Assembly (NCBI RefSeq): GCF_023015765.1
Contig: NZ_JALKAL010000001.1
Coordinates: forward strand, 605,478 to 669,477
Origin: Ornithinimicrobium sp. F0845
GTDB lineage: Bacteria > Actinomycetota > Actinomycetes > Actinomycetales > Dermatophilaceae
DNA: 64,000 nucleotides
Direction of reading: 5' to 3'
The notes under the pieces are model-generated. The model was not told the DNA's origin, ran no database searches, and saw nothing but the letters and a program-made list of their open reading frames with translations. Of this stretch, positions 1-64,000 are shown in pieces (position 1 is the first letter of the stretch; every line of letters starts with the position of its first letter). A program made the position numbers and the translations under genes.

Positions 1-118
1 GCGAAGGAGAACCCCGCGGCCTGATCCGCATCGCGGGCGATGTGGCGAACGAAGTTCGTCGCGTGAGCGCCTGACGCCTTGACCTTGTGGCTCGCGTCAG
101 AAGTTGCCGTGTAGCTCA
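1..118 (-). CDS. Partial gene of the integrated element, N-terminal 39 residues only
   Basis: The gene starts at the ATG at 118-116 and leaves the window at position 1, so only the first 39 codons are visible. The start is supported by a strong Shine-Dalgarno (GGGAGG, reading leftwards) and by an ATGA overlap with the stop of the 101-aa frame upstream. The visible product begins MSYTATSDASHKVKASGAHA and continues NFVRHIARDADQAAGFSF. It reminds me of the start of actinobacterial plasmid mobilisation/recombination (relaxase-like) proteins, but 39 residues are too few to be sure. It is the last visible gene of the rep operon, so a role in replication or mobility of the element is inference. Confidence 0.6.
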
Positions 119-421
119 TCGCGCACCTCCCGATGATCCGACGCCCGCCGCTGCGCGACGTGCCCCGGAGCCTCCGGCGGCACTCCCGTGGGGCCTTCCG
201 TTCCGGAGGTCATCGCCCCTCCACATCTGGGACCCTGCGCCCTGATGTGGAGCCTCTGCGACAACCTCCGGAACGGAAGGTGTAGCCCCATACACCTTTC
301 CGCTGCGCTCCAAGGTTCCCGGGGCCCTCCGGGGGCCGCAGCGCGGGCATGCAGCCCAATCCTCCAGCGCTCCACCGGAGCCCTGACGAATCGGCTGCGG
401 CTGGCCGTCGAAGGTACTCAT
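116..421 (-). CDS. Small protein (101 aa) of the rep operon, contains a long inverted repeat
   Basis: The frame opens with ATG at 421-419, preceded by GGGAGG, and its start overlaps the rep stop as ATGA; its own stop overlaps the next start in the same way. This tight coupling is the best evidence that it is translated. The product has one CPRC motif near residue 25 and is otherwise Gly/Ala/Arg-rich with no domain I recognise. The codons for roughly residues 45-77 are also the two arms of a 17-bp inverted repeat, so the DNA here may be doing a second job such as an origin. The same 17-base initiation cassette (GGGAGGTGCRCGATGAG) is used at its own start and at the next gene's start. Function unknown. 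Confidence 0.5.
   Translation of the reverse strand: MSTFDGQPQPIRQGSGGALEDWAACPRCGPRRAPGTLERSGKVYGATPSVPEVVAEAPHQGAGSQMWRGDDLRNGRPHGSAAGGSGARRAAAGVGSSGGAR
190..285. repeat. Long inverted repeat, candidate replication origin or cruciform
   Basis: CCTTCCGTTCCGGAGGT at 194-210 is matched by its perfect reverse complement at 264-280. Nested inside, TCCACATC at 220-227 pairs with GATGTGGA at 244-251, leaving a loop of about 16 nt. The whole structure sits just downstream of a HUH-type rep gene, where rolling-circle origins are often found, but inside a translated frame. No poly-T follows on either strand, which argues against a simple terminator. Origin function is inference. Confidence 0.6.
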
Positions 422-2640
422 CGTGCACCTCCCACGACCAGCAGGCCGCCGTTCGCGCGGAGCCGCGCGACCTTCCGCTCAAGCTCGGCCTGACGGTGGG
501 CCTCCGCCGCCGCTTCGCGCTCGGCCTCGCGCTGGCGCATCTCCGCCATCGCCGCCTCGGCATCCGTGCGGATCGGGCAGGACTCGGTGTGGTCCAGGGC
601 GTAGCCCTGCCACTCGTCGCAGATGCAGCGATCGCGGGGGCTCGGCTCACTCGGTGCAACTGCGACCTCGACGGAACTCTGCGGGATTGGCTGCCCGACC
701 CCGGCGAACTCCGCGAACAGATCGTCCGCGTCAATCGCGTCCAGCTCAGGGCATGCGATCCGGTCGTGCTGCTCCACGATCGGCGCGACCGTGCGCGCCT
801 CGATCGCACCGCGAACGCGCTCCCGCTCGGCGGTGTCCTTGATCGCCTTGCACTTGCGTGCCAGCAGCTCCAGGTCCTGGCGCATGTGCTCGTACCGCTC
901 GTAGCTCTGGTACTCGCGGGTGCCGTTGAGCACGCCGGAGTTCACGAAGATCGAGAACTCACGCTCGGCCACCGGGATGATCACCGGGAAGCGGCGGAAC
1001 CCCTGCCCGAGGTTCTCCGCATGGTGCTTGACCCGAACTCCGCCCTGCATCGACTCGTACTCGCCCGCCAAGCCCCGGAGGAACTCCTCGTAACCCTCAG
1101 GCCCCGTCACAATGTTCACCCGGTTGAGCAGCTGCGTCTTGGACCCCTTGATGTTCACGACCGGCTTCTCGTCCGGCTCGCGCCACGGGCCGAGAATGCG
1201 GAAGAGCATTCCCCGGCTCTTCGCCGTGCGGATCATGTCGCCGACGCGCATGTCCTCCCAGATCACGACCGGCTCGCCGTCGTATCCCTCCCACGAGACG
1301 TTCTCGCCGCCGACCTTGAAGTACGGCTTGTCCGCGTCCGGGGCCAGGGCGCGAGCGAGCGCCTTCGCGAGCAGGTCCTTGCCCGTGCCGCCCTCGCCGA
1401 ACACGTAGAAGTTCATGACCGACTCCGGCGCGTCCTGGTGCGAGAGGAAGTCGCCGCGCAGCTTCTGAAAATGCGCCAGGTTGCCCTTCGCAAAGTAGAT
1501 CGCAGGCTCCTGATCACGGACCTGCTTTAGCGTCAGCGAACCCTTGCCCACGGCCTGGAAGAGCTTGCTCAGCTTCGCGCTGCCGCCGCCCTCCGCGGCG
1601 GTGCGGCGCATCGCCATGTGCGCGTCCAGCTCCCGGCCGAAATCGAAGTTCGCGACGATCCGCCCGCGCCCGTACTGGTACTTGCCGGGCTTGCCCTCCT
1701 GCGTCTTGTCCACGAGGTAGTGCCGATCCGACTGGTGGATGCCGGGGGTTGCGTCCCTCCCGCGCGATTCGTGCGGCAGGTACTCGGCGAGGTCGAAAAA
1801 CGCCTTCTCCGCAGCGCCTCGGCCCTTGTGCTCGGTGCCGTCCTGCTCCGCGGTCTCCTTCGGCGGCTTCACCCGCGCCGAAGGGATCGAGAAGGCATCG
1901 GAGACCGTGCGGATCGTGGGGCGCGGACCGTCCGCATCGGCGACCCACAGCACCATGTGCGCGTGCAGGCCCTTGATTCCGCAGCACACCGTCTCGCCGG
2001 TGCCCTCGTCCACCTCGACCAGGCGGTCGTACGGGTGCCACACGTAGGCCCAGCGGTGGAGGCGATCGCCCAGCGCCGCGAGGCCCTCGTCGATCTGCTC
2101 CTGCGTGAGCATGACCTCGCCGGTCTCCGGGTGCTCCCGGTACTGCATCACCGAGAACACGCGCGACTGCATCCGTGCGCGCTTCACCTGCTCCGAGCTT
2201 TCCGCAGCCTTCGCCCGGGCGAAAAAATCCTTCGCCTCGGCGACCTGCGCGGGCGTGGATTCGACCACGAACGCCTCAACCTCATCACCGGGATCGGCCC
2301 CCGGCACGTCCATCTCGGCGAAGTCCACGGGTGTAGCCGAAGTAGGCGCCTGTGCAGCCGTTTCTGAAACGGATGCGCGGCCACCCAAGGAAGGCCGCGC
2401 ATGAATTGCGGCGGTAGATCCCAGGTCAGAGCTGAGATCGGCGGTCGTGTCGGAGCCAGCGGAATCGCTCTGTGCAGCCGTATAGCCGTTTTCTTCGAGA
2501 AGGTCCTCGACGGCGAGAACCGGGTTCGCGACATTCGGATCGACGACGGGCAGCCCGCCTTCGGCGGGTGCCAGGCCAGGCCCTCCGGGCGGGGTCAGGT
2601 CGGTGGACACGAGGGCGCTTGTGCGTTCGGCGGCGTTCAT
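418..2640 (-). CDS. Replication initiator: HUH-like nuclease plus SF3/AAA-type helicase (740 aa)
   Basis: The likely start is the ATG at 2640, which overlaps the upstream stop as ATGA; upstream in-frame sequence is Arg-rich junk. Residues 1-130 are an acidic, low-complexity leader. Residues about 160-330 look like a Rep nuclease of the plasmid/CRESS type: a WAYVWHP strand near 197-203, the metal-binding HAH at 226-228, a candidate catalytic tyrosine in AEYLPHES near 287, and a KYQYGRGRI segment near 320-328. A Walker A motif GEGGTGKD lies at 415-422, a Walker B-like VVIWED at about 458-463 and a sensor-like NIVTGPEG near 509-516, typical of the superfamily 3 helicases of such Reps. The C-terminus is a charged coiled coil after a Cys-rich patch. 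Known relatives start rolling-circle replication of plasmids; here the gene sits in an integrated element, so it may replicate the excised form. Confidence 0.8.
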   Translation of the reverse strand: MNAAERTSALVSTDLTPPGGPGLAPAEGGLPVVDPNVANPVLAVEDLLEENGYTAAQSDSAGSDTTADLSSDLGSTAAIHARPSLGGRASVSETAAQAPTSATPVDFAEMDVPGADPGDEVEAFVVESTPAQVAEAKDFFARAKAAESSEQVKRARMQSRVFSVMQYREHPETGEVMLTQEQIDEGLAALGDRLHRWAYVWHPYDRLVEVDEGTGETVCCGIKGLHAHMVLWVADADGPRPTIRTVSDAFSIPSARVKPPKETAEQDGTEHKGRGAAEKAFFDLAEYLPHESRGRDATPGIHQSDRHYLVDKTQEGKPGKYQYGRGRIVANFDFGRELDAHMAMRRTAAEGGGSAKLSKLFQAVGKGSLTLKQVRDQEPAIYFAKGNLAHFQKLRGDFLSHQDAPESVMNFYVFGEGGTGKDLLAKALARALAPDADKPYFKVGGENVSWEGYDGEPVVIWEDMRVGDMIRTAKSRGMLFRILGPWREPDEKPVVNIKGSKTQLLNRVNIVTGPEGYEEFLRGLAGEYESMQGGVRVKHHAENLGQGFRRFPVIIPVAEREFSIFVNSGVLNGTREYQSYERYEHMRQDLELLARKCKAIKDTAERERVRGAIEARTVAPIVEQHDRIACPELDAIDADDLFAEFAGVGQPIPQSSVEVAVAPSEPSPRDRCICDEWQGYALDHTESCPIRTDAEAAMAEMRQREAEREAAAEAHRQAELERKVARLRANGGLLVVGGAR

Positions 2641-2885
2641 CGGGCACCGCCCTTGCGGTAGCGCTTGATGACGGCCTGGTGCGTGACGCCGAGGGCGTCG
2701 CCGATCTTGGCCCAGGTCACACCGTCGGCGCGGGCATCGGCGACGGCGATCTCGACGGCCTCCTCCAGCACGGAGCGGAGCACACCGAGGTCGTAGAGGT
2801 GCGCCTCGCTGTCGGCGAGGGCGGGATCGCCCAGACGCCAGCGGAAGCCGTTCACGTAGTCGAAAGCGGTGGAGTTGGCGCTCAT
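2637..2885 (-). CDS. Small helix-turn-helix protein (82 aa)
   Basis: The product ends with a clear helix-turn-helix of the form TWAKIGDALGVTHQAVIKRY near residues 57-76, resembling sigma region 4 or the short DNA-binding proteins common in actinobacterial plasmids and phages. Its start shares one base with the stop of the 70-aa gene upstream and its stop overlaps the rep start (ATGA), so it is translationally coupled to rep. A role as copy-control or operon regulator is inference from position. An earlier start is unlikely because of the overlap geometry. Confidence 0.7.
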   Translation of the reverse strand: MSANSTAFDYVNGFRWRLGDPALADSEAHLYDLGVLRSVLEEAVEIAVADARADGVTWAKIGDALGVTHQAVIKRYRKGGAR

Positions 2886-3097
2886 CAGCGATCACCGCCC
2901 ATCACAGCGGCGACCGCGGCGCGCTGGCGCGGGGTCAGCGGCGTGCGGGCCAGGCGCTCACCAGCTCGGCGACCGGCGGCGAGGGCGGCAGCGATGACGG
3001 GATCGAGCCCATCAGCCTGCGGAACGGGGTTCAGGTCCTGGTCGAGCCCAGGACGGTCCAGCGCAGATGCGCGGGGAGCGTCGATAACGACAGACAT
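2885..3097 (-). CDS. Small protein (70 aa), first gene of the rep operon
   Basis: It starts at ATG 3097 with GAGGA seven bases upstream and ends by sharing a base with the next start. The product is Ala/Arg-rich, with a segment TPLTPRQRAAVAAVMGG near the C-terminus that could be one amphipathic helix. I do not recognise a family. As first gene of a tightly packed operon with a HTH protein and rep it probably belongs to replication or its control. Confidence 0.55.
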   Translation of the reverse strand: MSVVIDAPRASALDRPGLDQDLNPVPQADGLDPVIAAALAAGRRAGERLARTPLTPRQRAAVAAVMGGDR

Positions 3098-3279
3098 CGG
3101 AAGTCCTCAAACATGAGTGTGCTTCCGGTTCCCCGCCACGTTCGTTGGGCTGTTTGACCGGCTACTCATCCGGGAGCAGAACCCCGCGCTTCTAAGTCGC
3201 GGCCCCGGTGGGATCTTCTTGTCTGCAACTATTCTCCCACGACTCGACTCACCGGTCCACTGACGAGTCGACTCGCGTG
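3098..3279. promoter_or_regulatory. Upstream region of the rep operon with a 12-bp palindrome
   Basis: The 180 bp between the recombinase stop and the rep operon must hold the operon promoter. CGAGTCGACTCG at 3264-3275 is a perfect palindrome, with a related half-site CGACTCGACTC at 3240-3250, which could be an operator or the recombinase terminator. I see no convincing -35/-10 pair. Confidence 0.35.
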
Positions 3280-4716
3280 TCAGTCGCGACGAGGCTCTAT
3301 TCGAATGAGGTCGGGGTCGAACTTCACGTGACCCGGCGCGATGGGCTCGATTGTCACCGTCACCAGCTCGTCCACGAGCATCCGGCGACGGTCCACGTCC
3401 AACTCCTTCCACTTCGACTCGACCACCTCGCGGCGCTCCGCGGTGCCGACCAGCTCGTCCACGTCCGCGAGCAGCTTCGCCGCCACCGACACCGATCGGT
3501 CGAGCAGCTCCGCGTCGATCTCGTCGATGCGAGCCTTCACGTCGTTGATCGCCGCGGTGATCTCCAGTACGGGCTGGTGGATGTCGCGCAGCAGCGGGCT
3601 CAGCTCCTTGACGCGCTCGACCAGGGCGTTCCGCTCGCTCAGCAGCTCTTCGCGGTCCGGCCCAGCATCTTCCTGCGGCATCACGAGGTCGTGCACGTCC
3701 ACCGAGGACAGTCGGATGAGCACCGCCTCGGTGACCATCGCATCGACGGGCTCGCGCTGGCGGGTGAGGTGGAACTGCTCACCGCAGCGGTACGTCGGCT
3801 GCTTGCGGCTGTTCGTCCCCGAGACGAGCGTCGCGCCGCACTTCCCGCACAGCCCGATCGTGGACAGGAGGTACTTCGGTTGGTTGCCCTGCCTCGCCGA
3901 CCTCCGCACGTTGTCCTCCAGCTTCGCCACCGCAGCCCGCCATGTCTGTTCGCTGACGATGGGCGGGAACCCCGCGCCCTGCACCGGGTACAGCTCGCCC
4001 GAGGCGTAGTGCTTGATGTAGCCAGCGTAGAGCGGGTTCGCCAGCAGGTACCGCACGGCATCGACGGAGAACTCCGCCCCGCGCGCGGTCAGATGACCGG
4101 CGTTGTTCAGGTCCTCGCGGATGCGCCGGATCGACAGCGACGGCTCGCCGAGGAACGCGTCGAAGGCCCGCCGAATCGCGTCGGCCTCCTCCTCGATCAG
4201 CTCGCCCTCCCTTGTCCAGCCGAACGCCTTCCAGGTGGACGCCGGTATGCCCTCGGCGCGGCGGCGCTCGTTCGACCTGATCTGACGCTCGGCCTTGCGA
4301 CGCGCCTCGAACCGCGCGAGAGCGGCGAGCATCGTCGCCCGGAACTCGCCGTCCGCCGTCGAGAGGTCGATCTCGCCGTCCACGGTGACGACCCGCAGAC
4401 CGAGGTCGATCAGCGTGTTCAAGTCCTTCGTGCTGCGCAGCAACCGGTCCATGTCCACCGCGACGACCATCGAGAACCGACCCGCCCGGGCGTCATCCAG
4501 CATCTCGGCCCACCGGGTGCCAGCGCGGCGCTTCTTCGTCGCCGACACCGCGTTGTCCTCGTAGACCTCGACGACGTTCCAGTCCTTGGCCTCGGCCAGC
4601 GCCCTGATCTTCCTCAGCTGCGTATCGACCGTCCAGCGGTCGCCCTTGCGGTCCATGGAGGCGCGGACGTACGCGGCCACCTCGTTCGTCTTCCTCAGCG
4701 CTACCAGTTCGACCAT
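3280..4716 (-). CDS. Large serine recombinase / integrase (478 aa)
   Basis: The N-terminus has the resolvase fold: AAYVRAS carries the nucleophilic serine near residue 20, followed by VVAVDMDRLLRST near 84-96, the conserved DRL(L)R stretch. Residues about 165-270 are the recombinase domain (RRIREDLNNAGH, LLANPLYAGYI). A zinc ribbon follows (CGKCGATL near 293-300 and YRCGEQ about 18 residues later), then a long coiled coil and a C-terminal tail, as in phage and ICE integrases. It integrates and, with a directionality factor, excises the element. Its start codon is only about 25 bp from the junction with the interrupted host gene, which is where serine integrase genes usually lie. A TAAGCT hexamer at 4729-4724 is 7 nt before the ATG with no Shine-Dalgarno, suggesting a leaderless mRNA. 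Confidence 0.93.
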   Translation of the reverse strand: MVELVALRKTNEVAAYVRASMDRKGDRWTVDTQLRKIRALAEAKDWNVVEVYEDNAVSATKKRRAGTRWAEMLDDARAGRFSMVVAVDMDRLLRSTKDLNTLIDLGLRVVTVDGEIDLSTADGEFRATMLAALARFEARRKAERQIRSNERRRAEGIPASTWKAFGWTREGELIEEEADAIRRAFDAFLGEPSLSIRRIREDLNNAGHLTARGAEFSVDAVRYLLANPLYAGYIKHYASGELYPVQGAGFPPIVSEQTWRAAVAKLEDNVRRSARQGNQPKYLLSTIGLCGKCGATLVSGTNSRKQPTYRCGEQFHLTRQREPVDAMVTEAVLIRLSSVDVHDLVMPQEDAGPDREELLSERNALVERVKELSPLLRDIHQPVLEITAAINDVKARIDEIDAELLDRSVSVAAKLLADVDELVGTAERREVVESKWKELDVDRRRMLVDELVTVTIEPIAPGHVKFDPDLIRIEPRRD

Positions 4717-4757
4717 GCAACCAAGCTTACGTGAACGGGCGTTGCAACCACGATATG
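4717..4757. other. Right attachment-site junction of the integrated element
   Basis: Element DNA (recombinase start and its -10) meets the interrupted oxidoreductase gene here. TGCAACCA occurs twice, at 4716-4723 and 4743-4750. Coding sequence that matches the host protein family can be followed back only to about 4755, so the crossover lies just left of it. The exact core cannot be fixed without the other end, which is outside the window. Confidence 0.6.
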
Positions 4758-5531
4758 CGGTACGAGAACCCGCTCTACATGGCCGAGGACGCCGGCGCTG
4801 CGGATCTGATCTCCGGCGGTCGTCTGCAACTGGGCATCAGCCGGGGCTCGCCCGAGCAGGTGATCAGGGGTTACGAGCACCTCGGCCACGTCCCCGCGGA
4901 GGGGGAGACCGACGCGGAACTGGCCCGTCGGCATACTGCCCGGTTCCTCGAGATCCTCGCTGGTGAGGGATTCGCCGAGCCGAACCCGCGGCCGATGTTC
5001 CCCAACCCACCCGGTCTGCTGCGGATCGAGCCGCACTCACCCGGCCTGCGCCGCCGCATCTGGTGGGGTGCTGGATCGCGCGCCACGGCGGAGTGGACCG
5101 CGAGCCAGGGGATGAACCTGATGAGCTCCACGCTGCTGACCGAGGACACCGGCGTGCCGTTCCACCAGCTGCAGGCCGAGCAGATCCAGGTCTTCCGCGA
5201 CGCCTGGGCGGCGGCCGGGCACGACTGGCAGCCGCGCGTCTCGGTGAGCCGCAGCATCTTCCCGCTGGTCAGCGAGATGGACCACCAGCTCTTCGGACTG
5301 CAGACCCGGAGTCAGGACCAGGTCGGCCAGTTGGAGGGCGGCCGGGCACGGTTCGGCAGGACGTATGCCGGGGAGCCGGACGACCTGATCGCCCAGCTCG
5401 CGCAGGACGAGGCCGTCGCCGCCGCGGACACGCTGCTGCTGACCGTGCCCAACCAGCTGGGCGTCGACTACAACGCCCACATCCTGGACAGCGTCGTGCG
5501 GCACGTCGCACCGGGCCTCGGCTGGCGCTGA
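4755..5531 (+). pseudogene. LLM-class flavin-dependent oxidoreductase, 5' end removed by element insertion
   Basis: The sequence from MRYENPLYMAED onward (first recognisable codon 4755) is typical of bacterial luciferase-like monooxygenases: GGRLQLGISRGSPEQVI is the phosphate/FMN-binding region and WWGAGSRATAEWTASQG the later core. About 90 N-terminal residues of the TIM barrel are missing. An in-frame GTG at 4731 could give a truncated product but has no good ribosome site. The missing half is expected at the far end of the element to the left. The protein would oxidise an organic substrate with reduced flavin or F420; substrate unknown. Confidence 0.8.
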
Positions 5532-5625
5532 GTCGACCCGTGGGGTCAGACGTGCGGCGAACATCCGGCCGGCACTCGTCCGGCCCGCAAGGCGAAGGTG
5601 GTGGCGGGCCGGCTGCCGGGGTGTC

Positions 5626-5684
5626 GGCGGACAAAACTTCCCCAAGAATGCGGGGGAGGCGGACAAAACCTGCCCAAGAATTGG
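5626..5684 (-). repeat. Dispersed paired repeat, copy 1 (two units, 32-nt period)
   Basis: Two near-identical units start at 5626 and 5658, each reading GGCGGACAAAACYTSCCC followed by AAGAAT. The same two-unit structure with the same 32-nt period is found, inverted relative to the window, at 55574-55634 inside rimI. This copy directly abuts the pepP stop codon, and both copies have the same orientation relative to the transcript they touch. No gene is visible in the remaining 5532-5625. Confidence 0.85.
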
Positions 5685-7178
5685 TTAGCGACGGCCGCCC
5701 GCCTGGACCCAGGCCTCGACGTCGTCGGCGGAGCGGGGGAGCGCGGCCGAGAGGTTGCGGCAGCCGTCCTGCGTGATGACGACGTCGTCCTCGATGCGCA
5801 CGCCGATGCCGCGGAACTCCTCGGGCACGAGCAGGTCGTCGGCCTTGAAGTAGAGGCCCGGCTCGACGGTGAGGACCATGCCGGGTTGCAGCTCGGCGTC
5901 CATGTAGTCCTCGCGCAGCGCCAGGGCGCAGTCGTGCACGTCGAGGCCGAGGTGGTGGCTGGTGCCGTGCACCATCCAGCGCCGGTGCAGCTGGCCGTGC
6001 TCGGGGTCCAGCGTGCTCTCGACCGTCACACCCTCGGGCAGCAGGCCCCACTCGAAGAGCCTGGTCGCGATCACCCTGATCGCCGCGGCGTGGATGTCGC
6101 TGAACTTGTTGCCGGGGCGGGCCGCTGCGAGCCCGGCCTCCTGCGCCTCCAGGACGGCCTCGTAGACCGTGCGCTGGGTCTCGGTGAACGTGCCGTTGAC
6201 CGGGACGGTGCGGGTCACGTCGGCGGTGAACAGCGAGTCCACCTCCACGCCGGCGTCGAGGAGCAGGAGCTCGCCGTCGCGGACCTCGCCGGTGTTGCGG
6301 ATCCAGTGCAGCGTCGTCGCGTGGTCACCCGCGGCGCAGATCGAGTCGTAGCCGACGCCGTTGCCGGCGTGCCGGGCGTGCAGCCCGAAGACCCCCTCCA
6401 CCCAGCGCTCGCCACGCCCACGCCGCACCGCCTCCGGCAGCTCGGCGACGACGGCGTCGAAGGCCTCCGCCGTGGCGTCGCACGCCAGCTGCATCTGGTC
6501 GACCTCCCACTCGTCCTTGACCAGGCGCAGCGTGGACAGGAAGCGGGAGAGCTCCACGTCGGCCTCGGCCGCGGTCTCCGCCGAGTGCTCGGCGGACTGG
6601 GACCGTGCGGTCTCCACGACCTCGGCCACCTCCGCGTCCGCCTCACGCACAACGCGGACCGACACCGTCCCGACGTCCTTGGCCACCGCGTCCGGCAGCT
6701 CGGACAGGTCCCGGGTCGCGATCCCCAGCTCGGCGGCCATCGCCGCCAGCGTGGGGCGACGGCCGACCCAGAACTCGCCGACCCGGGCGTCGGCGAAGAA
6801 CTCCTCGGTGTCGCGACCCGCCAGCGGGCGGAAGTAGAGCACCGCCTCGTGCCCGCCGTCCTCGAGCGGGTCCAGCACCAGCACCGCGTCGGGCTCCCGG
6901 TCCGAGCCCAGGCCGGTCAGGTGCGCGAAGGCGGTGTGCGGCCGGAAGACGTAGTCCGTGTCGTTGCTGCGGACCTTCAGGCCGCCAGCCGGGACCACGA
7001 CCCGTTCCCCCGGGAAGGCCGCGGAGACAGCCTCCCGGCGCGCTGCGGCATACTGCGCCGCATCGGTCTGCTCGGGGAGGGACTCGTCGTGGTCCGCCCA
7101 CCCCTTGGCGATGAACGCGCGGAACTCGGGGCTGTTGGGGCGGCTACGGTGCTCGGCCTTGTGCTGCTTCTCACTCAC
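5685..7178 (-). CDS. pepP: Xaa-Pro aminopeptidase, M24B family (497 aa)
   Basis: The N-terminal creatinase-like domain (FAHLTGLGSDREPDAVLVL) is followed by the pita-bread catalytic domain. The two-metal ligands are visible: LLLDAGVEVDSLFTADVTRT supplies both aspartates, HGTSHHLGLDVHD the histidine, TVEPGLYF a glutamate and GVRIEDDVVI the last glutamate. It removes N-terminal residues preceding proline in the cytosol. Length is normal for the family. The start is GTG 7178 with GAGGA upstream; it is divergent from the exporter gene at 7238. The dispersed repeat begins immediately after the TAA stop. Confidence 0.93.
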   Translation of the reverse strand: MSEKQHKAEHRSRPNSPEFRAFIAKGWADHDESLPEQTDAAQYAAARREAVSAAFPGERVVVPAGGLKVRSNDTDYVFRPHTAFAHLTGLGSDREPDAVLVLDPLEDGGHEAVLYFRPLAGRDTEEFFADARVGEFWVGRRPTLAAMAAELGIATRDLSELPDAVAKDVGTVSVRVVREADAEVAEVVETARSQSAEHSAETAAEADVELSRFLSTLRLVKDEWEVDQMQLACDATAEAFDAVVAELPEAVRRGRGERWVEGVFGLHARHAGNGVGYDSICAAGDHATTLHWIRNTGEVRDGELLLLDAGVEVDSLFTADVTRTVPVNGTFTETQRTVYEAVLEAQEAGLAAARPGNKFSDIHAAAIRVIATRLFEWGLLPEGVTVESTLDPEHGQLHRRWMVHGTSHHLGLDVHDCALALREDYMDAELQPGMVLTVEPGLYFKADDLLVPEEFRGIGVRIEDDVVITQDGCRNLSAALPRSADDVEAWVQAGGRR

Positions 7179-7225
7179 CGCTCAATCCTCGCACGCCACA
7201 TGGCGCCGAGCGGCGGCGGAGTCCC

Positions 7226-7237
7226 TACGCTGGAGCC
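7226..7237 (+). promoter_or_regulatory. Leaderless -10 element of the ThrE-like gene
   Basis: TACGCT at 7226-7231 is followed by 6 nt and the GTG start, with no Shine-Dalgarno. Confidence 0.6.
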
Positions 7238-8749
7238 GTGACCGACGAGCTCAGCCCCTCCGACGCGCGCCTGGGTGGTGACGTCACCGGACCGCAGGTG
7301 ATCACCGGGCCGCAGGTCCGCGCCGTCCCACGGGTCGGCCGGGCCTGGCGCCGGCGCGCCCAGTGGGCGGTGCGTGGCGTCGGCCCGCCCACCACGGCCA
7401 TCGCCGTGCCGGGCAGCGACGACGCCGTGTCCCAGCGGCACGCCCGGGCCGTGATCGACCTGGCCCTGCGGGTCGGCGAGGCGATGCTGTCGACCGGGGC
7501 CTCGGCCTCCGAGGTCGTGGCGACCGTGCTCCGGCTGACCGGCGCCTACGGCATCCGCTCGGCTCACGTGGACATCACCTTCACCTCGATCACGGTCTCC
7601 ATCCACCGCGGGCTGCACGACGACCCCCTGGCCGTGCTGCGGGTGATCCGGGTGCGCAACCTGGACTACACCCGGCTGCAGAACCTGCAGCTGCTCGTGG
7701 ACGAGATCGCCCACCCGGCCCCCGGGGAGGACGTCCTGGACCCGGAGGTGGCGCGGGACCGGCTCGCGGACATCCTGTCCGCCCCGCACCCCTACCGCCG
7801 GTGGCTGGCCACCGGCGGCAGCGCGCTGCTGGCCGTCGGTGTCGTGCTGCTGTTCGGGGCCGGCTGGCTCACCATGCTGCTGGCCGCCCTGTCCGCGGTG
7901 CTCATCGACCAGGTGCAGCGCTGGCTGTCCCGGCTCGGGGTCGCGGCCTTCTTCAGCCAGGCGGTCAGCGCCGCCATCCCGACAGCCGTGGCGGTCCTGA
8001 TCTTCTGGCTGCTCTCCCGGGGTTGGGAGATCCCCGGCATCGACCAGCCGTCGCTGGTGGTCATCGCCGGGATCATCATGCTGCTCGCCGGGCTCACCGT
8101 CATGGGCGCCGCGCAGGACGCGATCGACGGCTACTACGTGACGGCCGGGGCCCGGGGCCTGGAGGTGCTCGTCCTCACCCTCGGCATCGCCGTCGGCGTG
8201 ACGACGGTCCTGGGTCTGGCCTGGCGCTTCGGGGTGCCGATGGAGATCAGCCCCAACCTGATCGTCCGCGGCTCGCCCCTGGTGGTCACCTTGGCCGCCG
8301 CAGCCATCGGGGGCGGCTTCGCGCTGTCGACCTACACGGGCTTCCGCGCGACGCTGCTGGCAGCGACCGTCGCCGGCGGGGGGTCGGTGATCTATCAGGG
8401 CATGCTGGCGTTCAACCTCGGCGCCGGTGGGTCCGTCGTCCTGCCCGCGGCGGTGGTCGGGGCGCTGGCCTACGCGGCGCACCGCGTCCTGCGGGTCCCG
8501 GAGCTGGCGATCATCACCGCGGGGATCGTCCCGATGCTCCCCGGTCTTGCCGTCTACCGCGCCCTCTTCCAGCTGATGGACAACACGGTGCTCCTCCCGA
8601 ACGCCGCGGCCGAGTTCGTCACCGCCCTGTCCATCGGCCTCGGTCTGGCGTCCGGGGTCTGGATCGGGCAGTATGCCGCGCGCCGCCGGTTCGGTCTCGA
8701 CCTGGCGGCACAGCGGGCGCGCTCGCGCGCGCGGGGCGCGCCCCGCTGA
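7238..8749 (+). CDS. thrE: Threonine/serine exporter family membrane protein (503 aa)
   Basis: Residues about 70-200 form the cytoplasmic domain of ThrE-type exporters (VGEAMLSTGASASEVVATVL, then YGIRSAHVDITFTSITVSI and NLDYTRLQNLQLLVDEI). The rest is about ten hydrophobic segments in two five-helix halves, including a LAVGVVLLFGAGWLTMLLAA helix and the repeated LP/GLAVYR loop near 430. Fused N- and C-terminal halves are normal for actinobacterial ThrE, which exports L-threonine and L-serine. The C-terminus is Arg-rich and cytoplasmic. GTG at 7238 fits a leaderless transcript. Substrate is taken from the family and not shown here. Confidence 0.85.
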   Translation: MTDELSPSDARLGGDVTGPQVITGPQVRAVPRVGRAWRRRAQWAVRGVGPPTTAIAVPGSDDAVSQRHARAVIDLALRVGEAMLSTGASASEVVATVLRLTGAYGIRSAHVDITFTSITVSIHRGLHDDPLAVLRVIRVRNLDYTRLQNLQLLVDEIAHPAPGEDVLDPEVARDRLADILSAPHPYRRWLATGGSALLAVGVVLLFGAGWLTMLLAALSAVLIDQVQRWLSRLGVAAFFSQAVSAAIPTAVAVLIFWLLSRGWEIPGIDQPSLVVIAGIIMLLAGLTVMGAAQDAIDGYYVTAGARGLEVLVLTLGIAVGVTTVLGLAWRFGVPMEISPNLIVRGSPLVVTLAAAAIGGGFALSTYTGFRATLLAATVAGGGSVIYQGMLAFNLGAGGSVVLPAAVVGALAYAAHRVLRVPELAIITAGIVPMLPGLAVYRALFQLMDNTVLLPNAAAEFVTALSIGLGLASGVWIGQYAARRRFGLDLAAQRARSRARGAPR

Positions 8750-8812
8750 CCCTCGTAGACCCGAGGCTGACCCTCGTAGACCCGCGGATGGCCCTCGGGG
8801 ACCCGAGGGACC
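8747..8812 (+). repeat. Three 21-bp tandem repeats and hairpin after thrE
   Basis: The unit TGACCCTCGTAGACCCGAGG (plus one base) occurs three times starting at the thrE stop codon; the third has diverged and contains CCCTCGG-GGAC-CCGAGGG, a 7-bp stem. It may end or stabilise the thrE transcript; no T-run follows. Confidence 0.5.
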
Positions 8813-8856
8813 GGCGGGGACGCACCCTCGCCGGCCACCCGGCATACTCCCGCGGG

Positions 8857-9525
8857 TCAGTCCGTCCAGGACCAGCTGTCCAGCAGCTCCTCCATGAGCG
8901 GCTGGGTGGCCTCCTGCTGGCTCTGGGCGGCGCTGAACGTCGCGACGTAAAGCCGGTCGCCGTGCTCGACCCACCACTGGGTCTGGGCGACGGGCACGCC
9001 GCTGGTGGTCCGGGTGAGCAGGAAGCCCAGCGCCTCCTGGCCGTCGACCTCGATCGGGTCGAGCATCTCGAACTCGCCGTCGGACCCCGCGACCTGGGCC
9101 GCGGCGACCTCGATGGACTGCTCCAGGTCGTCGATCGGCTCCTCGCTGGCGACCACGAGGTTGGTGAAGAAGTCGTCGGTCATCTCGTCGTCGCGCACGG
9201 CCAGCTCGACCTCCTGCTCGACCTGCGAGGTCACGTCGAGCCAGCCCTCCGGGAGGGTGAGCTCGAAGGCGCCGTCGGTCGAGGTGACCGGGCCGGCGGC
9301 CTCGGTCGTGGCCGTGGTGTCGTCGGCCGGCGCGCCGGTGTCCTGCGCGGTGTCGGTGGTGGCGGCGGTGTCGTCGGTCGGCGCACTGGTGGCCTCGGCG
9401 TCGGTCGGGGCCTCCGAGGTGGTGGGGTCCTCGACTTCCGGGTCGTCACCGCCGCACCCGGCGAGCACCAGGGCGCTCAGGGTCGCGGTCGCAGCCAGGG
9501 CGCGGAGCGGGGTCGTGCGTCGCAT
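8857..9525 (-). CDS. Secreted lipoprotein with Thr/Asp-rich linker (222 aa)
   Basis: The start at ATG 9525 (MRRTTPLRALAATA) has GAGGA seven bases upstream and gives a good signal peptide ending in the lipobox LVLAGC. A low-complexity linker of Thr, Ala, Asp and Glu covers about residues 24-80, as in surface-anchored actinobacterial lipoproteins. The C-terminal domain starts near GAFELTLPEGW and resembles the LpqN/Mog1-like and PsbP-like fold seen in many such proteins, though I cannot assign it firmly. It is convergent with thrE and divergent from the PHP gene. Function unknown. Confidence 0.75.
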   Translation of the reverse strand: MRRTTPLRALAATATLSALVLAGCGGDDPEVEDPTTSEAPTDAEATSAPTDDTAATTDTAQDTGAPADDTTATTEAAGPVTSTDGAFELTLPEGWLDVTSQVEQEVELAVRDDEMTDDFFTNLVVASEEPIDDLEQSIEVAAAQVAGSDGEFEMLDPIEVDGQEALGFLLTRTTSGVPVAQTQWWVEHGDRLYVATFSAAQSQQEATQPLMEELLDSWSWTD

Positions 9526-9584
9526 CGGGAATCCTCGGTCTCGTCGGACAGTCACCCGATCAAGTATGCCGGTGCGCGGCTCAG

Positions 9585-9596
9585 TAGGTTGCCTCT
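9585..9596 (+). promoter_or_regulatory. Leaderless -10 element of the PHP-domain gene
   Basis: TAGGTT at 9585-9590, 6 nt before the ATG at 9597. A GGCATACT octamer (minus strand) lies at 9563-9570 in the same divergent intergenic region. Confidence 0.6.
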
Positions 9597-10457
9597 ATGC
9601 GGATCGACCTGCACACGCACTCCACCTGTAGCGACGGGACCGAGCCTCCAGGACAGGTGGTCCGCTCGGCCGAGACCGCCGGGCTGGACGTGGTGGCCCT
9701 CACCGACCACGACACGGCAGCCGGCTGGGCGGAGGCCGACCTGGCGGGTCAGGAGGTCGGGGTCACGGTGGTCCCCGGCATCGAGGTGTCGTGCCGGAGC
9801 AGGGGGGCCAGCGTGCACGTGCTCGCCTACCTGGTCGACCCGGAGGTGGAGGCGTTCCGGCACGAGCTCGAGCTGGCCCGGGACTCCCGCGCGACCCGGC
9901 TCCAGCGGATGGCGGACCTGCTGATCAGGGACGGCTACCTGGACAGTTTCGAGCAGGTGCTCGAGGGGGTCCCACCCGGTGCGACGCTGGGGCGGCCCCA
10001 CCTGGCCGACGCGATGGTGGCCGCGGGGCGCTTCTTCGACCGGGACGCGGCCTTCGCCGACGTGCTGAGCAGCAGCTCCCCCTACTACGTGGGTCACTAC
10101 GCCACCGACCCGGTGCGCGGCGTCGAGGTGATCCGTGCGGCGGGCGGCGTGGCCGTGCTCGCCCACCCGCTCGCGGCAGCCCGTGGCCGGGTCGTGGGGG
10201 AGGACGTGATCGCGGCGATGGCGGACGCCGGCCTGGCCGGTCTGGAGGTCGACCACCGGGACCACACCTCCGCCGACCGGGCGCGGGCCGCCGACCTGGC
10301 CGACCGTCTGGGGCTGCTGCGCACCGGGTCCAGTGACTACCACGGCACCGGCAAGCCCAACCGCCTCGGCGAGAACACGACCGCCCCCGAGGTCCTCGCC
10401 GCCATCCTCGAGCGCGGCACGGGGACACCGCCGATGGGGGCCGAGCTGCGCCGGTGA
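9597..10457 (+). CDS. PHP-domain phosphoesterase (286 aa)
   Basis: Metal-binding motifs of the PHP family appear in order: DLHTHSTCSDG at residue 4, LTDHDT at 36, PGIEVSC at 58, an internal GRPHLADAM near 131, VLAHPLA near 183, LEVDHRDH near 215 and SDYHG near 248. The closest characterised relatives are the YciV/TrpH proteins, which act on 3',5'-nucleoside bisphosphates or trim short RNAs (RNase AM). Length fits. The transcript is probably leaderless. It converges with rhlE, whose stop lies 29 bp away. Confidence 0.85.
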   Translation: MRIDLHTHSTCSDGTEPPGQVVRSAETAGLDVVALTDHDTAAGWAEADLAGQEVGVTVVPGIEVSCRSRGASVHVLAYLVDPEVEAFRHELELARDSRATRLQRMADLLIRDGYLDSFEQVLEGVPPGATLGRPHLADAMVAAGRFFDRDAAFADVLSSSSPYYVGHYATDPVRGVEVIRAAGGVAVLAHPLAAARGRVVGEDVIAAMADAGLAGLEVDHRDHTSADRARAADLADRLGLLRTGSSDYHGTGKPNRLGENTTAPEVLAAILERGTGTPPMGAELRR

Positions 10458-10485
10458 GCAGCTGCCCGCGCCGATGGCGGGGGGA

Positions 10486-12033
10486 TCAGTCGCTAGCGTG
10501 CTGAGCGGCCTGCTGGCCGCTGCCGCCACGGCGGCGCTGCCGGTTGCGGGGCTTGCGCTGACGCGGCTCGCCGGAGGGCTGGCCCTCGGAGCCCCGCTGG
10601 GACTGACCACGGCTCTCGCCGCCAGACCGGCCGCCCTCGGAACGGCCACCGCCCGAGCGACCACCCGAACGGCCGCCACCTGAACGGCCACCCCCGGAAC
10701 GACCGCCGCCGGAACGGCCGCCGCCCCCGGTGCGGCGACCACGACCACCGGTCTCGCCGAGGTCCTCGTAGCGCTCGGCCGCCAGGCCCTCGCGGGTCCG
10801 CGCGGACCTCGGCAGCGTGCCGCGCGTCCCCTCGGGGATGTTCAGGTCCGCGAACAGGTGGGGGGAGGAGGAGTAGGTCTCGGTCGGGGCGGGGATGCCC
10901 AGGTCGAGCGACTTGTCGATCATCGCCCAACGGTGCAGGTCGTCCCAGTCGACGAAGGTGATGGCCACGCCGGTGGCGCCCGCCCGGCCGGTGCGGCCGA
11001 TGCGGTGCAGGTAGGTCTTCTCGTCCTCGGGGCACTGGTAGTTGATGACGTGCGTGACGGCCTCGACGTCGATGCCGCGCGCGGCCACGTCCGTGGCGAC
11101 CAGGATGTCGACCTTACCGTTGCGGAACGCGCGCAGCGCCTGCTCCCGTGCGCCCTGCCCCAGGTCGCCGTGGATGGCGGCCGCGGCGAACCCGCGCTCG
11201 ACGAGGTCGTCGGAGACCTTGGCGGCGGTCCGCTTGGTGCGGGCGAAGATGATGGTGAGCCCCCGGCCCTCGGCCTGCAGGATGCGGGCCAGCATCTCGA
11301 CCTTGTCCATGGCGTGGGCGCGGTAGACGAACTGCTCGACGGCGGCCACGGTGTGCCCCTCGCCGTCCTCGCTCATCGCACGGATGTGGGTCGGCTGGGT
11401 CATGTAGCGGCGGGCCAGTGACACGACGGCGCCCGGCATCGTGGCCGAGAACAGCATGGTCTGGCGGCCGCCGGGCGTCATGGCCAGCAGCTTCTCGACG
11501 TCGGGCAGGAAGCCCAGGTCGAGCATCTCGTCGGCCTCGTCGAGCACGACGGTGCGGGCGTGCCCCAGGTCGAGGTGGCCCTGCTGGGCCAGGTCGATCA
11601 ACCGGCCGGGCGTGCCGACGACGATCTCGATGCCCTTGCGCAGCGCCTCGATCTGCGGCTCGTAGGCGCGGCCGCCGTAGACGGTGAGGACCCGGATGCC
11701 GCCGCGCCGTGCCGCGGCCTTGGTGAGGTCACCGGCGACCTGGACGGCCAGCTCGCGCGTCGGAGCGACGGCGAGGGCCTGGGGCGCGCCGGGCTTGGGC
11801 AGGCTGTCGAAGCCCTCGTCCTGCGGCGCCACGACGCGCTGGATCATCGGGATCCCGAAGCCGAGGGTCTTGCCGGTGCCGGTCTTGGCCTGACCGATGA
11901 TGTCGTGTCCGCCGAGGGCGACGGGCAGGGTCATCGCCTGGATCGGGAACGGGTGGGTGATGCCGCCCTCGGAGAGGGCGTCGACGATGTCGCCGTCGAC
12001 GTCGAAATCGGCGAACGTGCGGGTTTCTTCCAT
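10486..12033 (-). CDS. rhlE: DEAD-box RNA helicase with RG-rich tail (515 aa)
   Basis: All DEAD-box motifs are visible: Q motif (FPIQAMTLP), motif I AKTGTGKT near residue 49, PTRELAVQ, GTPGRLIDL, motif II VLDEADEML, motif III SATMP, then RTKRTAAK, TDVAARGIDVE and HRIGRTGRAG. The last 85 residues are Arg/Gly/Ser-rich repeats (GGRSGGGRSGG), a common RNA-binding tail. The start is ATG 12033; upstream in-frame sequence is not conserved-looking. It unwinds structured RNA, probably in ribosome assembly or cold adaptation. The neighbouring ferritin-like gene matches the Rv3211-Rv3210c pair. Confidence 0.93.
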   Translation of the reverse strand: MEETRTFADFDVDGDIVDALSEGGITHPFPIQAMTLPVALGGHDIIGQAKTGTGKTLGFGIPMIQRVVAPQDEGFDSLPKPGAPQALAVAPTRELAVQVAGDLTKAAARRGGIRVLTVYGGRAYEPQIEALRKGIEIVVGTPGRLIDLAQQGHLDLGHARTVVLDEADEMLDLGFLPDVEKLLAMTPGGRQTMLFSATMPGAVVSLARRYMTQPTHIRAMSEDGEGHTVAAVEQFVYRAHAMDKVEMLARILQAEGRGLTIIFARTKRTAAKVSDDLVERGFAAAAIHGDLGQGAREQALRAFRNGKVDILVATDVAARGIDVEAVTHVINYQCPEDEKTYLHRIGRTGRAGATGVAITFVDWDDLHRWAMIDKSLDLGIPAPTETYSSSPHLFADLNIPEGTRGTLPRSARTREGLAAERYEDLGETGGRGRRTGGGGRSGGGRSGGGRSGGGRSGGRSGGGRSEGGRSGGESRGQSQRGSEGQPSGEPRQRKPRNRQRRRGGSGQQAAQHASD

Positions 12034-12226
12034 GGGTGATGTCTTCCGGTCGGCGGGTCCGGGCGCCGGGACAGTGATGGACACCGCACCGGTCGGCAGG
12101 TGCGCGCAAGGAGTGGGCGCGCCAGCGTGAACCCTGCATGGTCGGGCCGATCGGAAGTCTTCTTGGGCGGCCGCTCGGAACGGCCAGGCGTCATGCCGAC
12201 CGGGCACCGCTTGTCCCTGCAGTGTA
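12034..12226 (-). promoter_or_regulatory. Long 5' leader and possible -10 of rhlE
   Basis: The nearest plausible -10 for rhlE is TACACT at 12226-12221, about 190 nt before the ATG. The leader can fold into several GC-rich stems. Long structured leaders are known for cold-shock DEAD-box helicases; regulation here is inference. No -35 is evident. Confidence 0.35.
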
Positions 12227-12243
12227 AGCCCTGCGGGGGGCGA

Positions 12244-12255
12244 TACGGTGCCACC
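12244..12255 (+). promoter_or_regulatory. Leaderless -10 element of the ferritin-like gene
   Basis: TACGGT at 12244-12249, 6 nt before ATG 12256. Confidence 0.6.
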
Positions 12256-13011
12256 ATGGAGCTCGAGCCGCCCGCGGACCCCCAGAACGACCCAGTGACC
12301 GACCTACCGCACGACCCTGGGAAGGACCGTGAGAACGACGCAGGGGACGCCGGACCGGGGGGCCCGGCGGCGAGCCCGGAGGCGGTCACCGAGCTGCTCG
12401 GGGTGATCGGCTACGCCGAGCTCACCGCCGCCCTCCGGCTGGCGGCCGATGCGCTCACCGCCCCGGCCCTGGACGTGCGGGTCTGGATGGGGCGGGCCTC
12501 GTGCACCGAGTTCGAGCACTTCGAGCGGATCGTGACCCGGCTGCGCGAGACGGGGCACGATCCCGAGACCGTGCTCAGCCCGTTCGCCGGCCCGGTGGAC
12601 GCCTTCCACGAGCGGACCCGGCCCCGGGACTGGCTCGAGGGGCTGGTCAAGGCGTACGTCGGCGACGGGATCGCCCGCGACTTCTACCGCGAGATCGCCC
12701 GCCGCGTCGATGCGCCGTCGCGGGAGCTTATCGAGTCCGTGCTGCACGTCGATGCCCAGGACGAGTTCGTGGTCCGGTCGGTCACCGAGGCCATCGAGGC
12801 TGACCCCACGGTGGCCGGTCGGTTGGCGCTGTTGGCCCGTCGCCTCGTCGGGGAGGCGATCGCGCAGGCGCAGTATGTCGCCCTGGAGCGTGAGGCGCTG
12901 ATCGACCTGTTGGTCGGTGGCCAGGGAGACCTGGGCGACCTGGGGCGCATGTTCACCCGGCTCATCGACCTGCACGGCGAGCGGATGGCCCGGCTCGGGC
13001 TGACGCCGTAG
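12256..13011 (+). CDS. Ferritin-like fold protein (251 aa)
   Basis: After an acidic Pro/Asp-rich leader of about 45 residues comes an all-helical domain with the spacing of ferritin-like tRNA hydroxylase (MiaE-like) relatives: CTEFEHFERIVTRL near residue 90, DAFHERTRPRDWLEGLVKAYVG near 116, FYREIARR, and VALEREALIDLL near the end. Several Glu/His that could bind two metals are present (E and H of EFEHFE, E of AQYVALERE). This family sits beside rhlE in many actinobacteria (Rv3210c in M. tuberculosis). Activity is unproven. The transcript appears leaderless, which fixes the start. Confidence 0.7.
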   Translation: MELEPPADPQNDPVTDLPHDPGKDRENDAGDAGPGGPAASPEAVTELLGVIGYAELTAALRLAADALTAPALDVRVWMGRASCTEFEHFERIVTRLRETGHDPETVLSPFAGPVDAFHERTRPRDWLEGLVKAYVGDGIARDFYREIARRVDAPSRELIESVLHVDAQDEFVVRSVTEAIEADPTVAGRLALLARRLVGEAIAQAQYVALEREALIDLLVGGQGDLGDLGRMFTRLIDLHGERMARLGLTP

Positions 13012-13108
13012 CCGGCCACCCGACATACTCCCTGGCCGATCAGGACCGCCGCCGAGAACCACCGACGTGACCGGCACGAAGGCAGCGGGACGAGCCCAGG
13101 TGACACGA

Positions 13109-13145
13109 CAGAAGGCGTGACCCCGGTCCAGGGTCACGCCTTCTG
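13109..13145. terminator. Bidirectional terminator hairpin
   Basis: CAGAAGGCGTGACCC (13109-13123) and its perfect complement (13131-13145) enclose a 7-nt loop, between the convergent ferritin-like and GlsB-type genes. Confidence 0.75.
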
Positions 13146-13164
13146 CGGGTGGTGATGGGGTTGG

Positions 13165-13452
13165 TCAGGAACCGACTCGTCGGTGGGTGTTGTCCTTGCC
13201 GGTGACGGCGCCGTAGATGAGCACGAGGACGATGGCCACGATGACCCCCAGGAAGAAGGCGATCCAGTCGATGCCGCTGGTGTCCTCGTTGCCGCTGAGG
13301 GCGGTGTAGATCCAGGAACCGGCCACGGATCCCACCGCGCCGAGCAGGATGGTCATCGGCAGCGAGATGTTCTGCTTGCCGGGGAGGATGAGACGGGCGA
13401 GGGGGCCGATGATGCAGCCGGCGATCAGTGCCCCGATGATGGTCCAGATCAT
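13165..13452 (-). CDS. GlsB/YeaQ/YmgE-type stress membrane protein (95 aa)
   Basis: Starting at ATG 13452 (MIWTIIGALIAGCIIGPLAR) with AAAGG eight bases upstream, the product has three hydrophobic helices separated by Gly-rich turns (LLGAVGSVAGSWI; FFLGVIVAIVLVLIYG). This matches the transglycosylase-associated/GlsB family of small inner-membrane proteins linked to general and envelope stress. The first helix has the conserved GxxAR...PG pattern (ARLILPG). Its molecular role is not known. It is followed by a strong terminator. Confidence 0.85.
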   Translation of the reverse strand: MIWTIIGALIAGCIIGPLARLILPGKQNISLPMTILLGAVGSVAGSWIYTALSGNEDTSGIDWIAFFLGVIVAIVLVLIYGAVTGKDNTHRRVGS

Positions 13453-13603
13453 GGCGAACCTTTCTCGCCGTGCATCCACGGCGCGTGTCCGAGGCAGCCG
13501 GGGTCCCGGCGCCGCGCGCCCAGTCGTCCTGGGCAGTGCTCATGGTACTGGTGGGACGGGAGTGATGGGGGGATTTGGCACCCCCAATTCACCTGGACCT
13601 CGG

Positions 13604-13828
13604 TCAGTAGCTGCCGAACCCGACCCGTCCGGCCTCCTCGACGCCGATCTCGACATATCCCACGGCGTCGACGGGGACGACCACCTTGTGTCCCTTGGCG
13701 TCGGCCAGCTCGAGAGTCCCCCCGTCGCGCAGGGCGGCGGACACGATCTCCTGGACCTCCTCGGGCTTCTGCGACGACTCGATGACGACCTCGCGGCTGA
13801 CCTGCTTGACACCGATACGGACTTCCAT
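13604..13828 (-). CDS. DUF3107 protein (74 aa)
   Basis: The short acidic protein starts MEVRIGVKQVSREVVIES and contains the alpha/beta core of DUF3107 (the TB9.4/Rv3208A family): EEVQEIVSAAL, then GTLELADAKGHKVVVPV and a C-terminal YVEIG strand. GAGGGAG lies directly upstream of ATG 13828. The family is almost always next to a TetR regulator, as here (13873-14502) and in M. tuberculosis (Rv3208). Function unknown; it may be co-transcribed with the regulator. Confidence 0.85.
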   Translation of the reverse strand: MEVRIGVKQVSREVVIESSQKPEEVQEIVSAALRDGGTLELADAKGHKVVVPVDAVGYVEIGVEEAGRVGFGSY

Positions 13829-13872
13829 GCTCCCTCAACTCTCTTGTATGGACCTTGTCTTCGGCGTCAACG

Positions 13873-14502
13873 TTAGTCGGAGCCGCTTTCTGCCCGGGCC
13901 AGCGGGAACCGTCCCAGCCCGCGCCAGGCGACGGTGGAGACGAGGGTGATCGCCTCCTCGAGCGGGGTCTGGCGGCCCTCGGACACCCAGCGCTGGGCGC
14001 AGGCCTGGGCCATCCCGACGAGGCTGACGCCCAGCAGCTGGGCGCTGCCGAACGGCATCCCGGTGTCCTGGGCGATCAGCTCGGCGACGGCGTCGGCACA
14101 CTGCCGGAACGGTCGCTCCAGCAGGTCCCGCACGGCGGGCTCGCTGCTCAGGTCGGTCTCGAAGAGCAACCGGTGGGCCCCGTCGGGGGCGTCGGCGAAC
14201 TGGAAGTAGGCGCGCACGGTGGCCGCGATCCGCTCGGCGTTGTCGTCGCTGGAGGCCAAAGCTGCCTCGAGCCGGTTGATCAACAGGTCGCTCTGGGTCT
14301 CCAGCAGACCCAGGTAGAGCTCGAGCTTGCCGTCGAAGTGCTGGTAGAGGACCGGCTTGCTGACGCCGGCGCGCTCGGCGATCTCGTCCATCGAGGTCGC
14401 GTGGTAGCCGGACTCGACGAAGGCCTCCTGGGCCGTGGTGAGCAGCTGCTCCCGCCGGGCGGCACGGGGGAGCCGCGCGCTCGGGGCGTGGTGGGTGGGC
14501 AG
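13873..14502 (-). CDS. TetR-family transcriptional regulator, probably CTG start (209 aa)
   Basis: Residues 12-60 are a TetR DNA-binding domain (RREQLLTTAQEAFVESGYH, then MDEIAERAGVSKPVLYQHF). The ligand domain contains AYFQFADAPDGAHRLLFETD, typical of the Rv3208-like group. No ATG or GTG with a ribosome site lies in a sensible place: the only upstream one, GTG 14562, overlaps the divergent gene's start. GAGGAGG followed by 4 nt and CTG at 14502 gives the expected N-terminus PTHHAPSARLPRAARREQ, so CTG is proposed. Its targets are unknown; DUF3107 follows it on the same strand. Confidence 0.85.
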   Translation of the reverse strand: MPTHHAPSARLPRAARREQLLTTAQEAFVESGYHATSMDEIAERAGVSKPVLYQHFDGKLELYLGLLETQSDLLINRLEAALASSDDNAERIAATVRAYFQFADAPDGAHRLLFETDLSSEPAVRDLLERPFRQCADAVAELIAQDTGMPFGSAQLLGVSLVGMAQACAQRWVSEGRQTPLEEAITLVSTVAWRGLGRFPLARAESGSD

Positions 14503-14544
14503 AGGTCCTCCTCGGGTCGCGCTCCCGGTGGGAGCGGTCAGTCC

Positions 14545-14556
14545 TATCCTGAGCCT
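14545..14556 (+). promoter_or_regulatory. Leaderless -10 element of the alkyltransferase-like gene
   Basis: TATCCT at 14545-14550, 6 nt before ATG 14557, in the short divergent region shared with the TetR gene. Confidence 0.6.
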
Positions 14557-14883
14557 ATGCACCCGGACCTGGCGGACCCCGCGCCGCTGCCAGCATTCGC
14601 CGGTCGGGTGATCGACCTGGTTGACACTATCCCGTCCGGCCGCGTCCTCAGCTATGGCGACGTGGCTGAACTGCTGGAGTATGGCGGGCCGCGCCAGGTC
14701 GGTCAGGTCATGTCACGCTACGGCAGCAGCACGAACTGGTGGCGGGTCGTGCGCGCCGACGGCCGCCTGCCGGAGTGCCACCAGGGGGAGGCGCGGGTGC
14801 TGCACCTGGCCGAGGGGACGCCGCTGACCAGCAGGGGAGTCGACATGCGCCGGGCCCGCTGGGACGGTGTCAGCCCCTCCTGA
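14557..14883 (+). CDS. Alkyltransferase-like (ATL) DNA repair protein (108 aa)
   Basis: The protein is the DNA-binding half of O6-alkylguanine-DNA alkyltransferase: IPSGRVLSYGDVAELL near residue 25 and PRQVGQVMSRYG with the arginine finger near 45. Where active enzymes have PCHR, this one reads NWWRVVR, so the acceptor cysteine is missing. ATL proteins bind alkylated guanine and hand it to nucleotide excision repair without removing the alkyl group. The gene occupies the Rv3204 position of the mycobacterial gene order, next to adnA. Confidence 0.87.
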   Translation: MHPDLADPAPLPAFAGRVIDLVDTIPSGRVLSYGDVAELLEYGGPRQVGQVMSRYGSSTNWWRVVRADGRLPECHQGEARVLHLAEGTPLTSRGVDMRRARWDGVSPS

Positions 14884-14896
14884 TCTGATGGGGGCG

Positions 14897-17800
14897 ATGA
14901 CCTCACCGGATGACCTGCTCGACGACTCCCAGCGCGCCGCCGTGCGGGAGCGCGCGCCTGTGCTGCAGGTGGTGGGCGCCCCCGGCACCGGCAAGACCCG
15001 CGTGGCGGTCGCCACCGTCGTCGACCGCGTCGCGCGCGACGGCATCCCGGCGGACGCGGCCCTGGTGCTCGCCCCGACCCGGGTCGCCGCGGGGGCGCTC
15101 CGGGACACCATCACGGCCGCGGTGGGCGGGACGACCACCCAGCCGCTGGCGCGCACCCCCTCCGCGTTCGCGTTCAGCCTGCTGGTCGATGCCGCAGCCT
15201 CGGACGACGAGCCGGCGCCGCGCCTCCTCTCGGGGGCCGAGCAGGACGTCGTGCTCGGTGACCTGCTGGCCGGGCACCGGGAGTCCGGCGGCGGTCCCCG
15301 GTGGCCGGGCGGCCTGCGGGAGGCCCTGCCCACCCGGGGGTTCCGGGACCAGTTGCGCGACCTGCTGATGCGCACCGTCGAGCACGGGCTGGGGCCGGAG
15401 GAGCTGACCGACCTGGCCGGCCGCCACGACCGACCGGAGTGGGCAGCCGCGGCACAGGTCCTGCGGGAGTATGACGAGGTGACGGCGCTGCAGCGGCCCA
15501 GCGCCTACGACCCCGCGTGGATCTGCACGGCCGCCGCGGACCGGCTGGCGGGTGACCCCGAGCTCCTGCGGATCGTCCGGCGCCGGATCCGGCTCGTCGT
15601 GGTTGACGACGCCCAGGAGCTGACCGCGTCCGCCGCGCGGTTGATCGAGCAGCTCTACGCACCGGGCATGAGCGTCGTGCTGATCGGCGACGGTGACGTG
15701 ACGGGCCAGGGGTTCCGCGGCGCGGACCCGGCGCGGTTCAGCCGGCTGGCCGAGCGTCTCGCGGCCCGGTCCGGCGCGACGCCCGGCCGTGCCGTGCTCC
15801 GGACGAGTCACCGTCGAGGCGAGCGGCTGCTCATCGCGACGGGGCGGGTGGTCGACCGGATCGGCGCCACGACCGGGGTCGAGCACCGGCGGCCGCAGCC
15901 GCCAGCCACCACCGGGGTCGAGCCGCAGCTCGTGACCAGCGACGCACCGCAGCCGTCCGCGACCAGCGACGCACCGCAGCCGGCCGCGACCAGCGACGCA
16001 CCGCAGCCGTCCGCGACCAGCGACCCACCGCAGCCGTCTGCGGCGGGCGACTCCGAGCCGCCGGTGCGGGTGCTCACGGTCCGGACCGCGGCCCAGGAGT
16101 CCGCGCTGGTGGCCGGCTGGTTCAGGGAGGCGCACCTCGGTGACCGGCGGGTGCCGTGGTCGCGGATGGCAGTCCTGGCCCGGAGCCGGTCCCGGCTGGA
16201 GCAGGTGCGCCGGACCCTGGTCAGTGCCGGGGTCCCGGTGCAGGAGCGGGCCGGCACCGGGCCGCTGCACGAGCACCCCGTGGTGCGGGCCCTGCTGCTG
16301 GCCCTCGAGGTGTCGTTGCGTCCCGAAGGTCAGGGGTGCACGGCTGCCGAGGCGGTCGACCTGGTCACCTCTTCCGTGGGTGGTGCCGACCCGGTGGCAC
16401 TGATGCGGCTGCGCCGGGTCCTCGCGGCGTCCGAGCGGGAGGCGGGCGGTGCCCGTCCCTCCGAGGAGGTCCTCGCGGCGTTGCTCGACCAGCCGGGGGC
16501 GCTGAGGTTGATGGGCTTCGACGCCGCGCCCGCGGCCCACCTGGCCGAGGTCCTTTCGGCCGGGCGCGCCGCCGCGACCCGTGGAGAGGCCGGCGGCTGG
16601 GCGCCCGGTGTTACCGCCGAGACGGTGCTGTGGGCCATCTGGTCGACCGCGGGCGTCGCCGACGACTGGCGCTCGGCCGCGCTGGCCGGCGGTGCTGCCG
16701 GGGCACGGGCCGACCGTGACCTCGACGCCGTGATGACGCTGTTCGGTGCCGCCGAGGCCTACGTCGAGCGGTTGCCCGGTCGTGGCCCCGACGGGTTCCT
16801 GACCCATGTCAGGTCCCAGGAGGTCAGTCCCGACTCGCTCGTCGCCCGGGCCCGCTCGGCCGAGGCCGTCGAGGTGCTGACGCCGCAGGCCGCGGCCGGC
16901 CGCGAGTGGGACCTGGTCGCGGTCATCGGCGTGCAGGAGGGGGTGTGGCCCGACCTGCGGCTGCGCGACTCACTGCTCGGTGCCGAGGCGCTGGTCTCGG
17001 TGCTCCGCGGCCGCCCGGTCGAGGGCACCGCGGGGCTCCGCGCCGCCCAGGCCCAGGTGCGGGCCGACGAGGTCCGTCAGTTCTACGCCGCGCTGACGCG
17101 GGCCCGGGAGTCCCTCCTGGTGACCGCGGTGGCCAGCACCGACGAACAGCCGTCCAGCTTCCTCGGCCTGGTCGACCCGGTCGAGGGCGAGCGCGTGCCG
17201 GTTGACGTGTCGCCGCCGCTGACGCTCCGCTCGCTGGTCGCGCGGTTGCGGGCCGACCTGGTCCGGGCCCACCGCGACGGGGACCACGCGGGCCGCGACC
17301 GTGCGGCCACCCACCTGATCACGCTCGACGATGCCGGGGTGCCCGGCGCCGATCCGGCCGGTTGGTGGGCCGCGCGGGCCCTCTCGGACGAGCGTGGGCT
17401 GCAGCAGGAGGGGCCGGTCCCCGTGTCGCCGTCCCGTGTGCAGCTGTTCAGCGAGTGCCGGTTGCGCTGGCTCCTCGGCAGCCGCGGTGGCGAGGCCGGC
17501 GGCCTCTCCGCGGCGGCGGTCGGGACGCTGGTGCACGACGTCATCGCCGTCACCCCTGAGGCGCCGTTCGAGCAGCTCAGCGAGTCGCTGCGGTCCCGGT
17601 GGCACGAGCTGGCCCTGGGGGAGGGGTGGGTGCAGAGCCGCGAGTGGACCCGTGCCCAGCGCATGCTGGAGCGCTACGTCGCCTACGTCGCGGAGGCCGC
17701 CGGCCAGGGACGTGAGCTCGTCGGCGTCGAGCTGGAGCTGACCGCGGCGCACGAACGGGCCCGGATCACCGGGCGGGTCGACCGGCTCGAGCGCACCGCG

Positions 17801-18280
17801 GACGGTGACCTGTTCGTGGTCGACCTCAAGACCGGCAAGTCCCGACCGAGCAAGAAGGACATCGAGCACCACCCCCAGCTGGGGGTCTACCAGGTCGGCA
17901 TCGTCGAGGGAGGCGGGCCGGGGCTGCTCGCCCAGTCCTCCCAGTCCTCCCCGTCCTCGCAGTCCTCCCAGCCCTCCGGTGAGGATGTCTCCGGCCCCGC
18001 CGGCCCGGCATACTCCCCGGGTCCGGAGTTGCCCGGGACGGGCGGCGCGGCGCTGGTCCAGCTCGGCGCGCCCGGGGGCAGCCCGCAGGCTGGGCACCGC
18101 GTCGACCGTCAGGCCCCGCTGGGTGACGACCCGGAGCCGCGCTGGGCCCACGACCTGGTGGCGCAGACCGCTGAGGGGATGGCCGGCGACCAGTTCCCGG
18201 CGTCACCCGGGGACTGGTGCCGGGTCTGCCCCGTGCGGTTCAGCTGCCCGATCCAGCAGGAGGGGAGGATGCTCGCGTGA
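14897..18280 (+). CDS. adnA: AdnA-like helicase-nuclease subunit (1127 aa)
   Basis: The protein has a UvrD/Rep-type motor followed by a PD-(D/E)XK nuclease domain. Walker A is VVGAPGTGKTR near residue 28. Motif II reads VVVDDAQEL instead of DEFQD, so the motor is degenerate, as in AdnA. The C-terminal nuclease has VDLKTGK, and Cys in FSECRLRW and DWCRVCPVRFSCP fit an AddB-type iron-sulphur staple. It pairs with AdnB to resect double-strand ends. ATG 14897 starts the protein a few residues before LDDSQRAAV as in relatives; ATG 14888 and GTG 14867 are alternatives. A low-complexity linker made of four 9-residue repeats lies near residue 350, and a Ser/Gln-rich insert follows the nuclease motif. 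Confidence 0.88.
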   Translation: MTSPDDLLDDSQRAAVRERAPVLQVVGAPGTGKTRVAVATVVDRVARDGIPADAALVLAPTRVAAGALRDTITAAVGGTTTQPLARTPSAFAFSLLVDAAASDDEPAPRLLSGAEQDVVLGDLLAGHRESGGGPRWPGGLREALPTRGFRDQLRDLLMRTVEHGLGPEELTDLAGRHDRPEWAAAAQVLREYDEVTALQRPSAYDPAWICTAAADRLAGDPELLRIVRRRIRLVVVDDAQELTASAARLIEQLYAPGMSVVLIGDGDVTGQGFRGADPARFSRLAERLAARSGATPGRAVLRTSHRRGERLLIATGRVVDRIGATTGVEHRRPQPPATTGVEPQLVTSDAPQPSATSDAPQPAATSDAPQPSATSDPPQPSAAGDSEPPVRVLTVRTAAQESALVAGWFREAHLGDRRVPWSRMAVLARSRSRLEQVRRTLVSAGVPVQERAGTGPLHEHPVVRALLLALEVSLRPEGQGCTAAEAVDLVTSSVGGADPVALMRLRRVLAASEREAGGARPSEEVLAALLDQPGALRLMGFDAAPAAHLAEVLSAGRAAATRGEAGGWAPGVTAETVLWAIWSTAGVADDWRSAALAGGAAGARADRDLDAVMTLFGAAEAYVERLPGRGPDGFLTHVRSQEVSPDSLVARARSAEAVEVLTPQAAAGREWDLVAVIGVQEGVWPDLRLRDSLLGAEALVSVLRGRPVEGTAGLRAAQAQVRADEVRQFYAALTRARESLLVTAVASTDEQPSSFLGLVDPVEGERVPVDVSPPLTLRSLVARLRADLVRAHRDGDHAGRDRAATHLITLDDAGVPGADPAGWWAARALSDERGLQQEGPVPVSPSRVQLFSECRLRWLLGSRGGEAGGLSAAAVGTLVHDVIAVTPEAPFEQLSESLRSRWHELALGEGWVQSREWTRAQRMLERYVAYVAEAAGQGRELVGVELELTAAHERARITGRVDRLERTADGDLFVVDLKTGKSRPSKKDIEHHPQLGVYQVGIVEGGGPGLLAQSSQSSPSSQSSQPSGEDVSGPAGPAYSPGPELPGTGGAALVQLGAPGGSPQAGHRVDRQAPLGDDPEPRWAHDLVAQTAEGMAGDQFPASPGDWCRVCPVRFSCPIQQEGRMLA
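15934..16041 (+). repeat. Four in-frame 27-bp tandem repeats in adnA
   Basis: Units begin at 15934, 15961, 15988 and 16015 and encode the nine-residue repeat TSDAPQPSA with small changes. They lie in the linker between motor subdomains and look like recent slippage. Confidence 0.85.
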
Positions 18281-21200
18281 CCGGAGCCCTGGAGATCGCT
18301 GCGGCGCTCGGCCAGCTGCCGCCCACGGACGAGCAGGTCGCCGTCATCGAGGCACCGCTCGAGCCGACCCTGGTGGTCGCCGGCGCAGGGTCCGGCAAGA
18401 CCGAGACCATGGCCGCCCGGGTTGTGTGGCTCGTGGTCAACGGTGTCGTCCGACCCGAGGAGGTCCTCGGCCTGACCTTCACCCGCAAGGCAGCCATCGA
18501 GCTCGGCGAGCGCCTCGGGCGACGGCTGCGGGCGACCACCGAGCGCGGCCTGTGGACCCCGGAGGACGACGAGGTGCCCCTGCCGGAGGTGTCCACCTAC
18601 CACGCGTATGCCGGACGGCTGGTCTCCGAGCACGGCCTGCGGTGGGGCATCGAGCCGGACTCCCGGCTGTTGTCCGAGGCGTCGGCCTGGCAGCTCGCGC
18701 ACGAGGTGGTGCACACGACGGACGCCGACCTCAGCGGTTTCGAGGGTGCGCCGTCGACCCTGGTCGATGCGGTCCTCTCCCTGTCCGGTGAGCTTGCGGA
18801 GCACCTCGTCGAGACGGGACCGGCCCATGAGTTGGTGGAACGCCAGGCGGCGCGGTTGGCCGACCTGCCCGGCCGGGACCACAAGAAGGCCACCGTGGAG
18901 GGACGTGCCACGGCTGCCGCCCTGCGTGATCAGGCTCGGGTCTACCCCCTGGTCGATCGCTACCTGGAGCTGAAGCGGGCCCGGGGCACCCTGGACTTCG
19001 CCGACCAGATGGCGATCGCCGCGCGCCTGGCCGCGGGTCTGCCCGAGGTCGGTGCACAGCAGCGCCAGCTCCACCGGGCCGTCCTGCTGGATGAGTTCCA
19101 GGACACCAGTGAGGCCCAGATGGTCCTGCTGTCCAGTCTCTTCTCCGGGCACGACCTGCCGCTGACCGCGGTCGGCGACCCGAGCCAGTCGATCTACGGC
19201 TGGCGCGGGGCCAGCGCGACCACGCTGAGCAGCTTCCCCACGGTGTTCCCGGCCGCCGGACGACCGGCGACCGTCCTGCCGCTGTCGACCTCCTGGCGCA
19301 ATGCCGAGCGGATCCTCGCCGTCGCCAACGACGTCTCGGCGGCGCTGCGCCGCCAGAGCCGGGTCGACGTCGCCGAGCTCCGCGCCCGCCCGGGCGCCGA
19401 CACCGGTAGCGTGCGGGCGGCCCGGCTGCTCACCCACCGGGACGAGGCGAGCCACGTCGCGGACTGGGTCCGTGGTCACTGGCTCGACGCCGACGGCACC
19501 CCGACCGGCCGGACCGCGGCGGTCCTGTGCCGCAACCGCGCCCAGTTCGACGAGGTCGTGCAGGCGCTCCGGGCCCGTGGGCTCCCGGTCGAGATCGTGG
19601 GCCTGGGCGGCCTGCTGAGTGCCCCGGAGGTGGCTGACCTCGTGGCGCTGCTCACCGTGGCGCAGGACCCGACGCGCGGCGACGCGCTGATGCGACTGCT
19701 CACCGGGCCGGTGTGCCGGCTCGGACCCGCCGACATCGACGGGTTGTGGACGTGGGCCGGTGCCCTGGCCGAACGGGACGGCGTGCCCCGGGGCGACGTC
19801 GTGCTCGCCGACGTGCTCGACCGGCTCCCGCCGACCGACTGGCGTGCCTCCCGGGGCCGGTCGGTCAGTGAGAGCGCCCGCACGCGGGTGCGCGCCCTCG
19901 GCCAGGCGGTCGACCGGGTGCGGACCCTGGCGGGTCTGCCGCTGTCCGAACTCCTCACCGAGGCCGAGCGTGCGATCGGGCTCGACCTCGAGGTGACCTC
20001 CGACCCCGACCTGCCGCCGGCCTGGGGGCGCGCGCAGCTCGACGCGCTCGCCGAGGTGGCCGCGACCTTCGCGGCCAGCGCCGAGCGTCCGACCCTGGGT
20101 GGCTTCGTCGCCTGGCTCGAGGCGGCCCGGGAGCGGGAGCGGGGCCTGGAGATGGCCGAGGTCGCGGTCTCGGAGTCCGCGGTCCAGGTCCTCACCGTCC
20201 ACGCGGCCAAGGGGCTGGAGTGGGACGTCGTCGCCGTGCCCGGCCTCGCCGAGGGGACCTTCCCGTCATACACCACTCAGACGAAGGTGACCGAGACCGG
20301 CTGGCGGGCACGGACCCCCAAGGACAAGGGCTGGCTCACCGGGCTCGGCAAACTGCCCTACCCGCTGCGCGGCGACGCGGCGGGGCTGCCGGCGCTGCCG
20401 CTGGACTCGGTTGCCGACACGCAGGAGCTGAAGGAGGCTCTCGAGTCGTTCGCGGTCGCCGGGGGGAGGCATCAGCTCCAGGAGGAGCGTCGACTCGCCT
20501 ACGTGGCGTTCACGCGGGCGCGCCACGACCTGCTGGTGACGGCACCGGTCTGGTCCACGGGCCAGACCCCGCGTGAGACCTCTCGCTTCCTGACCGAGCT
20601 CATCAACTCCGCCGGGGGCGGGGTCGTGACGGACCACTGGGAGGCGATGCCGGACGCGGACGACCCGCAGCAGCTGCTCAACCCGCTGCGTGCCGAGGAG
20701 CAGTTCGCCCCCTGGCCCGTCGTCCCGGACGCCCGGCGCCGGCTCGTCTCCGATGTCGTGCAGGCGGTGGTCGACGCCCGCCGCGCGGGCGACCTCGGCA
20801 CGTCCGACCCCGACGACCCGGTGGGGCGGCAGGTTGCCCGGCTCCTGCGGGAGCGGGAGGAGCTCCGGGCTGCCCGCGCGGCCGGTGTGTCGACCGAGCT
20901 GCCCGCGCACCTGTCCACCTCGGGTCTCGTCGAGCTCACCGCGGACCGCGACGCCTACCTGCGCAATCTGCGGCGGCCGGTTCCTCGACCCCCGGCGCAC
21001 GCGGCCCGCGCCGGCACCTCGTTCCACGCGTGGGTTGAGCGGCACTACGGCATGCCGTCCCTGGTCGAGATCGACGACCTGCTGGCGGACACGGACCACG
21101 AGGTCGTCGACCTGTCGGCGATGCGCGCCAACTTCCTGGCCAGCGAGTGGGCGGGCCGGCTGCCGGTCGACATCGAGGTGTCGGTCGAGACGCTGCTCGG

Positions 21201-21483
21201 GGCACGTGCGGTGCGCGGTCGGATCGACGCGGTGTTCGCCGAGGGCGACGACTTCGTGATTGTCGACTGGAAGACGGGCTCACGGGGGAGTGAGGGCCAG
21301 GAGCGTGCCCGTGTGCTGCAGCTCGCCGTCTACCGAGTGGCCTATGCGCGGTTGCGGGGCATCGACCCGAGCCGGGTCTCGGCGGCGTTCTTCTACGCCG
21401 GCAGCGGTGAGACGGTCCGTCCGGAGCTTCCCACCGAACAGGAGCTGGAGGCCCTGGTCCACCAGGTCGCCTCACCGGTCTAG
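18277..21483 (+). CDS. adnB: AdnB-like UvrD-family helicase with RecB-type nuclease (1068 aa)
   Basis: Complete superfamily 1A motifs are present: VVAGAGSGKTE near residue 35, TFTRKAA, a QxxxTYHAYA-like segment, LLDEFQDTSEAQ, VGDPSQSIYGWRGA, TVHAAKGLEWD and AYVAFTRAR. The C-terminal nuclease shows GTSFHAWVE, RGRIDAVF and VIVDWKTG, the H, D and D-x-K of the RecB family. It is the lead motor of the AdnAB end-resection machine in homologous recombination. GTG 18277 overlaps the adnA stop (GTGA), so the two are translationally coupled, as expected for a heterodimer. Confidence 0.92.
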   Translation: MTGALEIAAALGQLPPTDEQVAVIEAPLEPTLVVAGAGSGKTETMAARVVWLVVNGVVRPEEVLGLTFTRKAAIELGERLGRRLRATTERGLWTPEDDEVPLPEVSTYHAYAGRLVSEHGLRWGIEPDSRLLSEASAWQLAHEVVHTTDADLSGFEGAPSTLVDAVLSLSGELAEHLVETGPAHELVERQAARLADLPGRDHKKATVEGRATAAALRDQARVYPLVDRYLELKRARGTLDFADQMAIAARLAAGLPEVGAQQRQLHRAVLLDEFQDTSEAQMVLLSSLFSGHDLPLTAVGDPSQSIYGWRGASATTLSSFPTVFPAAGRPATVLPLSTSWRNAERILAVANDVSAALRRQSRVDVAELRARPGADTGSVRAARLLTHRDEASHVADWVRGHWLDADGTPTGRTAAVLCRNRAQFDEVVQALRARGLPVEIVGLGGLLSAPEVADLVALLTVAQDPTRGDALMRLLTGPVCRLGPADIDGLWTWAGALAERDGVPRGDVVLADVLDRLPPTDWRASRGRSVSESARTRVRALGQAVDRVRTLAGLPLSELLTEAERAIGLDLEVTSDPDLPPAWGRAQLDALAEVAATFAASAERPTLGGFVAWLEAARERERGLEMAEVAVSESAVQVLTVHAAKGLEWDVVAVPGLAEGTFPSYTTQTKVTETGWRARTPKDKGWLTGLGKLPYPLRGDAAGLPALPLDSVADTQELKEALESFAVAGGRHQLQEERRLAYVAFTRARHDLLVTAPVWSTGQTPRETSRFLTELINSAGGGVVTDHWEAMPDADDPQQLLNPLRAEEQFAPWPVVPDARRRLVSDVVQAVVDARRAGDLGTSDPDDPVGRQVARLLREREELRAARAAGVSTELPAHLSTSGLVELTADRDAYLRNLRRPVPRPPAHAARAGTSFHAWVERHYGMPSLVEIDDLLADTDHEVVDLSAMRANFLASEWAGRLPVDIEVSVETLLGARAVRGRIDAVFAEGDDFVIVDWKTGSRGSEGQERARVLQLAVYRVAYARLRGIDPSRVSAAFFYAGSGETVRPELPTEQELEALVHQVASPV

Positions 21484-21514
21484 GCGCCCTCCCCGAGGCG
21501 AGACCCGCGCAGGA

Positions 21515-23278
21515 TCAGCGCCCGCCGGACTCGGGTGGCTCAAGGTCAGCGGCCTCCGGCATGCCGTAGATCGTGTGCAGACGCTCCTCGGCGGCGCGGT
21601 CAGCACGCTCACGTTCTTCGGCGGCGCGGTCAGCACGCTCACTGTCCTCGGCGTCCTCGCCTCCGGTCGCTGCCTCCGTCACCGGGAGGGTGCCAGTGTC
21701 TGGGCGCTCCGTGTCCGGACCGTCGGCGTGCGGGCTGTCGGTGCCCTTGCCGTCGCCGTCGGTGTCGTCGGCGTCCGTCTCGGCTTCCCCGTCCGCGGTG
21801 GTCTCGTCGGTGCCCGTCTCGTCGGCGTCCGCCCCGTCCGGGCTCGGTGTTTCGTCCGTTGCCGCCTGCTCGCCGGGGCCTCCCCCCTCGGCGTCCGCCT
21901 CGTCGGTCCCGACCTCTCCCTCCGCAACGCCTTCGGTCGTCTCGGCCTCCGTCACCTCGGGACCCTCAACATCGTCGGACTCCGTCACCTCCGGACCGTC
22001 AACATCGTCGGCCTCCGACGTCTCCGGACCGACGACCTCCTCGATCTCGGTGTCCGCCGAAACGGGCCGGAACATCGGGATCGGGGCGGTGACGTCCGCC
22101 GCCGACACCTGTGTCTCCGGCGGGGTCACCGGCTCCAGGTGCGCCCCCTCGGCGGGGGCCTCGACCTCGAACGCCGCCTCGTCGTCGGTGCCGTCGACGA
22201 CGTCGGTCGTGCAAGCGTCCTCGACGGCCGTCGTGGGTGCGCCGGGGCCATCCGTGGCGGAGGCGTCCGCGGCATCCCACGACTCGTCGACCGCGAGCTC
22301 GGACTCTGCCGCCACCGGAGCGAGCGCCGTCCGGGGGATGAGCGAGTCATCGTTGGCGGTGAGCCGGTCGAGCTTGCGCAGCTCGTCGGCCCTGTGCCGG
22401 ATGAACTGCTCGTCGCCGCTGCCGACCGCCGCCGCGAGGCCGTTGAGCAGCCGCATCTCCGAGGCGAGTCGCGCGCGGCTGAGCAGGTAGCCGTCGGGTC
22501 GCTGCGAGCGCGCGATCGAATAGCTGTCGAAGACCGCGTCCACGGCCCGCGGGTTGGCCACCTCGACCAGCCGCGCGAAGTCCTCGGCGGGATCGGCGAC
22601 CTGGGCCCGCTCCCAGCCGGTCAGGCCGACCACCCGCCCGCTGGCGGAGTCTGTCTCGTCGGAGAAGGCGACCAGGAACGACTCCCCGTCGAGCGAGCCG
22701 TGCGTCGGGACCGTGGCAAACCGCCACAGCGGAGCGGCGTCGAGAGCCTGCTCCCACCGCGCCAGCAGGCCGTTGGGGACGTGCCCGGTCTCGGCGGCAC
22801 GATCCAGCTCGGACAGCTTGCGGTCGCGGAACGGTCCGGCGTCGAAGACCGGCACGGCGAACTCCTCGAAGAGCTCCCGCGGCATGTTGTGCACGGCGGC
22901 GATCGCCCGGCCGACGGCACTGGCCAGACCCGGCCCCACCGGAAGGTGCCGCAGGCTCAGGGCCAGCCCCTCGACAAACGGATAGACGGCGGCCCGACCG
23001 TCCGGGCCGAGATCGGCGTACCCGGCCGCCGCGGGGACCTTGAACGGGAGGTGCTTGCCGAGCTGCCGGACCAGGTCGTCGTTGCGCTCGAGCTCCGCGC
23101 CGGCGGCGGGAGTCAGTGGCGAGCGGACCACCCAGGTGCGCCCGGTGACGTCCTCCACCAGCGCGGACTGGTGGAGGGGGTTGTCCTCGCCGCTGCGGAT
23201 GGCGGCGACCGACACGGGCCGCATCCCGGGCACGGCGGCTGTGGCCAGGGCGGCCAGGGCCAGGTCGCTGCGAATCAC
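21515..23278 (-). CDS. Aminoglycoside-phosphotransferase-fold protein, degenerate, with long acidic tail (587 aa)
   Basis: The first ~290 residues have the fold order of APH/macrolide kinases: a nucleotide lobe (RTWVVRSPLTPAAGAEL), then FVEGLALSLRHLP, a catalytic loop written THGSLDGESFLVA and VVGLTGWERAQVADPAEDFA. In active kinases these would be HGDLHxxN and IDWexxxxGDPxxDLA, so the catalytic and metal aspartates are replaced. The remaining ~270 residues are Glu/Asp/Thr-rich repeats (ADDVDGPEVTESDDVEGPEV) ending in an Arg/Glu repeat. A TACGGT -10 and GGGAGG both point to GTG 23278. It sits between AdnAB and NudC, where other actinobacteria carry the same family. Likely a pseudo-kinase; partner unknown. 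Confidence 0.75.
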   Translation of the reverse strand: MIRSDLALAALATAAVPGMRPVSVAAIRSGEDNPLHQSALVEDVTGRTWVVRSPLTPAAGAELERNDDLVRQLGKHLPFKVPAAAGYADLGPDGRAAVYPFVEGLALSLRHLPVGPGLASAVGRAIAAVHNMPRELFEEFAVPVFDAGPFRDRKLSELDRAAETGHVPNGLLARWEQALDAAPLWRFATVPTHGSLDGESFLVAFSDETDSASGRVVGLTGWERAQVADPAEDFARLVEVANPRAVDAVFDSYSIARSQRPDGYLLSRARLASEMRLLNGLAAAVGSGDEQFIRHRADELRKLDRLTANDDSLIPRTALAPVAAESELAVDESWDAADASATDGPGAPTTAVEDACTTDVVDGTDDEAAFEVEAPAEGAHLEPVTPPETQVSAADVTAPIPMFRPVSADTEIEEVVGPETSEADDVDGPEVTESDDVEGPEVTEAETTEGVAEGEVGTDEADAEGGGPGEQAATDETPSPDGADADETGTDETTADGEAETDADDTDGDGKGTDSPHADGPDTERPDTGTLPVTEAATGGEDAEDSERADRAAEERERADRAAEERLHTIYGMPEAADLEPPESGGR

Positions 23279-23290
23279 CCTCCCACCGTA
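23279..23290 (-). promoter_or_regulatory. -10 element of the phosphotransferase-fold gene
   Basis: On the minus strand TACGGT (23290-23285) is followed by GGGAGG and GTG, so the site fits both a leaderless start and a ribosome site. Confidence 0.5.
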
Positions 23291-23348
23291 TGACGTCTGG
23301 CACGTGCCGTGGTGTATGCCGCGCGACACGAGCGTCGGGGGGCCGGCC

Positions 23349-23360
23349 TACAGTGGTGGC
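23349..23360 (+). promoter_or_regulatory. Leaderless -10 element of nudC
   Basis: TACAGT at 23349-23354, 6 nt before GTG 23361. Confidence 0.6.
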
Positions 23361-24323
23361 GTGAGTCTGGATTCGGAGGCCCTGCTGGACCTGTCGCTCT
23401 CCCGGGGGACCCTGAACCGCAACGGCGTGAGCAGGCGCGACAGCGACCCGATCGCCCGGGCTCTGAGCGACTCCACGACCCGTGTGGTCGAGCTCGCGGA
23501 CGGACGTGCGCTGACCTGTCGGGTCGACGGGCGGCTCCGGCTCGTCCACCGGGCCCCCCGGTTCGAGGACTCCGTGGACCACGCGCTCTACCTCGGGCAC
23601 GACGCCGACGGCATCGCCTATGTCGCGGTCATGCGCGACACCGGACATCCGGGCGGGCACGTGCCGGAGCGGGGTTGGCGCAGCCTGCGTGAGGCGGGGG
23701 CGGAGCTGGATGACACGGAGGCCGGGGTGCTGACCACCGCGGTCGCCCTGGCCAACTGGCACTCCCGGCACCAGTTCTGCCCGCGGTGCGGGGGGTCGAC
23801 CGTGGTCGAGGAGGGTGGCTGGGTCCGACGGTGCACCGTCGACGGCTCACAGCACTACCCCCGGACCGACGCGGCGATCATCGTCGCGGTCATCGACGAG
23901 GACGAGCGGATCCTGCTGGCCCGGGGTCCGCATTGGCCCGAGGGCCGGATGTCGGTGCTCGCCGGGTTCCTGGAGGCCGGCGAGTCGCTGGAGGCCGCCG
24001 TGCGCCGGGAGATCGAGGAGGAAGTGGGGATCACGGTCACGGACCTGGTCTACCGGGGCAACCAGCCGTGGCCGTTCCCCGCGTCGTTGATGGTGGGCTA
24101 CACCGCGCGGGCGACCAGCACGGTGCTGACGCTCGACCGGGTCGAGATCGTCGAGGCCGCCTGGTTCACGCGGGGCGAGCTGTCCCACGCCGCGCGCTCC
24201 GGCCATCTCGGCCTGCCCCCGCGGGTGTCCATCGCCCGGCACCTCATCGAGCACTGGCACGGTGGCCCCATCGAGGCAGCCAGCGACGCCTCGGTCGGTC
24301 CGGCGCCCCGAGTCGCCACGTGA
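23361..24323 (+). CDS. nudC: NAD(+) diphosphatase NudC (320 aa)
   Basis: The protein has the NudC layout: a variable N-terminal domain, a zinc ribbon (FCPRCGG and RRCTVDGSQHYPR near 140-175), the Nudix box GFLEAGESLEAAVRREIEEE near 205, and the NAD-specific NQPWPFPASLM just after it. It cleaves NADH/NAD to NMNH and AMP and can remove NAD caps from RNA. The second zinc pair has only one cysteine, with Asp/His nearby, a form seen in actinobacterial members. GTG 23361 is placed by the -10. It overlaps uvrD2 (GTGA) as in the Rv3199c-Rv3198c pair. Confidence 0.93.
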   Translation: MSLDSEALLDLSLSRGTLNRNGVSRRDSDPIARALSDSTTRVVELADGRALTCRVDGRLRLVHRAPRFEDSVDHALYLGHDADGIAYVAVMRDTGHPGGHVPERGWRSLREAGAELDDTEAGVLTTAVALANWHSRHQFCPRCGGSTVVEEGGWVRRCTVDGSQHYPRTDAAIIVAVIDEDERILLARGPHWPEGRMSVLAGFLEAGESLEAAVRREIEEEVGITVTDLVYRGNQPWPFPASLMVGYTARATSTVLTLDRVEIVEAAWFTRGELSHAARSGHLGLPPRVSIARHLIEHWHGGPIEAASDASVGPAPRVAT

Positions 24324-26443
24324 CCGGTCCTCCGCACGGCCCGCGACGGCCCACCTCGGCCGACGAGATCCTGCAGGGGCTCGACCCCGAGCAGCACGCC
24401 GTCGCGGCCGCGCCCACGGGACCGATGTGCGTGCTCGCCGGCGCCGGCACCGGCAAGACCCGGGCGATCACCCACCGGATCGCGTATGGCGTGTGGTCCG
24501 GTGCCTTCCAGCCGCACCAGGTGCTGGCGGTCACCTTCACGGCGCGGGCCGCCGGAGAGATGCGCACCCGCCTGCGGGGCCTCGGGGTGCCCGGTGTGCA
24601 GGCCCGCACCTTCCACGCAGCCGCCCTGCGGCAGCTCCAGTTCTTCTGGCCGCAGGCGGTCGGCGGCGCACCGCCCGAGGTCGTCGCGCAGAAGGCCCCG
24701 GCCGTCGCCGAGGCCGCCGGTCGGCTGCGGCTACGCCTCGACCGTCCCGCCCTGCGTGACCTGGCCGCCGAGATCGAGTGGGCCAAGGTCAACCTGATCA
24801 CCCCGCAGGGCTATCCCGAGGCCGTGCGGGGCCGGCGCGACGGTGTCGCCGGGCTCGACCTCACCGCGGTCTCCCGCGTGATGAGCACCTACGAGGACGT
24901 CAAGGGCGAGCGTCACGTCATCGACTTCGAGGACGTGCTCCTGCTCATGGTGGGCATCCTGGACGCGCACCCCCGGGTGGCCGGGTCGGTGCGTGACCAG
25001 TACCGCCACTTCGTCGTCGACGAGTATCAGGACGTCAACCCCGTGCAGCAGCAGCTGCTCGACCTGTGGCTCGGCGGGCGACAGGAGATCTGCGTGGTCG
25101 GCGACCCGGCCCAGACCATCTACTCCTTCACCGGCGCCTCGCCCAGGCACCTGCTCGAGTTCCCACAGCGGCACCCGGAGGCCACGGTGGTGCGGCTGGT
25201 TCGCAACTACCGGTCCACCCCGCAGATCGTCCAGGTCGCCAACCTGGTGCTCGGTGCGGCGGCCCGGGGCGGGGTCGAGCTCCGTGCCCAGGGCGAGCCG
25301 GGCCGGGCGCCCCGGCTCACGGCATACTCCGACGACGTGGCGGAGGCCGACGGCGTCGCCGAGGCGATCCGTGATCTCCTCGGCAGCGGCACCATGGCCA
25401 GCCAGGTGGCCGTGCTGTTCCGCACCAACGCGCAGTCCGCGGCCGTGGAGTCGGCGCTCGCCGCGCGCGAGGTCCCCTACCTGGTGCGCGGAGGGGAGCG
25501 GTTCTTCTCCCGTCCGGAGGTGCGTCAGGCGGTGCTCCTCCTGCGCGGGGCCAGCCGCGGTGACACAGGCAACGCACCGCTCGGACAGGTCGTCCGCGAC
25601 GTCATCGGTGGTGCCGGGTGGAGCCCGCAGGCGCCGTCGGCGGGTGCCGCGAGCCGGGAGCGGTGGGAGTCCCTGGAGGCGCTGGCCAACCTGGCGGACG
25701 ACCTCTCGGTGGTGGAGCCGGAGATGCGTATCCCGGGGTTCGTCACCGAGCTGGACCGGCGCGCCACCGAGCAGCACGCCCCGACGGTGCAGGGGGTGAC
25801 GCTCGCCTCGCTGCACGCCGCCAAGGGCCTGGAGTGGGACGTCGTGTTCGTCATCGGCTGCAGCGAGGGGCTGCTCCCGGTGTCGATGGCCGAGGGCGCC
25901 GCCCGCATCGAGGAGGAGCGCCGGCTGCTCTACGTCGGGCTGACCCGCGCACGTCGCGACCTGCGGTTGAGCTGGGCCGCCTCCCGCGGTGCCGGTGGCC
26001 GCGCCGGGCGCAAGCCGTCCCGGTTCCTGCAGCCGGCGGGCACGCTGCTGGGACTCGCGCAGGGCCAGGGTGGATCGCCCGCACACAAGGCTCCCCGCGC
26101 TCCGCGCCGGCCGAAGACCTGCCGGACGTGCGGGGCGGCGCTCGGGTCTGCGGCCGAGCGCAAGGTCGGTCGTTGCGACAACTGTCCCCCGACCTACGAC
26201 GAGGCAACGTTCGAGCGGCTCCGGGAGTGGCGGCTCGAGGTGTCCCGTGAGCAGAACGTGCCGGCCTACGTCGTCTTCACCGATGCGACGCTGACGGCCA
26301 TCGCCGAGCTGACACCGAAGACCACCGCGGCGCTCGCGGAGATCGCCGGGGTCGGCCCCCGCAAACTAGAGCTGTACGGCGCCGATGTCCTCGCTGTTCT
26401 TGCTGGTCAGGACGTTGTGCCGATATCACGGAAAAATTCTTGA
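24320..26443 (+). CDS. uvrD2: ATP-dependent DNA helicase UvrD2 (707 aa)
   Basis: Superfamily 1A motifs are intact: VLAGAGTGKTRAITHRIAYG near residue 38, VTFTARAAGEM, VDEYQDVNPVQQ, VGDPAQTIYSFTGA, LASLHAAKGLEWD and YVGLTRAR. The C-terminus has the four-cysteine motif (CRTCGAAL and CDNCPP) and an HRDC domain (PAYVVFTDATLTAIAEL), the hallmark of mycobacterial UvrD2. It unwinds DNA in repair or replication. GTG 24320 overlaps the nudC stop. Its last codons lie within the AT-rich upstream element of the whiB7 promoter. Confidence 0.94.
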   Translation: MTGPPHGPRRPTSADEILQGLDPEQHAVAAAPTGPMCVLAGAGTGKTRAITHRIAYGVWSGAFQPHQVLAVTFTARAAGEMRTRLRGLGVPGVQARTFHAAALRQLQFFWPQAVGGAPPEVVAQKAPAVAEAAGRLRLRLDRPALRDLAAEIEWAKVNLITPQGYPEAVRGRRDGVAGLDLTAVSRVMSTYEDVKGERHVIDFEDVLLLMVGILDAHPRVAGSVRDQYRHFVVDEYQDVNPVQQQLLDLWLGGRQEICVVGDPAQTIYSFTGASPRHLLEFPQRHPEATVVRLVRNYRSTPQIVQVANLVLGAAARGGVELRAQGEPGRAPRLTAYSDDVAEADGVAEAIRDLLGSGTMASQVAVLFRTNAQSAAVESALAAREVPYLVRGGERFFSRPEVRQAVLLLRGASRGDTGNAPLGQVVRDVIGGAGWSPQAPSAGAASRERWESLEALANLADDLSVVEPEMRIPGFVTELDRRATEQHAPTVQGVTLASLHAAKGLEWDVVFVIGCSEGLLPVSMAEGAARIEEERRLLYVGLTRARRDLRLSWAASRGAGGRAGRKPSRFLQPAGTLLGLAQGQGGSPAHKAPRAPRRPKTCRTCGAALGSAAERKVGRCDNCPPTYDEATFERLREWRLEVSREQNVPAYVVFTDATLTAIAELTPKTTAALAEIAGVGPRKLELYGADVLAVLAGQDVVPISRKNS

Positions 26444-26482
26444 TTAATTACGTTGCGCGCCCGCGAGCGGCTGTCGTACGGT
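26432..26482 (+). promoter_or_regulatory. whiB7 promoter with AT-rich WhiB7-binding segment
   Basis: TTGCGC (26453-26458), an 18-nt spacer and TACGGT (26477-26482) form the core promoter. Just upstream, 26430-26452 is strikingly AT-rich for this genome (GAAAAATTCTTGATTAATTA). WhiB7 activates its own gene by gripping an AT-rich minor groove next to the -35 through its AT-hook, so autoactivation is expected. Confidence 0.85.
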
Positions 26483-26552
26483 AGTTCCTGACCAACCCGC
26501 CGGGGGTGACAACCGGGGGACCAGCAGAGCGAGCGAGAGGAGGCGGAAACAA

Positions 26553-26735
26553 ATGGACTACATGATCCTGACAGGCGTGGCAGGCACCAAGGGTGCCGTG
26601 TGCCCAGTTTCCGTCCGCTCGGTTGAGCTGCTGCGGCGGGAGCGCATTGGCACCGGTGTCTTCGGGGCCGATTCTGGCGCCATCACCAACCCTGCCACCG
26701 ATGTGGCGTTCCCCCTTGCGAGGGCTGTGGGTTAG
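26553..26735 (+). CDS. whiB7 leader ORF (60 aa), attenuation control
   Basis: The frame starts ATG 26553 behind GAGAGGAGG and encodes MDYMILTGVAGTKGAVCPVS and 40 further residues, ending in PLARAVG. It lies wholly in the whiB7 leader, upstream of an intrinsic terminator. In mycobacteria and streptomycetes translation of such a leader ORF decides whether transcription runs into whiB7/wblC: ribosome slowing by antibiotics favours read-through. The stop falls about 20 nt before the terminator stem and the last codons pair into an upstream stem, as expected. The peptide itself is unlikely to have a separate function. Confidence 0.85.
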   Translation: MDYMILTGVAGTKGAVCPVSVRSVELLRRERIGTGVFGADSGAITNPATDVAFPLARAVG

Positions 26736-26795
26736 AACAACCTCCATCCCCCTCGCAGGCCGCGGAACCCCATCAGAGGATCCGCGGCCTTTGTG
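26717..26795 (+). terminator. whiB7 attenuator: tandem stems ending in a rho-independent terminator
   Basis: Stem 1 pairs TGCGAGGG (26717-26724, end of the leader ORF) with CCCTCGCA (26750-26757). Stem 2 pairs AGGCCGCGGA (26757-26766) with TCCGCGGCCT (26781-26790) and runs into TTT. The stems share one base, so a ribosome covering the end of the leader ORF would change the folding. Confidence 0.85.
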
Positions 26796-26910
26796 CATCT
26801 GCAGCAGGTGCCTGAAGTCCGGGTCCTCGATCGAGGAGCCAGCCATGACAGATCAGGACCGGGCCGAGCGCCCGCACCACCACTGCACACCGCGCGAGGA
26901 AGGGAACAGC

Positions 26911-27234
26911 GTGTCAACCCACGCAGGCGTCCAATACGCCCAGCAGACCGAACCGTCGATGAACCCCTGGATGGTCGGGGGGACCGGCGACGTCGAGGCC
27001 GAGTTGCCCTGCCGCCAGCACCCCGCTGACCTGTGGTTCGCCGAGCTGCCCGAAGAGGTCGAGGCAGCCAAGGCACTCTGCGGCGACTGCCCGATCAGGG
27101 CGATGTGCCTCGAGCAGGCGCTCGAGCGGCACGAGCCGTGGGGTGTCTGGGGAGGGCAACTCGTCCTCCAGGGGACCGTCGTGCCGCGCAAGCGGCCCCG
27201 CGGCCGTCCCCGCAAGAACCCCGTCGCCGCGTGA
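26911..27234 (+). CDS. whiB7: WhiB7-family iron-sulphur transcription factor (107 aa)
   Basis: Four cysteines bind a [4Fe-4S] cluster: LPCRQHPADLWF, then ALCGDCPIRAMCLEQAL. The WhiB turn EPWGVWGG and the AT-hook KRPRGRPRKN at the C-terminus identify WhiB7, which joins the primary sigma factor to switch on intrinsic antibiotic-resistance genes. GTG 26911 with GGAAGGGAA upstream is preferred; an in-frame ATG at 26845, also with GAGGAG, would add 22 residues that look unlike the family. Position next to uvrD2 matches Rv3197A. Regulated by the promoter and attenuator described upstream. Confidence 0.93.
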   Translation: MSTHAGVQYAQQTEPSMNPWMVGGTGDVEAELPCRQHPADLWFAELPEEVEAAKALCGDCPIRAMCLEQALERHEPWGVWGGQLVLQGTVVPRKRPRGRPRKNPVAA

Positions 27235-27269
27235 CGACGACGGATCCACAACACAACTCAGGAGCAGAC

Positions 27270-27419
27270 ATGTACCACCTGTTAGACGAGCAGTTGGCCC
27301 GCGCCCAGCATCGGGAGCGGTCCGCGAACCTGGAGCTGGAGCACCGGCAGAAGCTCGCGATGAGCCTGCGGCCGACCGCCCTGCGCCAGGCCACCCAGGC
27401 GTATCTCCTGCAGCGGTGA
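27270..27419 (+). CDS. Small Arg/Leu-rich protein after whiB7 (49 aa)
   Basis: ATG 27270 follows CAGGAG and opens a 49-codon frame (MYHLLDEQLARAQHRERSAN, then helical LELEHRQKLAMSLR). It lies 35 bp after whiB7 and before a strong terminator, so it should be co-transcribed with whiB7 and induced with it. The sequence predicts one or two amphipathic helices and has no recognised domain. Codon use is like the neighbours. Confidence 0.6.
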   Translation: MYHLLDEQLARAQHRERSANLELEHRQKLAMSLRPTALRQATQAYLLQR

Positions 27420-27471
27420 CACCGGCACGTGCCGGGGCGCATTGCCAGGCGCCGCCGCAGGAGCACCCGCC

Positions 27472-27518
27472 GAGGCGGGGTCGACACACCCAATCGTGTG
27501 CCGGCCCCGCCTCTTTCT
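27472..27518 (+). terminator. Rho-independent terminator of the whiB7 transcript
   Basis: GAGGCGGGG (27472-27480) pairs with CCCCGCCTC (27505-27513), with further pairing of ACAC/GTGT inside, followed by TTTCT. A separate 14-bp palindrome CCGGCACGTGCCGG lies at 27422-27435. Confidence 0.85.
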
Positions 27519-27569
27519 GTGCCGCCTCCTTCGGTGTGGTGCCCAGGGCCTGTGTGGAGCCCAGGGTCA

Positions 27570-28397
27570 TCAGGTATGGGTCGCACAGTCGCAGGCCGGG
27601 TGGCGCTCCCACCGACGGGTGCGCACATCGGGCAGAGGCAGCGACAGGTGCCAGGAGACACCGAGCACGCTCTCGACGGACACCAGGCACTCCAGCGTGA
27701 TCATCGCCACCAGGGCGGCCACCGCGTTGGCGTGGGCCGGCGGGGCGTCGACCCTTCGTGTCAGCTCCACCGCGGGAGAGGTGATCTGGGTGAGGATGGT
27801 GGGCCAGGCGCGGTCTCGGTCGCGACGGTGGAGGTCCAGGCAGCGCAGGCAGGCGGACCGCCCGGGGTGGACCAGCGGGCCGATGACGACCTCCCCGTCG
27901 CGCAGCACGACAGGCAGCTGCGGCACCCGCGCGACCTGCCAGGGCCGGCCCTGGTCCGGAGCGATCGCGTCCGCGGCGCAGAGGACCACCAGACTGACGT
28001 CGCCGTTCGCCGGGTCGCCCTCCCCGGCCACCAGCCGACCGGCCCCGAGACCGGTCAGCTCGCCCCGGATGCGGTCGATCACCTCCCCGCGGCCGGGGAC
28101 CGCCAGGTAGCAGTCGTCAGCCCTCCTGGGCGCCGCACCCGGGTCGACCAGCAGACCGTGCCCCCCGAGGGTGTCGACGAGGTCCGTGACCCGTTCGACG
28201 GGGACACCAAAGCGCTGCGCGAGGACCGTGTCGCGGGAGGTGCCGCCGCTGCCGGCGAGCGAGAGCAGGAGCTCGGTCTCCGGCTCGGTCAGCCCGGCGA
28301 GGACGATGCCGTGCGCTGGGGAGAGCCCGAACTGCACCTCACCCGGGGCTCGGCGCACCGGGCGGGCACTGGGGCGGAGCCGGACCATCGGGGACAT
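27570..28397 (-). CDS. ThiF/TOMM cyclodehydratase-like protein, E1-like remnant (275 aa)
   Basis: The protein resembles the leader-peptide-binding, ThiF-like partner proteins of thiazole/oxazole-modified microcin systems: a winged-helix-like N-terminus (SRDTVLAQRFGVPVERVTDL), a Rossmann-like middle (DVSLVVLCAADA), a zinc-type CLRCLDLHRRDRDRAWP near residue 190, and a C-terminal CDC. It lacks a clear ATP-binding E1 core. Homologues at this position (Rv3196) lie near whiB7 and uvrD2 without any precursor peptide or YcaO partner, as here. Role unknown; a housekeeping adaptor is possible. Confidence 0.7.
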   Translation of the reverse strand: MSPMVRLRPSARPVRRAPGEVQFGLSPAHGIVLAGLTEPETELLLSLAGSGGTSRDTVLAQRFGVPVERVTDLVDTLGGHGLLVDPGAAPRRADDCYLAVPGRGEVIDRIRGELTGLGAGRLVAGEGDPANGDVSLVVLCAADAIAPDQGRPWQVARVPQLPVVLRDGEVVIGPLVHPGRSACLRCLDLHRRDRDRAWPTILTQITSPAVELTRRVDAPPAHANAVAALVAMITLECLVSVESVLGVSWHLSLPLPDVRTRRWERHPACDCATHT

Positions 28398-28511
28398 GGG
28401 CAGACCCTGCCATCCTGGAGCGCGCGGTGGGCGCGGTTGTCCACAGGGTGCACGTCAGGCACGCACCGGGACTGCAGCAGACGACCTGGACAACAACCCG
28501 GACAGGCAGAA

Positions 28512-28544
28512 GGGCGGGTCGGTGCACCCGGCACCGGCCCGCCC
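28512..28544. terminator. Hairpin terminator downstream of the DUF5679 gene
   Basis: GGGCGGGTCGGTGC (28512-28525) pairs with GCACCGGCCCGCCC (28531-28544) over 14 bp with one G-T wobble and a 5-nt loop. It ends the DUF5679 transcript before the ThiF-like gene start. Confidence 0.75.
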
Positions 28545-28567
28545 CTCTGGCAGGGTGGTCAACTCGC

Positions 28568-28741
28568 TCAGGCGCTGGCGGCCTTGCCGAGGATCCGGTT
28601 GAGGTTGGTGCCGCACACCGGGCACACGCCCTTGGCCATGCGGCGGCCGTTGGTCTCCACCACGCGCCCCTCAGCCTCGCGCTTCTCCTTGCACTTCACG
28701 CAGTAGAACTCGCCCTGGTAGGTCTCGTTGGTCTCAGCCAT
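28568..28741 (-). CDS. DUF5679 zinc-ribbon protein (57 aa)
   Basis: The reading frame runs from ATG 28741 to the stop at 28568 and encodes a small protein with two CxxC knuckles: EFYCVKCKEKRE near residue 14 and GVCPVCGTNLNRILGK near residue 41. This is the pattern of DUF5679 and similar actinobacterial zinc ribbons. The C-terminal NRILG motif is reminiscent of ribosome- or RNA-associated ribbons. GAGGAG lies about 9 bases upstream of the ATG. Function unknown. Confidence 0.85.
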   Translation of the reverse strand: MAETNETYQGEFYCVKCKEKREAEGRVVETNGRRMAKGVCPVCGTNLNRILGKAASA

Positions 28742-28828
28742 GGTCTCTCACTCCTCATCAGTCCGCGGGCCGGAGCCCGGCTGGAGCAGGTCGTGCGACC
28801 CGCATTTCGGTTCCACCCTAGACCCAGG

Positions 28829-28858
28829 TGAGCACAAATCCCGCACGATTCGTGCTCA
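28829..28858. promoter_or_regulatory. Dyad in the divergent DUF5679 / M48-like intergenic region
   Basis: TGAGCACAAATC (28829-28840) and GATTCGTGCTCA (28847-28858) form an inverted repeat with one mismatch and a 6-nt centre. It could be a regulator-binding site serving both genes. A minus-strand TAGGGT at 28820-28815 is a possible -10. Confidence 0.45.
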
Positions 28859-28928
28859 GCCACCCTGCGTGTCGGTCCCTGTGGACACAGGCACGACCTG
28901 TCGGTCCGGGCGGCTAACGTGACCCTTC

Positions 28929-29507
28929 ATGACGCACACATCCCGCGGATATGAGAGCGCCGGCCCCGCGAGCGCCCGGCCGGAGGTGGAGATCCGCCGC
29001 AGCGCCCGCCGACGCAGGACGATCTCCGCGCGTCTGGAGGGGGACACATTCGTGGTGCTCATGCCGGCCGGGCTCAGCCAGGAGGAGGAACAGCAGCACG
29101 TCGACAACCTGCTGGGCCGCCACCTGCGGGCCCAGGCACGGCGACGGCTCGAACGCGAGGACCTGATGGCCCGGGCCATGCTCCTGTCCGAGCGCTACCT
29201 GGACGGTCGGGCCCGTCCCGCGTCCATCACCTGGGTCACCAACCAGCAGAAGCGGTGGGGGTCGTGCAGCCCGACGACCCGCACGATCCGGCTGTCCACG
29301 GAGCTGGAGGGCATGCCCGCGTGGGTGGTCGACAGCGTGATCCTGCACGAGCTGGCCCACCTCCTGGAGCCCAACCACGGACCGCGGTTCAAGGCACTGG
29401 TGGGCAGGGACCAGCGCTACGCCGAGTCGACCGCGTTCCTCCGGGGCGTGGCCTTCGCGACAGGACGCGAGATGTCCGACGACGACGGGGACCTGGAGCC
29501 GGGGTGA
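28929..29507 (+). CDS. M48/YgjP-like zinc metallopeptidase (192 aa)
   Basis: The protein has the compact DUF45/WLM metallopeptidase core: WVTNQQKRWGSCSPTTRTIRL, then SVILHELAHLLEPNHGPRF, where HELAH plus the following H are the zinc ligands and the glutamate is the base. The N-terminus (RRSARRRRTISARLEGDTFVV) matches YgjP relatives. It is cytoplasmic with no signal peptide. TAACGT lies 8 nt before the ATG, compatible with a leaderless start. Substrate unknown. Confidence 0.83.
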   Translation: MTHTSRGYESAGPASARPEVEIRRSARRRRTISARLEGDTFVVLMPAGLSQEEEQQHVDNLLGRHLRAQARRRLEREDLMARAMLLSERYLDGRARPASITWVTNQQKRWGSCSPTTRTIRLSTELEGMPAWVVDSVILHELAHLLEPNHGPRFKALVGRDQRYAESTAFLRGVAFATGREMSDDDGDLEPG

Positions 29508-29550
29508 CCCGCGCCACGAGCCGTGCCGCGAGCACTCGGCACGACGTCGG

Positions 29551-31095
29551 TCAGGACTCCTCGTCGCGGAGGAGGCGCTCCAGCTCCTCGTCCAGGGTGG
29601 TGTCGTCCTCGCTGGCGCTGGTGACGCGCTCCACGAAGCCGAGCGGGTCGTCCAGGTCGGCGGCGCCGGGTGCCAGGTCCGGGTGCTCCCACGCCCGGTC
29701 CCGGGCGCTCTGACCGGCCTCGGACTCCAGCGCCGCCCACAGGTTGGCGGCATCGCGGAGCCGCCGCGGTCGCAGCCCGAGCCCGACCAGGGAGGCGAAT
29801 GTCTTCTCCGCGGGGCCACCGGTGGCCCGGCGGCGACGCACCGCCTCGGCGAGCGCCTGTGCATTCGGCAGGTGCGGGTCGGCGGCCCGCCCGGCGACCG
29901 TGTCGACCCATCCCTCCACCAGGGCCAGGTAGGTCTCCAACCGCGTCAGGGCCTTGCGCTGGGCGTCGCTGGGCTCGGGGGAGAATAGGGACCCGGCGAC
30001 CGCTTCCTGCATGGCCTGCGGGTCACTGGGGTCGACCGACCGCAGTGCCTGCTCGATCCCCTCGGTGTCCAGCCGGATGTCTCGCGCGTAGTCCCGCACC
30101 GCGGTGAGCAGCTGCGGGCCGAGCCACGGCACCCCGGCGAACAACCGCACCCGGGCGGCCTCACGGACGGCCAGGTAGAGATGGACCTCGCCAGCGTCCA
30201 CCTGGAGTCCCTCGGCGAATGCCGAGACGTTCGCGGGCAGCAGCGCCACGACCTCGCCCGGCAGCAGCGGGAGTCCCACCTCGGTGCCGGACACGGTCTC
30301 CGTCGCGAGGGTCCCCACAGCCTGCCCGACCTGGGCACCGAACATGCCCGCGCTCATCCGCCGCATCATGGGTTCCATCTGACCCAGCAGGGCACGGGGG
30401 TCCATGCCCGGGGGCATCCCGGGCAGCTGGGGGAGCTCGCCCTCCCCGAGGCCTCGCAACTGCTCCTGCATGGCGTTGGTCATGGCTGCGGCCACCCCGG
30501 CCGCGACGGGCTCGGTGAGGGCCTGCCACACGGGCATACTCAGCTCGACCCACTCGGCGCGGCTCAGGGCACGCACCCGCCCCTCCGGCGGAGCCAGGTC
30601 CGTGACCTGGTCCAGCCACAGGGTGGCGACCTGCACGACCTGCTCGACATCCCGCACGGTGGCCTCGGCAATGCTCTGGTCGCCAGCCGCCGCCACCACA
30701 TTGCGGGCGCCGTCGTTGGCGACGCCGATGTTGACGGCAGAGCCGTCGTCCGGGCCGGCCATCATCGCCTGCACCTGGGCCTGAACCATCTGCATCATCG
30801 CGGGATCGATCTGTCCGAGGCCCATGGCCTCGAGCTGCTCCCGCAGCTCGGGCGGCAGCTCGCCACCGAACAGCGCGCCGAGCGCGTCGGCACCCGACTC
30901 GGGTGTGTCCGGTGCGGAGCCCCCCGAGCCGGGCGTGTCCGGCGCGGAGCCTCCCGTGCCGGAGTCCCCGGCGGACGAGTGCCCTGACACGTCTCCGGAC
31001 GCGGGATCACCGGACCCGCGGAAGCCCATCGGCTCGTGACGCCCCTCGGCGTCGTCGCCGGGGTTGCCGGCCCCAGAGTTCTTCTCATCCGACAC
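29551..31095 (-). CDS. DUF2342 zinc-dependent metalloprotease-like protein (514 aa)
   Basis: After a Gly/Ser/Pro/Asp-rich leader with a GGSAPDTPGSGG duplication (residues ~35-65), the protein follows the TIGR03624/DUF2342 'putative hydrolase' family of actinobacteria: MMRRMSAGMFGAQVGQAVGTL near 245, PANVSAFAEGLQ, then EVHLYLAVREAARVRLFAGVPWL near 305-327, the conserved core. It corresponds to Rv3195. GTG 31095 has GGAAGGA seven bases upstream. Proteolytic activity has been predicted for the family and I cannot confirm it from sequence. It is divergent from the epimerase gene. Confidence 0.83.
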   Translation of the reverse strand: MSDEKNSGAGNPGDDAEGRHEPMGFRGSGDPASGDVSGHSSAGDSGTGGSAPDTPGSGGSAPDTPESGADALGALFGGELPPELREQLEAMGLGQIDPAMMQMVQAQVQAMMAGPDDGSAVNIGVANDGARNVVAAAGDQSIAEATVRDVEQVVQVATLWLDQVTDLAPPEGRVRALSRAEWVELSMPVWQALTEPVAAGVAAAMTNAMQEQLRGLGEGELPQLPGMPPGMDPRALLGQMEPMMRRMSAGMFGAQVGQAVGTLATETVSGTEVGLPLLPGEVVALLPANVSAFAEGLQVDAGEVHLYLAVREAARVRLFAGVPWLGPQLLTAVRDYARDIRLDTEGIEQALRSVDPSDPQAMQEAVAGSLFSPEPSDAQRKALTRLETYLALVEGWVDTVAGRAADPHLPNAQALAEAVRRRRATGGPAEKTFASLVGLGLRPRRLRDAANLWAALESEAGQSARDRAWEHPDLAPGAADLDDPLGFVERVTSASEDDTTLDEELERLLRDEES

Positions 31096-31225
31096 GGCAC
31101 TGTCCTTCCGTCGCGTTGATCCGCTTGCCCATCATGCCCCTCCTGGGAGGATGGGTCCCGAGGTCACCCCCGCACCACCGTGCCCGCGGGGCCTCTGTTA
31201 CCCCAGTCAACAGGAGGAGCGGGCC

Positions 31226-32332
31226 ATGAGTTCCCACGAGGAGGACTTTCGCTCTCGGCGTACCCACGACGCGCGCCGCGTCGGCGTGACGCGCGCGGGC
31301 ACGTCGCTGGGGGCGGTCCTCACGCAGCAACTCCGGTCAGGCGGGCACCAGGTGATAGGGCTGGGCCATGCGCCGGAGTCGCCCTCCGGCCCATCCGCCG
31401 AGCCCTCCTGGCGGGACACCGACCTGGTGTCCCCCGAGGTGGTGGACGCACTCCAGGACCTGGATGCCGTCGTGCACCTCACCCACGGTGCGCACCTGAG
31501 CGGCGAGCTCGCCGAGGACCCCGGCGTCCGCCGGTCCCGCCTAGTCAGGGAGATGCAGACCCTGACCGTGGCCTCCGCGGCGGCCGGGGTCCGGCACCTC
31601 GTGGTCGTGACCAGCGCGATGGTCTACGGCGCCCGGCCGGACAACCCGGTGCCGCTGCCGGAGGACAGTCCGTTGCGGTCGGACGACACCGAGGGCATGG
31701 TCGCCGACCTCGTCGAGATCGAGGAGCTCCTGGACCGGGCCCGCGACGTGCACCCGGCCGTCCTGGTGACCTCGGTCCGCCCGGCGGCCCTGGTGGGGCC
31801 GGGGGTGGACAGCATCATCACCCGGCACTTCGAGGCACCGCGTCTGCTCGCGCTCAAGGGGGCACGACCCCGTTGGCAGTTCTGCCACGTCGAGGACCTG
31901 GGTCGGGCGCTGGGGACGGTCCTGGACGAGCGACTGGGCCCGGTCGTGACCGTGGGAGCCCCCGGGAGCCTGGGCCTGGAACAGGTCGAGGAGATCTCCC
32001 ACCTGAGACACATCTCCGTGGCCCCGGCCGCGGCGCACGGCGCAGCGGACCGTCTGCACCGTCTGGGGGTCCTCCCCGTGCCGGCCTCGGACCTGGCCTA
32101 CGTGTCCAGCCCGTGGGTCGTGGACTCCCGACGGTTGGTGGACCACGGCTGGCTGGCCACGCACGACAACGTGGACTCCCTGAGGGTGCTCCTGGAGGAG
32201 GTGCGGGCTGACCGCCTCGCCCGGCGCGTCGAGCGCAAGGAGGCCGCCCTCGGCGCGGCCGGGGCGGCCAGCGCGGCGGTCGCGATCGTGGCCACGGCCG
32301 CGTTGCTGCGCCGTCGGCGCAACCGGACCTGA
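31226..32332 (+). CDS. NAD-dependent epimerase/dehydratase-like protein with C-terminal membrane anchor (368 aa)
   Basis: ATG 31226 has AGGAGG upstream. The fold is the extended short-chain dehydrogenase type: a nucleotide loop VTRAGTSLGAVLTQQL, which is weaker than the usual GxxGxxG, DLDAVVHLTHGAH, then VVVTSAMVYGARPDNPVPLPE around the YxxxK region, though no clear YxxxK lysine follows. The C-terminus is a single hydrophobic stretch (GAASAAVAIVATAALL) followed by RRRRNRT, suggesting a tail anchor. It may be an enzyme on a sugar or a redox sensor; substrate unknown. Confidence 0.72.
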   Translation: MSSHEEDFRSRRTHDARRVGVTRAGTSLGAVLTQQLRSGGHQVIGLGHAPESPSGPSAEPSWRDTDLVSPEVVDALQDLDAVVHLTHGAHLSGELAEDPGVRRSRLVREMQTLTVASAAAGVRHLVVVTSAMVYGARPDNPVPLPEDSPLRSDDTEGMVADLVEIEELLDRARDVHPAVLVTSVRPAALVGPGVDSIITRHFEAPRLLALKGARPRWQFCHVEDLGRALGTVLDERLGPVVTVGAPGSLGLEQVEEISHLRHISVAPAAAHGAADRLHRLGVLPVPASDLAYVSSPWVVDSRRLVDHGWLATHDNVDSLRVLLEEVRADRLARRVERKEAALGAAGAASAAVAIVATAALLRRRRNRT

Positions 32333-32402
32333 GGAGGGTGCTGACAGCATGCGCACGGGGGACGCCCAGCCATCTCACGGCCAGGTGATGGATGATGGCG
32401 CG

Positions 32403-32837
32403 GTGACGATTGACGAACATGAGGTGGTCCTGGCGCAGATCGTGGACTCCGGACCGTCGGTCGATGAGGTGCTGGCCGCGGTCCGGCATCCCGCGGCCGG
32501 GGCCGTCGCGATCTTCGTGGGCACCGTCCGGGACCACGACGGCGGACGCGAGGGCGTGGTGCGCCTGGACTACAGCACGCACCCTGACGCGGAGGAGCAC
32601 CTGGCCGCGATCGCGGAAGAGATCGGCAGTATGCCGGGGGTCCTGCGCGTCGCCGCCGTGCACCGGCGCGGTGAGCTGGCTGTGGGGGACACGGCGGTCG
32701 TGTGTGCCGTGGCGGCCGGGCACCGCGCGGAGGCCTTCGACGCCTGCCGCGCGCTGATCGAGGAGCTGAAGGCCCGGGTGCCCATCTGGAAGAAGCAGCT
32801 GTTCGAGACCGGTTCGACCGAGTGGGTCGGCCTGTGA
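32403..32837 (+). CDS. moaE: Molybdopterin synthase catalytic subunit MoaE (144 aa)
   Basis: MoaE motifs are clear: AGAVAIFVGTVRDHDGGR near residue 30, LDYSTHPDAEEHL, AVHRRGELAVGD near 85, and the catalytic/partner-binding VPIWKKQLFETGSTEWV at the end. It adds sulphur from the MoaD thiocarboxylate to precursor Z in molybdenum cofactor synthesis. GTG 32403 gives the normal length; ATG 32388 and ATG 32349 would extend it. Its stop overlaps the PDZ-Lon start. No other mo- genes are nearby. Confidence 0.92.
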   Translation: MTIDEHEVVLAQIVDSGPSVDEVLAAVRHPAAGAVAIFVGTVRDHDGGREGVVRLDYSTHPDAEEHLAAIAEEIGSMPGVLRVAAVHRRGELAVGDTAVVCAVAAGHRAEAFDACRALIEELKARVPIWKKQLFETGSTEWVGL

Positions 32838-33970
32838 CCTACTACGAGAGTCCACCGGGCGCCCAGCGACCAGCGCACCCGCCGCACACCCGGATCGGCT
32901 GGCGCACCGGGTTTGCGCTGGGTCTGGCGGTGCTGCTGGTGGTGGGCATGGCGCTGCTGAACCTGGTGACCGTCGACAAGGTGCTCTACCGGCCCGCCGG
33001 CGTGCACGACACCCTCGGTGAGATGAACGGCCAGCCGGTCGTGCACGTCGAGGGCCTGGAGACCTATCCGACCTCCGGCACGCTGGACTTCCTCACGATC
33101 ATCCTGGACGGTGGCCCCCGCTCGGACGTGACCGCCTGGGACTGGCTCATGGCAACACTCGACCCGGCGGTGGACATCTACGACGTCAACGACGTCTACC
33201 CGCCGAACGTGACCGCGGAGCAGATCCAGGAGGAGAACGTCCAGCTCATGACGCGCTCGCAGCTCGGCGCCGCCGTCGTCGCGCTGCGAGCTATCGGGGT
33301 GGAGGTCCCCGAGCAGGTCAAGGTCGGTCAGATCATCACGAATGCCCCGGCTGGGGACGCGCTCGAGGTGAACGACGAGATCCTCGAGGTCGGAGGCACC
33401 GCGATCGCGGTGCCCGACGACGTCAGCGACCGGCTGCAGGACTTCGAGCCCGGCGACGTCGTCCCCTTCGTCCTGATCCGTGACGGGGAGCGGCTCGAGG
33501 TCGACGTCCCCACCGGGGAGGCGGACCCGTCCCCGCAGGACCCGGACGCCGAGCCACGGACCATCATCGGTGTCTACCTCGCCAGCGACTTCGACCTGCC
33601 CTACGAGGTGACCATCGATGCCGGGAACGTGGGTGGTCCGTCGGCGGGCATGATGTTCTCCCTGGCCATCTACGACAAGATCACCCCCGGCGAGCTGACC
33701 GGCGGTCTCCGCTTCGCCGGGACCGGCACGATCAGCTCGGACGGGTCCGTCGGCGGGATCGGCGGCATCCGGCAGAAGATGTGGGCCGCGGAGCGGGCCG
33801 GCGTGGACTACTTCCTGGCACCGGCAGCCAACTGTGACGAAGTCGTGGACCGCATCCCCGACGGGCTGCAGGTCGCCAAGGTCGAGAACTTCCAGCAGGC
33901 CAGGGACATCGTGGAGTCACTGGGTGAGGGTGAGGACGTCGACCTGCCCCAGTGCACGGCGGACGACTGA
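32834..33970 (+). CDS. Membrane-anchored PDZ-Lon (YlbL-type) serine protease (378 aa)
   Basis: A single N-terminal membrane helix (residues ~23-46, ALGLAVLLVVGMALLNLV) is followed by an extracytoplasmic PDZ domain (QIITNAPAGDALEVNDEILEV near 167-187) and a Lon-type protease domain. The Ser-Lys dyad is S270 in GNVGGPSAGMMF and K315 in GGIRQKMWAA. Homologues (Rv3194c; YlbL) are envelope proteases, in some species linked to division or DNA-damage checkpoint control. GTG 32834 overlaps the moaE stop. The Rv3193c homologue follows at 34738. Confidence 0.93.
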   Translation: MTYYESPPGAQRPAHPPHTRIGWRTGFALGLAVLLVVGMALLNLVTVDKVLYRPAGVHDTLGEMNGQPVVHVEGLETYPTSGTLDFLTIILDGGPRSDVTAWDWLMATLDPAVDIYDVNDVYPPNVTAEQIQEENVQLMTRSQLGAAVVALRAIGVEVPEQVKVGQIITNAPAGDALEVNDEILEVGGTAIAVPDDVSDRLQDFEPGDVVPFVLIRDGERLEVDVPTGEADPSPQDPDAEPRTIIGVYLASDFDLPYEVTIDAGNVGGPSAGMMFSLAIYDKITPGELTGGLRFAGTGTISSDGSVGGIGGIRQKMWAAERAGVDYFLAPAANCDEVVDRIPDGLQVAKVENFQQARDIVESLGEGEDVDLPQCTADD

Positions 33971-34032
33971 CGGTGGACGACCCGGGGCGGACGACCGACC
34001 CGGACGACTGACGGCGGACGACCAACGGCGGG
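33957..34032 (+). repeat. Imperfect short tandem repeats after the PDZ-Lon gene
   Basis: The phrase GCGGACGACTGACG recurs with changes about four times across the stop codon and the spacer to the convergent PPA1309-family gene. No terminator is evident. Confidence 0.4.
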
Positions 34033-34034
34033 CG

Positions 34035-34553
34035 TCAGTCGGTGAGCGTGGCGCGGAGCGCGGCCACCAGGCCGGGGGCGATGTCGGCCCCGATCGCGAC
34101 GGCATCGTCGCTGTCGTGGTCGCGCTGACGCAGCAGGCAGACCGACTCGCCGGTGCGCAGCACGGCCGCGAGCAACCGGACGTCTTTGCGGGCCGGATGT
34201 GCGGCCAGCGCCTCCGTCGCCTCGGTCGGGTTGAGGGGGAGGTCCCGCTCGGCCTCCGGGGGGACCACGATCCGCTCCAGCGCGATCGCCGCGCCGTCAA
34301 CCCCCTCGGGCCAGGCCAGGGTGCCCAGCATCGTCTCGATGTTGGAGGTCTTGCGCAGGCCCTCCTGCTCGATGGAGGTCAACGACTCCGGTGCCGAGCC
34401 GGCCAGCTGATCCCGCAGACCGGGCTCGGCATTCCTGAGTGAGTCGGTGCGCACCAGCGCGAACAGGCGAGGGGCCTGGTCCCAGCCGAGCCTGGCCACG
34501 TGGCGCTCGGTGTCGGCGGCGGCCTGGGTGAGGATCTGCGCGAGGTCGGACAC
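34035..34553 (-). CDS. PPA1309-family protein (172 aa)
   Basis: The protein matches the small actinobacterial PPA1309 family: VSDLAQILTQAAADTERHVA at the start, RLFALVRTDSLRNAEPGL, TSIEQEGLRKTSNIETMLGTL, then GAAIALERIVVPPEAE and the C-terminal ARKDVRLLAAVLRTGESVCL. GTG 34553 has a CACGAT hexamer 6 nt upstream, the spacing of a leaderless start. The family is tied to this locus, between the PDZ-Lon protease and the UPF0182 gene. Function unknown. Confidence 0.8.
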   Translation of the reverse strand: MSDLAQILTQAAADTERHVARLGWDQAPRLFALVRTDSLRNAEPGLRDQLAGSAPESLTSIEQEGLRKTSNIETMLGTLAWPEGVDGAAIALERIVVPPEAERDLPLNPTEATEALAAHPARKDVRLLAAVLRTGESVCLLRQRDHDSDDAVAIGADIAPGLVAALRATLTD

Positions 34554-34737
34554 CCGCCCATCGTGCCATCCCGACACCTGAGCGCCGCACCGGTGCAGAT
34601 CGGCGCCCCCGCCGAAGGTGCGGGACCGGTCACAGCGGCCGATCCGGAGGCCGTTCCCGGCCACCCGCTGGGTTAGCGTTGGGCACAGACACAGCGTGGT
34701 TCGGCCGGGAGACCCGGTCACGAGGAAGCGGGTAGCA

Positions 34738-37700
34738 GTGACTGAGCGGGATGGAACGACTCCGGAGGAGCCGGGCGAGGGCTCGGGGAGCCCGGACCCA
34801 CGGGGACGGGCACCACGCGACCCGTTCGGCTTCGGTATGAGCGGCGACCGCCCGGAGGGGGAGGGCAAGGACAAGGCGCCCGGAGCCGGTGGTCCCGGTG
34901 GTGGTCCGGGACGCCCCGGCCTCGGTGGCCGGGGACGGTTCATCCCGACCGTCCTGGTCCTCATCGCACTCCTCACCGGACTCACCTGGCTGGCCCAGCT
35001 GTGGACCGAGTTCCTCTGGTACGAGTCGGTCGGCTACCGCACCGTCCTGACCACCCGTCTGTTCACGCAGGTCGTGCTCTTCGTCGGGGCCGGTGTGGCC
35101 ACCGCGCTGCTGGTGTGGTCCTCGCTGCACCTTGCCTACCGCAACCGGCCCATCTATGCACCGAGCAGTCCGGAGCAGGTCAACCTCGACCGCTACCGCG
35201 CCGCCCTGGAGCCCGTCCGTCGGCTCGTCTTCATCGGCGCCCCCGTCCTGCTGGGGCTGTTCGCCGGCTCGGCGATGGCCGCCCAGTGGCAGACGCTGCT
35301 GCTCTTCCTCAACCGACAGCCGTTCGGCGTGAACGACCCGCAGTTCAACATCGACGTCGGGTTCTTCGTCTTCACGATGCCGTGGCTGAACGTGCTGATC
35401 AGCTTCGCCACCCTCACCCTCGGGCTGGCGCTGATCGGGGCCCTGATGACGCACTACATCTACGGCGGGCTGCAGCTCCAGGGCCCGGGTGAGCGGACCA
35501 CCCGCGCCGCCCGGATCCACCTGTCCATCCTGCTGGCCCTGCTGGTCGGCGTGCGCGCCGTCGCCTACTGGGTCGAGCGCTACGCGCTCGCCACCGCCGA
35601 GCACGGCCGGATGACCGGCATGACCTACACCGACGTCAACGCGGTGCTGCCCACCCGGGGCGTCCTGGCCATCGCCGCCCTGCTGTGTGCCCTGCTCTTC
35701 CTGTCCACCATCTGGACCCGCAGCTGGCGCCTGCCCCTCATCGGCCTGGCCGGGCTGGTCGTGATCGCGCTGCTCGTCGGCGGCGCCTACCCCGCGCTGG
35801 TCCAGCAGCTGCGGGTGCAGCCGTCGGAGGCTCAGCTGGAGGAGCCCTTCATCCAGCGCAACATCGACTCGACGCTGGCGGCCTACGGACTCACGGACAC
35901 CGAGATCACGCCCTATCAGGCCGAGACCGAGGCGACACCGGGTCAGCTGCGGGAGGACGCCGAGACCATCCCCGGCATCCGCATCGTCGACCCGGCGATC
36001 GTCTCCGACACCTTCCGGCAGCTGCAGGGTGTGCGCAACTACTACCAGTTCCCCGACGCCCTCGACGTCGACCGTTACGAGGTGGACGGTGAGACGGTCG
36101 ACACCGTGGTGGCGGTGCGTGAGATGCGCCTGGACGGCATCCCCGCGGCCCAGCGCAACTGGGTCAACGACCACACCGTCTACACCCACGGGTTCGGTCT
36201 GGTCGCCGCCTACGGCAACCAGCGCACGGAGGACGGCGAGCCGATCTTCTACCACCGCAACATCCCGCCGGTCGGGGAGCTGGGTGACTTCGAGCCGCGC
36301 GTCTACTTCGGCGAGCACTCTCCGTCATACTCCATCGTCGGCGCGCCCGACGGCGAGACCCCGCGCGAGCTCGACTTCCCGGACAGCGACAGCGAGTCGG
36401 GTGAGACCCGCAACACCTACACCGGCGGCGGCGGGGTCGACATGGGGACCTTCCCGCGGCAGCTCGCCTACGCGATCAAGTACCGGCAGATCGAGATCCT
36501 CCTGGCAGACGCGGTGGGCTCGGAGTCCCGGATGCTGGACCACCGCGAGCCGCGCGAGCGCGTCGAGCGGGTGGCGCCGTGGCTGCGCCTGGACGGCAAC
36601 CCGTATCCGGCGGTGGTCGACGGGCGGATCAAGTGGATCGTGGACGGCTACACCGTCTCCTCCCAGTACCCCTACAGCGAGCTCGAGCAGCTCGGTGAGG
36701 TGACGACTGACTCCCTCGTGGCGACCTCGCAGAACGTGCGCTCGATCGGGCAGGGCGACATCAACTACATCCGCAACTCGGTCAAGGCGACCGTCGATGC
36801 CTACACCGGCGAGATCGTCCTCTACGCCTGGGAGGAGGAGGACCCGCTGCTGAAGGCGTGGTCCGCGGCCTTCGACAACACCGTGCAGCCGATGTCCGAG
36901 ATCGACGCTGAGCTCATGAGCCACCTGCGCTACCCCGAGGACCTGTTCAAGGTGCAGCGCGAGGTCCTGGCTCGCTACCACGTCGACACCGCCGAGGCGT
37001 TCTTCGGCGGCCAGGACTTCTGGGACGTCTCCGCCGACGAGAGCGCGGCCGGGGACACCGAGGTCGCGATGCCGCCCTACTACCTGAGCATCGCGATGCC
37101 GGGCCAGGATGAGCCGACCTTCTCCCTGACCAGCACCTACATCCCCGGAGGCGAGCGGCAGAACCTGGTGGGCTACCTCGCGGTCGACGCCGACGCGGGC
37201 AGCACCGACGGGGAGAAACGCGAGGGCTACGGACAGATGCGGTTGCTCGAGCTGCCGCGTGACTCGACGGTCACCGGCCCGGGCCAGTTCCAGAACGAGA
37301 TCGAGTCCTCCAACCAGAACTCCGAGGCGTTCACACAGACCCTCTCGCAGTTCCTGTCGTTGAACCGGCAGGCGGGCTCGCGGGTGGAGATCGGCAACCT
37401 GCTGACCCTGCCCGTCGGTGGCGGGTTGCTCTACGTGGAGCCGATCTACGTCCGTGCAGCGGGCGGGTCGTCCTACCCGCTGCAGCGACTGGTCGTGGTC
37501 TCCTTCGGCAACCAGCTGGCCTGGTCGGACACCCTCGACGGGGCGCTGGACGAGCTGTTCGGTGGCGACTCGGGCGCGACGGCAGCCGACGAGGGGACCG
37601 GGACCGACGAACCCGTCACCGATCCCGTCGTCCCACCGACCGAGGGCGGTGAGGAACCGACCGGGGAGGAGCCGACGGGTGAGGAGCCCACCGGTGAGGA

Positions 37701-37920
37701 GCCGACCGGTGACCTCGCCGACGCCATCGCCGACATCCAGCAGGCCTACGAGGACGGTCAGGAGGCTCTCCGCAACGGTGACTGGGAGGCCTACGCCGAG
37801 GCCCAGGACCGCCTGGACCAGGCGATCAACCGCGCGATCCAGCTCTCGCCCGACGGCGGGGCGGTGACCGTCGCCCCGACGCCGACCGGAGACACCGACG
37901 ACGCGACCGCAACCCCCTGA
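34738..37920 (+). CDS. UPF0182 large membrane protein (1060 aa)
   Basis: A Gly/Pro-rich cytoplasmic leader of about 68 residues is followed by seven membrane helices (about residues 70-355, e.g. PTVLVLIALLTGLTWLAQLW). A large extracytoplasmic domain follows with family motifs FIQRNIDSTLAAYGL, GVRNYYQFPDALDVDRY, HGFGLVAAYGN, FGE and YVEPIYVRA. This is the UPF0182 family (Rv3193c). The C-terminus has GEEPT repeats and a short helical domain. GTG 34738 has GAGGAAG upstream; the nearest -10-like TAGCGT is about 65 nt before. Role unknown, envelope-located. Confidence 0.92.
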   Translation: MTERDGTTPEEPGEGSGSPDPRGRAPRDPFGFGMSGDRPEGEGKDKAPGAGGPGGGPGRPGLGGRGRFIPTVLVLIALLTGLTWLAQLWTEFLWYESVGYRTVLTTRLFTQVVLFVGAGVATALLVWSSLHLAYRNRPIYAPSSPEQVNLDRYRAALEPVRRLVFIGAPVLLGLFAGSAMAAQWQTLLLFLNRQPFGVNDPQFNIDVGFFVFTMPWLNVLISFATLTLGLALIGALMTHYIYGGLQLQGPGERTTRAARIHLSILLALLVGVRAVAYWVERYALATAEHGRMTGMTYTDVNAVLPTRGVLAIAALLCALLFLSTIWTRSWRLPLIGLAGLVVIALLVGGAYPALVQQLRVQPSEAQLEEPFIQRNIDSTLAAYGLTDTEITPYQAETEATPGQLREDAETIPGIRIVDPAIVSDTFRQLQGVRNYYQFPDALDVDRYEVDGETVDTVVAVREMRLDGIPAAQRNWVNDHTVYTHGFGLVAAYGNQRTEDGEPIFYHRNIPPVGELGDFEPRVYFGEHSPSYSIVGAPDGETPRELDFPDSDSESGETRNTYTGGGGVDMGTFPRQLAYAIKYRQIEILLADAVGSESRMLDHREPRERVERVAPWLRLDGNPYPAVVDGRIKWIVDGYTVSSQYPYSELEQLGEVTTDSLVATSQNVRSIGQGDINYIRNSVKATVDAYTGEIVLYAWEEEDPLLKAWSAAFDNTVQPMSEIDAELMSHLRYPEDLFKVQREVLARYHVDTAEAFFGGQDFWDVSADESAAGDTEVAMPPYYLSIAMPGQDEPTFSLTSTYIPGGERQNLVGYLAVDADAGSTDGEKREGYGQMRLLELPRDSTVTGPGQFQNEIESSNQNSEAFTQTLSQFLSLNRQAGSRVEIGNLLTLPVGGGLLYVEPIYVRAAGGSSYPLQRLVVVSFGNQLAWSDTLDGALDELFGGDSGATAADEGTGTDEPVTDPVVPPTEGGEEPTGEEPTGEEPTGEEPTGDLADAIADIQQAYEDGQEALRNGDWEAYAEAQDRLDQAINRAIQLSPDGGAVTVAPTPTGDTDDATATP

Positions 37921-37934
37921 CCTGCGGCGACCGC

Positions 37935-37965
37935 ATCCGCCGGCCTCCACGAGGGGCCGGCGGAT
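37935..37965 (+). terminator. Terminator of the UPF0182 gene
   Basis: ATCCGCCGGCC and GGCCGGCGGAT form a perfect 11-bp stem with a 9-nt loop, followed by TTGG. Confidence 0.8.
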
Positions 37966-37994
37966 TTGGTCCGCCCACGGCGGTGGCGTATGCT
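37966..37994 (+). promoter_or_regulatory. Promoter of the initiator tRNA gene
   Basis: TTGGTC (37966-37971), 17-nt spacer, TATGCT (37989-37994), ending 11 nt before the tRNA. Confidence 0.65.
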
Positions 37995-38005
37995 TGAGGG
38001 ACCAA

Positions 38006-38082
38006 CGCGGGGTGGAGCAGTTCGGTAGCTCGCCGGGCTCATAACCCGGAGGTCGCAGGTTCAAATCCTGCCCCCGCTACCA
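38006..38082 (+). tRNA. Initiator tRNA-fMet (anticodon CAT)
   Basis: The 77-nt cloverleaf starts CGCGGGG and ends CCCCGCTACCA with CCA encoded. The first base pair (C1-U72) is mismatched and the anticodon stem carries GGG/CCC next to the loop CTCATAA, both hallmarks of the initiator tRNA. The D-loop (AGCAGTTCGGTAGCT) and T-loop (GGTTCAAATCC) are normal. Confidence 0.95.
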
Positions 38083-38085
38083 GAG

Positions 38086-38121
38086 GTCAGGCCCGGGGAT
38101 CCACGGATCTCCGGGCCTGAC
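38086..38121 (+). terminator. Terminator after the initiator tRNA
   Basis: GTCAGGCCCGGGGAT (38086-38100) pairs with ATCTCCGGGCCTGAC (38107-38121), 15 bp with one G-T wobble and a 6-nt loop. Confidence 0.75.
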
Positions 38122-38196
38122 TGCATCCGGGAGGGTGGCAGAGGTCACGGCATACTCGGACGGCTGTTGTCGTTTCCCCTCTGAGGAGGCAACACC

Positions 38197-39582
38197 ATGA
38201 ATCCCATCGCCACCCGCCCCAGGGTCATCATCATCGGATCCGGTTTCGGCGGACTGTTCGCGGCCCGGGCACTTGCCAGGGCGGACGTCGACATCCGGTT
38301 GATCGCGCGGACGACCCACCACCTCTTCCAGCCCCTGCTCTATCAGGTGGCGACCGGCATCCTCGCACCCGGAGAGATTGCCCCGGCCACCCGCGAGGTG
38401 CTGGCGCACCAGGACAACGTGCAGGTCGAGATGGGCGATGTCACCGACATCGATCTCGACGCCAGGACGGTCACCGCTGCCACCCTGGGCGTGGCTCGGA
38501 CCTACGGCTACGACCACCTGATCGTGGCGGCCGGGGCGAACCAGTCGTGGTTCGGCAACGACCAGTTCGCCGAGTACGCCCCCGGGATGAAGAGCGTCGA
38601 CGACGCGCTGGAGCTGCGCGGGCGCATCTTCGGTGCCTTCGAGCTCGCCGAGCTCGCGGCGGCCGCCGGTCGTGACGAGGAGGCGGAGGCGCTCACCACC
38701 TTTGTCGTCGTGGGCGCCGGCCCGACGGGCGTCGAGATGGCGGGCCAGCTCGCCGAGCTCTCGCGCCGGACGCTGCGGCACGACTTCCGGCACATCGACC
38801 CGCGCACAGCCAAGATCTACCTGATGGACGCGGCCGACGCGGTCCTGGGGTCCTTCGACGAGTCGCTCCGCGACAAGACCCGGACCGCTCTGGAGAAGCT
38901 CGGGATCGACGTGCTGCTCGGGGCCAAGGTCGTCGACGTCGACGCCCGGGGCCTGGAGTACGAGGACGAGGCGGGGGAGCGGCACCGCATCGAGGCGCTG
39001 ACCAAGGTCTGGGCCGCGGGTGTGGCCGCCAGCCCGCTGGCGGGCCGGCTCGCCGAGCAGGTGGGGCTCACGGTGGACCGTGCGGGACGGATCCCTGTGC
39101 GGGCGGACCTGACCCTCCCTGGGCACCCCGAGGTGTATGTCGTGGGAGACATGGTCGCTCTCGACAACCTCCCCGGTGTCGCCCAGGTGGCGATCCAGCA
39201 GGCCCGCTACGCGGCCAGCAGGATCAAGGCGACCCTCGGCGGGAAGCCGGTCACCGAGCCGTTCAGCTACTTCGACAAGGGCAACATGGCGACCATCTCC
39301 CGGTTCCGGGCGATCGCCGAGATCCGCCGGTTGAAGGTCACCGGCTTCCCGGCCTGGGTCCTCTGGCTCGGGGTGCACCTCGTCTACATCATCGGCTTCA
39401 AGTCCCGCGTCACCACGCTCCTGCACTGGCTCGTGAGCTTCCTCGGTCGAGGCCGGTCCGAGCGCAACATCACCGAGCAGCAGATCTTCGGGCGGCTCGC
39501 GATGAACCGGGTCAGCGACCTTCCGGAGAAGGCCGGGCGGAACGTCGGCTGGCTGCCTGACGGCGAGGACCAGGGGTCCTGA
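38197..39582 (+). CDS. ndh: Type II NADH dehydrogenase (461 aa)
   Basis: Two Rossmann dinucleotide sites are visible: RVIIIGSGFGGLFAARAL at residue 9 for FAD and FVVVGAGPTGVEMAGQLAEL near 170 for NADH. VYVVGDMV near 313 is the second FAD motif, and the quinone-side AIQQARYAASRI follows. The C-terminus has a membrane-associated amphipathic/hydrophobic segment (PAWVLWLGVHLVYIIGF). The enzyme passes electrons from NADH to menaquinone without pumping protons. GAGGAGG precedes the ATG. A GGCATACT octamer lies at 38149-38156 in its upstream region. Confidence 0.92.
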   Translation: MNPIATRPRVIIIGSGFGGLFAARALARADVDIRLIARTTHHLFQPLLYQVATGILAPGEIAPATREVLAHQDNVQVEMGDVTDIDLDARTVTAATLGVARTYGYDHLIVAAGANQSWFGNDQFAEYAPGMKSVDDALELRGRIFGAFELAELAAAAGRDEEAEALTTFVVVGAGPTGVEMAGQLAELSRRTLRHDFRHIDPRTAKIYLMDAADAVLGSFDESLRDKTRTALEKLGIDVLLGAKVVDVDARGLEYEDEAGERHRIEALTKVWAAGVAASPLAGRLAEQVGLTVDRAGRIPVRADLTLPGHPEVYVVGDMVALDNLPGVAQVAIQQARYAASRIKATLGGKPVTEPFSYFDKGNMATISRFRAIAEIRRLKVTGFPAWVLWLGVHLVYIIGFKSRVTTLLHWLVSFLGRGRSERNITEQQIFGRLAMNRVSDLPEKAGRNVGWLPDGEDQGS

Positions 39583-39644
39583 CGGGCTGAGGTCTGGACG
39601 CTGGCCCTGGCACCCGTCATGCCGCTCGCCGCGAGCATCCTGTT

Positions 39645-39656
39645 TACAGTAGCCAG
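39645..39656 (+). promoter_or_regulatory. Leaderless -10 element of the M16 peptidase operon
   Basis: TACAGT at 39645-39650, 6 nt before ATG 39657. Confidence 0.6.
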
Positions 39657-40949
39657 ATGTCGTTGGACTACCCGATCGCGACCCGCACCCTCAGCAACGG
39701 GCTGAGGGTTGTCGTCAGCCGCGATCACACCGTGCCCACCGTCACCGTCAACATCTGGGTCGGCGTGGGCTCCCGGCACGAACGTCCCGGCAGCACCGGG
39801 CTGGCGCACCTGTTCGAGCACCTGATGTTCCAGGGGTCGGCGAACGTTGCCGAGGGGGAGCACTTCACCCTGCTCATGGAGCAGGGCGGCACGCTGAACG
39901 CCACGACGTGGTTCGACCGCACCAACTACTTCGAGACCGTGCCGACCGGTGCGCTGGAGCTGGCGCTCTGGCTGGAGGCAGACCGTCACGGCCGGTTGCT
40001 GGAGGCTGTGACCCAGGCCAACCTCGACAACCAGCGGGACGTGGTGAAGGAGGAGAAGCGCCAGCGCTACGACAACCAGCCCTATGGCACGGCGATCGCG
40101 GACCTGGGCGCCCTCGTGTTCCCCGAGGGCCACCCCTATCACCACCCGACCATCGGGTCGATGGAGGACCTCGACGCAGCCACGTTGGAGGACGTGCACG
40201 CCTTCTACCGGCGCCACTACTCCCCGGCCAACTCCGTGCTCACCCTGGTGGGCGACATCAGCCCCGAGGCCGGGTTCGCCGTGGTGGAGCGCTACTTCGG
40301 TGACCTCCCGGCACAGCCGCCCACGGCGCAGGAACCCTTGCCGCAACTGCCGCCCCTGCAGGCCGCCCCCCGCCGGGAACGGGCCGAGGACGTGCCCAAC
40401 GACCGCCTCTATCTCGGGTTCCGGCTGCCCGTCGCACACACCCCGGAGTTCCTGGCCTGCGCTGTCGCGCTGGATGCCCTCGGCAGCCTGACGACCAGCC
40501 GCCTCTACCGTCGCCTCGTCCGGGTCGAGGAGCTGGCGACCAGCGTCTCGGGCGCCTCGCTCGGGCTCGTCGACGGCGCGTCCCTGGGCTTCCTGGGTGT
40601 CGACGTGGCCGAGTCGGCCGACCCGCACGCGGTGGAGCTCGCGGTCTGCGCGGAGCTGGAACGGTTTGCGGCGGAAGGTCCCACCGACGTCGAGCTGGAG
40701 TCCTCCCTGGCGGACACGGAGCGCTCCTGGCTGGAGGCGCTGGCCGGGCACCAGGAGCGGGCCGACCTGATCAGCCACTACACGCTGCTGCACGACGACC
40801 CCGGACACATCAACACCTACCTGGACGGGGTTCGCCAGGTGACCGCTGCACAGGTCCGCGAGGCCGCGGCACGCTGGCTGACCCCCGACGCGCGGGCGAC
40901 AGTCGCCTTCACGGCAGCCGCCGACGAGCCGACGGAGGGCGTGGCATGA
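39657..40949 (+). CDS. M16 zinc peptidase, catalytic subunit (430 aa)
   Basis: The inverted zinc motif HLFEHLMF (HxxEH) lies near residue 50, and the distal glutamate is expected in VVKEEKRQRYDNQPYG near 125. The second half (RLYLGFRLPVAHTPEF, SRLYRRLVR) is the non-catalytic M16 domain. The protein has no signal peptide. It is the active partner of a bacterial two-subunit processing-peptidase pair and is translationally coupled to the following gene through ATGA. Leaderless start. Confidence 0.92.
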   Translation: MSLDYPIATRTLSNGLRVVVSRDHTVPTVTVNIWVGVGSRHERPGSTGLAHLFEHLMFQGSANVAEGEHFTLLMEQGGTLNATTWFDRTNYFETVPTGALELALWLEADRHGRLLEAVTQANLDNQRDVVKEEKRQRYDNQPYGTAIADLGALVFPEGHPYHHPTIGSMEDLDAATLEDVHAFYRRHYSPANSVLTLVGDISPEAGFAVVERYFGDLPAQPPTAQEPLPQLPPLQAAPRRERAEDVPNDRLYLGFRLPVAHTPEFLACAVALDALGSLTTSRLYRRLVRVEELATSVSGASLGLVDGASLGFLGVDVAESADPHAVELAVCAELERFAAEGPTDVELESSLADTERSWLEALAGHQERADLISHYTLLHDDPGHINTYLDGVRQVTAAQVREAAARWLTPDARATVAFTAAADEPTEGVA

Positions 40950-42376
40950 CCACCGCGCACGAGGAGACCGCGCGCCCGGCACCACCGCGACCGCAGGTGG
41001 CCGATCCCACCGCGTGGAGCTTCCCCGAGCCCGACCAGTTCGTCCTCGACAACGGCCTCCGGGTCCAGGCGTTCGACATGCCGGGGCAGCACGTGCTGTC
41101 GGTGCAGCTGGGCATCCCGGCCCCGCTCGCCGGTGAGCCGGAGGACGTCGAGGGCGTCGGGCTGATCATGGCCCGCTGTCTCGACCTGGGCACCACCCGG
41201 CATACTGCCGACGAGATGGCCGAGCTGCTCGCGCGCAAGGGGATCGCCCTGCACGCGGGGGTGGGGGAGCGCGGCATCCTGGTCGAGCTGGACACGATCA
41301 GCCGGGAGCTCACCGGCGCGCTGGACCTCCTGGTCGAGTGCCTGACCGACGCGAGTTTTCCGGAGGGGGAGGTGCGCCGCGAGGTGCGCCACCGGCTGGC
41401 AGACATCGGCCAGGACCGGGCGGACCCGGCCAGCCTGGCCGCCCTGCGGCTCATCGCGACCTACTTCGACCCCGCGGACCGGGCGTCCCGCCCCGCCGGC
41501 GGCAGCCGTGAAACCGTCGCCCGGATCACCCCCGAGGACGTCCGCGCGCACCACGCCGGCACCATGCACCCCGACGGCGCAGTGCTCGCCGTCGCCGGTG
41601 ACCTGACCGGCATCGAGCTGCGCGAGGTGCTGGAGGAGGCCTTCGCCGGGTGGCCCAGCAACCCCGGCCACCGACCCCTGCCCGGCGACCCGGGCGCCCG
41701 GGCGGCCGACGGCGGCCGCATCGTCTTCGTCGACCGTCCCGGTGCCGTGCAGACCGAGGTGCACGTCGGCGGGCCCGGCCCGGACCGCTCCGACCCGCTT
41801 GGATGGGGCCCCTACCAGGTGCTGTCCTTCGCGGTGGGTGGGTCGCCGCACGCCCGCCTCGACGCGGTGCTCCGCGAGGAACGGGGCTACACCTACGGGA
41901 TACGCGCCGGCTTCCGGCCCCGCTCGCATGGAGGGTTGTTCACCGTGATCGGGTCGGTCCGCGACGAGGTCACCGTCGAGGCGGTGGACGCGCTGCTGTC
42001 CATCCTCGACCTGCGCGGATCCGACCTGACCGACGCCGAGCTGCAGCACGCCGCCCGCTACCAGGCGCGCACCGCCACCGCGCGCTTCGCGACGTGCGAG
42101 GCCGTGGCGGGCGAGGCCGTGTCCCTGGCGCTGGACGGCCTGGACGTCGACTTCGTCACCCGCACCGTCACCCAGGTCCGCACCCTGGACCCCGAGGTCG
42201 CACGGACCGCGTGGGACCGGCACCGCGGTGAGCCGTGGACCGTGATCCTGGTCGGGGACGCCCGCCACGCCGACGGCATCCGGGACCTGGGTCGGGGACC
42301 GGTCGAGGTGGTGCGTCAGCCGCGCGAGCCCAACAGCTCGCCGATGCGGGTGGAGGAGGCCGGGACTCCCACGTAG
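40946..42376 (+). CDS. M16-family protein, non-catalytic partner (476 aa)
   Basis: It has the M16 fold (DNGLRVQAFDMPGQHVLSVQLG) but the zinc site is absent: where the partner has HLFEH this one reads GLIMARCLDLGT. Later motifs (EERGYTYGIRAGF, the R/Y pair that holds substrate) are kept, as in the inactive subunits of heterodimeric M16B peptidases. Start ATG 40946 overlaps the previous stop. Its last 61 bp overlap the 3' end of the convergent M15 gene, an unusual but readable arrangement. Confidence 0.9.
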   Translation: MTTAHEETARPAPPRPQVADPTAWSFPEPDQFVLDNGLRVQAFDMPGQHVLSVQLGIPAPLAGEPEDVEGVGLIMARCLDLGTTRHTADEMAELLARKGIALHAGVGERGILVELDTISRELTGALDLLVECLTDASFPEGEVRREVRHRLADIGQDRADPASLAALRLIATYFDPADRASRPAGGSRETVARITPEDVRAHHAGTMHPDGAVLAVAGDLTGIELREVLEEAFAGWPSNPGHRPLPGDPGARAADGGRIVFVDRPGAVQTEVHVGGPGPDRSDPLGWGPYQVLSFAVGGSPHARLDAVLREERGYTYGIRAGFRPRSHGGLFTVIGSVRDEVTVEAVDALLSILDLRGSDLTDAELQHAARYQARTATARFATCEAVAGEAVSLALDGLDVDFVTRTVTQVRTLDPEVARTAWDRHRGEPWTVILVGDARHADGIRDLGRGPVEVVRQPREPNSSPMRVEEAGTPT

Positions 42377-43014
42377 GCGCTCAGCAGCCTGATGCCCCGC
42401 CGGTCCATGTCGCCGGCGACCTGCGGCCCGACATAGCGGACGTGCCAGGGCTCGTAGGTGTAGCCGGTGGCCGCCCGGGACCCTTGCGGGTAGGAGAGCA
42501 CGAAGCCGAACTCGTGGGCGTGCTCGGCGACCCACCTGCCCTCGTCCGTGTCCCCGAAGCACGGATCCAGGTAGCACCCACCGGTGGTGCCGTCGAGATC
42601 GACCGCCAGTCCGGTCTGGTGCTCACTGTGCCCCGGCCGGGCGCTGGAGGCATCGGCGGCCGCACGCCCGTAGTGCCGCACCCAGTAGTCGTAGGTCCCG
42701 GCCTGCGTCTCGAACGACCGGTAGCCGCTGATCACGCGGAGCCCCAGGCCGTCCTCGTCCGCGGCGCCGAACATCGCCTCCAGCTGGTCGCGGACCTCGG
42801 CCCGCATCTCGAAGTCGGTGCCCGGCCAGGTCGCCAGGTCATCCGGCTCGTAGTCCAGCGGGGAGATCGGCCTGTCCTTGGTGACGACCGTGAGCAGGCG
42901 GCTGGGGTCGTGCTGCTCCAGGTCGGTGCGACCGTCCGGCGCGCTCGAGGCGGCCCCCGCCAGCGTCAGCAGGGTGGCCAGGACGGCGCTCGCGGCACCG
43001 CGGGGAAGGGGCAC
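42316..43014 (-). CDS. M15-family D-Ala-D-Ala carboxypeptidase (232 aa), secreted
   Basis: A signal peptide (ASAVLATLLTLAGAASSA) starts the protein at GTG 43014. The VanY/M15B zinc motif SEHQTGLAVDL supplies one His and the Asp, and EPWHVRYVG the catalytic Glu and second His. RVISGYRSFETQ is the conserved substrate segment. It would trim stem peptides in the cell wall. It sits directly after hisN on the same strand but overlaps the convergent M16 gene. Two cysteines (CYLDPCF) could form a disulphide. Confidence 0.88.
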   Translation of the reverse strand: MPLPRGAASAVLATLLTLAGAASSAPDGRTDLEQHDPSRLLTVVTKDRPISPLDYEPDDLATWPGTDFEMRAEVRDQLEAMFGAADEDGLGLRVISGYRSFETQAGTYDYWVRHYGRAAADASSARPGHSEHQTGLAVDLDGTTGGCYLDPCFGDTDEGRWVAEHAHEFGFVLSYPQGSRAATGYTYEPWHVRYVGPQVAGDMDRRGIRLLSAYVGVPASSTRIGELLGSRG

Positions 43015-43047
43015 AATCCCCTATTCTGCCAGTTCAGCGGGCTGCTG

Positions 43048-43863
43048 TCAGCGCAGAGTCGTGGTGCCCGTCACCGGGCCGTCGTCACCCAGCAGCGAGA
43101 GTATGTCGTGGTGCAGGGTGCCGTTGGAACTCACCGCACTGCCGCCGAACGGGCCATCGGTGCCGTCCAGGTCGGTGAACCGGCCACCGGCCTCGGTGAG
43201 GATCGGCGCCAGCGCCGCCGTGGCGTGGACTGCCAGCTCCGGGTCGACGGCCGCGTCCACGGCCCCCTCGGCCACCAGGACGTGACTCCAGAAGTCGCCG
43301 TAGGCGCGGGTGCGCCAGCAGCGCGCCGCGAGCCTGAGGAAGCCCTCACGGCGTGGGTGCTCGAGCCAGGAGTTGACGTCGGAGAACGACAACGAGGCGT
43401 GCTCGACGCGTGAGGTGTCCGAGGCCCAGATGCGGCTGGCGCGCGACAGCGACCGGCCGGTCCACGAGCCGGAGCCCCGGGCCGCCCACCACCTCCGGTT
43501 GAGGGCCGGGGCCGCCACCAGACCCACGACGGGCTCGTCGTCGACGACCAGTCCGATGAGGGTGGCCCAGACCGGGACCCCGCGCACGTAGTTGACCGTG
43601 CCGTCGATCGGGTCGAGGACCCACCGCCGGTTGCCGTGACCGGTCGTCGGCAGCTCCTCGCCCTGCACCACGTCCCGCGGGCGGGTGCGGCCCAGCTGGT
43701 GCCGCAGCAACTCCTCGGTGTGCGTGTCCGCACCCGTCACCAGGGCGCCGTCGTCCTTGAACCGGACCTCGAGACCGTCGGAGCGGAAGGACTCCAGCGT
43801 GAACCGTTCGACCGCGTCCGCCAGGACGTGGGCGAGGCGCAGGTCGTCATCGAAGGTGGCCAT
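43048..43863 (-). CDS. hisN: Histidinol-phosphatase of the inositol-monophosphatase family (271 aa)
   Basis: Metal-binding motifs of the IMPase fold are present: GEELPT near residue 66, WVLDPIDGTVNYVRGVP near 78-94, and WSHVLVAEGAVDAAVDPE near 190-207. FRSDGLEVRFKDDGALVTGAD near residue 30 matches the actinobacterial HisN group, which dephosphorylates histidinol phosphate. ATG 43863 is placed by the TAGCGT -10 seven bases upstream; GTG 43872 would add three residues. It is one of a series of minus-strand genes with rsgA and aroA upstream. Confidence 0.87.
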   Translation of the reverse strand: MATFDDDLRLAHVLADAVERFTLESFRSDGLEVRFKDDGALVTGADTHTEELLRHQLGRTRPRDVVQGEELPTTGHGNRRWVLDPIDGTVNYVRGVPVWATLIGLVVDDEPVVGLVAAPALNRRWWAARGSGSWTGRSLSRASRIWASDTSRVEHASLSFSDVNSWLEHPRREGFLRLAARCWRTRAYGDFWSHVLVAEGAVDAAVDPELAVHATAALAPILTEAGGRFTDLDGTDGPFGGSAVSSNGTLHHDILSLLGDDGPVTGTTTLR

Positions 43864-43876
43864 CGGCACCACGCTA
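43864..43876 (-). promoter_or_regulatory. Leaderless -10 element of hisN
   Basis: TAGCGT (43876-43871), 7 nt before the ATG at 43863. Confidence 0.5.
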
Positions 43877-43910
43877 GTGCCTCAGGCCCCCAGAGCCCGG
43901 GAGGCGCTGG

Positions 43911-44930
43911 TCAGGCGTCGCTACCGTCACCGGTGCGGCTGCGCAGCAGCCGCCGCAACGACTCGAGCCGGACCTCGCCGGAGGGTCCCGCCCGGCCGGC
44001 GGCCACCCACGCGTCCAGCGCGCAGTCCGGCTCGTCGTGGCTGCAGCTGCGCGGACAGCCCGCAGTGCCCGCTGCCAGATCAGGGAAGTGCTCGATGAAG
44101 GATCCGGGATCGACGTGACCGAGTCCGAAGGACCGGACGCCCGGGGTGTCGACCACCCAGCCACCGTCGGGCACCTCGAGGGCGACGGCGTTGGTGGAGG
44201 TGTGCCGGCCGCGGCCGGTCACGACGTTGACCACGCCGGTGGCGCGGTTAGCGTCCGGCACGAGCGCGTTGACCAGCGTCGACTTGCCGACACCGGAGTG
44301 ACCGACAAACACGCTGACCCGGTCCCGCAGGTGCCCCAGCACCTCCTCGACGCCCTCGGCGTCCCGGGTGCCGGTGGGATCCAGCCGGGTCACGACATAC
44401 GGCACGTCCAGCGGGCGGTAGATCTCCAGGAGGGCCTTGGGCGAGGCGAGGTCGGCCTTGGTCAGCACCAGGAGGGGGTCGAGTCCGGCGTCGTAGGCCG
44501 CGACCAGGCAGCGATCGATCATCCGCGGACGAGGCTCCGGGTCGGCCAGGGCCGTGACGATCACCATCTGGTCGGCGTTGGCCACGATCACCCGTTCAAC
44601 ACGGTCGGTGTCGTCAGCCGACCTGCGGAGCACCGAGGAGCGGGGCAGAACCCGCACGATCCGGGCCAGGGCATCCGGGCCGCCGGAGGTGTCACCGACC
44701 AGGCCGACCCGATCGCCCACCACGATGCTCTTGCGGCCCAGCTCACGGGCTCGCATCGCGGTGACCTGCCGGTCCTCCAGGCGCGTGGTGTAGCGGCCAC
44801 GGTCGACCCCGATCACCCGGGCCTCCTGCGCGTCGTCGTGCGCGGGGCGTTCCTTGGTGCGGGGGCGGCTGCCGCGCCGGGACGGACGCACCCGGACCAC
44901 CGACTCGTCGAGATGGTCGTAACGACTCAC
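43911..44930 (-). CDS. rsgA: Ribosome small-subunit GTPase RsgA (339 aa)
   Basis: The G motifs come in the circularly permuted order typical of RsgA/YjeQ: LLVLTKADL (G4) near residue 152, GHSGVGKSTLVNAL (G1) near 210, then TNAVALEV and VVDTPGVRSFGLGH (G3). An OB-fold precedes them (GRYTTRLEDRQV) and a zinc finger follows (CPRSCSHDEPDCAL). It checks late 30S assembly. GTG 44930 overlaps the aroA stop (GTGA), a pairing also common in other actinobacteria. Confidence 0.93.
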   Translation of the reverse strand: MSRYDHLDESVVRVRPSRRGSRPRTKERPAHDDAQEARVIGVDRGRYTTRLEDRQVTAMRARELGRKSIVVGDRVGLVGDTSGGPDALARIVRVLPRSSVLRRSADDTDRVERVIVANADQMVIVTALADPEPRPRMIDRCLVAAYDAGLDPLLVLTKADLASPKALLEIYRPLDVPYVVTRLDPTGTRDAEGVEEVLGHLRDRVSVFVGHSGVGKSTLVNALVPDANRATGVVNVVTGRGRHTSTNAVALEVPDGGWVVDTPGVRSFGLGHVDPGSFIEHFPDLAAGTAGCPRSCSHDEPDCALDAWVAAGRAGPSGEVRLESLRRLLRSRTGDGSDA

Positions 44931-46303
44931 CCGACGCCGCCGTCCGTGACGCCGCCGTCCGTGACGCTGCTTCTCGTGTCGCCGCCGCTCGGGGCAGCGG
45001 CGGGGTCCTGCCCGAGGACGAGCGAGGTCCACGCGACCTGGAAGGCGGGGAAGGTCTTGGCGACCGTCTCCGCGCCGAGGATCTCGGTGCCCGGCACCGC
45101 GAGGGCCAGCACCGCGGCCGCCATGACCATGCGGTGGTCCTCGTAGGTCTCCAGCGCGGCCGGGGAGAGCCGGGCCGGCGCGATGACCAGCCCGTCCTGG
45201 GTCTGGGTGATGTCGCCACCCAACCGACCCACTTCGTTCTCCAGCGCGGCGAGACGGTCCGTCTCGTGACCGCGCAGGTGGGCGACCCCGGTGATCTGTG
45301 ACGGGGTCGAGGCCAGCGCGGCCAGGGCCGTGACCACCGGGGTCAGCTCGCCGACGTCGTGCAGGTCGAGGTCCGCGCCGCGCAGCACGCCCCGTGCCGG
45401 CCCCCTCACGGTGAGGTCGTGCGTCGCCCCCTGGGACCCGTCGGTCAGCTCGACCCGGCAACCCATCGTGGTGAGGATGTCGCGCATCCGGTCACCGGCC
45501 TGCGTCGTCCGCGGCGGCCAGCCGGTGACCGTGACCGTGCCGCCCGTGGCGGCCGCCGCAGCCAGGAACGGTGCGGCGCTCGAGAGGTCGGGCTCCACCT
45601 CAACCAGCCGCCCCGCCACCGCTCCCGGCTCCACCCGCCACACACCCGGCTCGGGGCTCCCGGCCTCGACACCCGCCGCGCGCAGGGTCTGCACGGTCAT
45701 GTCGATGTGCGGCGTGCTGGGCAGCCGGTCGCCGGTGTTGCGCAGCGTCAGCCCGCCGTCGAAGCGCGGAGCGGCCAGGAGCAGGGCGCTGACGAACTGC
45801 GAGCTCGCGGAGGCGTCCACGCCGATCTCGCCGCCTGCCACCCGGCCGGTGCCCAGCACGGTGAACGGCAGGGCGTCGCGACCGCCGTGGTCGACCTCGA
45901 CCCCCAGGGCGTCCAGAGCCGCCAGGAGCGGGGCGATGGGGCGGGAGCGCGACCGCTCGTCACCGTCGAAGGCCACGGGGCCGTCCGCGAGGGCGGCGAC
46001 CGGGGGGACGAAGCGCAGCACGGTGCCGGCCAGACCGCAGTCGATCGCGCCACCCCCGCGCAGGTGCGGCGGCGGGGTCAGCACCCAGGACCGGTCCTCG
46101 GGGGCACGCTCGACCCGCACGCCCAGCTGCTGCACGGCGCCCAGCATCAGCTCGGCGTCGCGGGAGACCAGCGGCCGGTGCAGGGTGCTGGGCCCGTCGG
46201 CGAGGGCCGCGAGCAGCAGGTGGCGGTTGGTCAGCGACTTGCTGCCGGGCACCAGGACCGTGCCGGTGACGGGTCCCGGTGCGGAGGGAGCGGCCCAGAC
46301 CAC
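44927..46303 (-). CDS. aroA: 5-enolpyruvylshikimate-3-phosphate synthase (458 aa)
   Basis: EPSP synthase motifs are clear: GSKSLTNRHLLLAALADGPS near residue 20, GLAGTVLRFVPPVAAL, DGDERSRSRPI, SSQFVSALLLAAPRF, and the late LRGHETDRLAAL and YEDHRMVMAAAVLAL. It makes EPSP from shikimate-3-phosphate and PEP in aromatic amino-acid synthesis. The start is uncertain; GTG 46303, six bases after the DoxX stop, gives the family length. The tail contains a TDGGVTDGGVG duplication just before the rsgA overlap. Confidence 0.93.
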   Translation of the reverse strand: MVWAAPSAPGPVTGTVLVPGSKSLTNRHLLLAALADGPSTLHRPLVSRDAELMLGAVQQLGVRVERAPEDRSWVLTPPPHLRGGGAIDCGLAGTVLRFVPPVAALADGPVAFDGDERSRSRPIAPLLAALDALGVEVDHGGRDALPFTVLGTGRVAGGEIGVDASASSQFVSALLLAAPRFDGGLTLRNTGDRLPSTPHIDMTVQTLRAAGVEAGSPEPGVWRVEPGAVAGRLVEVEPDLSSAAPFLAAAAATGGTVTVTGWPPRTTQAGDRMRDILTTMGCRVELTDGSQGATHDLTVRGPARGVLRGADLDLHDVGELTPVVTALAALASTPSQITGVAHLRGHETDRLAALENEVGRLGGDITQTQDGLVIAPARLSPAALETYEDHRMVMAAAVLALAVPGTEILGAETVAKTFPAFQVAWTSLVLGQDPAAAPSGGDTRSSVTDGGVTDGGVG

Positions 46304-46308
46304 GGCGC

Positions 46309-46809
46309 TCAGAAGGGCAGCTTGTCGGACACCGCCGAGACGGCGTTCTTGGCCGCCAGCTGTGACTCGAGCGAGGCGATGTGTGCGGCGTTCTTGGTGC
46401 GCCACACCAGACCGGGGTTGCCTGCGGTGTCCAGCGAGGCGAGGAGCACGCCGCCCAGCAGGCCAAGGTTGCCGAAGAACTGCTTCTTCTCCTCGGCCTT
46501 GGCCTCTGGGTCGGACTCCTCCCAGAAGCGGTGCTCGAAGAAGGTGGCGGGCACCAGGCTGAGCGCCAGGGCTGCACCCGCGACCCGCGGGAACTTGCCC
46601 AGTGCGAGCAGCGTGCCCGCGCCGGCCATGACGGCCCCGTTGACACGGACGAGCAGCTCGGGGTCCCCGGGGACGCCGAGCGGCTCGGCGACCGACTCGG
46701 AGAACTTCTGGGCGGCGGGGATGCGTGAGCCCGGGTGCTGGAGAGCGTCGATGCCGCGCGTGATGAACGCACTGGCGAGCAGGGGGCGGGCGAGCTTTCG
46801 GAAGACCAT
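46309..46809 (-). CDS. DoxX-family membrane protein (166 aa)
   Basis: ATG 46809 has GAGGAG five bases upstream. The protein is a four-helix DoxX-type membrane protein: RPLLASAFITRGIDALQHP at the N-terminus, then NGAVMAGAGTLLALGKFPRVA and LGLLGGVLLASLDTAGNPG. DoxX proteins have been tied to redox homeostasis and thiol stress at the membrane in mycobacteria. The C-terminal helix is soluble and charged. It lies six bases upstream of aroA and may be co-transcribed. Confidence 0.85.
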   Translation of the reverse strand: MVFRKLARPLLASAFITRGIDALQHPGSRIPAAQKFSESVAEPLGVPGDPELLVRVNGAVMAGAGTLLALGKFPRVAGAALALSLVPATFFEHRFWEESDPEAKAEEKKQFFGNLGLLGGVLLASLDTAGNPGLVWRTKNAAHIASLESQLAAKNAVSAVSDKLPF

Positions 46810-46861
46810 GGGGCTCCTCGTGGGTCGGCCGGTGTCCGGGCGGCGGTGCACCGCCCTGGGT

Positions 46862-47536
46862 CTAACCTAGCCGGTCCAGCCAGGCCAGGACGGTGCGCGT
46901 CACCAGCGCCTGGTCCCGTGAGGGTGAGTGGTTGCCGGGGACCTCGACGAGCTCGAGGGTCGAGGCGTCCGTCTCGGCGGTGACGGCCTCGCGCACCTCG
47001 GCGGGTGAGCCGAACGGGTCGGCGCTGCCCTGCACCACCAGGGTCGGGATGCCGGCGGCCAGCGGCACGGCCAGCTCGGCCGCCCGGCTCCGGTCCGGTC
47101 GGCCGGGTGGGTGCAGGGGGAAGGCGAGGCACAAGACGGCGTCGGCCCTCGGCATACTGCCCTCGGGGTCTCCCGGACTGGTGCGGCAGGCGACGCGGGC
47201 GCCCGCGCTGCGCCCACCGACGACGAGGGGGCGGGGGAGCGGGTCCCGGAAGACGGCGGGCACGACCGCCCGCCAGGCGGTGTCCAGCGTGGGCGGTCGC
47301 GTGGCGACCTTGCGTCCGGCGACCCGCCAGGGCTGCTCGACCAGGACCACCGCCCACCCGTGGTCGGTGGCCGTCAGCGCGCTCTGCAGGTCGCGCGGCC
47401 AGGAGCCCAGGGGGCCACCGGCGCCGTGACCGAGGATCAGGGTGCCCCGCAGTGCACCCTCCGGGAGGTGCACGCCGACGCGGGCCTCGCCCTCGGAGGT
47501 GTCGACACTGGTCCAGGTGACCTCGCGCGGGCTCAC
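46862..47536 (-). CDS. Alpha/beta hydrolase of the KANL3/Tex30 type (224 aa)
   Basis: A compact alpha/beta hydrolase: LILGHGAGGPLGSW forms the oxyanion loop, VVGGRSAGARVA carries the nucleophilic serine near residue 105, LVVQGSADPFG the acid and VPGNHSP the histidine. No signal peptide is seen. GTG 47536 overlaps the SRAP stop (GTGA), so it is coupled to that gene. Its substrate is unknown; the family is widespread and poorly characterised. Confidence 0.85.
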   Translation of the reverse strand: MSPREVTWTSVDTSEGEARVGVHLPEGALRGTLILGHGAGGPLGSWPRDLQSALTATDHGWAVVLVEQPWRVAGRKVATRPPTLDTAWRAVVPAVFRDPLPRPLVVGGRSAGARVACRTSPGDPEGSMPRADAVLCLAFPLHPPGRPDRSRAAELAVPLAAGIPTLVVQGSADPFGSPAEVREAVTAETDASTLELVEVPGNHSPSRDQALVTRTVLAWLDRLG

Positions 47537-48381
47537 TCGCCGAGCACCTCTCCGGTGGCGGGGTTGACCACGCCCACGAGCTGATCGTCGGGGAGACGCT
47601 CCAGCAGGTGGGCCCCGTTGTTGCGCGTGGCGTTGACGGCGGTGCTGATGGGAATGGCCTCGAACCGGCCCGGCCCGGGCGACTCGAGCATGGCCCTCAC
47701 CTCGTCGGGGCCGGTCGTCGCGGGGTCCAGCCAGTCCTGCCACGTCGCCCGCTCAAGGACGACCGGCTGCCGGTCGTGGACGCGGTCCAAGCCCGGCTCC
47801 GCGGCGGTGGTGATGATGGTGAAGCTGACGATCCAGGCGCCCGGGTCGTCGTCTGCGGCGCTCCGGTCCCGCCAGAACTCGTAGAGCCCGGCGAAGCCGA
47901 TCTGGTCGCCGTCGGCGCGGTGCATGAAGAACGGTTGTTTGCGCGGCTTGCCCTTGGCGTCCACGGCCACCGGGGAGACCTGCCACTCGTACCACCCCGC
48001 GGCCGGCACGATAGCCCGTCGGGCGGTCGCGGCACGGGCGAAGGCGGGCTTGTCCAACAGAGTCTCGGCGCGGGCGTTGGTCATCCGCAGACCGACCTTC
48101 GGGTCCTTGGCCCAGGAGGGCACCAGCCCCCACGTGAGGTGGCGCAGTTGGCGCACCGGGTCAGCGTCGGGCTGCTTCTCCCCGTCGGGTCCGCGCGGGG
48201 CGCGGGTGAGCACCACCGGAGCTTGCTTGGACGGCGCCATGTTGTAGTCGGGGGCGCCGACGGGTGGGTCCTGGGGATTGACCAGGACGCTCCGTGAAGC
48301 CTCCCCGGAGGCATCCAGGTCCACCTCGAACGCCTCGATGAGTTCATCCGGGTCTGCCGTCGCCGCGTACCTACCGCACAT
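47533..48381 (-). CDS. SRAP (HMCES/YedK) DNA-protein crosslinking protein (282 aa)
   Basis: The mature protein starts with the catalytic Cys2 (MCGRYAATADPDELIEAF). Other SRAP residues are present: YNMAPSKQAPVV, LTWGLVPSWAKDP, NARAETLLDKPAF, CxxP replaced by RRAIVPAAGWYEW, FAGLYEFWRD and the active-site LDRVHDRQPVVL. It covalently traps abasic sites in single-stranded DNA. It fits the repair theme of the region. A TAGGTT -10 six bases before ATG 48381 indicates a leaderless mRNA. Confidence 0.93.
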   Translation of the reverse strand: MCGRYAATADPDELIEAFEVDLDASGEASRSVLVNPQDPPVGAPDYNMAPSKQAPVVLTRAPRGPDGEKQPDADPVRQLRHLTWGLVPSWAKDPKVGLRMTNARAETLLDKPAFARAATARRAIVPAAGWYEWQVSPVAVDAKGKPRKQPFFMHRADGDQIGFAGLYEFWRDRSAADDDPGAWIVSFTIITTAAEPGLDRVHDRQPVVLERATWQDWLDPATTGPDEVRAMLESPGPGRFEAIPISTAVNATRNNGAHLLERLPDDQLVGVVNPATGEVLGE

Positions 48382-48393
48382 GGATCCAACCTA
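48382..48393 (-). promoter_or_regulatory. Leaderless -10 element of the SRAP gene
   Basis: TAGGTT (48393-48388), 6 nt before ATG 48381. Confidence 0.6.
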
Positions 48394-48513
48394 CGGCCGG
48401 GCACCGACAACCACCTCACCGAGCGACCAACGTCACCGAGCGCTCCTGCCAGGCAGAGAGCCTGGCGCGCGGCGGTCCCGGTGGCGCGGGTCCGCGGGTG
48501 ACACCATGGAGGG

Positions 48514-49758
48514 GTGAAGGTGTCAGAACGCGGGGGTCCGCTCCGTCCGCTCCGTCAGGCGAGCAAGCTCCAGAACGTCCTCTATGAGATTCGGGGCCCC
48601 GTCGCCGCGCGGGCCGCACATCTCGAGGCCGAGGGCCACCGGATCCTGAAGCTCAACATCGGCAATCCGGCGCCGTTCGGCTACGAGGCGCCTGACACGA
48701 TCCTGCAGGACATGATCGCGGCGCTACCGACCTCACAGGGCTACTCCGAGTCCAGGGGGATCCTCCCGGCGCGCCGGGCGTTGGTCAGCCGATACCAGGA
48801 CGAGCCCGGGTTCCCGGACGTGGACGTCGACGACGTCTATCTCGGCAACGGTGTCTCCGAACTGATCATGCTGGTCCAGCAGGCCCTCCTCGACGACGGC
48901 GACGAGGTGCTGATCCCTACGCCGGACTACCCGCTGTGGACCGCCGCCACGAGCCTGGCCGGCGGCACTCCCGTGCACTACCTGTGCGACGAGGCGGCGG
49001 ACTGGGCGCCCGATCTGGAGGACATCCGGTCCAAGATCACCGAGCGCACCAAGGCCATCGTGGTCATCAACCCGAACAACCCGACCGGCGCGGTGTACTC
49101 CCGCGAGGTCCTCGACGGGCTGGCCGACATCGCCCGGGAGCACTCTCTGCTGATCCTGGCCGACGAGATCTACGACCGGATCCTCTACGACGACGCCCGT
49201 CACACCAGCATAGCCAGCGTGGCGCCGGACCTGCTGGTGGTGACCTTCAACGGGCTCTCCAAGACCTACCGGGTGGCGGGCTACCGGGCAGGATGGCTGG
49301 TCATCAGCGGTCCGAAGTCGCACGCGACGGGATTCCTCGAGGGCATCGAGCTGCTGGCCTCGACCCGGCTCTGTCCCAATGTGCCCGGGCAGCACGCCAT
49401 CCAGGTCGCGGTGTCGGGACGCCAGAGCATCGAGGACCTGATCCTGCCCGGTGGCCGGCTGTTGGAGCAGCGGGACACCGCCTGGTCGATGCTCAACGCG
49501 ATGGACGGGGTGACCTGCGTCAAGCCGCAGGGCGCGCTCTACGTCTTCCCGCGCCTGGACCCGGACGTGCACGAGATCCACGACGACATGCGGTTGTGCC
49601 TCGACCTGCTGGAGCAGGAGCACATCCTGGTCGTGCACGGGTCCGGGTTCAACTGGCCGACGACCGACCACCTCCGCATCGTGACCCTGCCGGCGCAGCG
49701 CGACCTGGCCGACGCCCTGGAGCGCATGGGCAACTTCCTGGCCAGCTACCACCAGTAG
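48514..49758 (+). CDS. PLP-dependent aminotransferase, alanine/aspartate type (414 aa)
   Basis: Fold type I class I/II aminotransferase: NPNNPTGAVYSREVLDGLADIA, ILADEIYDRILYD and the PLP lysine in FNGLSKTYRVAGYRAGW near residue 250. It resembles AlaA/AlaC and the actinobacterial AspC-like enzyme that makes alanine from pyruvate and glutamate. GTG 48514 has a CACCAT hexamer 6 nt upstream; GTG 48520 with GGAGG is the alternative. Substrate specificity cannot be read from sequence alone. Confidence 0.88.
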   Translation: MKVSERGGPLRPLRQASKLQNVLYEIRGPVAARAAHLEAEGHRILKLNIGNPAPFGYEAPDTILQDMIAALPTSQGYSESRGILPARRALVSRYQDEPGFPDVDVDDVYLGNGVSELIMLVQQALLDDGDEVLIPTPDYPLWTAATSLAGGTPVHYLCDEAADWAPDLEDIRSKITERTKAIVVINPNNPTGAVYSREVLDGLADIAREHSLLILADEIYDRILYDDARHTSIASVAPDLLVVTFNGLSKTYRVAGYRAGWLVISGPKSHATGFLEGIELLASTRLCPNVPGQHAIQVAVSGRQSIEDLILPGGRLLEQRDTAWSMLNAMDGVTCVKPQGALYVFPRLDPDVHEIHDDMRLCLDLLEQEHILVVHGSGFNWPTTDHLRIVTLPAQRDLADALERMGNFLASYHQ

Positions 49759-49864
49759 GCCGCGAGCTCACCACCGGCAGGCACAGGCTGCTCCGATGTT
49801 TGTCAAGCCGAAGGCTGGCGGCCGCGACAACCAGCGCCCGGTGGGCATCTTCGGGCGCCCTCTG

Positions 49865-49898
49865 GTTCCTCGGGCCGACTGTAGCCAGCCCGAGGAAC
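49865..49898. terminator. Strong hairpin downstream of the aminotransferase gene
   Basis: GTTCCTCGGGC (49865-49875) and GCCCGAGGAAC (49888-49898) form a perfect 11-bp stem with a 12-nt loop. No T-run follows, so it may be a rho-dependent or bidirectional stop or an mRNA end protector. The rest of 49759-50015 shows no gene. Confidence 0.55.
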
Positions 49899-50015
49899 AC
49901 CGAGGCGCTCGAAGACGCCTGGGTGGGGTAGGCGCCCGCGACACGAGAGTGATACTCCTCGGTGTGTCAAGCGCTGGGGTCGATTCTCTCCGTCCCATCG
50001 TGTGGGACCGCCCTG

Positions 50016-50170
50016 CAATGCTCGTCGGGGTTGTGCGACGCAACACCGCGCGATGCTCGGTCGGGGTTGTGCGACGCAACACCGCGCGATGCTCGGTCGG
50101 GGTTGTGCGACGCAACACCGCGCGATGCTCGGTCGGGGTTGTGGGACGTGACACCGCGCGATGCCAGGTC
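50016..50170. repeat. 36-bp tandem repeat array upstream of sigR
   Basis: Copies begin at 50027, 50063, 50099 and 50135 (the last diverged), plus a partial at 50016. Each contains GTTGTGCGACGCAAC, which can fold into a 6-bp RNA stem with a CGA loop. The copies are directly adjacent with no spacers. A long open frame on each strand here is an artefact of the period being a multiple of three. Confidence 0.85.
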
Positions 50171-50176
50171 GGGTTC

Positions 50177-50203
50177 GGGAAGAGACCGCGAGGGTGCGGT
50201 GTT
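50177..50203 (+). promoter_or_regulatory. Putative SigR-dependent autoregulatory promoter
   Basis: GGGAAG (50177-50182), exactly 18 nt, then GTT (50201-50203) closely matches the GGGAAT-N18-GTT consensus of SigR/SigH-type sigma factors. It lies about 35 bp before the upstream start at 50240. Confidence 0.7.
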
Positions 50204-50239
50204 GTGCACCACTGAGAGCGCTCGACCTCAGGAGGTTGC

Positions 50240-50344
50240 ATGACCCTGGCCACCCTTGCCCCCACCGACGCCGGTGTGAGGGTCCCCGGTGCCCTACGGT
50301 TCGCGGGGCACTCCTCGCCCGGTACGGGGCTATCGTGGACCTCG
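50240..50344 (+). other. In-frame N-terminal extension of SigR (35 codons, alternative start)
   Basis: ATG 50240 has an excellent AGGAGG six bases upstream and reads without a stop into the sigma-factor frame. It would give a long isoform made only from the SigR-dependent promoter. Streptomyces coelicolor makes such a longer, unstable SigR' during thiol stress; the same logic is inferred here. Confidence 0.65.
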
Positions 50345-51016
50345 ATGACTAACGACGAGGTGACCGAGCCGGCGACCGACGAGTCGACCAACGACGAGTC
50401 GACCAACCCGGACCATGAGGTGGACGTCGAGCAGGAGACCGAGGCCGAGCGCGCCGCGCGGTTCCAGCGCGAGGCGATGCCCCTGCTGGACCAGATGTAC
50501 AGCGCGGCCCTGCGGACCACCCGCAACCCCACCGACGCCGAGGACCTCGTGCAGGAGACCTACGCCAAGGCCTTCGCCGCGTTCCACCAGTACCGCCCGG
50601 GCACGAATCTCAAGGCGTGGATGTACCGCATCCTGACCAACACCTACATCAACATCTACCGCAAGAAGCAGCGCCAGCCCCTGGAGTCGGATGCCGCCGA
50701 GGTCGAGGACTACCAGCTCGCCCGGGCGGCGCAGCACTCCTCCACCGGTCTCCGTTCCGCCGAGGCCGAGGCGCTGGACCACCTGCCGGACTCCGATGTG
50801 AAGCGGGCCCTGGCCTCGATCGGTGAGGACTTCCGGATGGCGGTCTATCTCGCGGACGTCGAGGGCTACTCCTACAAGGAGATCGCCGAGATCATGGAGA
50901 CCCCGATCGGCACGGTCATGTCGCGCCTGCACCGTGGGCGCAAGCAGTTGCGTGACCTACTGACCGACTACGCGCTGGAGCGCGGATTCATCAACGAGGC
51001 GACGGTGAAGTCATGA
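50345..51016 (+). CDS. sigR: ECF sigma factor SigR/SigH, thiol-oxidative stress (223 aa)
   Basis: After an acidic leader, region 2 reads [40 protein letters not shown] and [19 protein letters not shown]; region 4 ends in [27 protein letters not shown]. The next gene is a zinc-type anti-sigma factor, which identifies the SigR/SigH system that turns on thioredoxin and mycothiol genes when disulphides build up. A TATCGT hexamer 8 nt before ATG 50345 suggests a basal leaderless promoter for the short form; a SigR-type promoter and a second start lie upstream. The gene overlaps rsrA (ATGA). Confidence 0.92.
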
Positions 51017-51300
51017 CTGAGTGGGAACGCCAGGGTGAGACCGACTGCGCGCAGGTCGTCCTGCGGCTCTTTGAGTATGTCGACCACGAGGCCGCGGACG
51101 AGGACGGCCGGCGGATCCGGGAGCACCTGGACGCGTGCGGCTCGTGCCTGCGCGAGTACGAGCGGGACCTCCTGCTGAAGGAGCTGGTCAAGCGGGCCTG
51201 CCACCGCGAGGCGGCCCCGGAGACGCTGCGCAGCCAGATCATGGCGCGGATCAGCACGATCCAGGTGACGACCCATGTGGTCCGGGAGGACCCTCGCTGA
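51013..51300 (+). CDS. rsrA: Zinc anti-sigma factor RsrA (95 aa)
   Basis: The ZAS motif is complete: C12, H38, C42 and C45 ([10 protein letters not shown]), with a further C63 in KRACHRE. These match the C11, H37, C41, C44 and C62 of Streptomyces RsrA. Under disulphide stress the trigger cysteines form a bond, zinc is lost and SigR is released; reduced mycothiol/thioredoxin reset it. ATG 51013 overlaps the sigR stop, so the two proteins are made in step. Confidence 0.93.
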
Positions 51301-51373
51301 CCTGACCGTGACGAGCTCGAGCCGCCTCTTCGCAGGGGCGACGGAGAATTTCGCAGGGGCGACAGAAGGACGA

Positions 51374-51415
51374 ACAGAAGGACCCCGTGCCCTGAGGGCG
51401 ACGGGGTCCTTCTGT
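51374..51415. terminator. Terminator between rsrA and bL37
   Basis: ACAGAAGGACCCCGT (51374-51388) and its perfect complement (51401-51415) enclose a 12-nt loop; the hairpin serves the convergent rsrA and bL37 transcripts. A 17-bp direct repeat around CGCAGGGGCGAC precedes it. Confidence 0.8.
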
Positions 51416-51453
51416 GCCAGCCTGACCAGGCGTCAGGGGTCAGGCGTTGGGGG

Positions 51454-51528
51454 TCAGGCGTTGGGCTTGCGGCCGTGGTTGGCGGCCTTCTTCTTGCGGT
51501 CGCGGCGCTTGCGGGCACGCTTGCTCAT
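51454..51528 (-). CDS. Ribosomal protein bL37 (AURKAIP1/COX24-domain, 24 aa)
   Basis: ATG 51528 with GAGGAGAT upstream opens a 24-codon frame whose product is almost all Lys/Arg: MSKRARKRRDRKKKAANH followed by GRKPNA. This matches the tiny 50S protein bL37 found in mycobacterial ribosome structures, where it sits in the 23S rRNA core. The gene is convergent with sigR-rsrA. Because it is so short it is easily missed by gene finders. Confidence 0.88.
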   Translation of the reverse strand: MSKRARKRRDRKKKAANHGRKPNA

Positions 51529-51780
51529 GGCATCTCCTCGCGGTCGTGGGCTGGGCGGGCCGGCGGCGTCAAGGCCCTCCGGTCCGGCCGCCCATTCTCG
51601 CACAAGTCGTCCCTCGGGCCGCGAAGAGTAAAGATTGGTTAAAGAATCAGCGGTTTAGTGCCCCTCGGGTGCCAAGTTCCGCCCGGATATGACACCCTAG
51701 TAGGCAGCCATGAACGTGCGCCCCGGCAGGTGGGGCGATGGTCGTGGTCCTGAGTATCGGCCCCGGGAAGGACTGACACT
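51529..51780. promoter_or_regulatory. AT-rich intergenic region upstream of the 29-aa peptide gene
   Basis: 51626-51660 is unusually AT-rich (GTAAAGATTGGTTAAAGAAT), which suggests promoters in one or both directions. TAGTAG at 51698-51703 and TATGAC at 51688-51693 are weak -10 candidates for a transcript into the peptide gene. Nothing else is evident. Confidence 0.35.
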
Positions 51781-51870
51781 ATGTTTGCCGCGATCTTCGA
51801 TCTGCTCGCCGCTGGCTCGTTTATGGATGCGCTTGGCGCTGTCATCGACATCGTGAGCTGGGAGGACTGA
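51781..51870 (+). CDS. Hydrophobic 29-aa peptide gene
   Basis: ATG 51781 has a good ribosome site (GGGAAGGA, 8 nt spacing). The product runs MFAAIFDLLAAGSFMDALGA and ends VIDIVSWED. It predicts one amphipathic helix with acidic residues spaced along it and a Trp near the end, similar in character to phenol-soluble-modulin-like or signalling peptides. Codons such as TTT, GAT and GCT are commoner than in neighbours. It lies 43 bp upstream of two membrane HD-domain genes on the same strand. No family recognised; function unknown. Confidence 0.5.
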   Translation: MFAAIFDLLAAGSFMDALGAVIDIVSWED

Positions 51871-51913
51871 CGGCCCACGCCGCAGGTCTCCTGCGCTGAG
51901 TTGAGCGGCGTCG

Positions 51914-53350
51914 ATGCCTGAGGCCCTTCAGGCGTCGGCGTCCCTGTCTCTGCCCCGACGCCGCCGACCGCGGCCCTCGGAGCAGGCCACCGCGACGGTC
52001 GGCATCTACATCACGTCGGTCTGTCTGCTCGCCGTCCTGGTGGCGGCTTTCGACTGGCGGGCGAGCGGCCCTCCTACCTGGAACCCGGTCATTGTCCTGA
52101 CCGTCCTCGGCATCCTCGGTTCCTCGCTGCGCGAACGGGAGCTGGGGCCGCACCTGGGAGTGTCGGTCGCCACCGTCATCCTGGCGGCCGCACTGCCGCT
52201 GGCCGGGCCTGCGGGTGCCGTCATCGTCGGCTTCCTGTCCTACCTCGGGAGCCTCCGCTCCCAGCGGTTGCGCACGCGCATCTTCAACGCGGGGATGACC
52301 GGGGTCGTCGGAGGGGTCGGCGGCCTCGTCTACAGCCTTGCCGGCGGCGTCTATCCCGGCGAGGACAACGACCCCCTGGGTCTCCTCGTGCGCGTGGCGC
52401 TCCCACTGGTGCTCGCCTACGTCGTCATGACCCTGGTCAACACCATCCTGATCGGCGGGATGGCCAGGGTCACGAGTGGTTCGAGGGTCTGGGATGTTGC
52501 CCTGCGGACCTTCCGGCGGCTGGGGGGCGGCTATCTCACGCATGCCCTCATCGCCTTCCTCTTCGTGGTCCTCTGGGCACCGGTAGGAGTCGGCACGTTC
52601 AGTGCGGTCCTCATCCTCGGGCCGATGTTCATCGCCCAGTGGACGTTGAGCCGGGACTCGGTGGAGCGCCGCTCCCACGTGCGCACGGTCAAGACCATCG
52701 TCGCGGCGCTGGAGGAGGCCAACCCCTACTCGGTGGGCCACAGCGCGCGGGTCGCCGAGCTGTGCGACCGCATCGCTCCGCGGGTCGGGATCGACTCCGC
52801 GGGTGCGGAGGTGCTGCGCTATGCCGCGCTGCTGCACGACATCGGTCTCATCGCGGTCGCGCCGCGGATGCCGCGGGCCAGCGGACCCGTGGATCTCGAC
52901 TACCTGGTGACCATCACCACCCATCCCGAGGCGGGGGTGCGGATGCTCAGGGGCATCGACTTCCTCAGCGGTGCCCGGCCCGGGATCCTGCACCACCACG
53001 AGCGGGTCGACGGGCGGGGCTACCCGGCCGGGTTGGCGGGCGAGGAGATCCCGCTGTTCGCCAGAGTGATCGCGGCGGCCGATGCCTTCGACTCGCTGAC
53101 CACCACCAGGTCCTACCGCGGGGCCCTCGACCAGGAGGCCGCCCTGGAGGTGCTCCGCTCTCGGGTCGGCACACACCTGGACGGACAGGTCGTGGAGGCG
53201 CTCGCGGAGGCCCTGGCGACCCGCCGCTGGTGGCCGACCGTCATCGAGGAGGACGTCCGGTCCGCCGTCGGTGACGCCCACGACCACGACGACCCGCTGG
53301 TCAGCGACCTGTATGCCGAGTGGTCACCCGACGCGGAGGGGGTCCGGTGA
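51914..53350 (+). CDS. Membrane HD-GYP-domain phosphohydrolase (478 aa)
   Basis: About seven hydrophobic helices occupy residues 30-240 (e.g. VGIYITSVCLLAVLVAAF, AVIVGFLSYLG). The cytoplasmic C-terminal domain has all HD-GYP signatures: YSVGHSARVAELC, ALLHDIGLIAV, THPEAGVRML, ILHHHERVDGRGYPAGLAGE and AAADAFDSLTTTRSYR. Such domains hydrolyse cyclic di-GMP or related cyclic dinucleotides. The membrane half could sense a ligand. GTGA overlap couples it to the next gene. The ATG 51914 start lacks a strong ribosome site; GTG/ATG alternatives are close by. Confidence 0.88.
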   Translation: MPEALQASASLSLPRRRRPRPSEQATATVGIYITSVCLLAVLVAAFDWRASGPPTWNPVIVLTVLGILGSSLRERELGPHLGVSVATVILAAALPLAGPAGAVIVGFLSYLGSLRSQRLRTRIFNAGMTGVVGGVGGLVYSLAGGVYPGEDNDPLGLLVRVALPLVLAYVVMTLVNTILIGGMARVTSGSRVWDVALRTFRRLGGGYLTHALIAFLFVVLWAPVGVGTFSAVLILGPMFIAQWTLSRDSVERRSHVRTVKTIVAALEEANPYSVGHSARVAELCDRIAPRVGIDSAGAEVLRYAALLHDIGLIAVAPRMPRASGPVDLDYLVTITTHPEAGVRMLRGIDFLSGARPGILHHHERVDGRGYPAGLAGEEIPLFARVIAAADAFDSLTTTRSYRGALDQEAALEVLRSRVGTHLDGQVVEALAEALATRRWWPTVIEEDVRSAVGDAHDHDDPLVSDLYAEWSPDAEGVR

Positions 53351-54672
53351 AGCGGGCACGGGCCTGGTCGCGTCGCTCACAGGCCGTCGTCTACACCGCG
53401 GCCGCTGCGGTGGCGCTCGCGCTGCTCCACGCCATACTCAACATCGGCAACATCTCCGTCGGTGGGTGGGGGGTCGCCATCGTCTACGCCGTGACGATCG
53501 TCGTCGGCGAGCTGTGGCGCGTGAACGTGCTGGGCACACGAGACTTCACCCCGATCGCGCTGGCCGCGAGCCTGGCGATGCCCATGACGACGTCCCTGCC
53601 GGGGAACCCGGAGACGGGCTACTCGGCGGGCTTCGTGGTCGTGGTGGTGGCGCTGGCCACCTTCGTTGGCCACCTCGTGCGGCGGTGGATGTCGGTCGGG
53701 GCCTTCGTCCTCGACCAGATCGCCTCCCGGGTGCTGGTGGTGACCGTGGCGGCCATCCTCTTCCTCGAGGTGCCGCTGGACGGCCGACCGCTGGCCGTCC
53801 TGGTGCACGAGTGGCACGACATGATGTGGATGGCCGCGCTCGCGATGCTCGCGGTCGCCCTCGTGGCGATGGGACTGCAGCTGCTCCTGATGGCGATGCG
53901 CCACTCCGTCAGCACCCACGCGCTCCTGTGGCAGTCGCTGGTGGACGAGGTGGGCGCCGTCGGGCCGCTCGCCCTGGCCACCACCTCCAGCGCCACCGTG
54001 ATCGCGCTGGCCGTGGGTGCTCTGGGGCAGGTCGCCATCCCGCTCTTCCTGGCGCCGCTGCTCCTCCTCCAGCTCGCGGTGAGCCGTCAGTCGCTGGTCC
54101 GGGACGCACAACGGCAGACGATCCGGTCGCTGTCCCGACTCACCGACCAGGGCGGGTTCACCACAGTGGGGCACGGGGACCGTGTGGCGACCCTGTCCCT
54201 GGCGATCGGGCGCGACCTGGGCCTGGCCGAGCGCGACCTGGTCGACCTCGAGTACTCCGCCCTGCTGCACGACCTCGGTCAGGTGTCCCTCCGGCGGCCC
54301 ATCCCGGGCGGGGCCACGACCGCCATCTCCCCGCTCGACCAGCGCCGGATCGCTCACACCGGAGCCTCGATCCTGGCGCGCACGGCCGAGCTCAGCAGGT
54401 TGTCGATGGTGGTCTCCGGGCAGGCCACGCCCTACCGCCACGGGCGCGAGGCCCAGGACCTGGCCCTAGCCTGTCGCATCCTCAAGGTCAGCAACGCCTT
54501 CGACGACCTCACCGGCGGCCACGTGAAGCGTCCTGCCGCAGCACAGGCACTGGAACGCATCCGGCTCAACCTCGGCTACGAGTACGACCCGCTGGTGGTC
54601 CGATCCCTCTGCCGGGTGCTGGTGCGCGACGGGCGGGTCACCCCCGCCGAGGTCGTCGAGCTGGACGTCTGA
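53347..54672 (+). CDS. Membrane protein with degenerate HD domain (441 aa)
   Basis: The layout copies its neighbour: about six to seven N-terminal helices, then an HD-like domain. The first histidines are kept (TVGHGDRVATLS, SALLHDLGQVSL) but the HHE and GYP motifs are replaced by MVVSGQATPYRHGREAQD, and the terminal KVSNAFDDLTG replaces ADAFDSLTT. It is therefore probably inactive and may regulate or pair with the active HD-GYP protein. GTG 53347 overlaps the upstream stop. Unequal divergence of the two genes suggests an old duplication. Confidence 0.82.
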   Translation: MKRARAWSRRSQAVVYTAAAAVALALLHAILNIGNISVGGWGVAIVYAVTIVVGELWRVNVLGTRDFTPIALAASLAMPMTTSLPGNPETGYSAGFVVVVVALATFVGHLVRRWMSVGAFVLDQIASRVLVVTVAAILFLEVPLDGRPLAVLVHEWHDMMWMAALAMLAVALVAMGLQLLLMAMRHSVSTHALLWQSLVDEVGAVGPLALATTSSATVIALAVGALGQVAIPLFLAPLLLLQLAVSRQSLVRDAQRQTIRSLSRLTDQGGFTTVGHGDRVATLSLAIGRDLGLAERDLVDLEYSALLHDLGQVSLRRPIPGGATTAISPLDQRRIAHTGASILARTAELSRLSMVVSGQATPYRHGREAQDLALACRILKVSNAFDDLTGGHVKRPAAAQALERIRLNLGYEYDPLVVRSLCRVLVRDGRVTPAEVVELDV

Positions 54673-54708
54673 GCCGCTCAGGATGCGACCCGGGCCCGGC
54701 TGAGCACG

Positions 54709-54720
54709 TAGCCTGGTGCG
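54709..54720 (+). promoter_or_regulatory. Leaderless -10 element of tsaB
   Basis: TAGCCT at 54709-54714, 6 nt before GTG 54721. Confidence 0.6.
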
Positions 54721-55413
54721 GTGCTGCTCGCCCTCGACACCGCCACCGGAGCCATCGGAGCCGCCGTCCTCGACGGTGACCGGGTGCTGTCCGAGGTGAC
54801 GCACCAGGACTCGCGGCGCCACGGTGAGCTTCTCGCGCCCGCGATGGAGCAGGCGCTGGCGGGGGCGGGGATCGGGGTCGGCGACCTCACGGCGGTGGCG
54901 GTCGGGGTCGGGCCAGGTCCGTTCACCGGGTTGCGGGTCGGCATCGTCACCGGGCTCGTGCTGGGGCAGGTGCGCGGCATCCCGGTGCACGGCATCTGCT
55001 CGCTGGACGCCCTGGCAGAGCAGGCGGTGGTCGAACAGGTCGTGGACGACCGGTTCCTGGTCGCCACGGACGCCCGCCGCAAGGAGGTCTACTGGGCGGA
55101 GTATGCCGTGGAGCACGGCCACCCCCGGCGCACCGGCGGCCCCGGGGTCGCCCACGCGGCCGACCTTCCCGAGGCCGCTCGAGCGCTCCCGGCGGTCGGG
55201 CGCGGACCGCTCCTCTATGACGCCCTCACCCGGGCCGGGGGCGACGCACCGGTCGATGTGCGTCCCGGGCTGCTCGGGCTCGTCGCCCACCGAGCCCTCG
55301 CCGCCGGCGAGGTGCAGGGGGCGGTGGCGGACGGCATACTGCTGGCTCCCGAGCCCCTGTATCTGCGGCGCCCGGACGCGGCCGTGCCCGGCCCGCTGAA
55401 GACGGTCCCGTGA
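54721..55413 (+). CDS. tsaB: tRNA t6A synthesis scaffold protein TsaB (230 aa)
   Basis: An ASKHA-fold protein starting LLALDTATGAIGAAVL, with DSRRHGELLAPAM and the family signature VGVGPGPFTGLRVGIVTGLVLG near residue 60. DARRKEVYWAEY follows. TsaB supports TsaD in the transfer of threonylcarbamoyl to A37 of ANN-decoding tRNAs. It is the first gene of tsaB-rimI-tsaD-nagZ, all overlapping, and overlaps rimI as GTGA. The -10 just upstream sets the GTG start. Confidence 0.93.
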   Translation: MLLALDTATGAIGAAVLDGDRVLSEVTHQDSRRHGELLAPAMEQALAGAGIGVGDLTAVAVGVGPGPFTGLRVGIVTGLVLGQVRGIPVHGICSLDALAEQAVVEQVVDDRFLVATDARRKEVYWAEYAVEHGHPRRTGGPGVAHAADLPEAARALPAVGRGPLLYDALTRAGGDAPVDVRPGLLGLVAHRALAAGEVQGAVADGILLAPEPLYLRRPDAAVPGPLKTVP

Positions 55414-55937
55414 GCGGCGGGCACACCGGCACCCGGCTGCGGGCGATGCGGTGGCAGGACCTGCCCGAGGTGCAACGGATCGAGACGGCAGCCTTCCCCG
55501 ACGACGCGTGGTCCCCGGCCAGCTTCTGGGGCGAGCTCGCGGCGCGCCCGCGGCGTGACTACGTCGTCCTCCACCCCATTCTTGGGGAGGTTTTGCACGC
55601 CCATCACGCCTTTTTGGGGAAGTTTTGTCCGCCCGAGCCGCTGATGGGCTACGCCGGTCTCGACCTGGCGGGGGAGACGGCCGACGTGATGACCATCGCC
55701 GTCGACCCCGCGCATCGCGGCGAGGGACACGGGGTGCACCTGCTCGAGGCCCTGCTGGACCGGGCCGAGGCCGCTGGTGCGTCGCAGGTGATGCTGGAGG
55801 TGCGGGCGGACAACGAGGCGGCGATCGGTCTCTACTCCCGCTACGGTTTCGCGGAGCTGCACCGGCGCCGGGGCTACTACCAGCCGGGGTCCGTGGACGC
55901 GCTGATCATGCGCAGAGAGGTGGGTCACCGTGACTGA
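55410..55937 (+). CDS. rimI: Ribosomal-protein S18 N-acetyltransferase RimI with inserted repeat (175 aa)
   Basis: The GNAT fold is intact: [22 protein letters not shown], then the acetyl-CoA loop [25 protein letters not shown] and [26 protein letters not shown]. Between the strands RDYVV and LMGYAGL an insert of about 21 residues ([19 protein letters not shown] is its core, residues 57-75) is encoded by a dispersed repeat. The insert lies in a loop and keeps the frame, so the enzyme may still work. RimI acetylates the N-terminus of S18 in some bacteria. GTG 55410 overlaps tsaB; the end overlaps tsaD by 8 nt. Confidence 0.9.
55574..55634 (+). repeat. Dispersed paired repeat, copy 2, in frame inside rimI
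   Basis: Two units with a 32-nt period (reverse strand starts near 55633 and 55601) match the two units at 5626-5684. On the rimI sense strand they read ATTCTTGGGGAGGTTTTG and TTTTTGGGGAAGTTTTGTCC. The total length keeps the rimI frame open. Confidence 0.87.
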
Positions 55938-56991
55938 GCCGCTGGTGCTGGGGGTCGAGAGCAGCTGTGACGAGACCGGGATCGGTCTGGTCCGCGGGAC
56001 CACGCTGCTGGCCAACGCGGTCGCGAGCAGCGTGGACCTCCACGCACGCTTCGGCGGCGTCGTGCCGGAGGTGGCCAGCCGGGCGCACCTCGAGGCGATG
56101 GTGCCGACGGTCCAGCGGGCGTGCTCGGACGCCGGGGTGACCCTGCAGGACGTCGACGCCGTCGCGGTCACCGCGGGGCCGGGGCTGGCCGGGGCGCTGC
56201 TGGTGGGCGTGGCCGCGGCCAAGACCCTCGCGCTCGGGCTGGGGGTGCCGCTGTACGGCGTCAACCACCTCGGTGCGCACGTGGCCGTCGACGTGCTCGA
56301 CCACGGGCCGCTGCCGCAACCGATGATGGCGCTGCTGGTCTCCGGTGGCCACACCAACCTCCTGCACGTGCCGGACATCACCAGTGACATCCGCTCCCTG
56401 GGCGAGACCATCGACGACGCGGCCGGCGAGGCCTTCGACAAGGTGGCCCGGGTGCTGGGGCTGCCCTACCCGGGAGGTCCGCACATCGACAGGGTCGCGA
56501 GTGGTGGTGATCCCACCGCGATCCGTTTTCCTCGCGGGCTGACGGCCCGCAAGGACATGGAGCGTCACCGCTACGACTTCTCGTTCAGCGGGTTGAAGTC
56601 CTCGGTCGTGCGGTGGGTCCAGGCGCGTGAGCGGGCGGGTGAGCCGGTCCCTGTCGCGGACGTCGCCGCCTCCTTCCAGGAGGCCGTCGTGGACGTGCTG
56701 ACGGCAAAGGCGGTCCTGGCCTGCACCGAGCACGGCGTGATGGACCTCCAGCTGGGTGGCGGCGTCGCGGCCAACGGTCGGCTTCGGGAGCTGCTCGAGG
56801 AGCGGTGTGCCAAGGCGGGGATCCGGCTGCGGGTGCCGCGCCGCGACCTCTGCACGGACAACGGTGCCATGGTGGCCGCGCTCGGAGCCCTGCTCATCGC
56901 AGCCGGGCACGAGCCCTCACCCCTGGACATTCCCGCGGATTCCTCGCAGCCGGTCGGCCAGATCCGTCCGTTGGTGCGGGTCGCGTCATGA
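55930..56991 (+). CDS. tsaD: tRNA threonylcarbamoyladenosine transferase TsaD (353 aa)
   Basis: The Kae1/TsaD signature is complete: [13 protein letters not shown] at residue 10, [18 protein letters not shown], the metal site NHLGAHVAV near 112, [11 protein letters not shown] near 138, [23 protein letters not shown], and [15 protein letters not shown] near 275. It transfers the threonylcarbamoyl group to A37 of tRNA with TsaB. GTG 55930 overlaps the rimI end by 8 nt, and its stop overlaps nagZ (ATGA). Confidence 0.95.
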
Positions 56992-58790
56992 ACCGGGTCA
57001 CCGGCGCCCGGGCACCTCTTGTGGCTGCGGTGACCTGCGCGCTGCTCCTCGCGGCCTGTAGCGGTGGTGAGTCACCCGCGAGTGGCACGTCCGCGGAGCA
57101 GACGACCGGCTCCGGGTCCTCGTCGGGCCCGGCGGACAGCGGGACGACCACCGGTGATGCCGCGACCGAGACGGACGCACCAGACACGGGCGTGGACACA
57201 GACACCACCACCGGAGAACCCCCCACGAGCGCCCCGGACGGGGCCACCGCCCCCACCGGCGAGCAGGGGATCGGGCTGCCGTCCGCGGCCGGGCTCGAGG
57301 CGGCCCGCGCGGACGTCGCCGGGCTGTCCGACCGTGAGCTGGCGGGACAGCTGGTCGTCGGCGCCTACTCCGGCACCGACAGCGCGGCTGCGGCGGCGCT
57401 GGTGCAGGAAAACCACCTGGGTGGACTCATCACGCTCGGGGGGAACGTGCCGGAGTCGGTGGACGCCCGCGTGCCGGCCCTGACCGCGCTCACGGCCTCG
57501 GTCCAGCAGGCGGTGGCCGCGGACGGACGGGACTGGCCGGCGTTCCTGGCGATCGACCAGGAGGGTGGTGCGATCACCCGGGTCGGCGCCCCCCTGGACC
57601 ACTGGCCCGCTGGGATGGCGCTGGGAGCCGCACGGGACCCGGCGCTCGCCCGGGAGGTCGCCCAGGCCTCCGGCGAGCAGTTGCGCGCGCTGGGCTACAC
57701 CGTCGTCCTCGCGCCGGTTGCGGACGTCACCTCCGGGCCGGAGGACCCGACGATCGGTTCCCGTTCGCCCGGCAGCGACCCGGGCGTCGTGGCAACTGTC
57801 GCGACCGCCCAGGTCATCGGATTCGCGCAGGCCGGCATCCTGCCCGTGGCCAAACACTTCCCGGGACACGGCACGATCCCGGCCGACAGCCACGTCGGGG
57901 TGGCCGAGCAGACGGCCGACCTGGCTCTGCTCGAGGAGCGCGACCTGGTGCCGTTCCGGGCGGTGGTCGGGGCTGGCGCACCAGCGATCATGCCCGGGCA
58001 CATTGTCGTGGACGCCCTCGACGCGGACCGGCCCGCCACGATCTCCCACGAGGTGATCACCGGGTTGCTCCGCGAGGACCTGGGCTTCGGCGGGCTGGTC
58101 GTGACCGACGCGCTAAACATGGGGGCGATCACCCAGGGCGGCAGCACCGACCACCCGGCGGTCCAGGCGCTGCTCGCCGGCGTCGACGTGCTGCTCATGC
58201 CGCCGGACCCGCGGGGCACCGTCGACGCCATCGTCTTCGCGCTGGAGGACGGCACGCTGCAGCGCGCGGACCTGGAGGAGTCGGCGGCCCGGATGGTCGC
58301 GCTCCTGCGACACCAGCAGCAGGTGCCGGCCCCAGACCTCTCGGTCATCGGCTCTGACCACGAGCTGTCGGTCCGCGCGGCCGCCGCGGGCATCACCCAG
58401 CTGTCCGGGCCCTGCGGGGAGCGACTCGTGGGTGACTCGATCACCATCGCGGGAGGGACGGAGACCGACCGTGCTGCCCTGGCCGCCGCCGCGGAGGCCG
58501 CCGGGCTCGGCACCGGGTCCGGGGACCGGGTGGTTCTGGTGGGCGGCGCCAACTACAGGGCCGGCGGGGGATCGGGCGGTCCGGGCACCGGCACGGGCGA
58601 CGTGGTTGTCACCACGGACCGGCCCTACCCGCTGGCCGACAGCACCGCGTCGACCGCGCTGATCGCTGCCTACGGCCGTGACCCGGCGACGATGGAGGCC
58701 CTGGTGCAGGTGCTGTTGGGCGAGGCCGAGGCGACGGGCACGCTGTCGACGCCGGTCGGCGACTTCGCGATCGGTGCTGGCTGTCACTGA
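56988..58790 (+). CDS. nagZ: Family 3 beta-N-acetylglucosaminidase lipoprotein, NagZ-like (600 aa)
   Basis: A signal peptide with lipobox LLLAAC is followed by a Thr/Ser/Asp-rich linker (to about residue 90). The glycosidase domain has [15 protein letters not shown], the [16 protein letters not shown] motif carrying the general acid His, and [11 protein letters not shown] with the nucleophilic aspartate. A C-terminal domain of the longer family 3 enzymes follows. It releases GlcNAc from cell-wall fragments outside the membrane. ATG 56988 overlaps the tsaD stop. Confidence 0.9.
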
Positions 58791-58814
58791 TCGCGGCCTC
58801 CCACCCAGGAACCT

Positions 58815-58975
58815 TCACTGGGGGTGGGTCTGCGTGGGTGTTATGGATTTGTTATGACGTGGCACTGGTGTGGTGGTGTTGGGGGTGGGTAGGTTGCGGT
58901 TGTCCGCGTTGGGTGGGCGTTGTCTCGGGCCTTGGTTCGTGGCTCTTGTGGGGTTGGAGGGCGTGTTGTGGTTCC
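58815..58975. other. G/T-rich strand-asymmetric tract
   Basis: The + strand from about 58817 to 58975 is nearly all G and T (for example GTGTGGTGGTGTTGGGGGTG), with G-runs that could form quadruplexes. It follows nagZ and precedes the IS3 relic. A minus-strand open frame through it is low-complexity Pro/Thr/Asn and is not considered a gene. Confidence 0.5.
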
Positions 58976-58999
58976 CCCCAGATCGTGGAGGGCTTCGGG

Positions 59000-59520
59000 C
59001 TACGCGGCGTCCGGGACGGGCGCTGCGGTGGACTGCTCGTAGTTGACCGGTGACATCATGCCAGCCGCGCTGTGCCGGCGTTGGTGGTTGTAGAACCCGT
59101 AGGCCCAGTCGATGACCACGGCCCGGGCCTGAGCCCGGGTGTCGAACTCCTGCCGGGACAGGACCTCCCACTCCAGGGAGGAGAAGAACGCCTCGGCGGC
59201 GGCGTTGTCGAAGCACGACCCGACCCGGCCCATCGACTGGCGGATCCCCAGCCCGGCACAGCGTGGTGTACGAGGTCGCCGTATAAGTACTGCCGCGGTC
59301 GGTGTGGAACACGAGACGCTCGGACTCCTCCTCTCGCCAGATCGCCTCCTTGCCGCCACGGGCCGTCACAGCCATCTGTATCGCCGCGCACGCCAGTTGC
59401 GCGTCCGGGTGATCGCTGGTCGCCGCGCCGAGCAACCGGCGCGAGTACAGGTCGATCACCGTCGCGAGGTAGAGCTTGCGCTCGGCGGGCGCGAAAGATC
59501 GGCCCTTCGGCCTCAGCCTA
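59000..59520 (-). pseudogene. IS3-family transposase relic (OrfB integrase core, frameshifted and truncated)
   Basis: Read on the minus strand, LYLATVIDLYSRRLLGAAT and ERLVFHTDRGSTYTATSYTT are in one frame, then the frame shifts near 59250 and continues GSCFDNAAAEAFFSSLEWEV and FYNHQRRHSAAGMMSP. The second Asp (HTDRGS) and the Glu (SSLEWE) of the DDE triad are visible, the first Asp region and all of OrfA are missing. TGTGGTTCCCCCCAG at 58966-58980 resembles an IS3 terminal repeat; no partner end was found. The element is dead. Confidence 0.85.
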
Positions 59521-59768
59521 GTGCTGTGACCGCATCCGGGCGCCCATCTGACCCTGACTGCTGAGAGCGCAGCGTTCTTCGTCGGAGACGTCCCAGGACT
59601 TCCAGAAGCGCCACCGGACTATGGCGTCGGGGATCGAGGAGCGATCGCATCCGAGGTAGCCGGCTGGGCGTCATCCTTCGAGCCGATGAGCGCCGTCTTC
59701 TTGGACCCTGCGCCGCCGCCCTGACGCCCCGGTTCAGGAGACTCCCGCGTGTGGCGAGCCGGGTCAGG
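59521..59768. other. Intergenic region beside the IS3 relic, no gene recognised
   Basis: The 248 bp between the transposase fragment and the methyltransferase stop have open frames on the minus strand but no recognisable protein. It may contain further decayed insertion-sequence DNA. Confidence 0.4.
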
Positions 59769-61010
59769 TCAGCGCGGTTGTCGCTGTGCGACGGGGCTGA
59801 CCTCAAGGAGCATTGGCTGGCGAGCGACGGGGGTGAGCACGACGACGGCCTCCCGGGTGCCGCGCAGGCGCAGGTCGTGCCGTAGCCGGTCGGGGTCGAT
59901 CGGCATGGAGCGCTTCTTGATGGTGAGGGCACCGATGTCCTCCTCGTGTGCCCACCGGCGGAGCGCCTTGGTGGACAGCGAGTGCACCGACCGCACCCGG
60001 AAGGGGCGTGCCCAGGGCACGTCCACCGGCGCCGGGCCGGTCACGTAGCCGACGCCTGGTGCGGTCTCGGTCCCGCTGGCCAGACGCGCCAGCACTCCGA
60101 TCAGCCCCGCCTGCAGGACCGCTCGGTCCGGCTCGTGCAGCCACTCGCCGATGTCGTCTGGGCCGCTCGCCACCGGTGCGGGGCCGCAGCCGTCGTCGGT
60201 CACCTCGTGCCACTGCCCGCCCTCGGTCGTGCCGACGTGTACCTGGGCCGTGCGCCCGGCGTGCCGCACCAGGTCGCCCCACCACAGCACGCACTCCAGC
60301 GCCTCCCCGCCGAACGAGGCCCACTGGGCCTCCGCCCCGCCAGGGATCTCGTGGTGCGGGAACGAGGGCGCGAGCTTGGCGCCGGCGTGCTGCACCGTCG
60401 CCGCGACCCTCTGCACCTGGTCCCACGTCGGGGACAGCTGGTCCAGCGAGAACGTGCGGGCCGTGCGGCCCCGGGCGTCGGTCCGACCGGGGAGCCGTCG
60501 GGCCGGGTCGAGCCAGGCTCCGACACCGGGGTCGTGTCCCAGGTCGAGCTCCTCGATCAGCGCCCGGCGGACCCGCGCGCCCGCCACACCGTCGAGGTTG
60601 TGGGCGGCCAGGGCCGCGGTCGTCGGGTCGGCGTCCACCGCCTCGACCCGCAGCCCGGCCGCGGCGAGCGCCAGAGCATCCCCGCCGAGACCACAGCCCA
60701 GGTCCCACACGGTCTCCAGACCGGCCTCGGCGAACCGGGCTGCGTGACGCGCGGCCAGCTGCCACCGGGTGGCCTGCTCGACACCGTCCTGGGTCAGCAG
60801 CATCCGCTCGACCCGGTCACCGAACTTCACCCTCCCGCGGAGCCGCAGCCGGGACTGGGTGAGCACGGCGGCGACCAGCGCGGGATCGTGGCCGGCCGCG
60901 CGCAGCCTGGTGCCGACCGCCAGGGCCGCCCCCTCGTCATACTCAGGCAGCGACTGGAGCAGGTCCCAGGCTCCCGGGGCGGAGAGGGTCGCGGCGGTCT
61001 CCGGGTCCAT
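59769..61010 (-). CDS. Class I SAM methyltransferase with THUMP-like domain (413 aa)
   Basis: The nucleotide loop VWDLGCGLGGDALALAAAG near residue 90 and VEAVDADPTTAALAAHNL give the SAM site. RTFSLDQLSPTW and KLAPSFPHHEIP fit the 'THUMP-like domain' methyltransferases of actinobacteria, with the C-terminal domain beginning about ARPFRVRSVHSLSTKALRRW. Likely an RNA methyltransferase; target unknown. Of the clustered starts, ATG 61010 (MDPETA) has GAGG about 9 nt upstream; ATG 61019 is the alternative. Confidence 0.83.
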   Translation of the reverse strand: MDPETAATLSAPGAWDLLQSLPEYDEGAALAVGTRLRAAGHDPALVAAVLTQSRLRLRGRVKFGDRVERMLLTQDGVEQATRWQLAARHAARFAEAGLETVWDLGCGLGGDALALAAAGLRVEAVDADPTTAALAAHNLDGVAGARVRRALIEELDLGHDPGVGAWLDPARRLPGRTDARGRTARTFSLDQLSPTWDQVQRVAATVQHAGAKLAPSFPHHEIPGGAEAQWASFGGEALECVLWWGDLVRHAGRTAQVHVGTTEGGQWHEVTDDGCGPAPVASGPDDIGEWLHEPDRAVLQAGLIGVLARLASGTETAPGVGYVTGPAPVDVPWARPFRVRSVHSLSTKALRRWAHEEDIGALTIKKRSMPIDPDRLRHDLRLRGTREAVVVLTPVARQPMLLEVSPVAQRQPR

Positions 61011-61108
61011 GCCGCCCATCCTCGCCCACGACGCCACCCGATGCGGAAGGGCGGCGCGCGGGAGTATGCCGTAGGAGTATCCGGTGGGAACGGGTCGGGG
61101 ACAACGAC

Positions 61109-61120
61109 TAAGTTCGAGGC
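61109..61120 (+). promoter_or_regulatory. Leaderless -10 element of the phospholipase D gene
   Basis: TAAGTT at 61109-61114, 6 nt before ATG 61121. A GGCATACT octamer (minus strand) lies at 61063-61070. Confidence 0.6.
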
Positions 61121-62368
61121 ATGGGCCGATGGAGTGAGCTGGGGCGCAGCACCCGACGTCTCGTGGTGGGGGCGGGGGTGGCCAGCGTCGCCACGCCGGT
61201 CGGCCTGGCCGTCGTGCTCACCGGCGTCGACTTCATGCGCAAGGCCCGTGAGCCCGACGAGCACGTCGTGCCGCCCGCCGAGCCCCTGCCCGCCGCGGTC
61301 GACGGCAACGAGCTGACGACCTACACCTACGGCGAGTACCTCTTCGAGGCCATGATCGAGGCGATCGACAACGCCACGGACTTCGTCTACCTGGTGACCT
61401 ACATCTGGAAGGGCGACGAGATCGGGCAGAAGTTCAAGGAGGCCGTCATCCGGGCCGCGGACCGCGGGGTCAAGGTCTGCGTGGTCTTCGACGGGTTCGC
61501 CAATCTTGTGGTGCCGCGGGACTTCAAGCAGTTCCCCCCGTCGGTGCACCTGCTGAAGTTCCCCACCGTGCGCTCGGGGCTGGTGGTCAACGTGCGGCGC
61601 ACGGGCCGTGACCACCGCAAGGTGCTGGTCGTGGACGGGGAGGTCGGCTTCGTCGGCGGCTACAACATCGGCTCGTTGTATGCCGACAAGTGGCGGGACA
61701 CGCACATGAGGGTCCGGGGCACGGCGGTGTGGGAGCTGCAGAACACCTTCGTCGACTTCTGGAACCGGCACCGAAAGCGGCAGCACCCGGAGCTGCCGGA
61801 CAGCGGCGCGCCCGTCTGGAACGCGAGCATCATGGCCGCGCGCAACGAGCCGAGCCGGCTGGTCTTCCCGGTGCGCGGGATCTATCTCGAGGCGATCGAC
61901 CGGGCAGTGCACCGGATCTGGATCACCCAGGGCTACTTCATCCCCGACCGGGAGATCCTGGCCGGCCTGCTGGCCGCGGCCAAGCGCGGCGTGGACATCC
62001 GGGTGCTGATGCCCGAGGCCTCCAACCACGTCGTGGCCGACTGGGTCGCGCGCTCGCACTACTCCACCCTGCTGCGCGGGGGAGTGCGGATCTTCCTCTA
62101 CCAGGACGTGATGGTCCACGCGAAGACGGCGACCGTGGACGGCATCTGGACCACGGTCGGGACGGCGAACATCGACCGCCTCTCCATGATCGGGAACTAC
62201 GAGGTCAACCTCGAGATCCACGACCGCGGCCAGGCCGCGCGGATGGAGGAGATCTTCGCCCGCGACCTGGACAACGCGCGTGAGCTGACCCTGGAGGAGT
62301 GGGAGGCGCGCGGCATACTCTCGCGGGCGGCAGAGTGGATCCTGGAGCCCCTGCACCCGCTGCTCTGA
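61121..62368 (+). CDS. Cardiolipin-synthase-like phospholipase D protein (415 aa)
   Basis: Two HKD motifs define the enzyme: DHRKVLVVDGEVGFVGGYN near residue 165 and VHAKTATVDGIWTTVGTANID near 330. A single N-terminal membrane helix (LVVGAGVASVATPVGLAVVL) anchors it. TYIWKGDEIGQKFKEAVIRA and the paired domains match bacterial cardiolipin synthases, which join phosphatidyl groups in the membrane. The leaderless -10 fixes the ATG. Confidence 0.9.
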   Translation: MGRWSELGRSTRRLVVGAGVASVATPVGLAVVLTGVDFMRKAREPDEHVVPPAEPLPAAVDGNELTTYTYGEYLFEAMIEAIDNATDFVYLVTYIWKGDEIGQKFKEAVIRAADRGVKVCVVFDGFANLVVPRDFKQFPPSVHLLKFPTVRSGLVVNVRRTGRDHRKVLVVDGEVGFVGGYNIGSLYADKWRDTHMRVRGTAVWELQNTFVDFWNRHRKRQHPELPDSGAPVWNASIMAARNEPSRLVFPVRGIYLEAIDRAVHRIWITQGYFIPDREILAGLLAAAKRGVDIRVLMPEASNHVVADWVARSHYSTLLRGGVRIFLYQDVMVHAKTATVDGIWTTVGTANIDRLSMIGNYEVNLEIHDRGQAARMEEIFARDLDNARELTLEEWEARGILSRAAEWILEPLHPLL

Positions 62369-62376
62369 GCGAACAT

Positions 62377-62403
62377 CTGGCACTCGGCTTGACCGAGTGC
62401 TAA
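62377..62403 (+). promoter_or_regulatory. CIRCE operator 1 of groES-groEL
   Basis: CTGGCACTC-N9-GAGTGCTAA (62377-62403); right arm perfect, left arm with two changes from TTAGCACTC. It overlaps the -35. Binding site for the heat-shock repressor HrcA. Confidence 0.9.
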
Positions 62404-62417
62404 TCCATGCATAGATT
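62389..62417 (+). promoter_or_regulatory. groES-groEL promoter
   Basis: TTGACC (62389-62394), 17-nt spacer, TAGATT (62412-62417). Strong vegetative-type promoter between two CIRCE elements. Confidence 0.85.
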
Positions 62418-62422
62418 CAGCA

Positions 62423-62449
62423 TTAGCACTCTGCACCTGCAAGTGCCAA
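62423..62449 (+). promoter_or_regulatory. CIRCE operator 2 of groES-groEL
   Basis: TTAGCACTC-N9-AAGTGCCAA (62423-62449); left arm perfect, right arm with two changes. It starts near the expected transcription start, so bound HrcA would block initiation a second time. Confidence 0.87.
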
Positions 62450-62534
62450 TGCCCGGAACGAGCCGACCCCCGCGACGGCGGCCCCGACCGGACGCAGACA
62501 CTGACAGTCGAACTCGCGAAGGGAAGGTCCTACC

Positions 62535-62831
62535 GTGACGGTTTCCATCAAGCCGCTCGAAGACCGGATCGTTATCAAGGCCGTCGAGGCCGAGCAGACC
62601 ACCGCCTCCGGCCTGGTCATCCCGGACACCGCCAAGGAGAAGCCCCAGGAGGGCGAGGTCCTGGCCGTGGGCCAGGGTCGTTGGAACGAGAACGGCACCG
62701 AGCGGATCCCGCTCGACGTCGCCGTGGGTGACCGCGTGATCTACAGCAAGTACGGCGGCACCGAGATCAAGCACGGCGGCGAGGAGTACCTCATCCTGTC
62801 CGCCCGCGACGTGCTGGCCGTCGTCAGCTGA
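62535..62831 (+). CDS. groES: Co-chaperonin GroES (98 aa)
   Basis: A full-length Gro[22 protein letters not shown], the mobile loop [19 protein letters not shown], and [21 protein letters not shown]. It caps the GroEL ring during folding. GTG 62535 has AAGGGAAGG upstream. It is the first gene of a groES-groEL operon controlled by HrcA through two CIRCE sites. Confidence 0.96.
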
Positions 62832-62917
62832 CAGCCCCCGTGAGGACACGAGCTTGCGAGTCCCGCAACGGGGCGCGGAAGCTGACTGTGCCCTCTCGGC
62901 AGCAACTGACCCGCTGA

Positions 62918-64000
<1,083 letters not shown>

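Follow-up and report, generated by a model that had tools for sequence, protein, structure and literature searches.

The window, by which we mean the whole 64,000-nucleotide stretch of DNA analysed here, contains two copies of a short repeat made of two units. One lies within rimI, a plus-strand ORF of 175 amino acids that codes for a GNAT acetyltransferase (55410–55937), in which a unit of ~23 nt is present twice with a period of 32 nt. This element occupies 55575–55631 (plus strand; match G000:C1:661052-661108 to R1, the family model described below) and residues 56–75 of the product. Its unit 1 is at 55578–55600 (weight-matrix score 36.7) and its unit 2, 32 nt further on, at 55610–55632 (score 32.7), both on the plus strand, in agreement with the original prediction of an in-frame two-unit repeat in this gene. 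The other copy, at 5628–5684 on the minus strand (R1 match G000:C1:611105-611161), abuts the TAA stop of a 497-codon minus-strand ORF (5685–7178), for which we keep the earlier name pepP. The same pair of units had been placed directly after this stop, and weight-matrix matches at 5659–5681 and 5627–5649 (minus strand) put it immediately past the TAA. The repeat pattern has 4 matches in the window as against 0 in 100 shuffles, and the unit weight matrix gives no third copy there, with four units scoring 29.9–36.7 and the next best place 10.6. An Rfam search of the window returned nothing above the gathering score at the element; its sole match is a tRNA gene at 38006–38079 on the plus strand. 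The short gap between two minus-strand ORFs at 43873–43910 is free of the element in this genome (G000), and the orthologous gap in G006, another genome of the genus, holds a two-unit element (G006 1262531-1262586).

The extra segment is real. The rimI of genome G015 has 2 nt where that of G000 has 59 nt, a difference of +57 nt or 19 codons, which makes the earlier estimate of about 21 residues slightly high. There is no clear target duplication at the rimI element when compared with this G015 site (59 versus 2 nt), which may not itself be ancestral. Relatives do lack the insert: its residues are absent from 18 of 18 other RimI sequences (an aligned subset of 29 other loci), and tblastn alignments have gaps at its position in all 29, with some loops only ~8–13 residues shorter. 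Alignments of the rimI product to PDB entries start downstream of the insert. All three sense frames of the rimI copy are open, and one antisense frame contains a stop. The absence of stops from these sense frames, together with a net gain in length divisible by three, probably explains why the copy is tolerated. An insertion facing empty sites in other RimI genes is also what would be expected of selfish, non-autonomous mobile DNA (MITE-like or REP-like) without host function, moved by a lost or unseen transposase that prefers gene ends, with re-insertion or gene conversion keeping its consensus uniform. This is the main rival to the reading proposed below, and we return to it where further evidence bears on it.

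The element belongs to a large family. In G000, TTGGGGAGGTTTTG has 94 matches at ≤2 mismatches versus 13 for the reversed control, and for GTAGTGG, a second type of core, 53 matches compare with 0 in the control. R1, a sequence-only model built from 25 elements, has at least 118 matches in G000, which merge into 106 arrays, so that the further genomic copies expected from the original prediction exist in abundance. All R1 counts are lower bounds, with 150 candidates scored per genome (18 per genome in the order-wide set). Among 31 genomes of the genus, seven have between at least 44 and at least 132 matches, two have one and 22 have none at 150 candidates scored each; besides G000, the carriers are G006 (at least 121), G015 (at least 75), G010 (at least 98), G008 (at least 44), G019 (at least 44) and G023 (at least 132). 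In an order-wide sample of 297 genomes, which contained just one other member of the genus, only G000 matched under stricter filters and with 18 candidates scored per genome. A tree of TsaB, RimI and TsaD from 23 genomes, a set in which the carriers G019 and G023 are absent, places the five carriers G000, G006, G008, G010 and G015 in one clade with a support of 1.0. The repeat family is thus restricted to some species of the genus and is clade-specific. Judged by paper titles in the open-licence literature, neither a search for such a repeat family in actinobacteria nor one made with the repeat sequences returned anything on the subject, and on these searches the family appears undescribed.

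The core of the element is a block of ~57 nt composed of a direct pair of units with a 32-nt spacing, of the form CC(A/C)ATTyT-core-GGTTT(T/C)G... In 33 two-unit elements this block is sharply bounded, with information reaching background no more than a few bases away from the leading CC and the trailing TACGC. The period of 32 nt corresponds to about three helical turns and is exact in 90 of 96 first pairs versus 17 of 30 later pairs (99 arrays, p=8e-6). Units above background are found at the first place in 99 of the 106 arrays and at the second in 101; 28 arrays have a third such unit and 6 a fourth. Where arrays have three units (n=26), the third has a mean score of 19.0 versus 30.7. Units to the left of the first were not seen, but the rule for picking the first unit makes this inevitable. 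Sequence and spacing are preserved in the leftmost two units, and extra units to the right decay; preservation confined to this pair speaks against selfish DNA. One fixed end with a varying number of units at the other could also be the mark of a resident reverse transcriptase that spread the copies. However, PF00078 occurs in 7 of the 31 genomes of the genus, and of the seven carriers G006 alone has it; with six of seven carriers lacking it, this explanation is not supported and we regard it as hardly credible.

Units of one element resemble each other (0.797) more than shuffled partners do (0.663), which points to local duplication or conversion, besides selection. The core itself varies (GGGGAGG, GTAGTGG, ATAGTGG and GCAGGGG), and 7 of 75 elements mix unit types, a TAG core being followed by a CAG core; subfamilies mixed in this way are among the observations in favour of selfish DNA. 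Coding potential differs between the types. For the GGGGAGG type, none of the six frames is interrupted in the consensus or in 18 of 32 copies. All 20 TAG-type copies examined contain stops in two sense frames, and 16 of these 20 have no stop in any of the three antisense frames. Openness in all six frames was considered as a general rule and rejected: it fails for the rimI copy and holds for 0 of 20 TAG-type copies.

A conserved RNA structure shared by the copies, which had been raised as a possibility at the outset, was not found. RNAalifold gave 0 conserved pairs on 25 elements, and the folding energies of single elements resemble those of shuffles on both strands, with mean z values (sense and antisense) of -0.08 and -0.15 in G000 (n=75) and 0.41 and 0.04 in G006 (n=40); values below -2 were reached by 5 and 5 elements in G000 and by 1 and 0 in G006. 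The best scanned stems pair slightly above shuffled partners (0.727 versus 0.700, sd 0.010; 0.691 versus 0.661, sd 0.011), an excess of two to three sd that we attribute to selecting the top stems from a large number. We therefore reject a conserved RNA or hairpin. This bears directly on the proposal that the elements are REP sequences served by a RAYT transposase. Their copy number, their place near 3' ends and their occasional intragenic copies do resemble REPs as described in the available part of PMC3733652. However, the hairpin is lacking, and the Y1 transposase domain Y1_Tnp (PF01797) was detected in 0 of 31 genus genomes as compared with 5 of 14 known genomes used as a control. As two defining features of that system are missing, we reject it, leaving it only the slimmest of chances. 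The absence of Y1, the sole transposase family searched, also weakens the case for selfish DNA.

The position of the arrays relative to genes, as called by a home-made caller trained on the same segments, is polar. Of the 106 arrays in G000, 69 are intergenic, 24 lie within a called ORF and 13 overlap one in part; in some of the latter, a gene reads into the element and terminates at a stop within it. In 61 of the 69 intergenic arrays the left end is the end nearer to a gene (p=3e-11), at a median distance of 12 nt compared with 89 nt for the right end. Left ends lie within 5 nt of a gene in 26 cases and within 30 nt in 53, as against 2 and 10 for right ends. The neighbours of left ends within 30 nt are stops in 38 arrays, which are then in sense orientation, and starts in 15, which are then antisense; near starts, by our reading of the sequences, the element mostly sits just outside the ribosome-binding site. 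Such anchoring could reflect the insertion mechanism. Abutting stops are TAA in 11 of 32 cases compared with 6 of 228 other stops (p=1.3e-7), as if insertion had made or chosen the stop, which again would suit selfish DNA. In G006 no replichore bias is evident (R, 32 minus and 21 plus; L, 20 minus and 19 plus) for the 92 of 121 matches counted with the origin assumed at base 1.

The abundance of sense copies shortly after stops (38 of 106 arrays within 30 nt, with 26 of 69 intergenic left ends no more than 5 nt from a gene) would be consistent with a 3'-end element acting at the RNA level, as a terminator, an mRNA stabiliser or a cause of ribosome stalling. Stop-proximal REPs of E. coli are reported to stall ribosomes in the portion of PMC12306157 that was available. 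Against this stand the missing conserved structure, the shuffle-like folding energies and the 15 arrays located antisense just outside a start codon, and we judge such a role improbable. That the arrays occur at either gene edge and on either strand fits a role at the DNA level instead.

At some loci, elements occur as inward-facing pairs with each left end at or close to a gene edge. Those at G000 C15:5209-5331 (L072) and G006 1152015-1152172 (L131) occupy most or all of the intergenic gap; in the latter, two genes converge, one element follows each stop and the gap is filled. These pairs resemble inverted-repeat ends, a further point for selfish DNA. One gene end bears an element in G015 (L166), in G006 (L297) and in G000 (G000:C56:153857, L089), with three different cores, and in the G000 and G006 cases the gene ends inside the element. 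With stops in two of their three sense frames (20 of 20), TAG-type copies can supply a stop codon to a gene that reads in; one such case is G000:C1:566083-566171 (L160 / L249).

Many elements have been inherited in place. For 22 of 41 G006 elements, a sample biased upwards in that it combines the 30 best with 11 found in stretches around expected positions, G000 has an element at the same place and in the same orientation. The flanks of these shared elements align at ~73–91%. Orthologous pairs (n=21, omitting the one-unit copy C10:24716) are 0.702 identical, just slightly more than the 0.662 of unmatched cross-species pairs (permutation p=0.0008), as compared with identities between elements within a species of 0.664 in G000 and 0.708 in G006. 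At the 21 shared places, TTTTG outnumbers TTTCG by 33:2 in G000, as compared with a ratio of 15:25 in G006 (p=1.6e-7). Small samples from the other carriers show TTTCG in 6 of 6 cases in G010 and 8 of 12 in G015, TTCGG in 6 of 9 in G019, TTTCG and TTCGG in 3 of 8 each in G008, and TTTCG and TTTTG in 5 of 11 each in G023. Shared places combined with a differing consensus indicate that position is inherited, whereas sequence follows a species-wide preference.

Of the 106 arrays in G000, 75 were compared for sequence identity, and the best pair is only 93% identical and the mean identity 65%, with no sign of a recent burst. A mobile or amplified short element had been predicted; amplification and tolerance inside genes stand, whereas near-identical copies are absent among the 75 compared and many copies have stayed where they were inherited. 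Both this divergence and the 22 of 41 positions common to G006 and G000 tell against selfish DNA. Weighing these points against the rimI insertion, the mixed unit types, the inward-facing pairs and the TAA excess, we consider selfish DNA possible, if somewhat doubtful.

Copies within genes were examined separately. Twelve of the 24 arrays in called ORFs lie more than 60 nt from both ends, and nine of these were accepted as in-frame: those in rimI, MenD, a MaoC-like dehydratase, acetoacetyl-CoA synthetase (AACS), an FdhB-like ferredoxin protein, a maltokinase-GlgB protein, a FAD oxidase, YggS and a GMC oxidase. Gene identities were assigned by Pfam, and for the FdhB-like protein, maltokinase, FAD oxidase and YggS partly by reading and PDB matches. 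Not counted were C12:28326 (a marginal model match, E 0.003), C6:35906 (a doubtful start codon) and C57:196751 (degenerate). Two of the nine are in sense orientation (rimI and MenD) and seven are antisense, five of which have in common a peptide of the type QNxxxNAxxxxKTxxKIG.

Several of these segments recur between species. In G006 the segment occupies the corresponding position in MenD, the MaoC-like dehydratase, the FAD oxidase and GlgB, and partly in FdhB, where the alignment spans the element only in part. G019 (L369) has it at the same place in GlgB and G010 (L368) in YggS, at which place the G006 YggS carries a short, unlike segment; orthologues of AACS, the GMC oxidase and an MFS protein were not found among the carrier loci compared. 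The insert breaks the alignment to E. coli YggS. AACS and MenD exceed their PDB relatives by a net ~13 and ~9 residues, respectively, less than the element's 20. For the GMC oxidase the PDB alignment starts at residue 244 and for the FAD oxidase it covers residues 75–203, leaving both inserts outside this test. Maltokinase-like and GlgB sequences share a single open frame in which the element lies at the point where they meet (L321:2-2101, minus strand), and likewise in G006 (L293) and G019 (L369); the element may act there as a linker of a fused protein.

We propose that the family is an interspersed repeat of the REP or RPE kind, mostly old and inherited in place, that is kept as paired sites for a putative DNA-binding factor, and that rimI received its copy by a later insertion; we put the probability of this reading at about one half. 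Some activity would have spread the family long ago, most copies now being passed on where they are, and a later copy would have landed in rimI. The pair of units would form a double binding site for a putative trans-acting DNA-binding protein. Paired binding sites are favoured by the three-turn spacing, the decay of extra units, the occurrence at either edge of genes and on either strand, the lack of structure and the species-wide preferences. On the other side, core variation is wide for the site of one protein, and the species difference in consensus could stem from gene conversion rather than from a coevolving protein. Neither a binding protein nor a dispersal enzyme was found among Y1 transposases, reverse transcriptases and the genes beside seven large arrays; these genes, their sequences judged by eye, are housekeeping-like, with nothing suggestive of a trans factor.

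A bolder version of the paired-site reading, which we advance tentatively and think rather unlikely, is a clade-specific, genome-wide marking of gene edges, in which a protein of evolving specificity would bind sites paired three turns apart, the sites would track this specificity in each species, and this DNA would also serve as a source of new in-frame protein segments. The marks would then be set immediately at stops or a little outside ribosome-binding sites. Two questions become testable with this family: how such repeats can stay uniform yet change in sequence while their places are fixed, and how frequently repeats feed new protein segments in bacteria beyond Rickettsia-like symbionts.

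Among known systems, the closest precedents for in-frame repeats, by analogy, are RPEs and intragenic REPs. RPEs are described, in the part of PMC10969869 that was available, as short repeats lying in frame in conserved protein genes, tolerated there and common to several species; as first reported they are palindromic and ~150 bp long (PMC10969869). The original prediction likened the rimI repeat to them. The likeness holds for the in-frame copies in conserved protein genes (nine accepted), some of which are shared between species. It does not extend to structure, given the absence of both a palindrome or hairpin and conserved RNA structure, nor to the arrangement as two direct units 32 nt apart, the mostly intergenic location (69 of 106 arrays) with one end anchored to gene edges, or the actinobacterial host. 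REPs of the GTAG and CGTC families, which occur with RAYT, are reported in high copy number near the 3' ends of genes and sometimes within genes, coding for 20–30 amino acids (PMC3733652, available in part). The present elements are REP-like in their high copy number (106 arrays), with 69 intergenic and 38 within 30 nt of a stop, and unlike REPs with RAYT in having no hairpin, in their head-to-tail pairs at a fixed 32-nt period and in a genus without Y1 transposase. MIRUs, also actinobacterial, are presented in the accessible section of PMC12548453 as short, apparently mobile repeats that occupy gene junctions and hardly damage the gene; their reported insertion site is the start codon, with an ORF coupled at -4 nt (PMC12548453), whereas the 32-nt units described here are next to stops or outside ribosome-binding sites. 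MITEs such as RUP, NEMIS and ERIC are, as portrayed in the same portion of PMC10969869, short, dispersed and sometimes fused in frame to ORFs, all of which applies here. In contrast to MITEs, solitary elements have no terminal inverted repeats, the common element being a direct two-unit repeat, and inward-facing pairs are confined to some loci. Set beside these systems, the family is a hairpin-less relative in kind of REPs and RPEs without the known transposase, gene-polar, conserved in place, different in consensus from species to species and present in frame in several enzyme genes.
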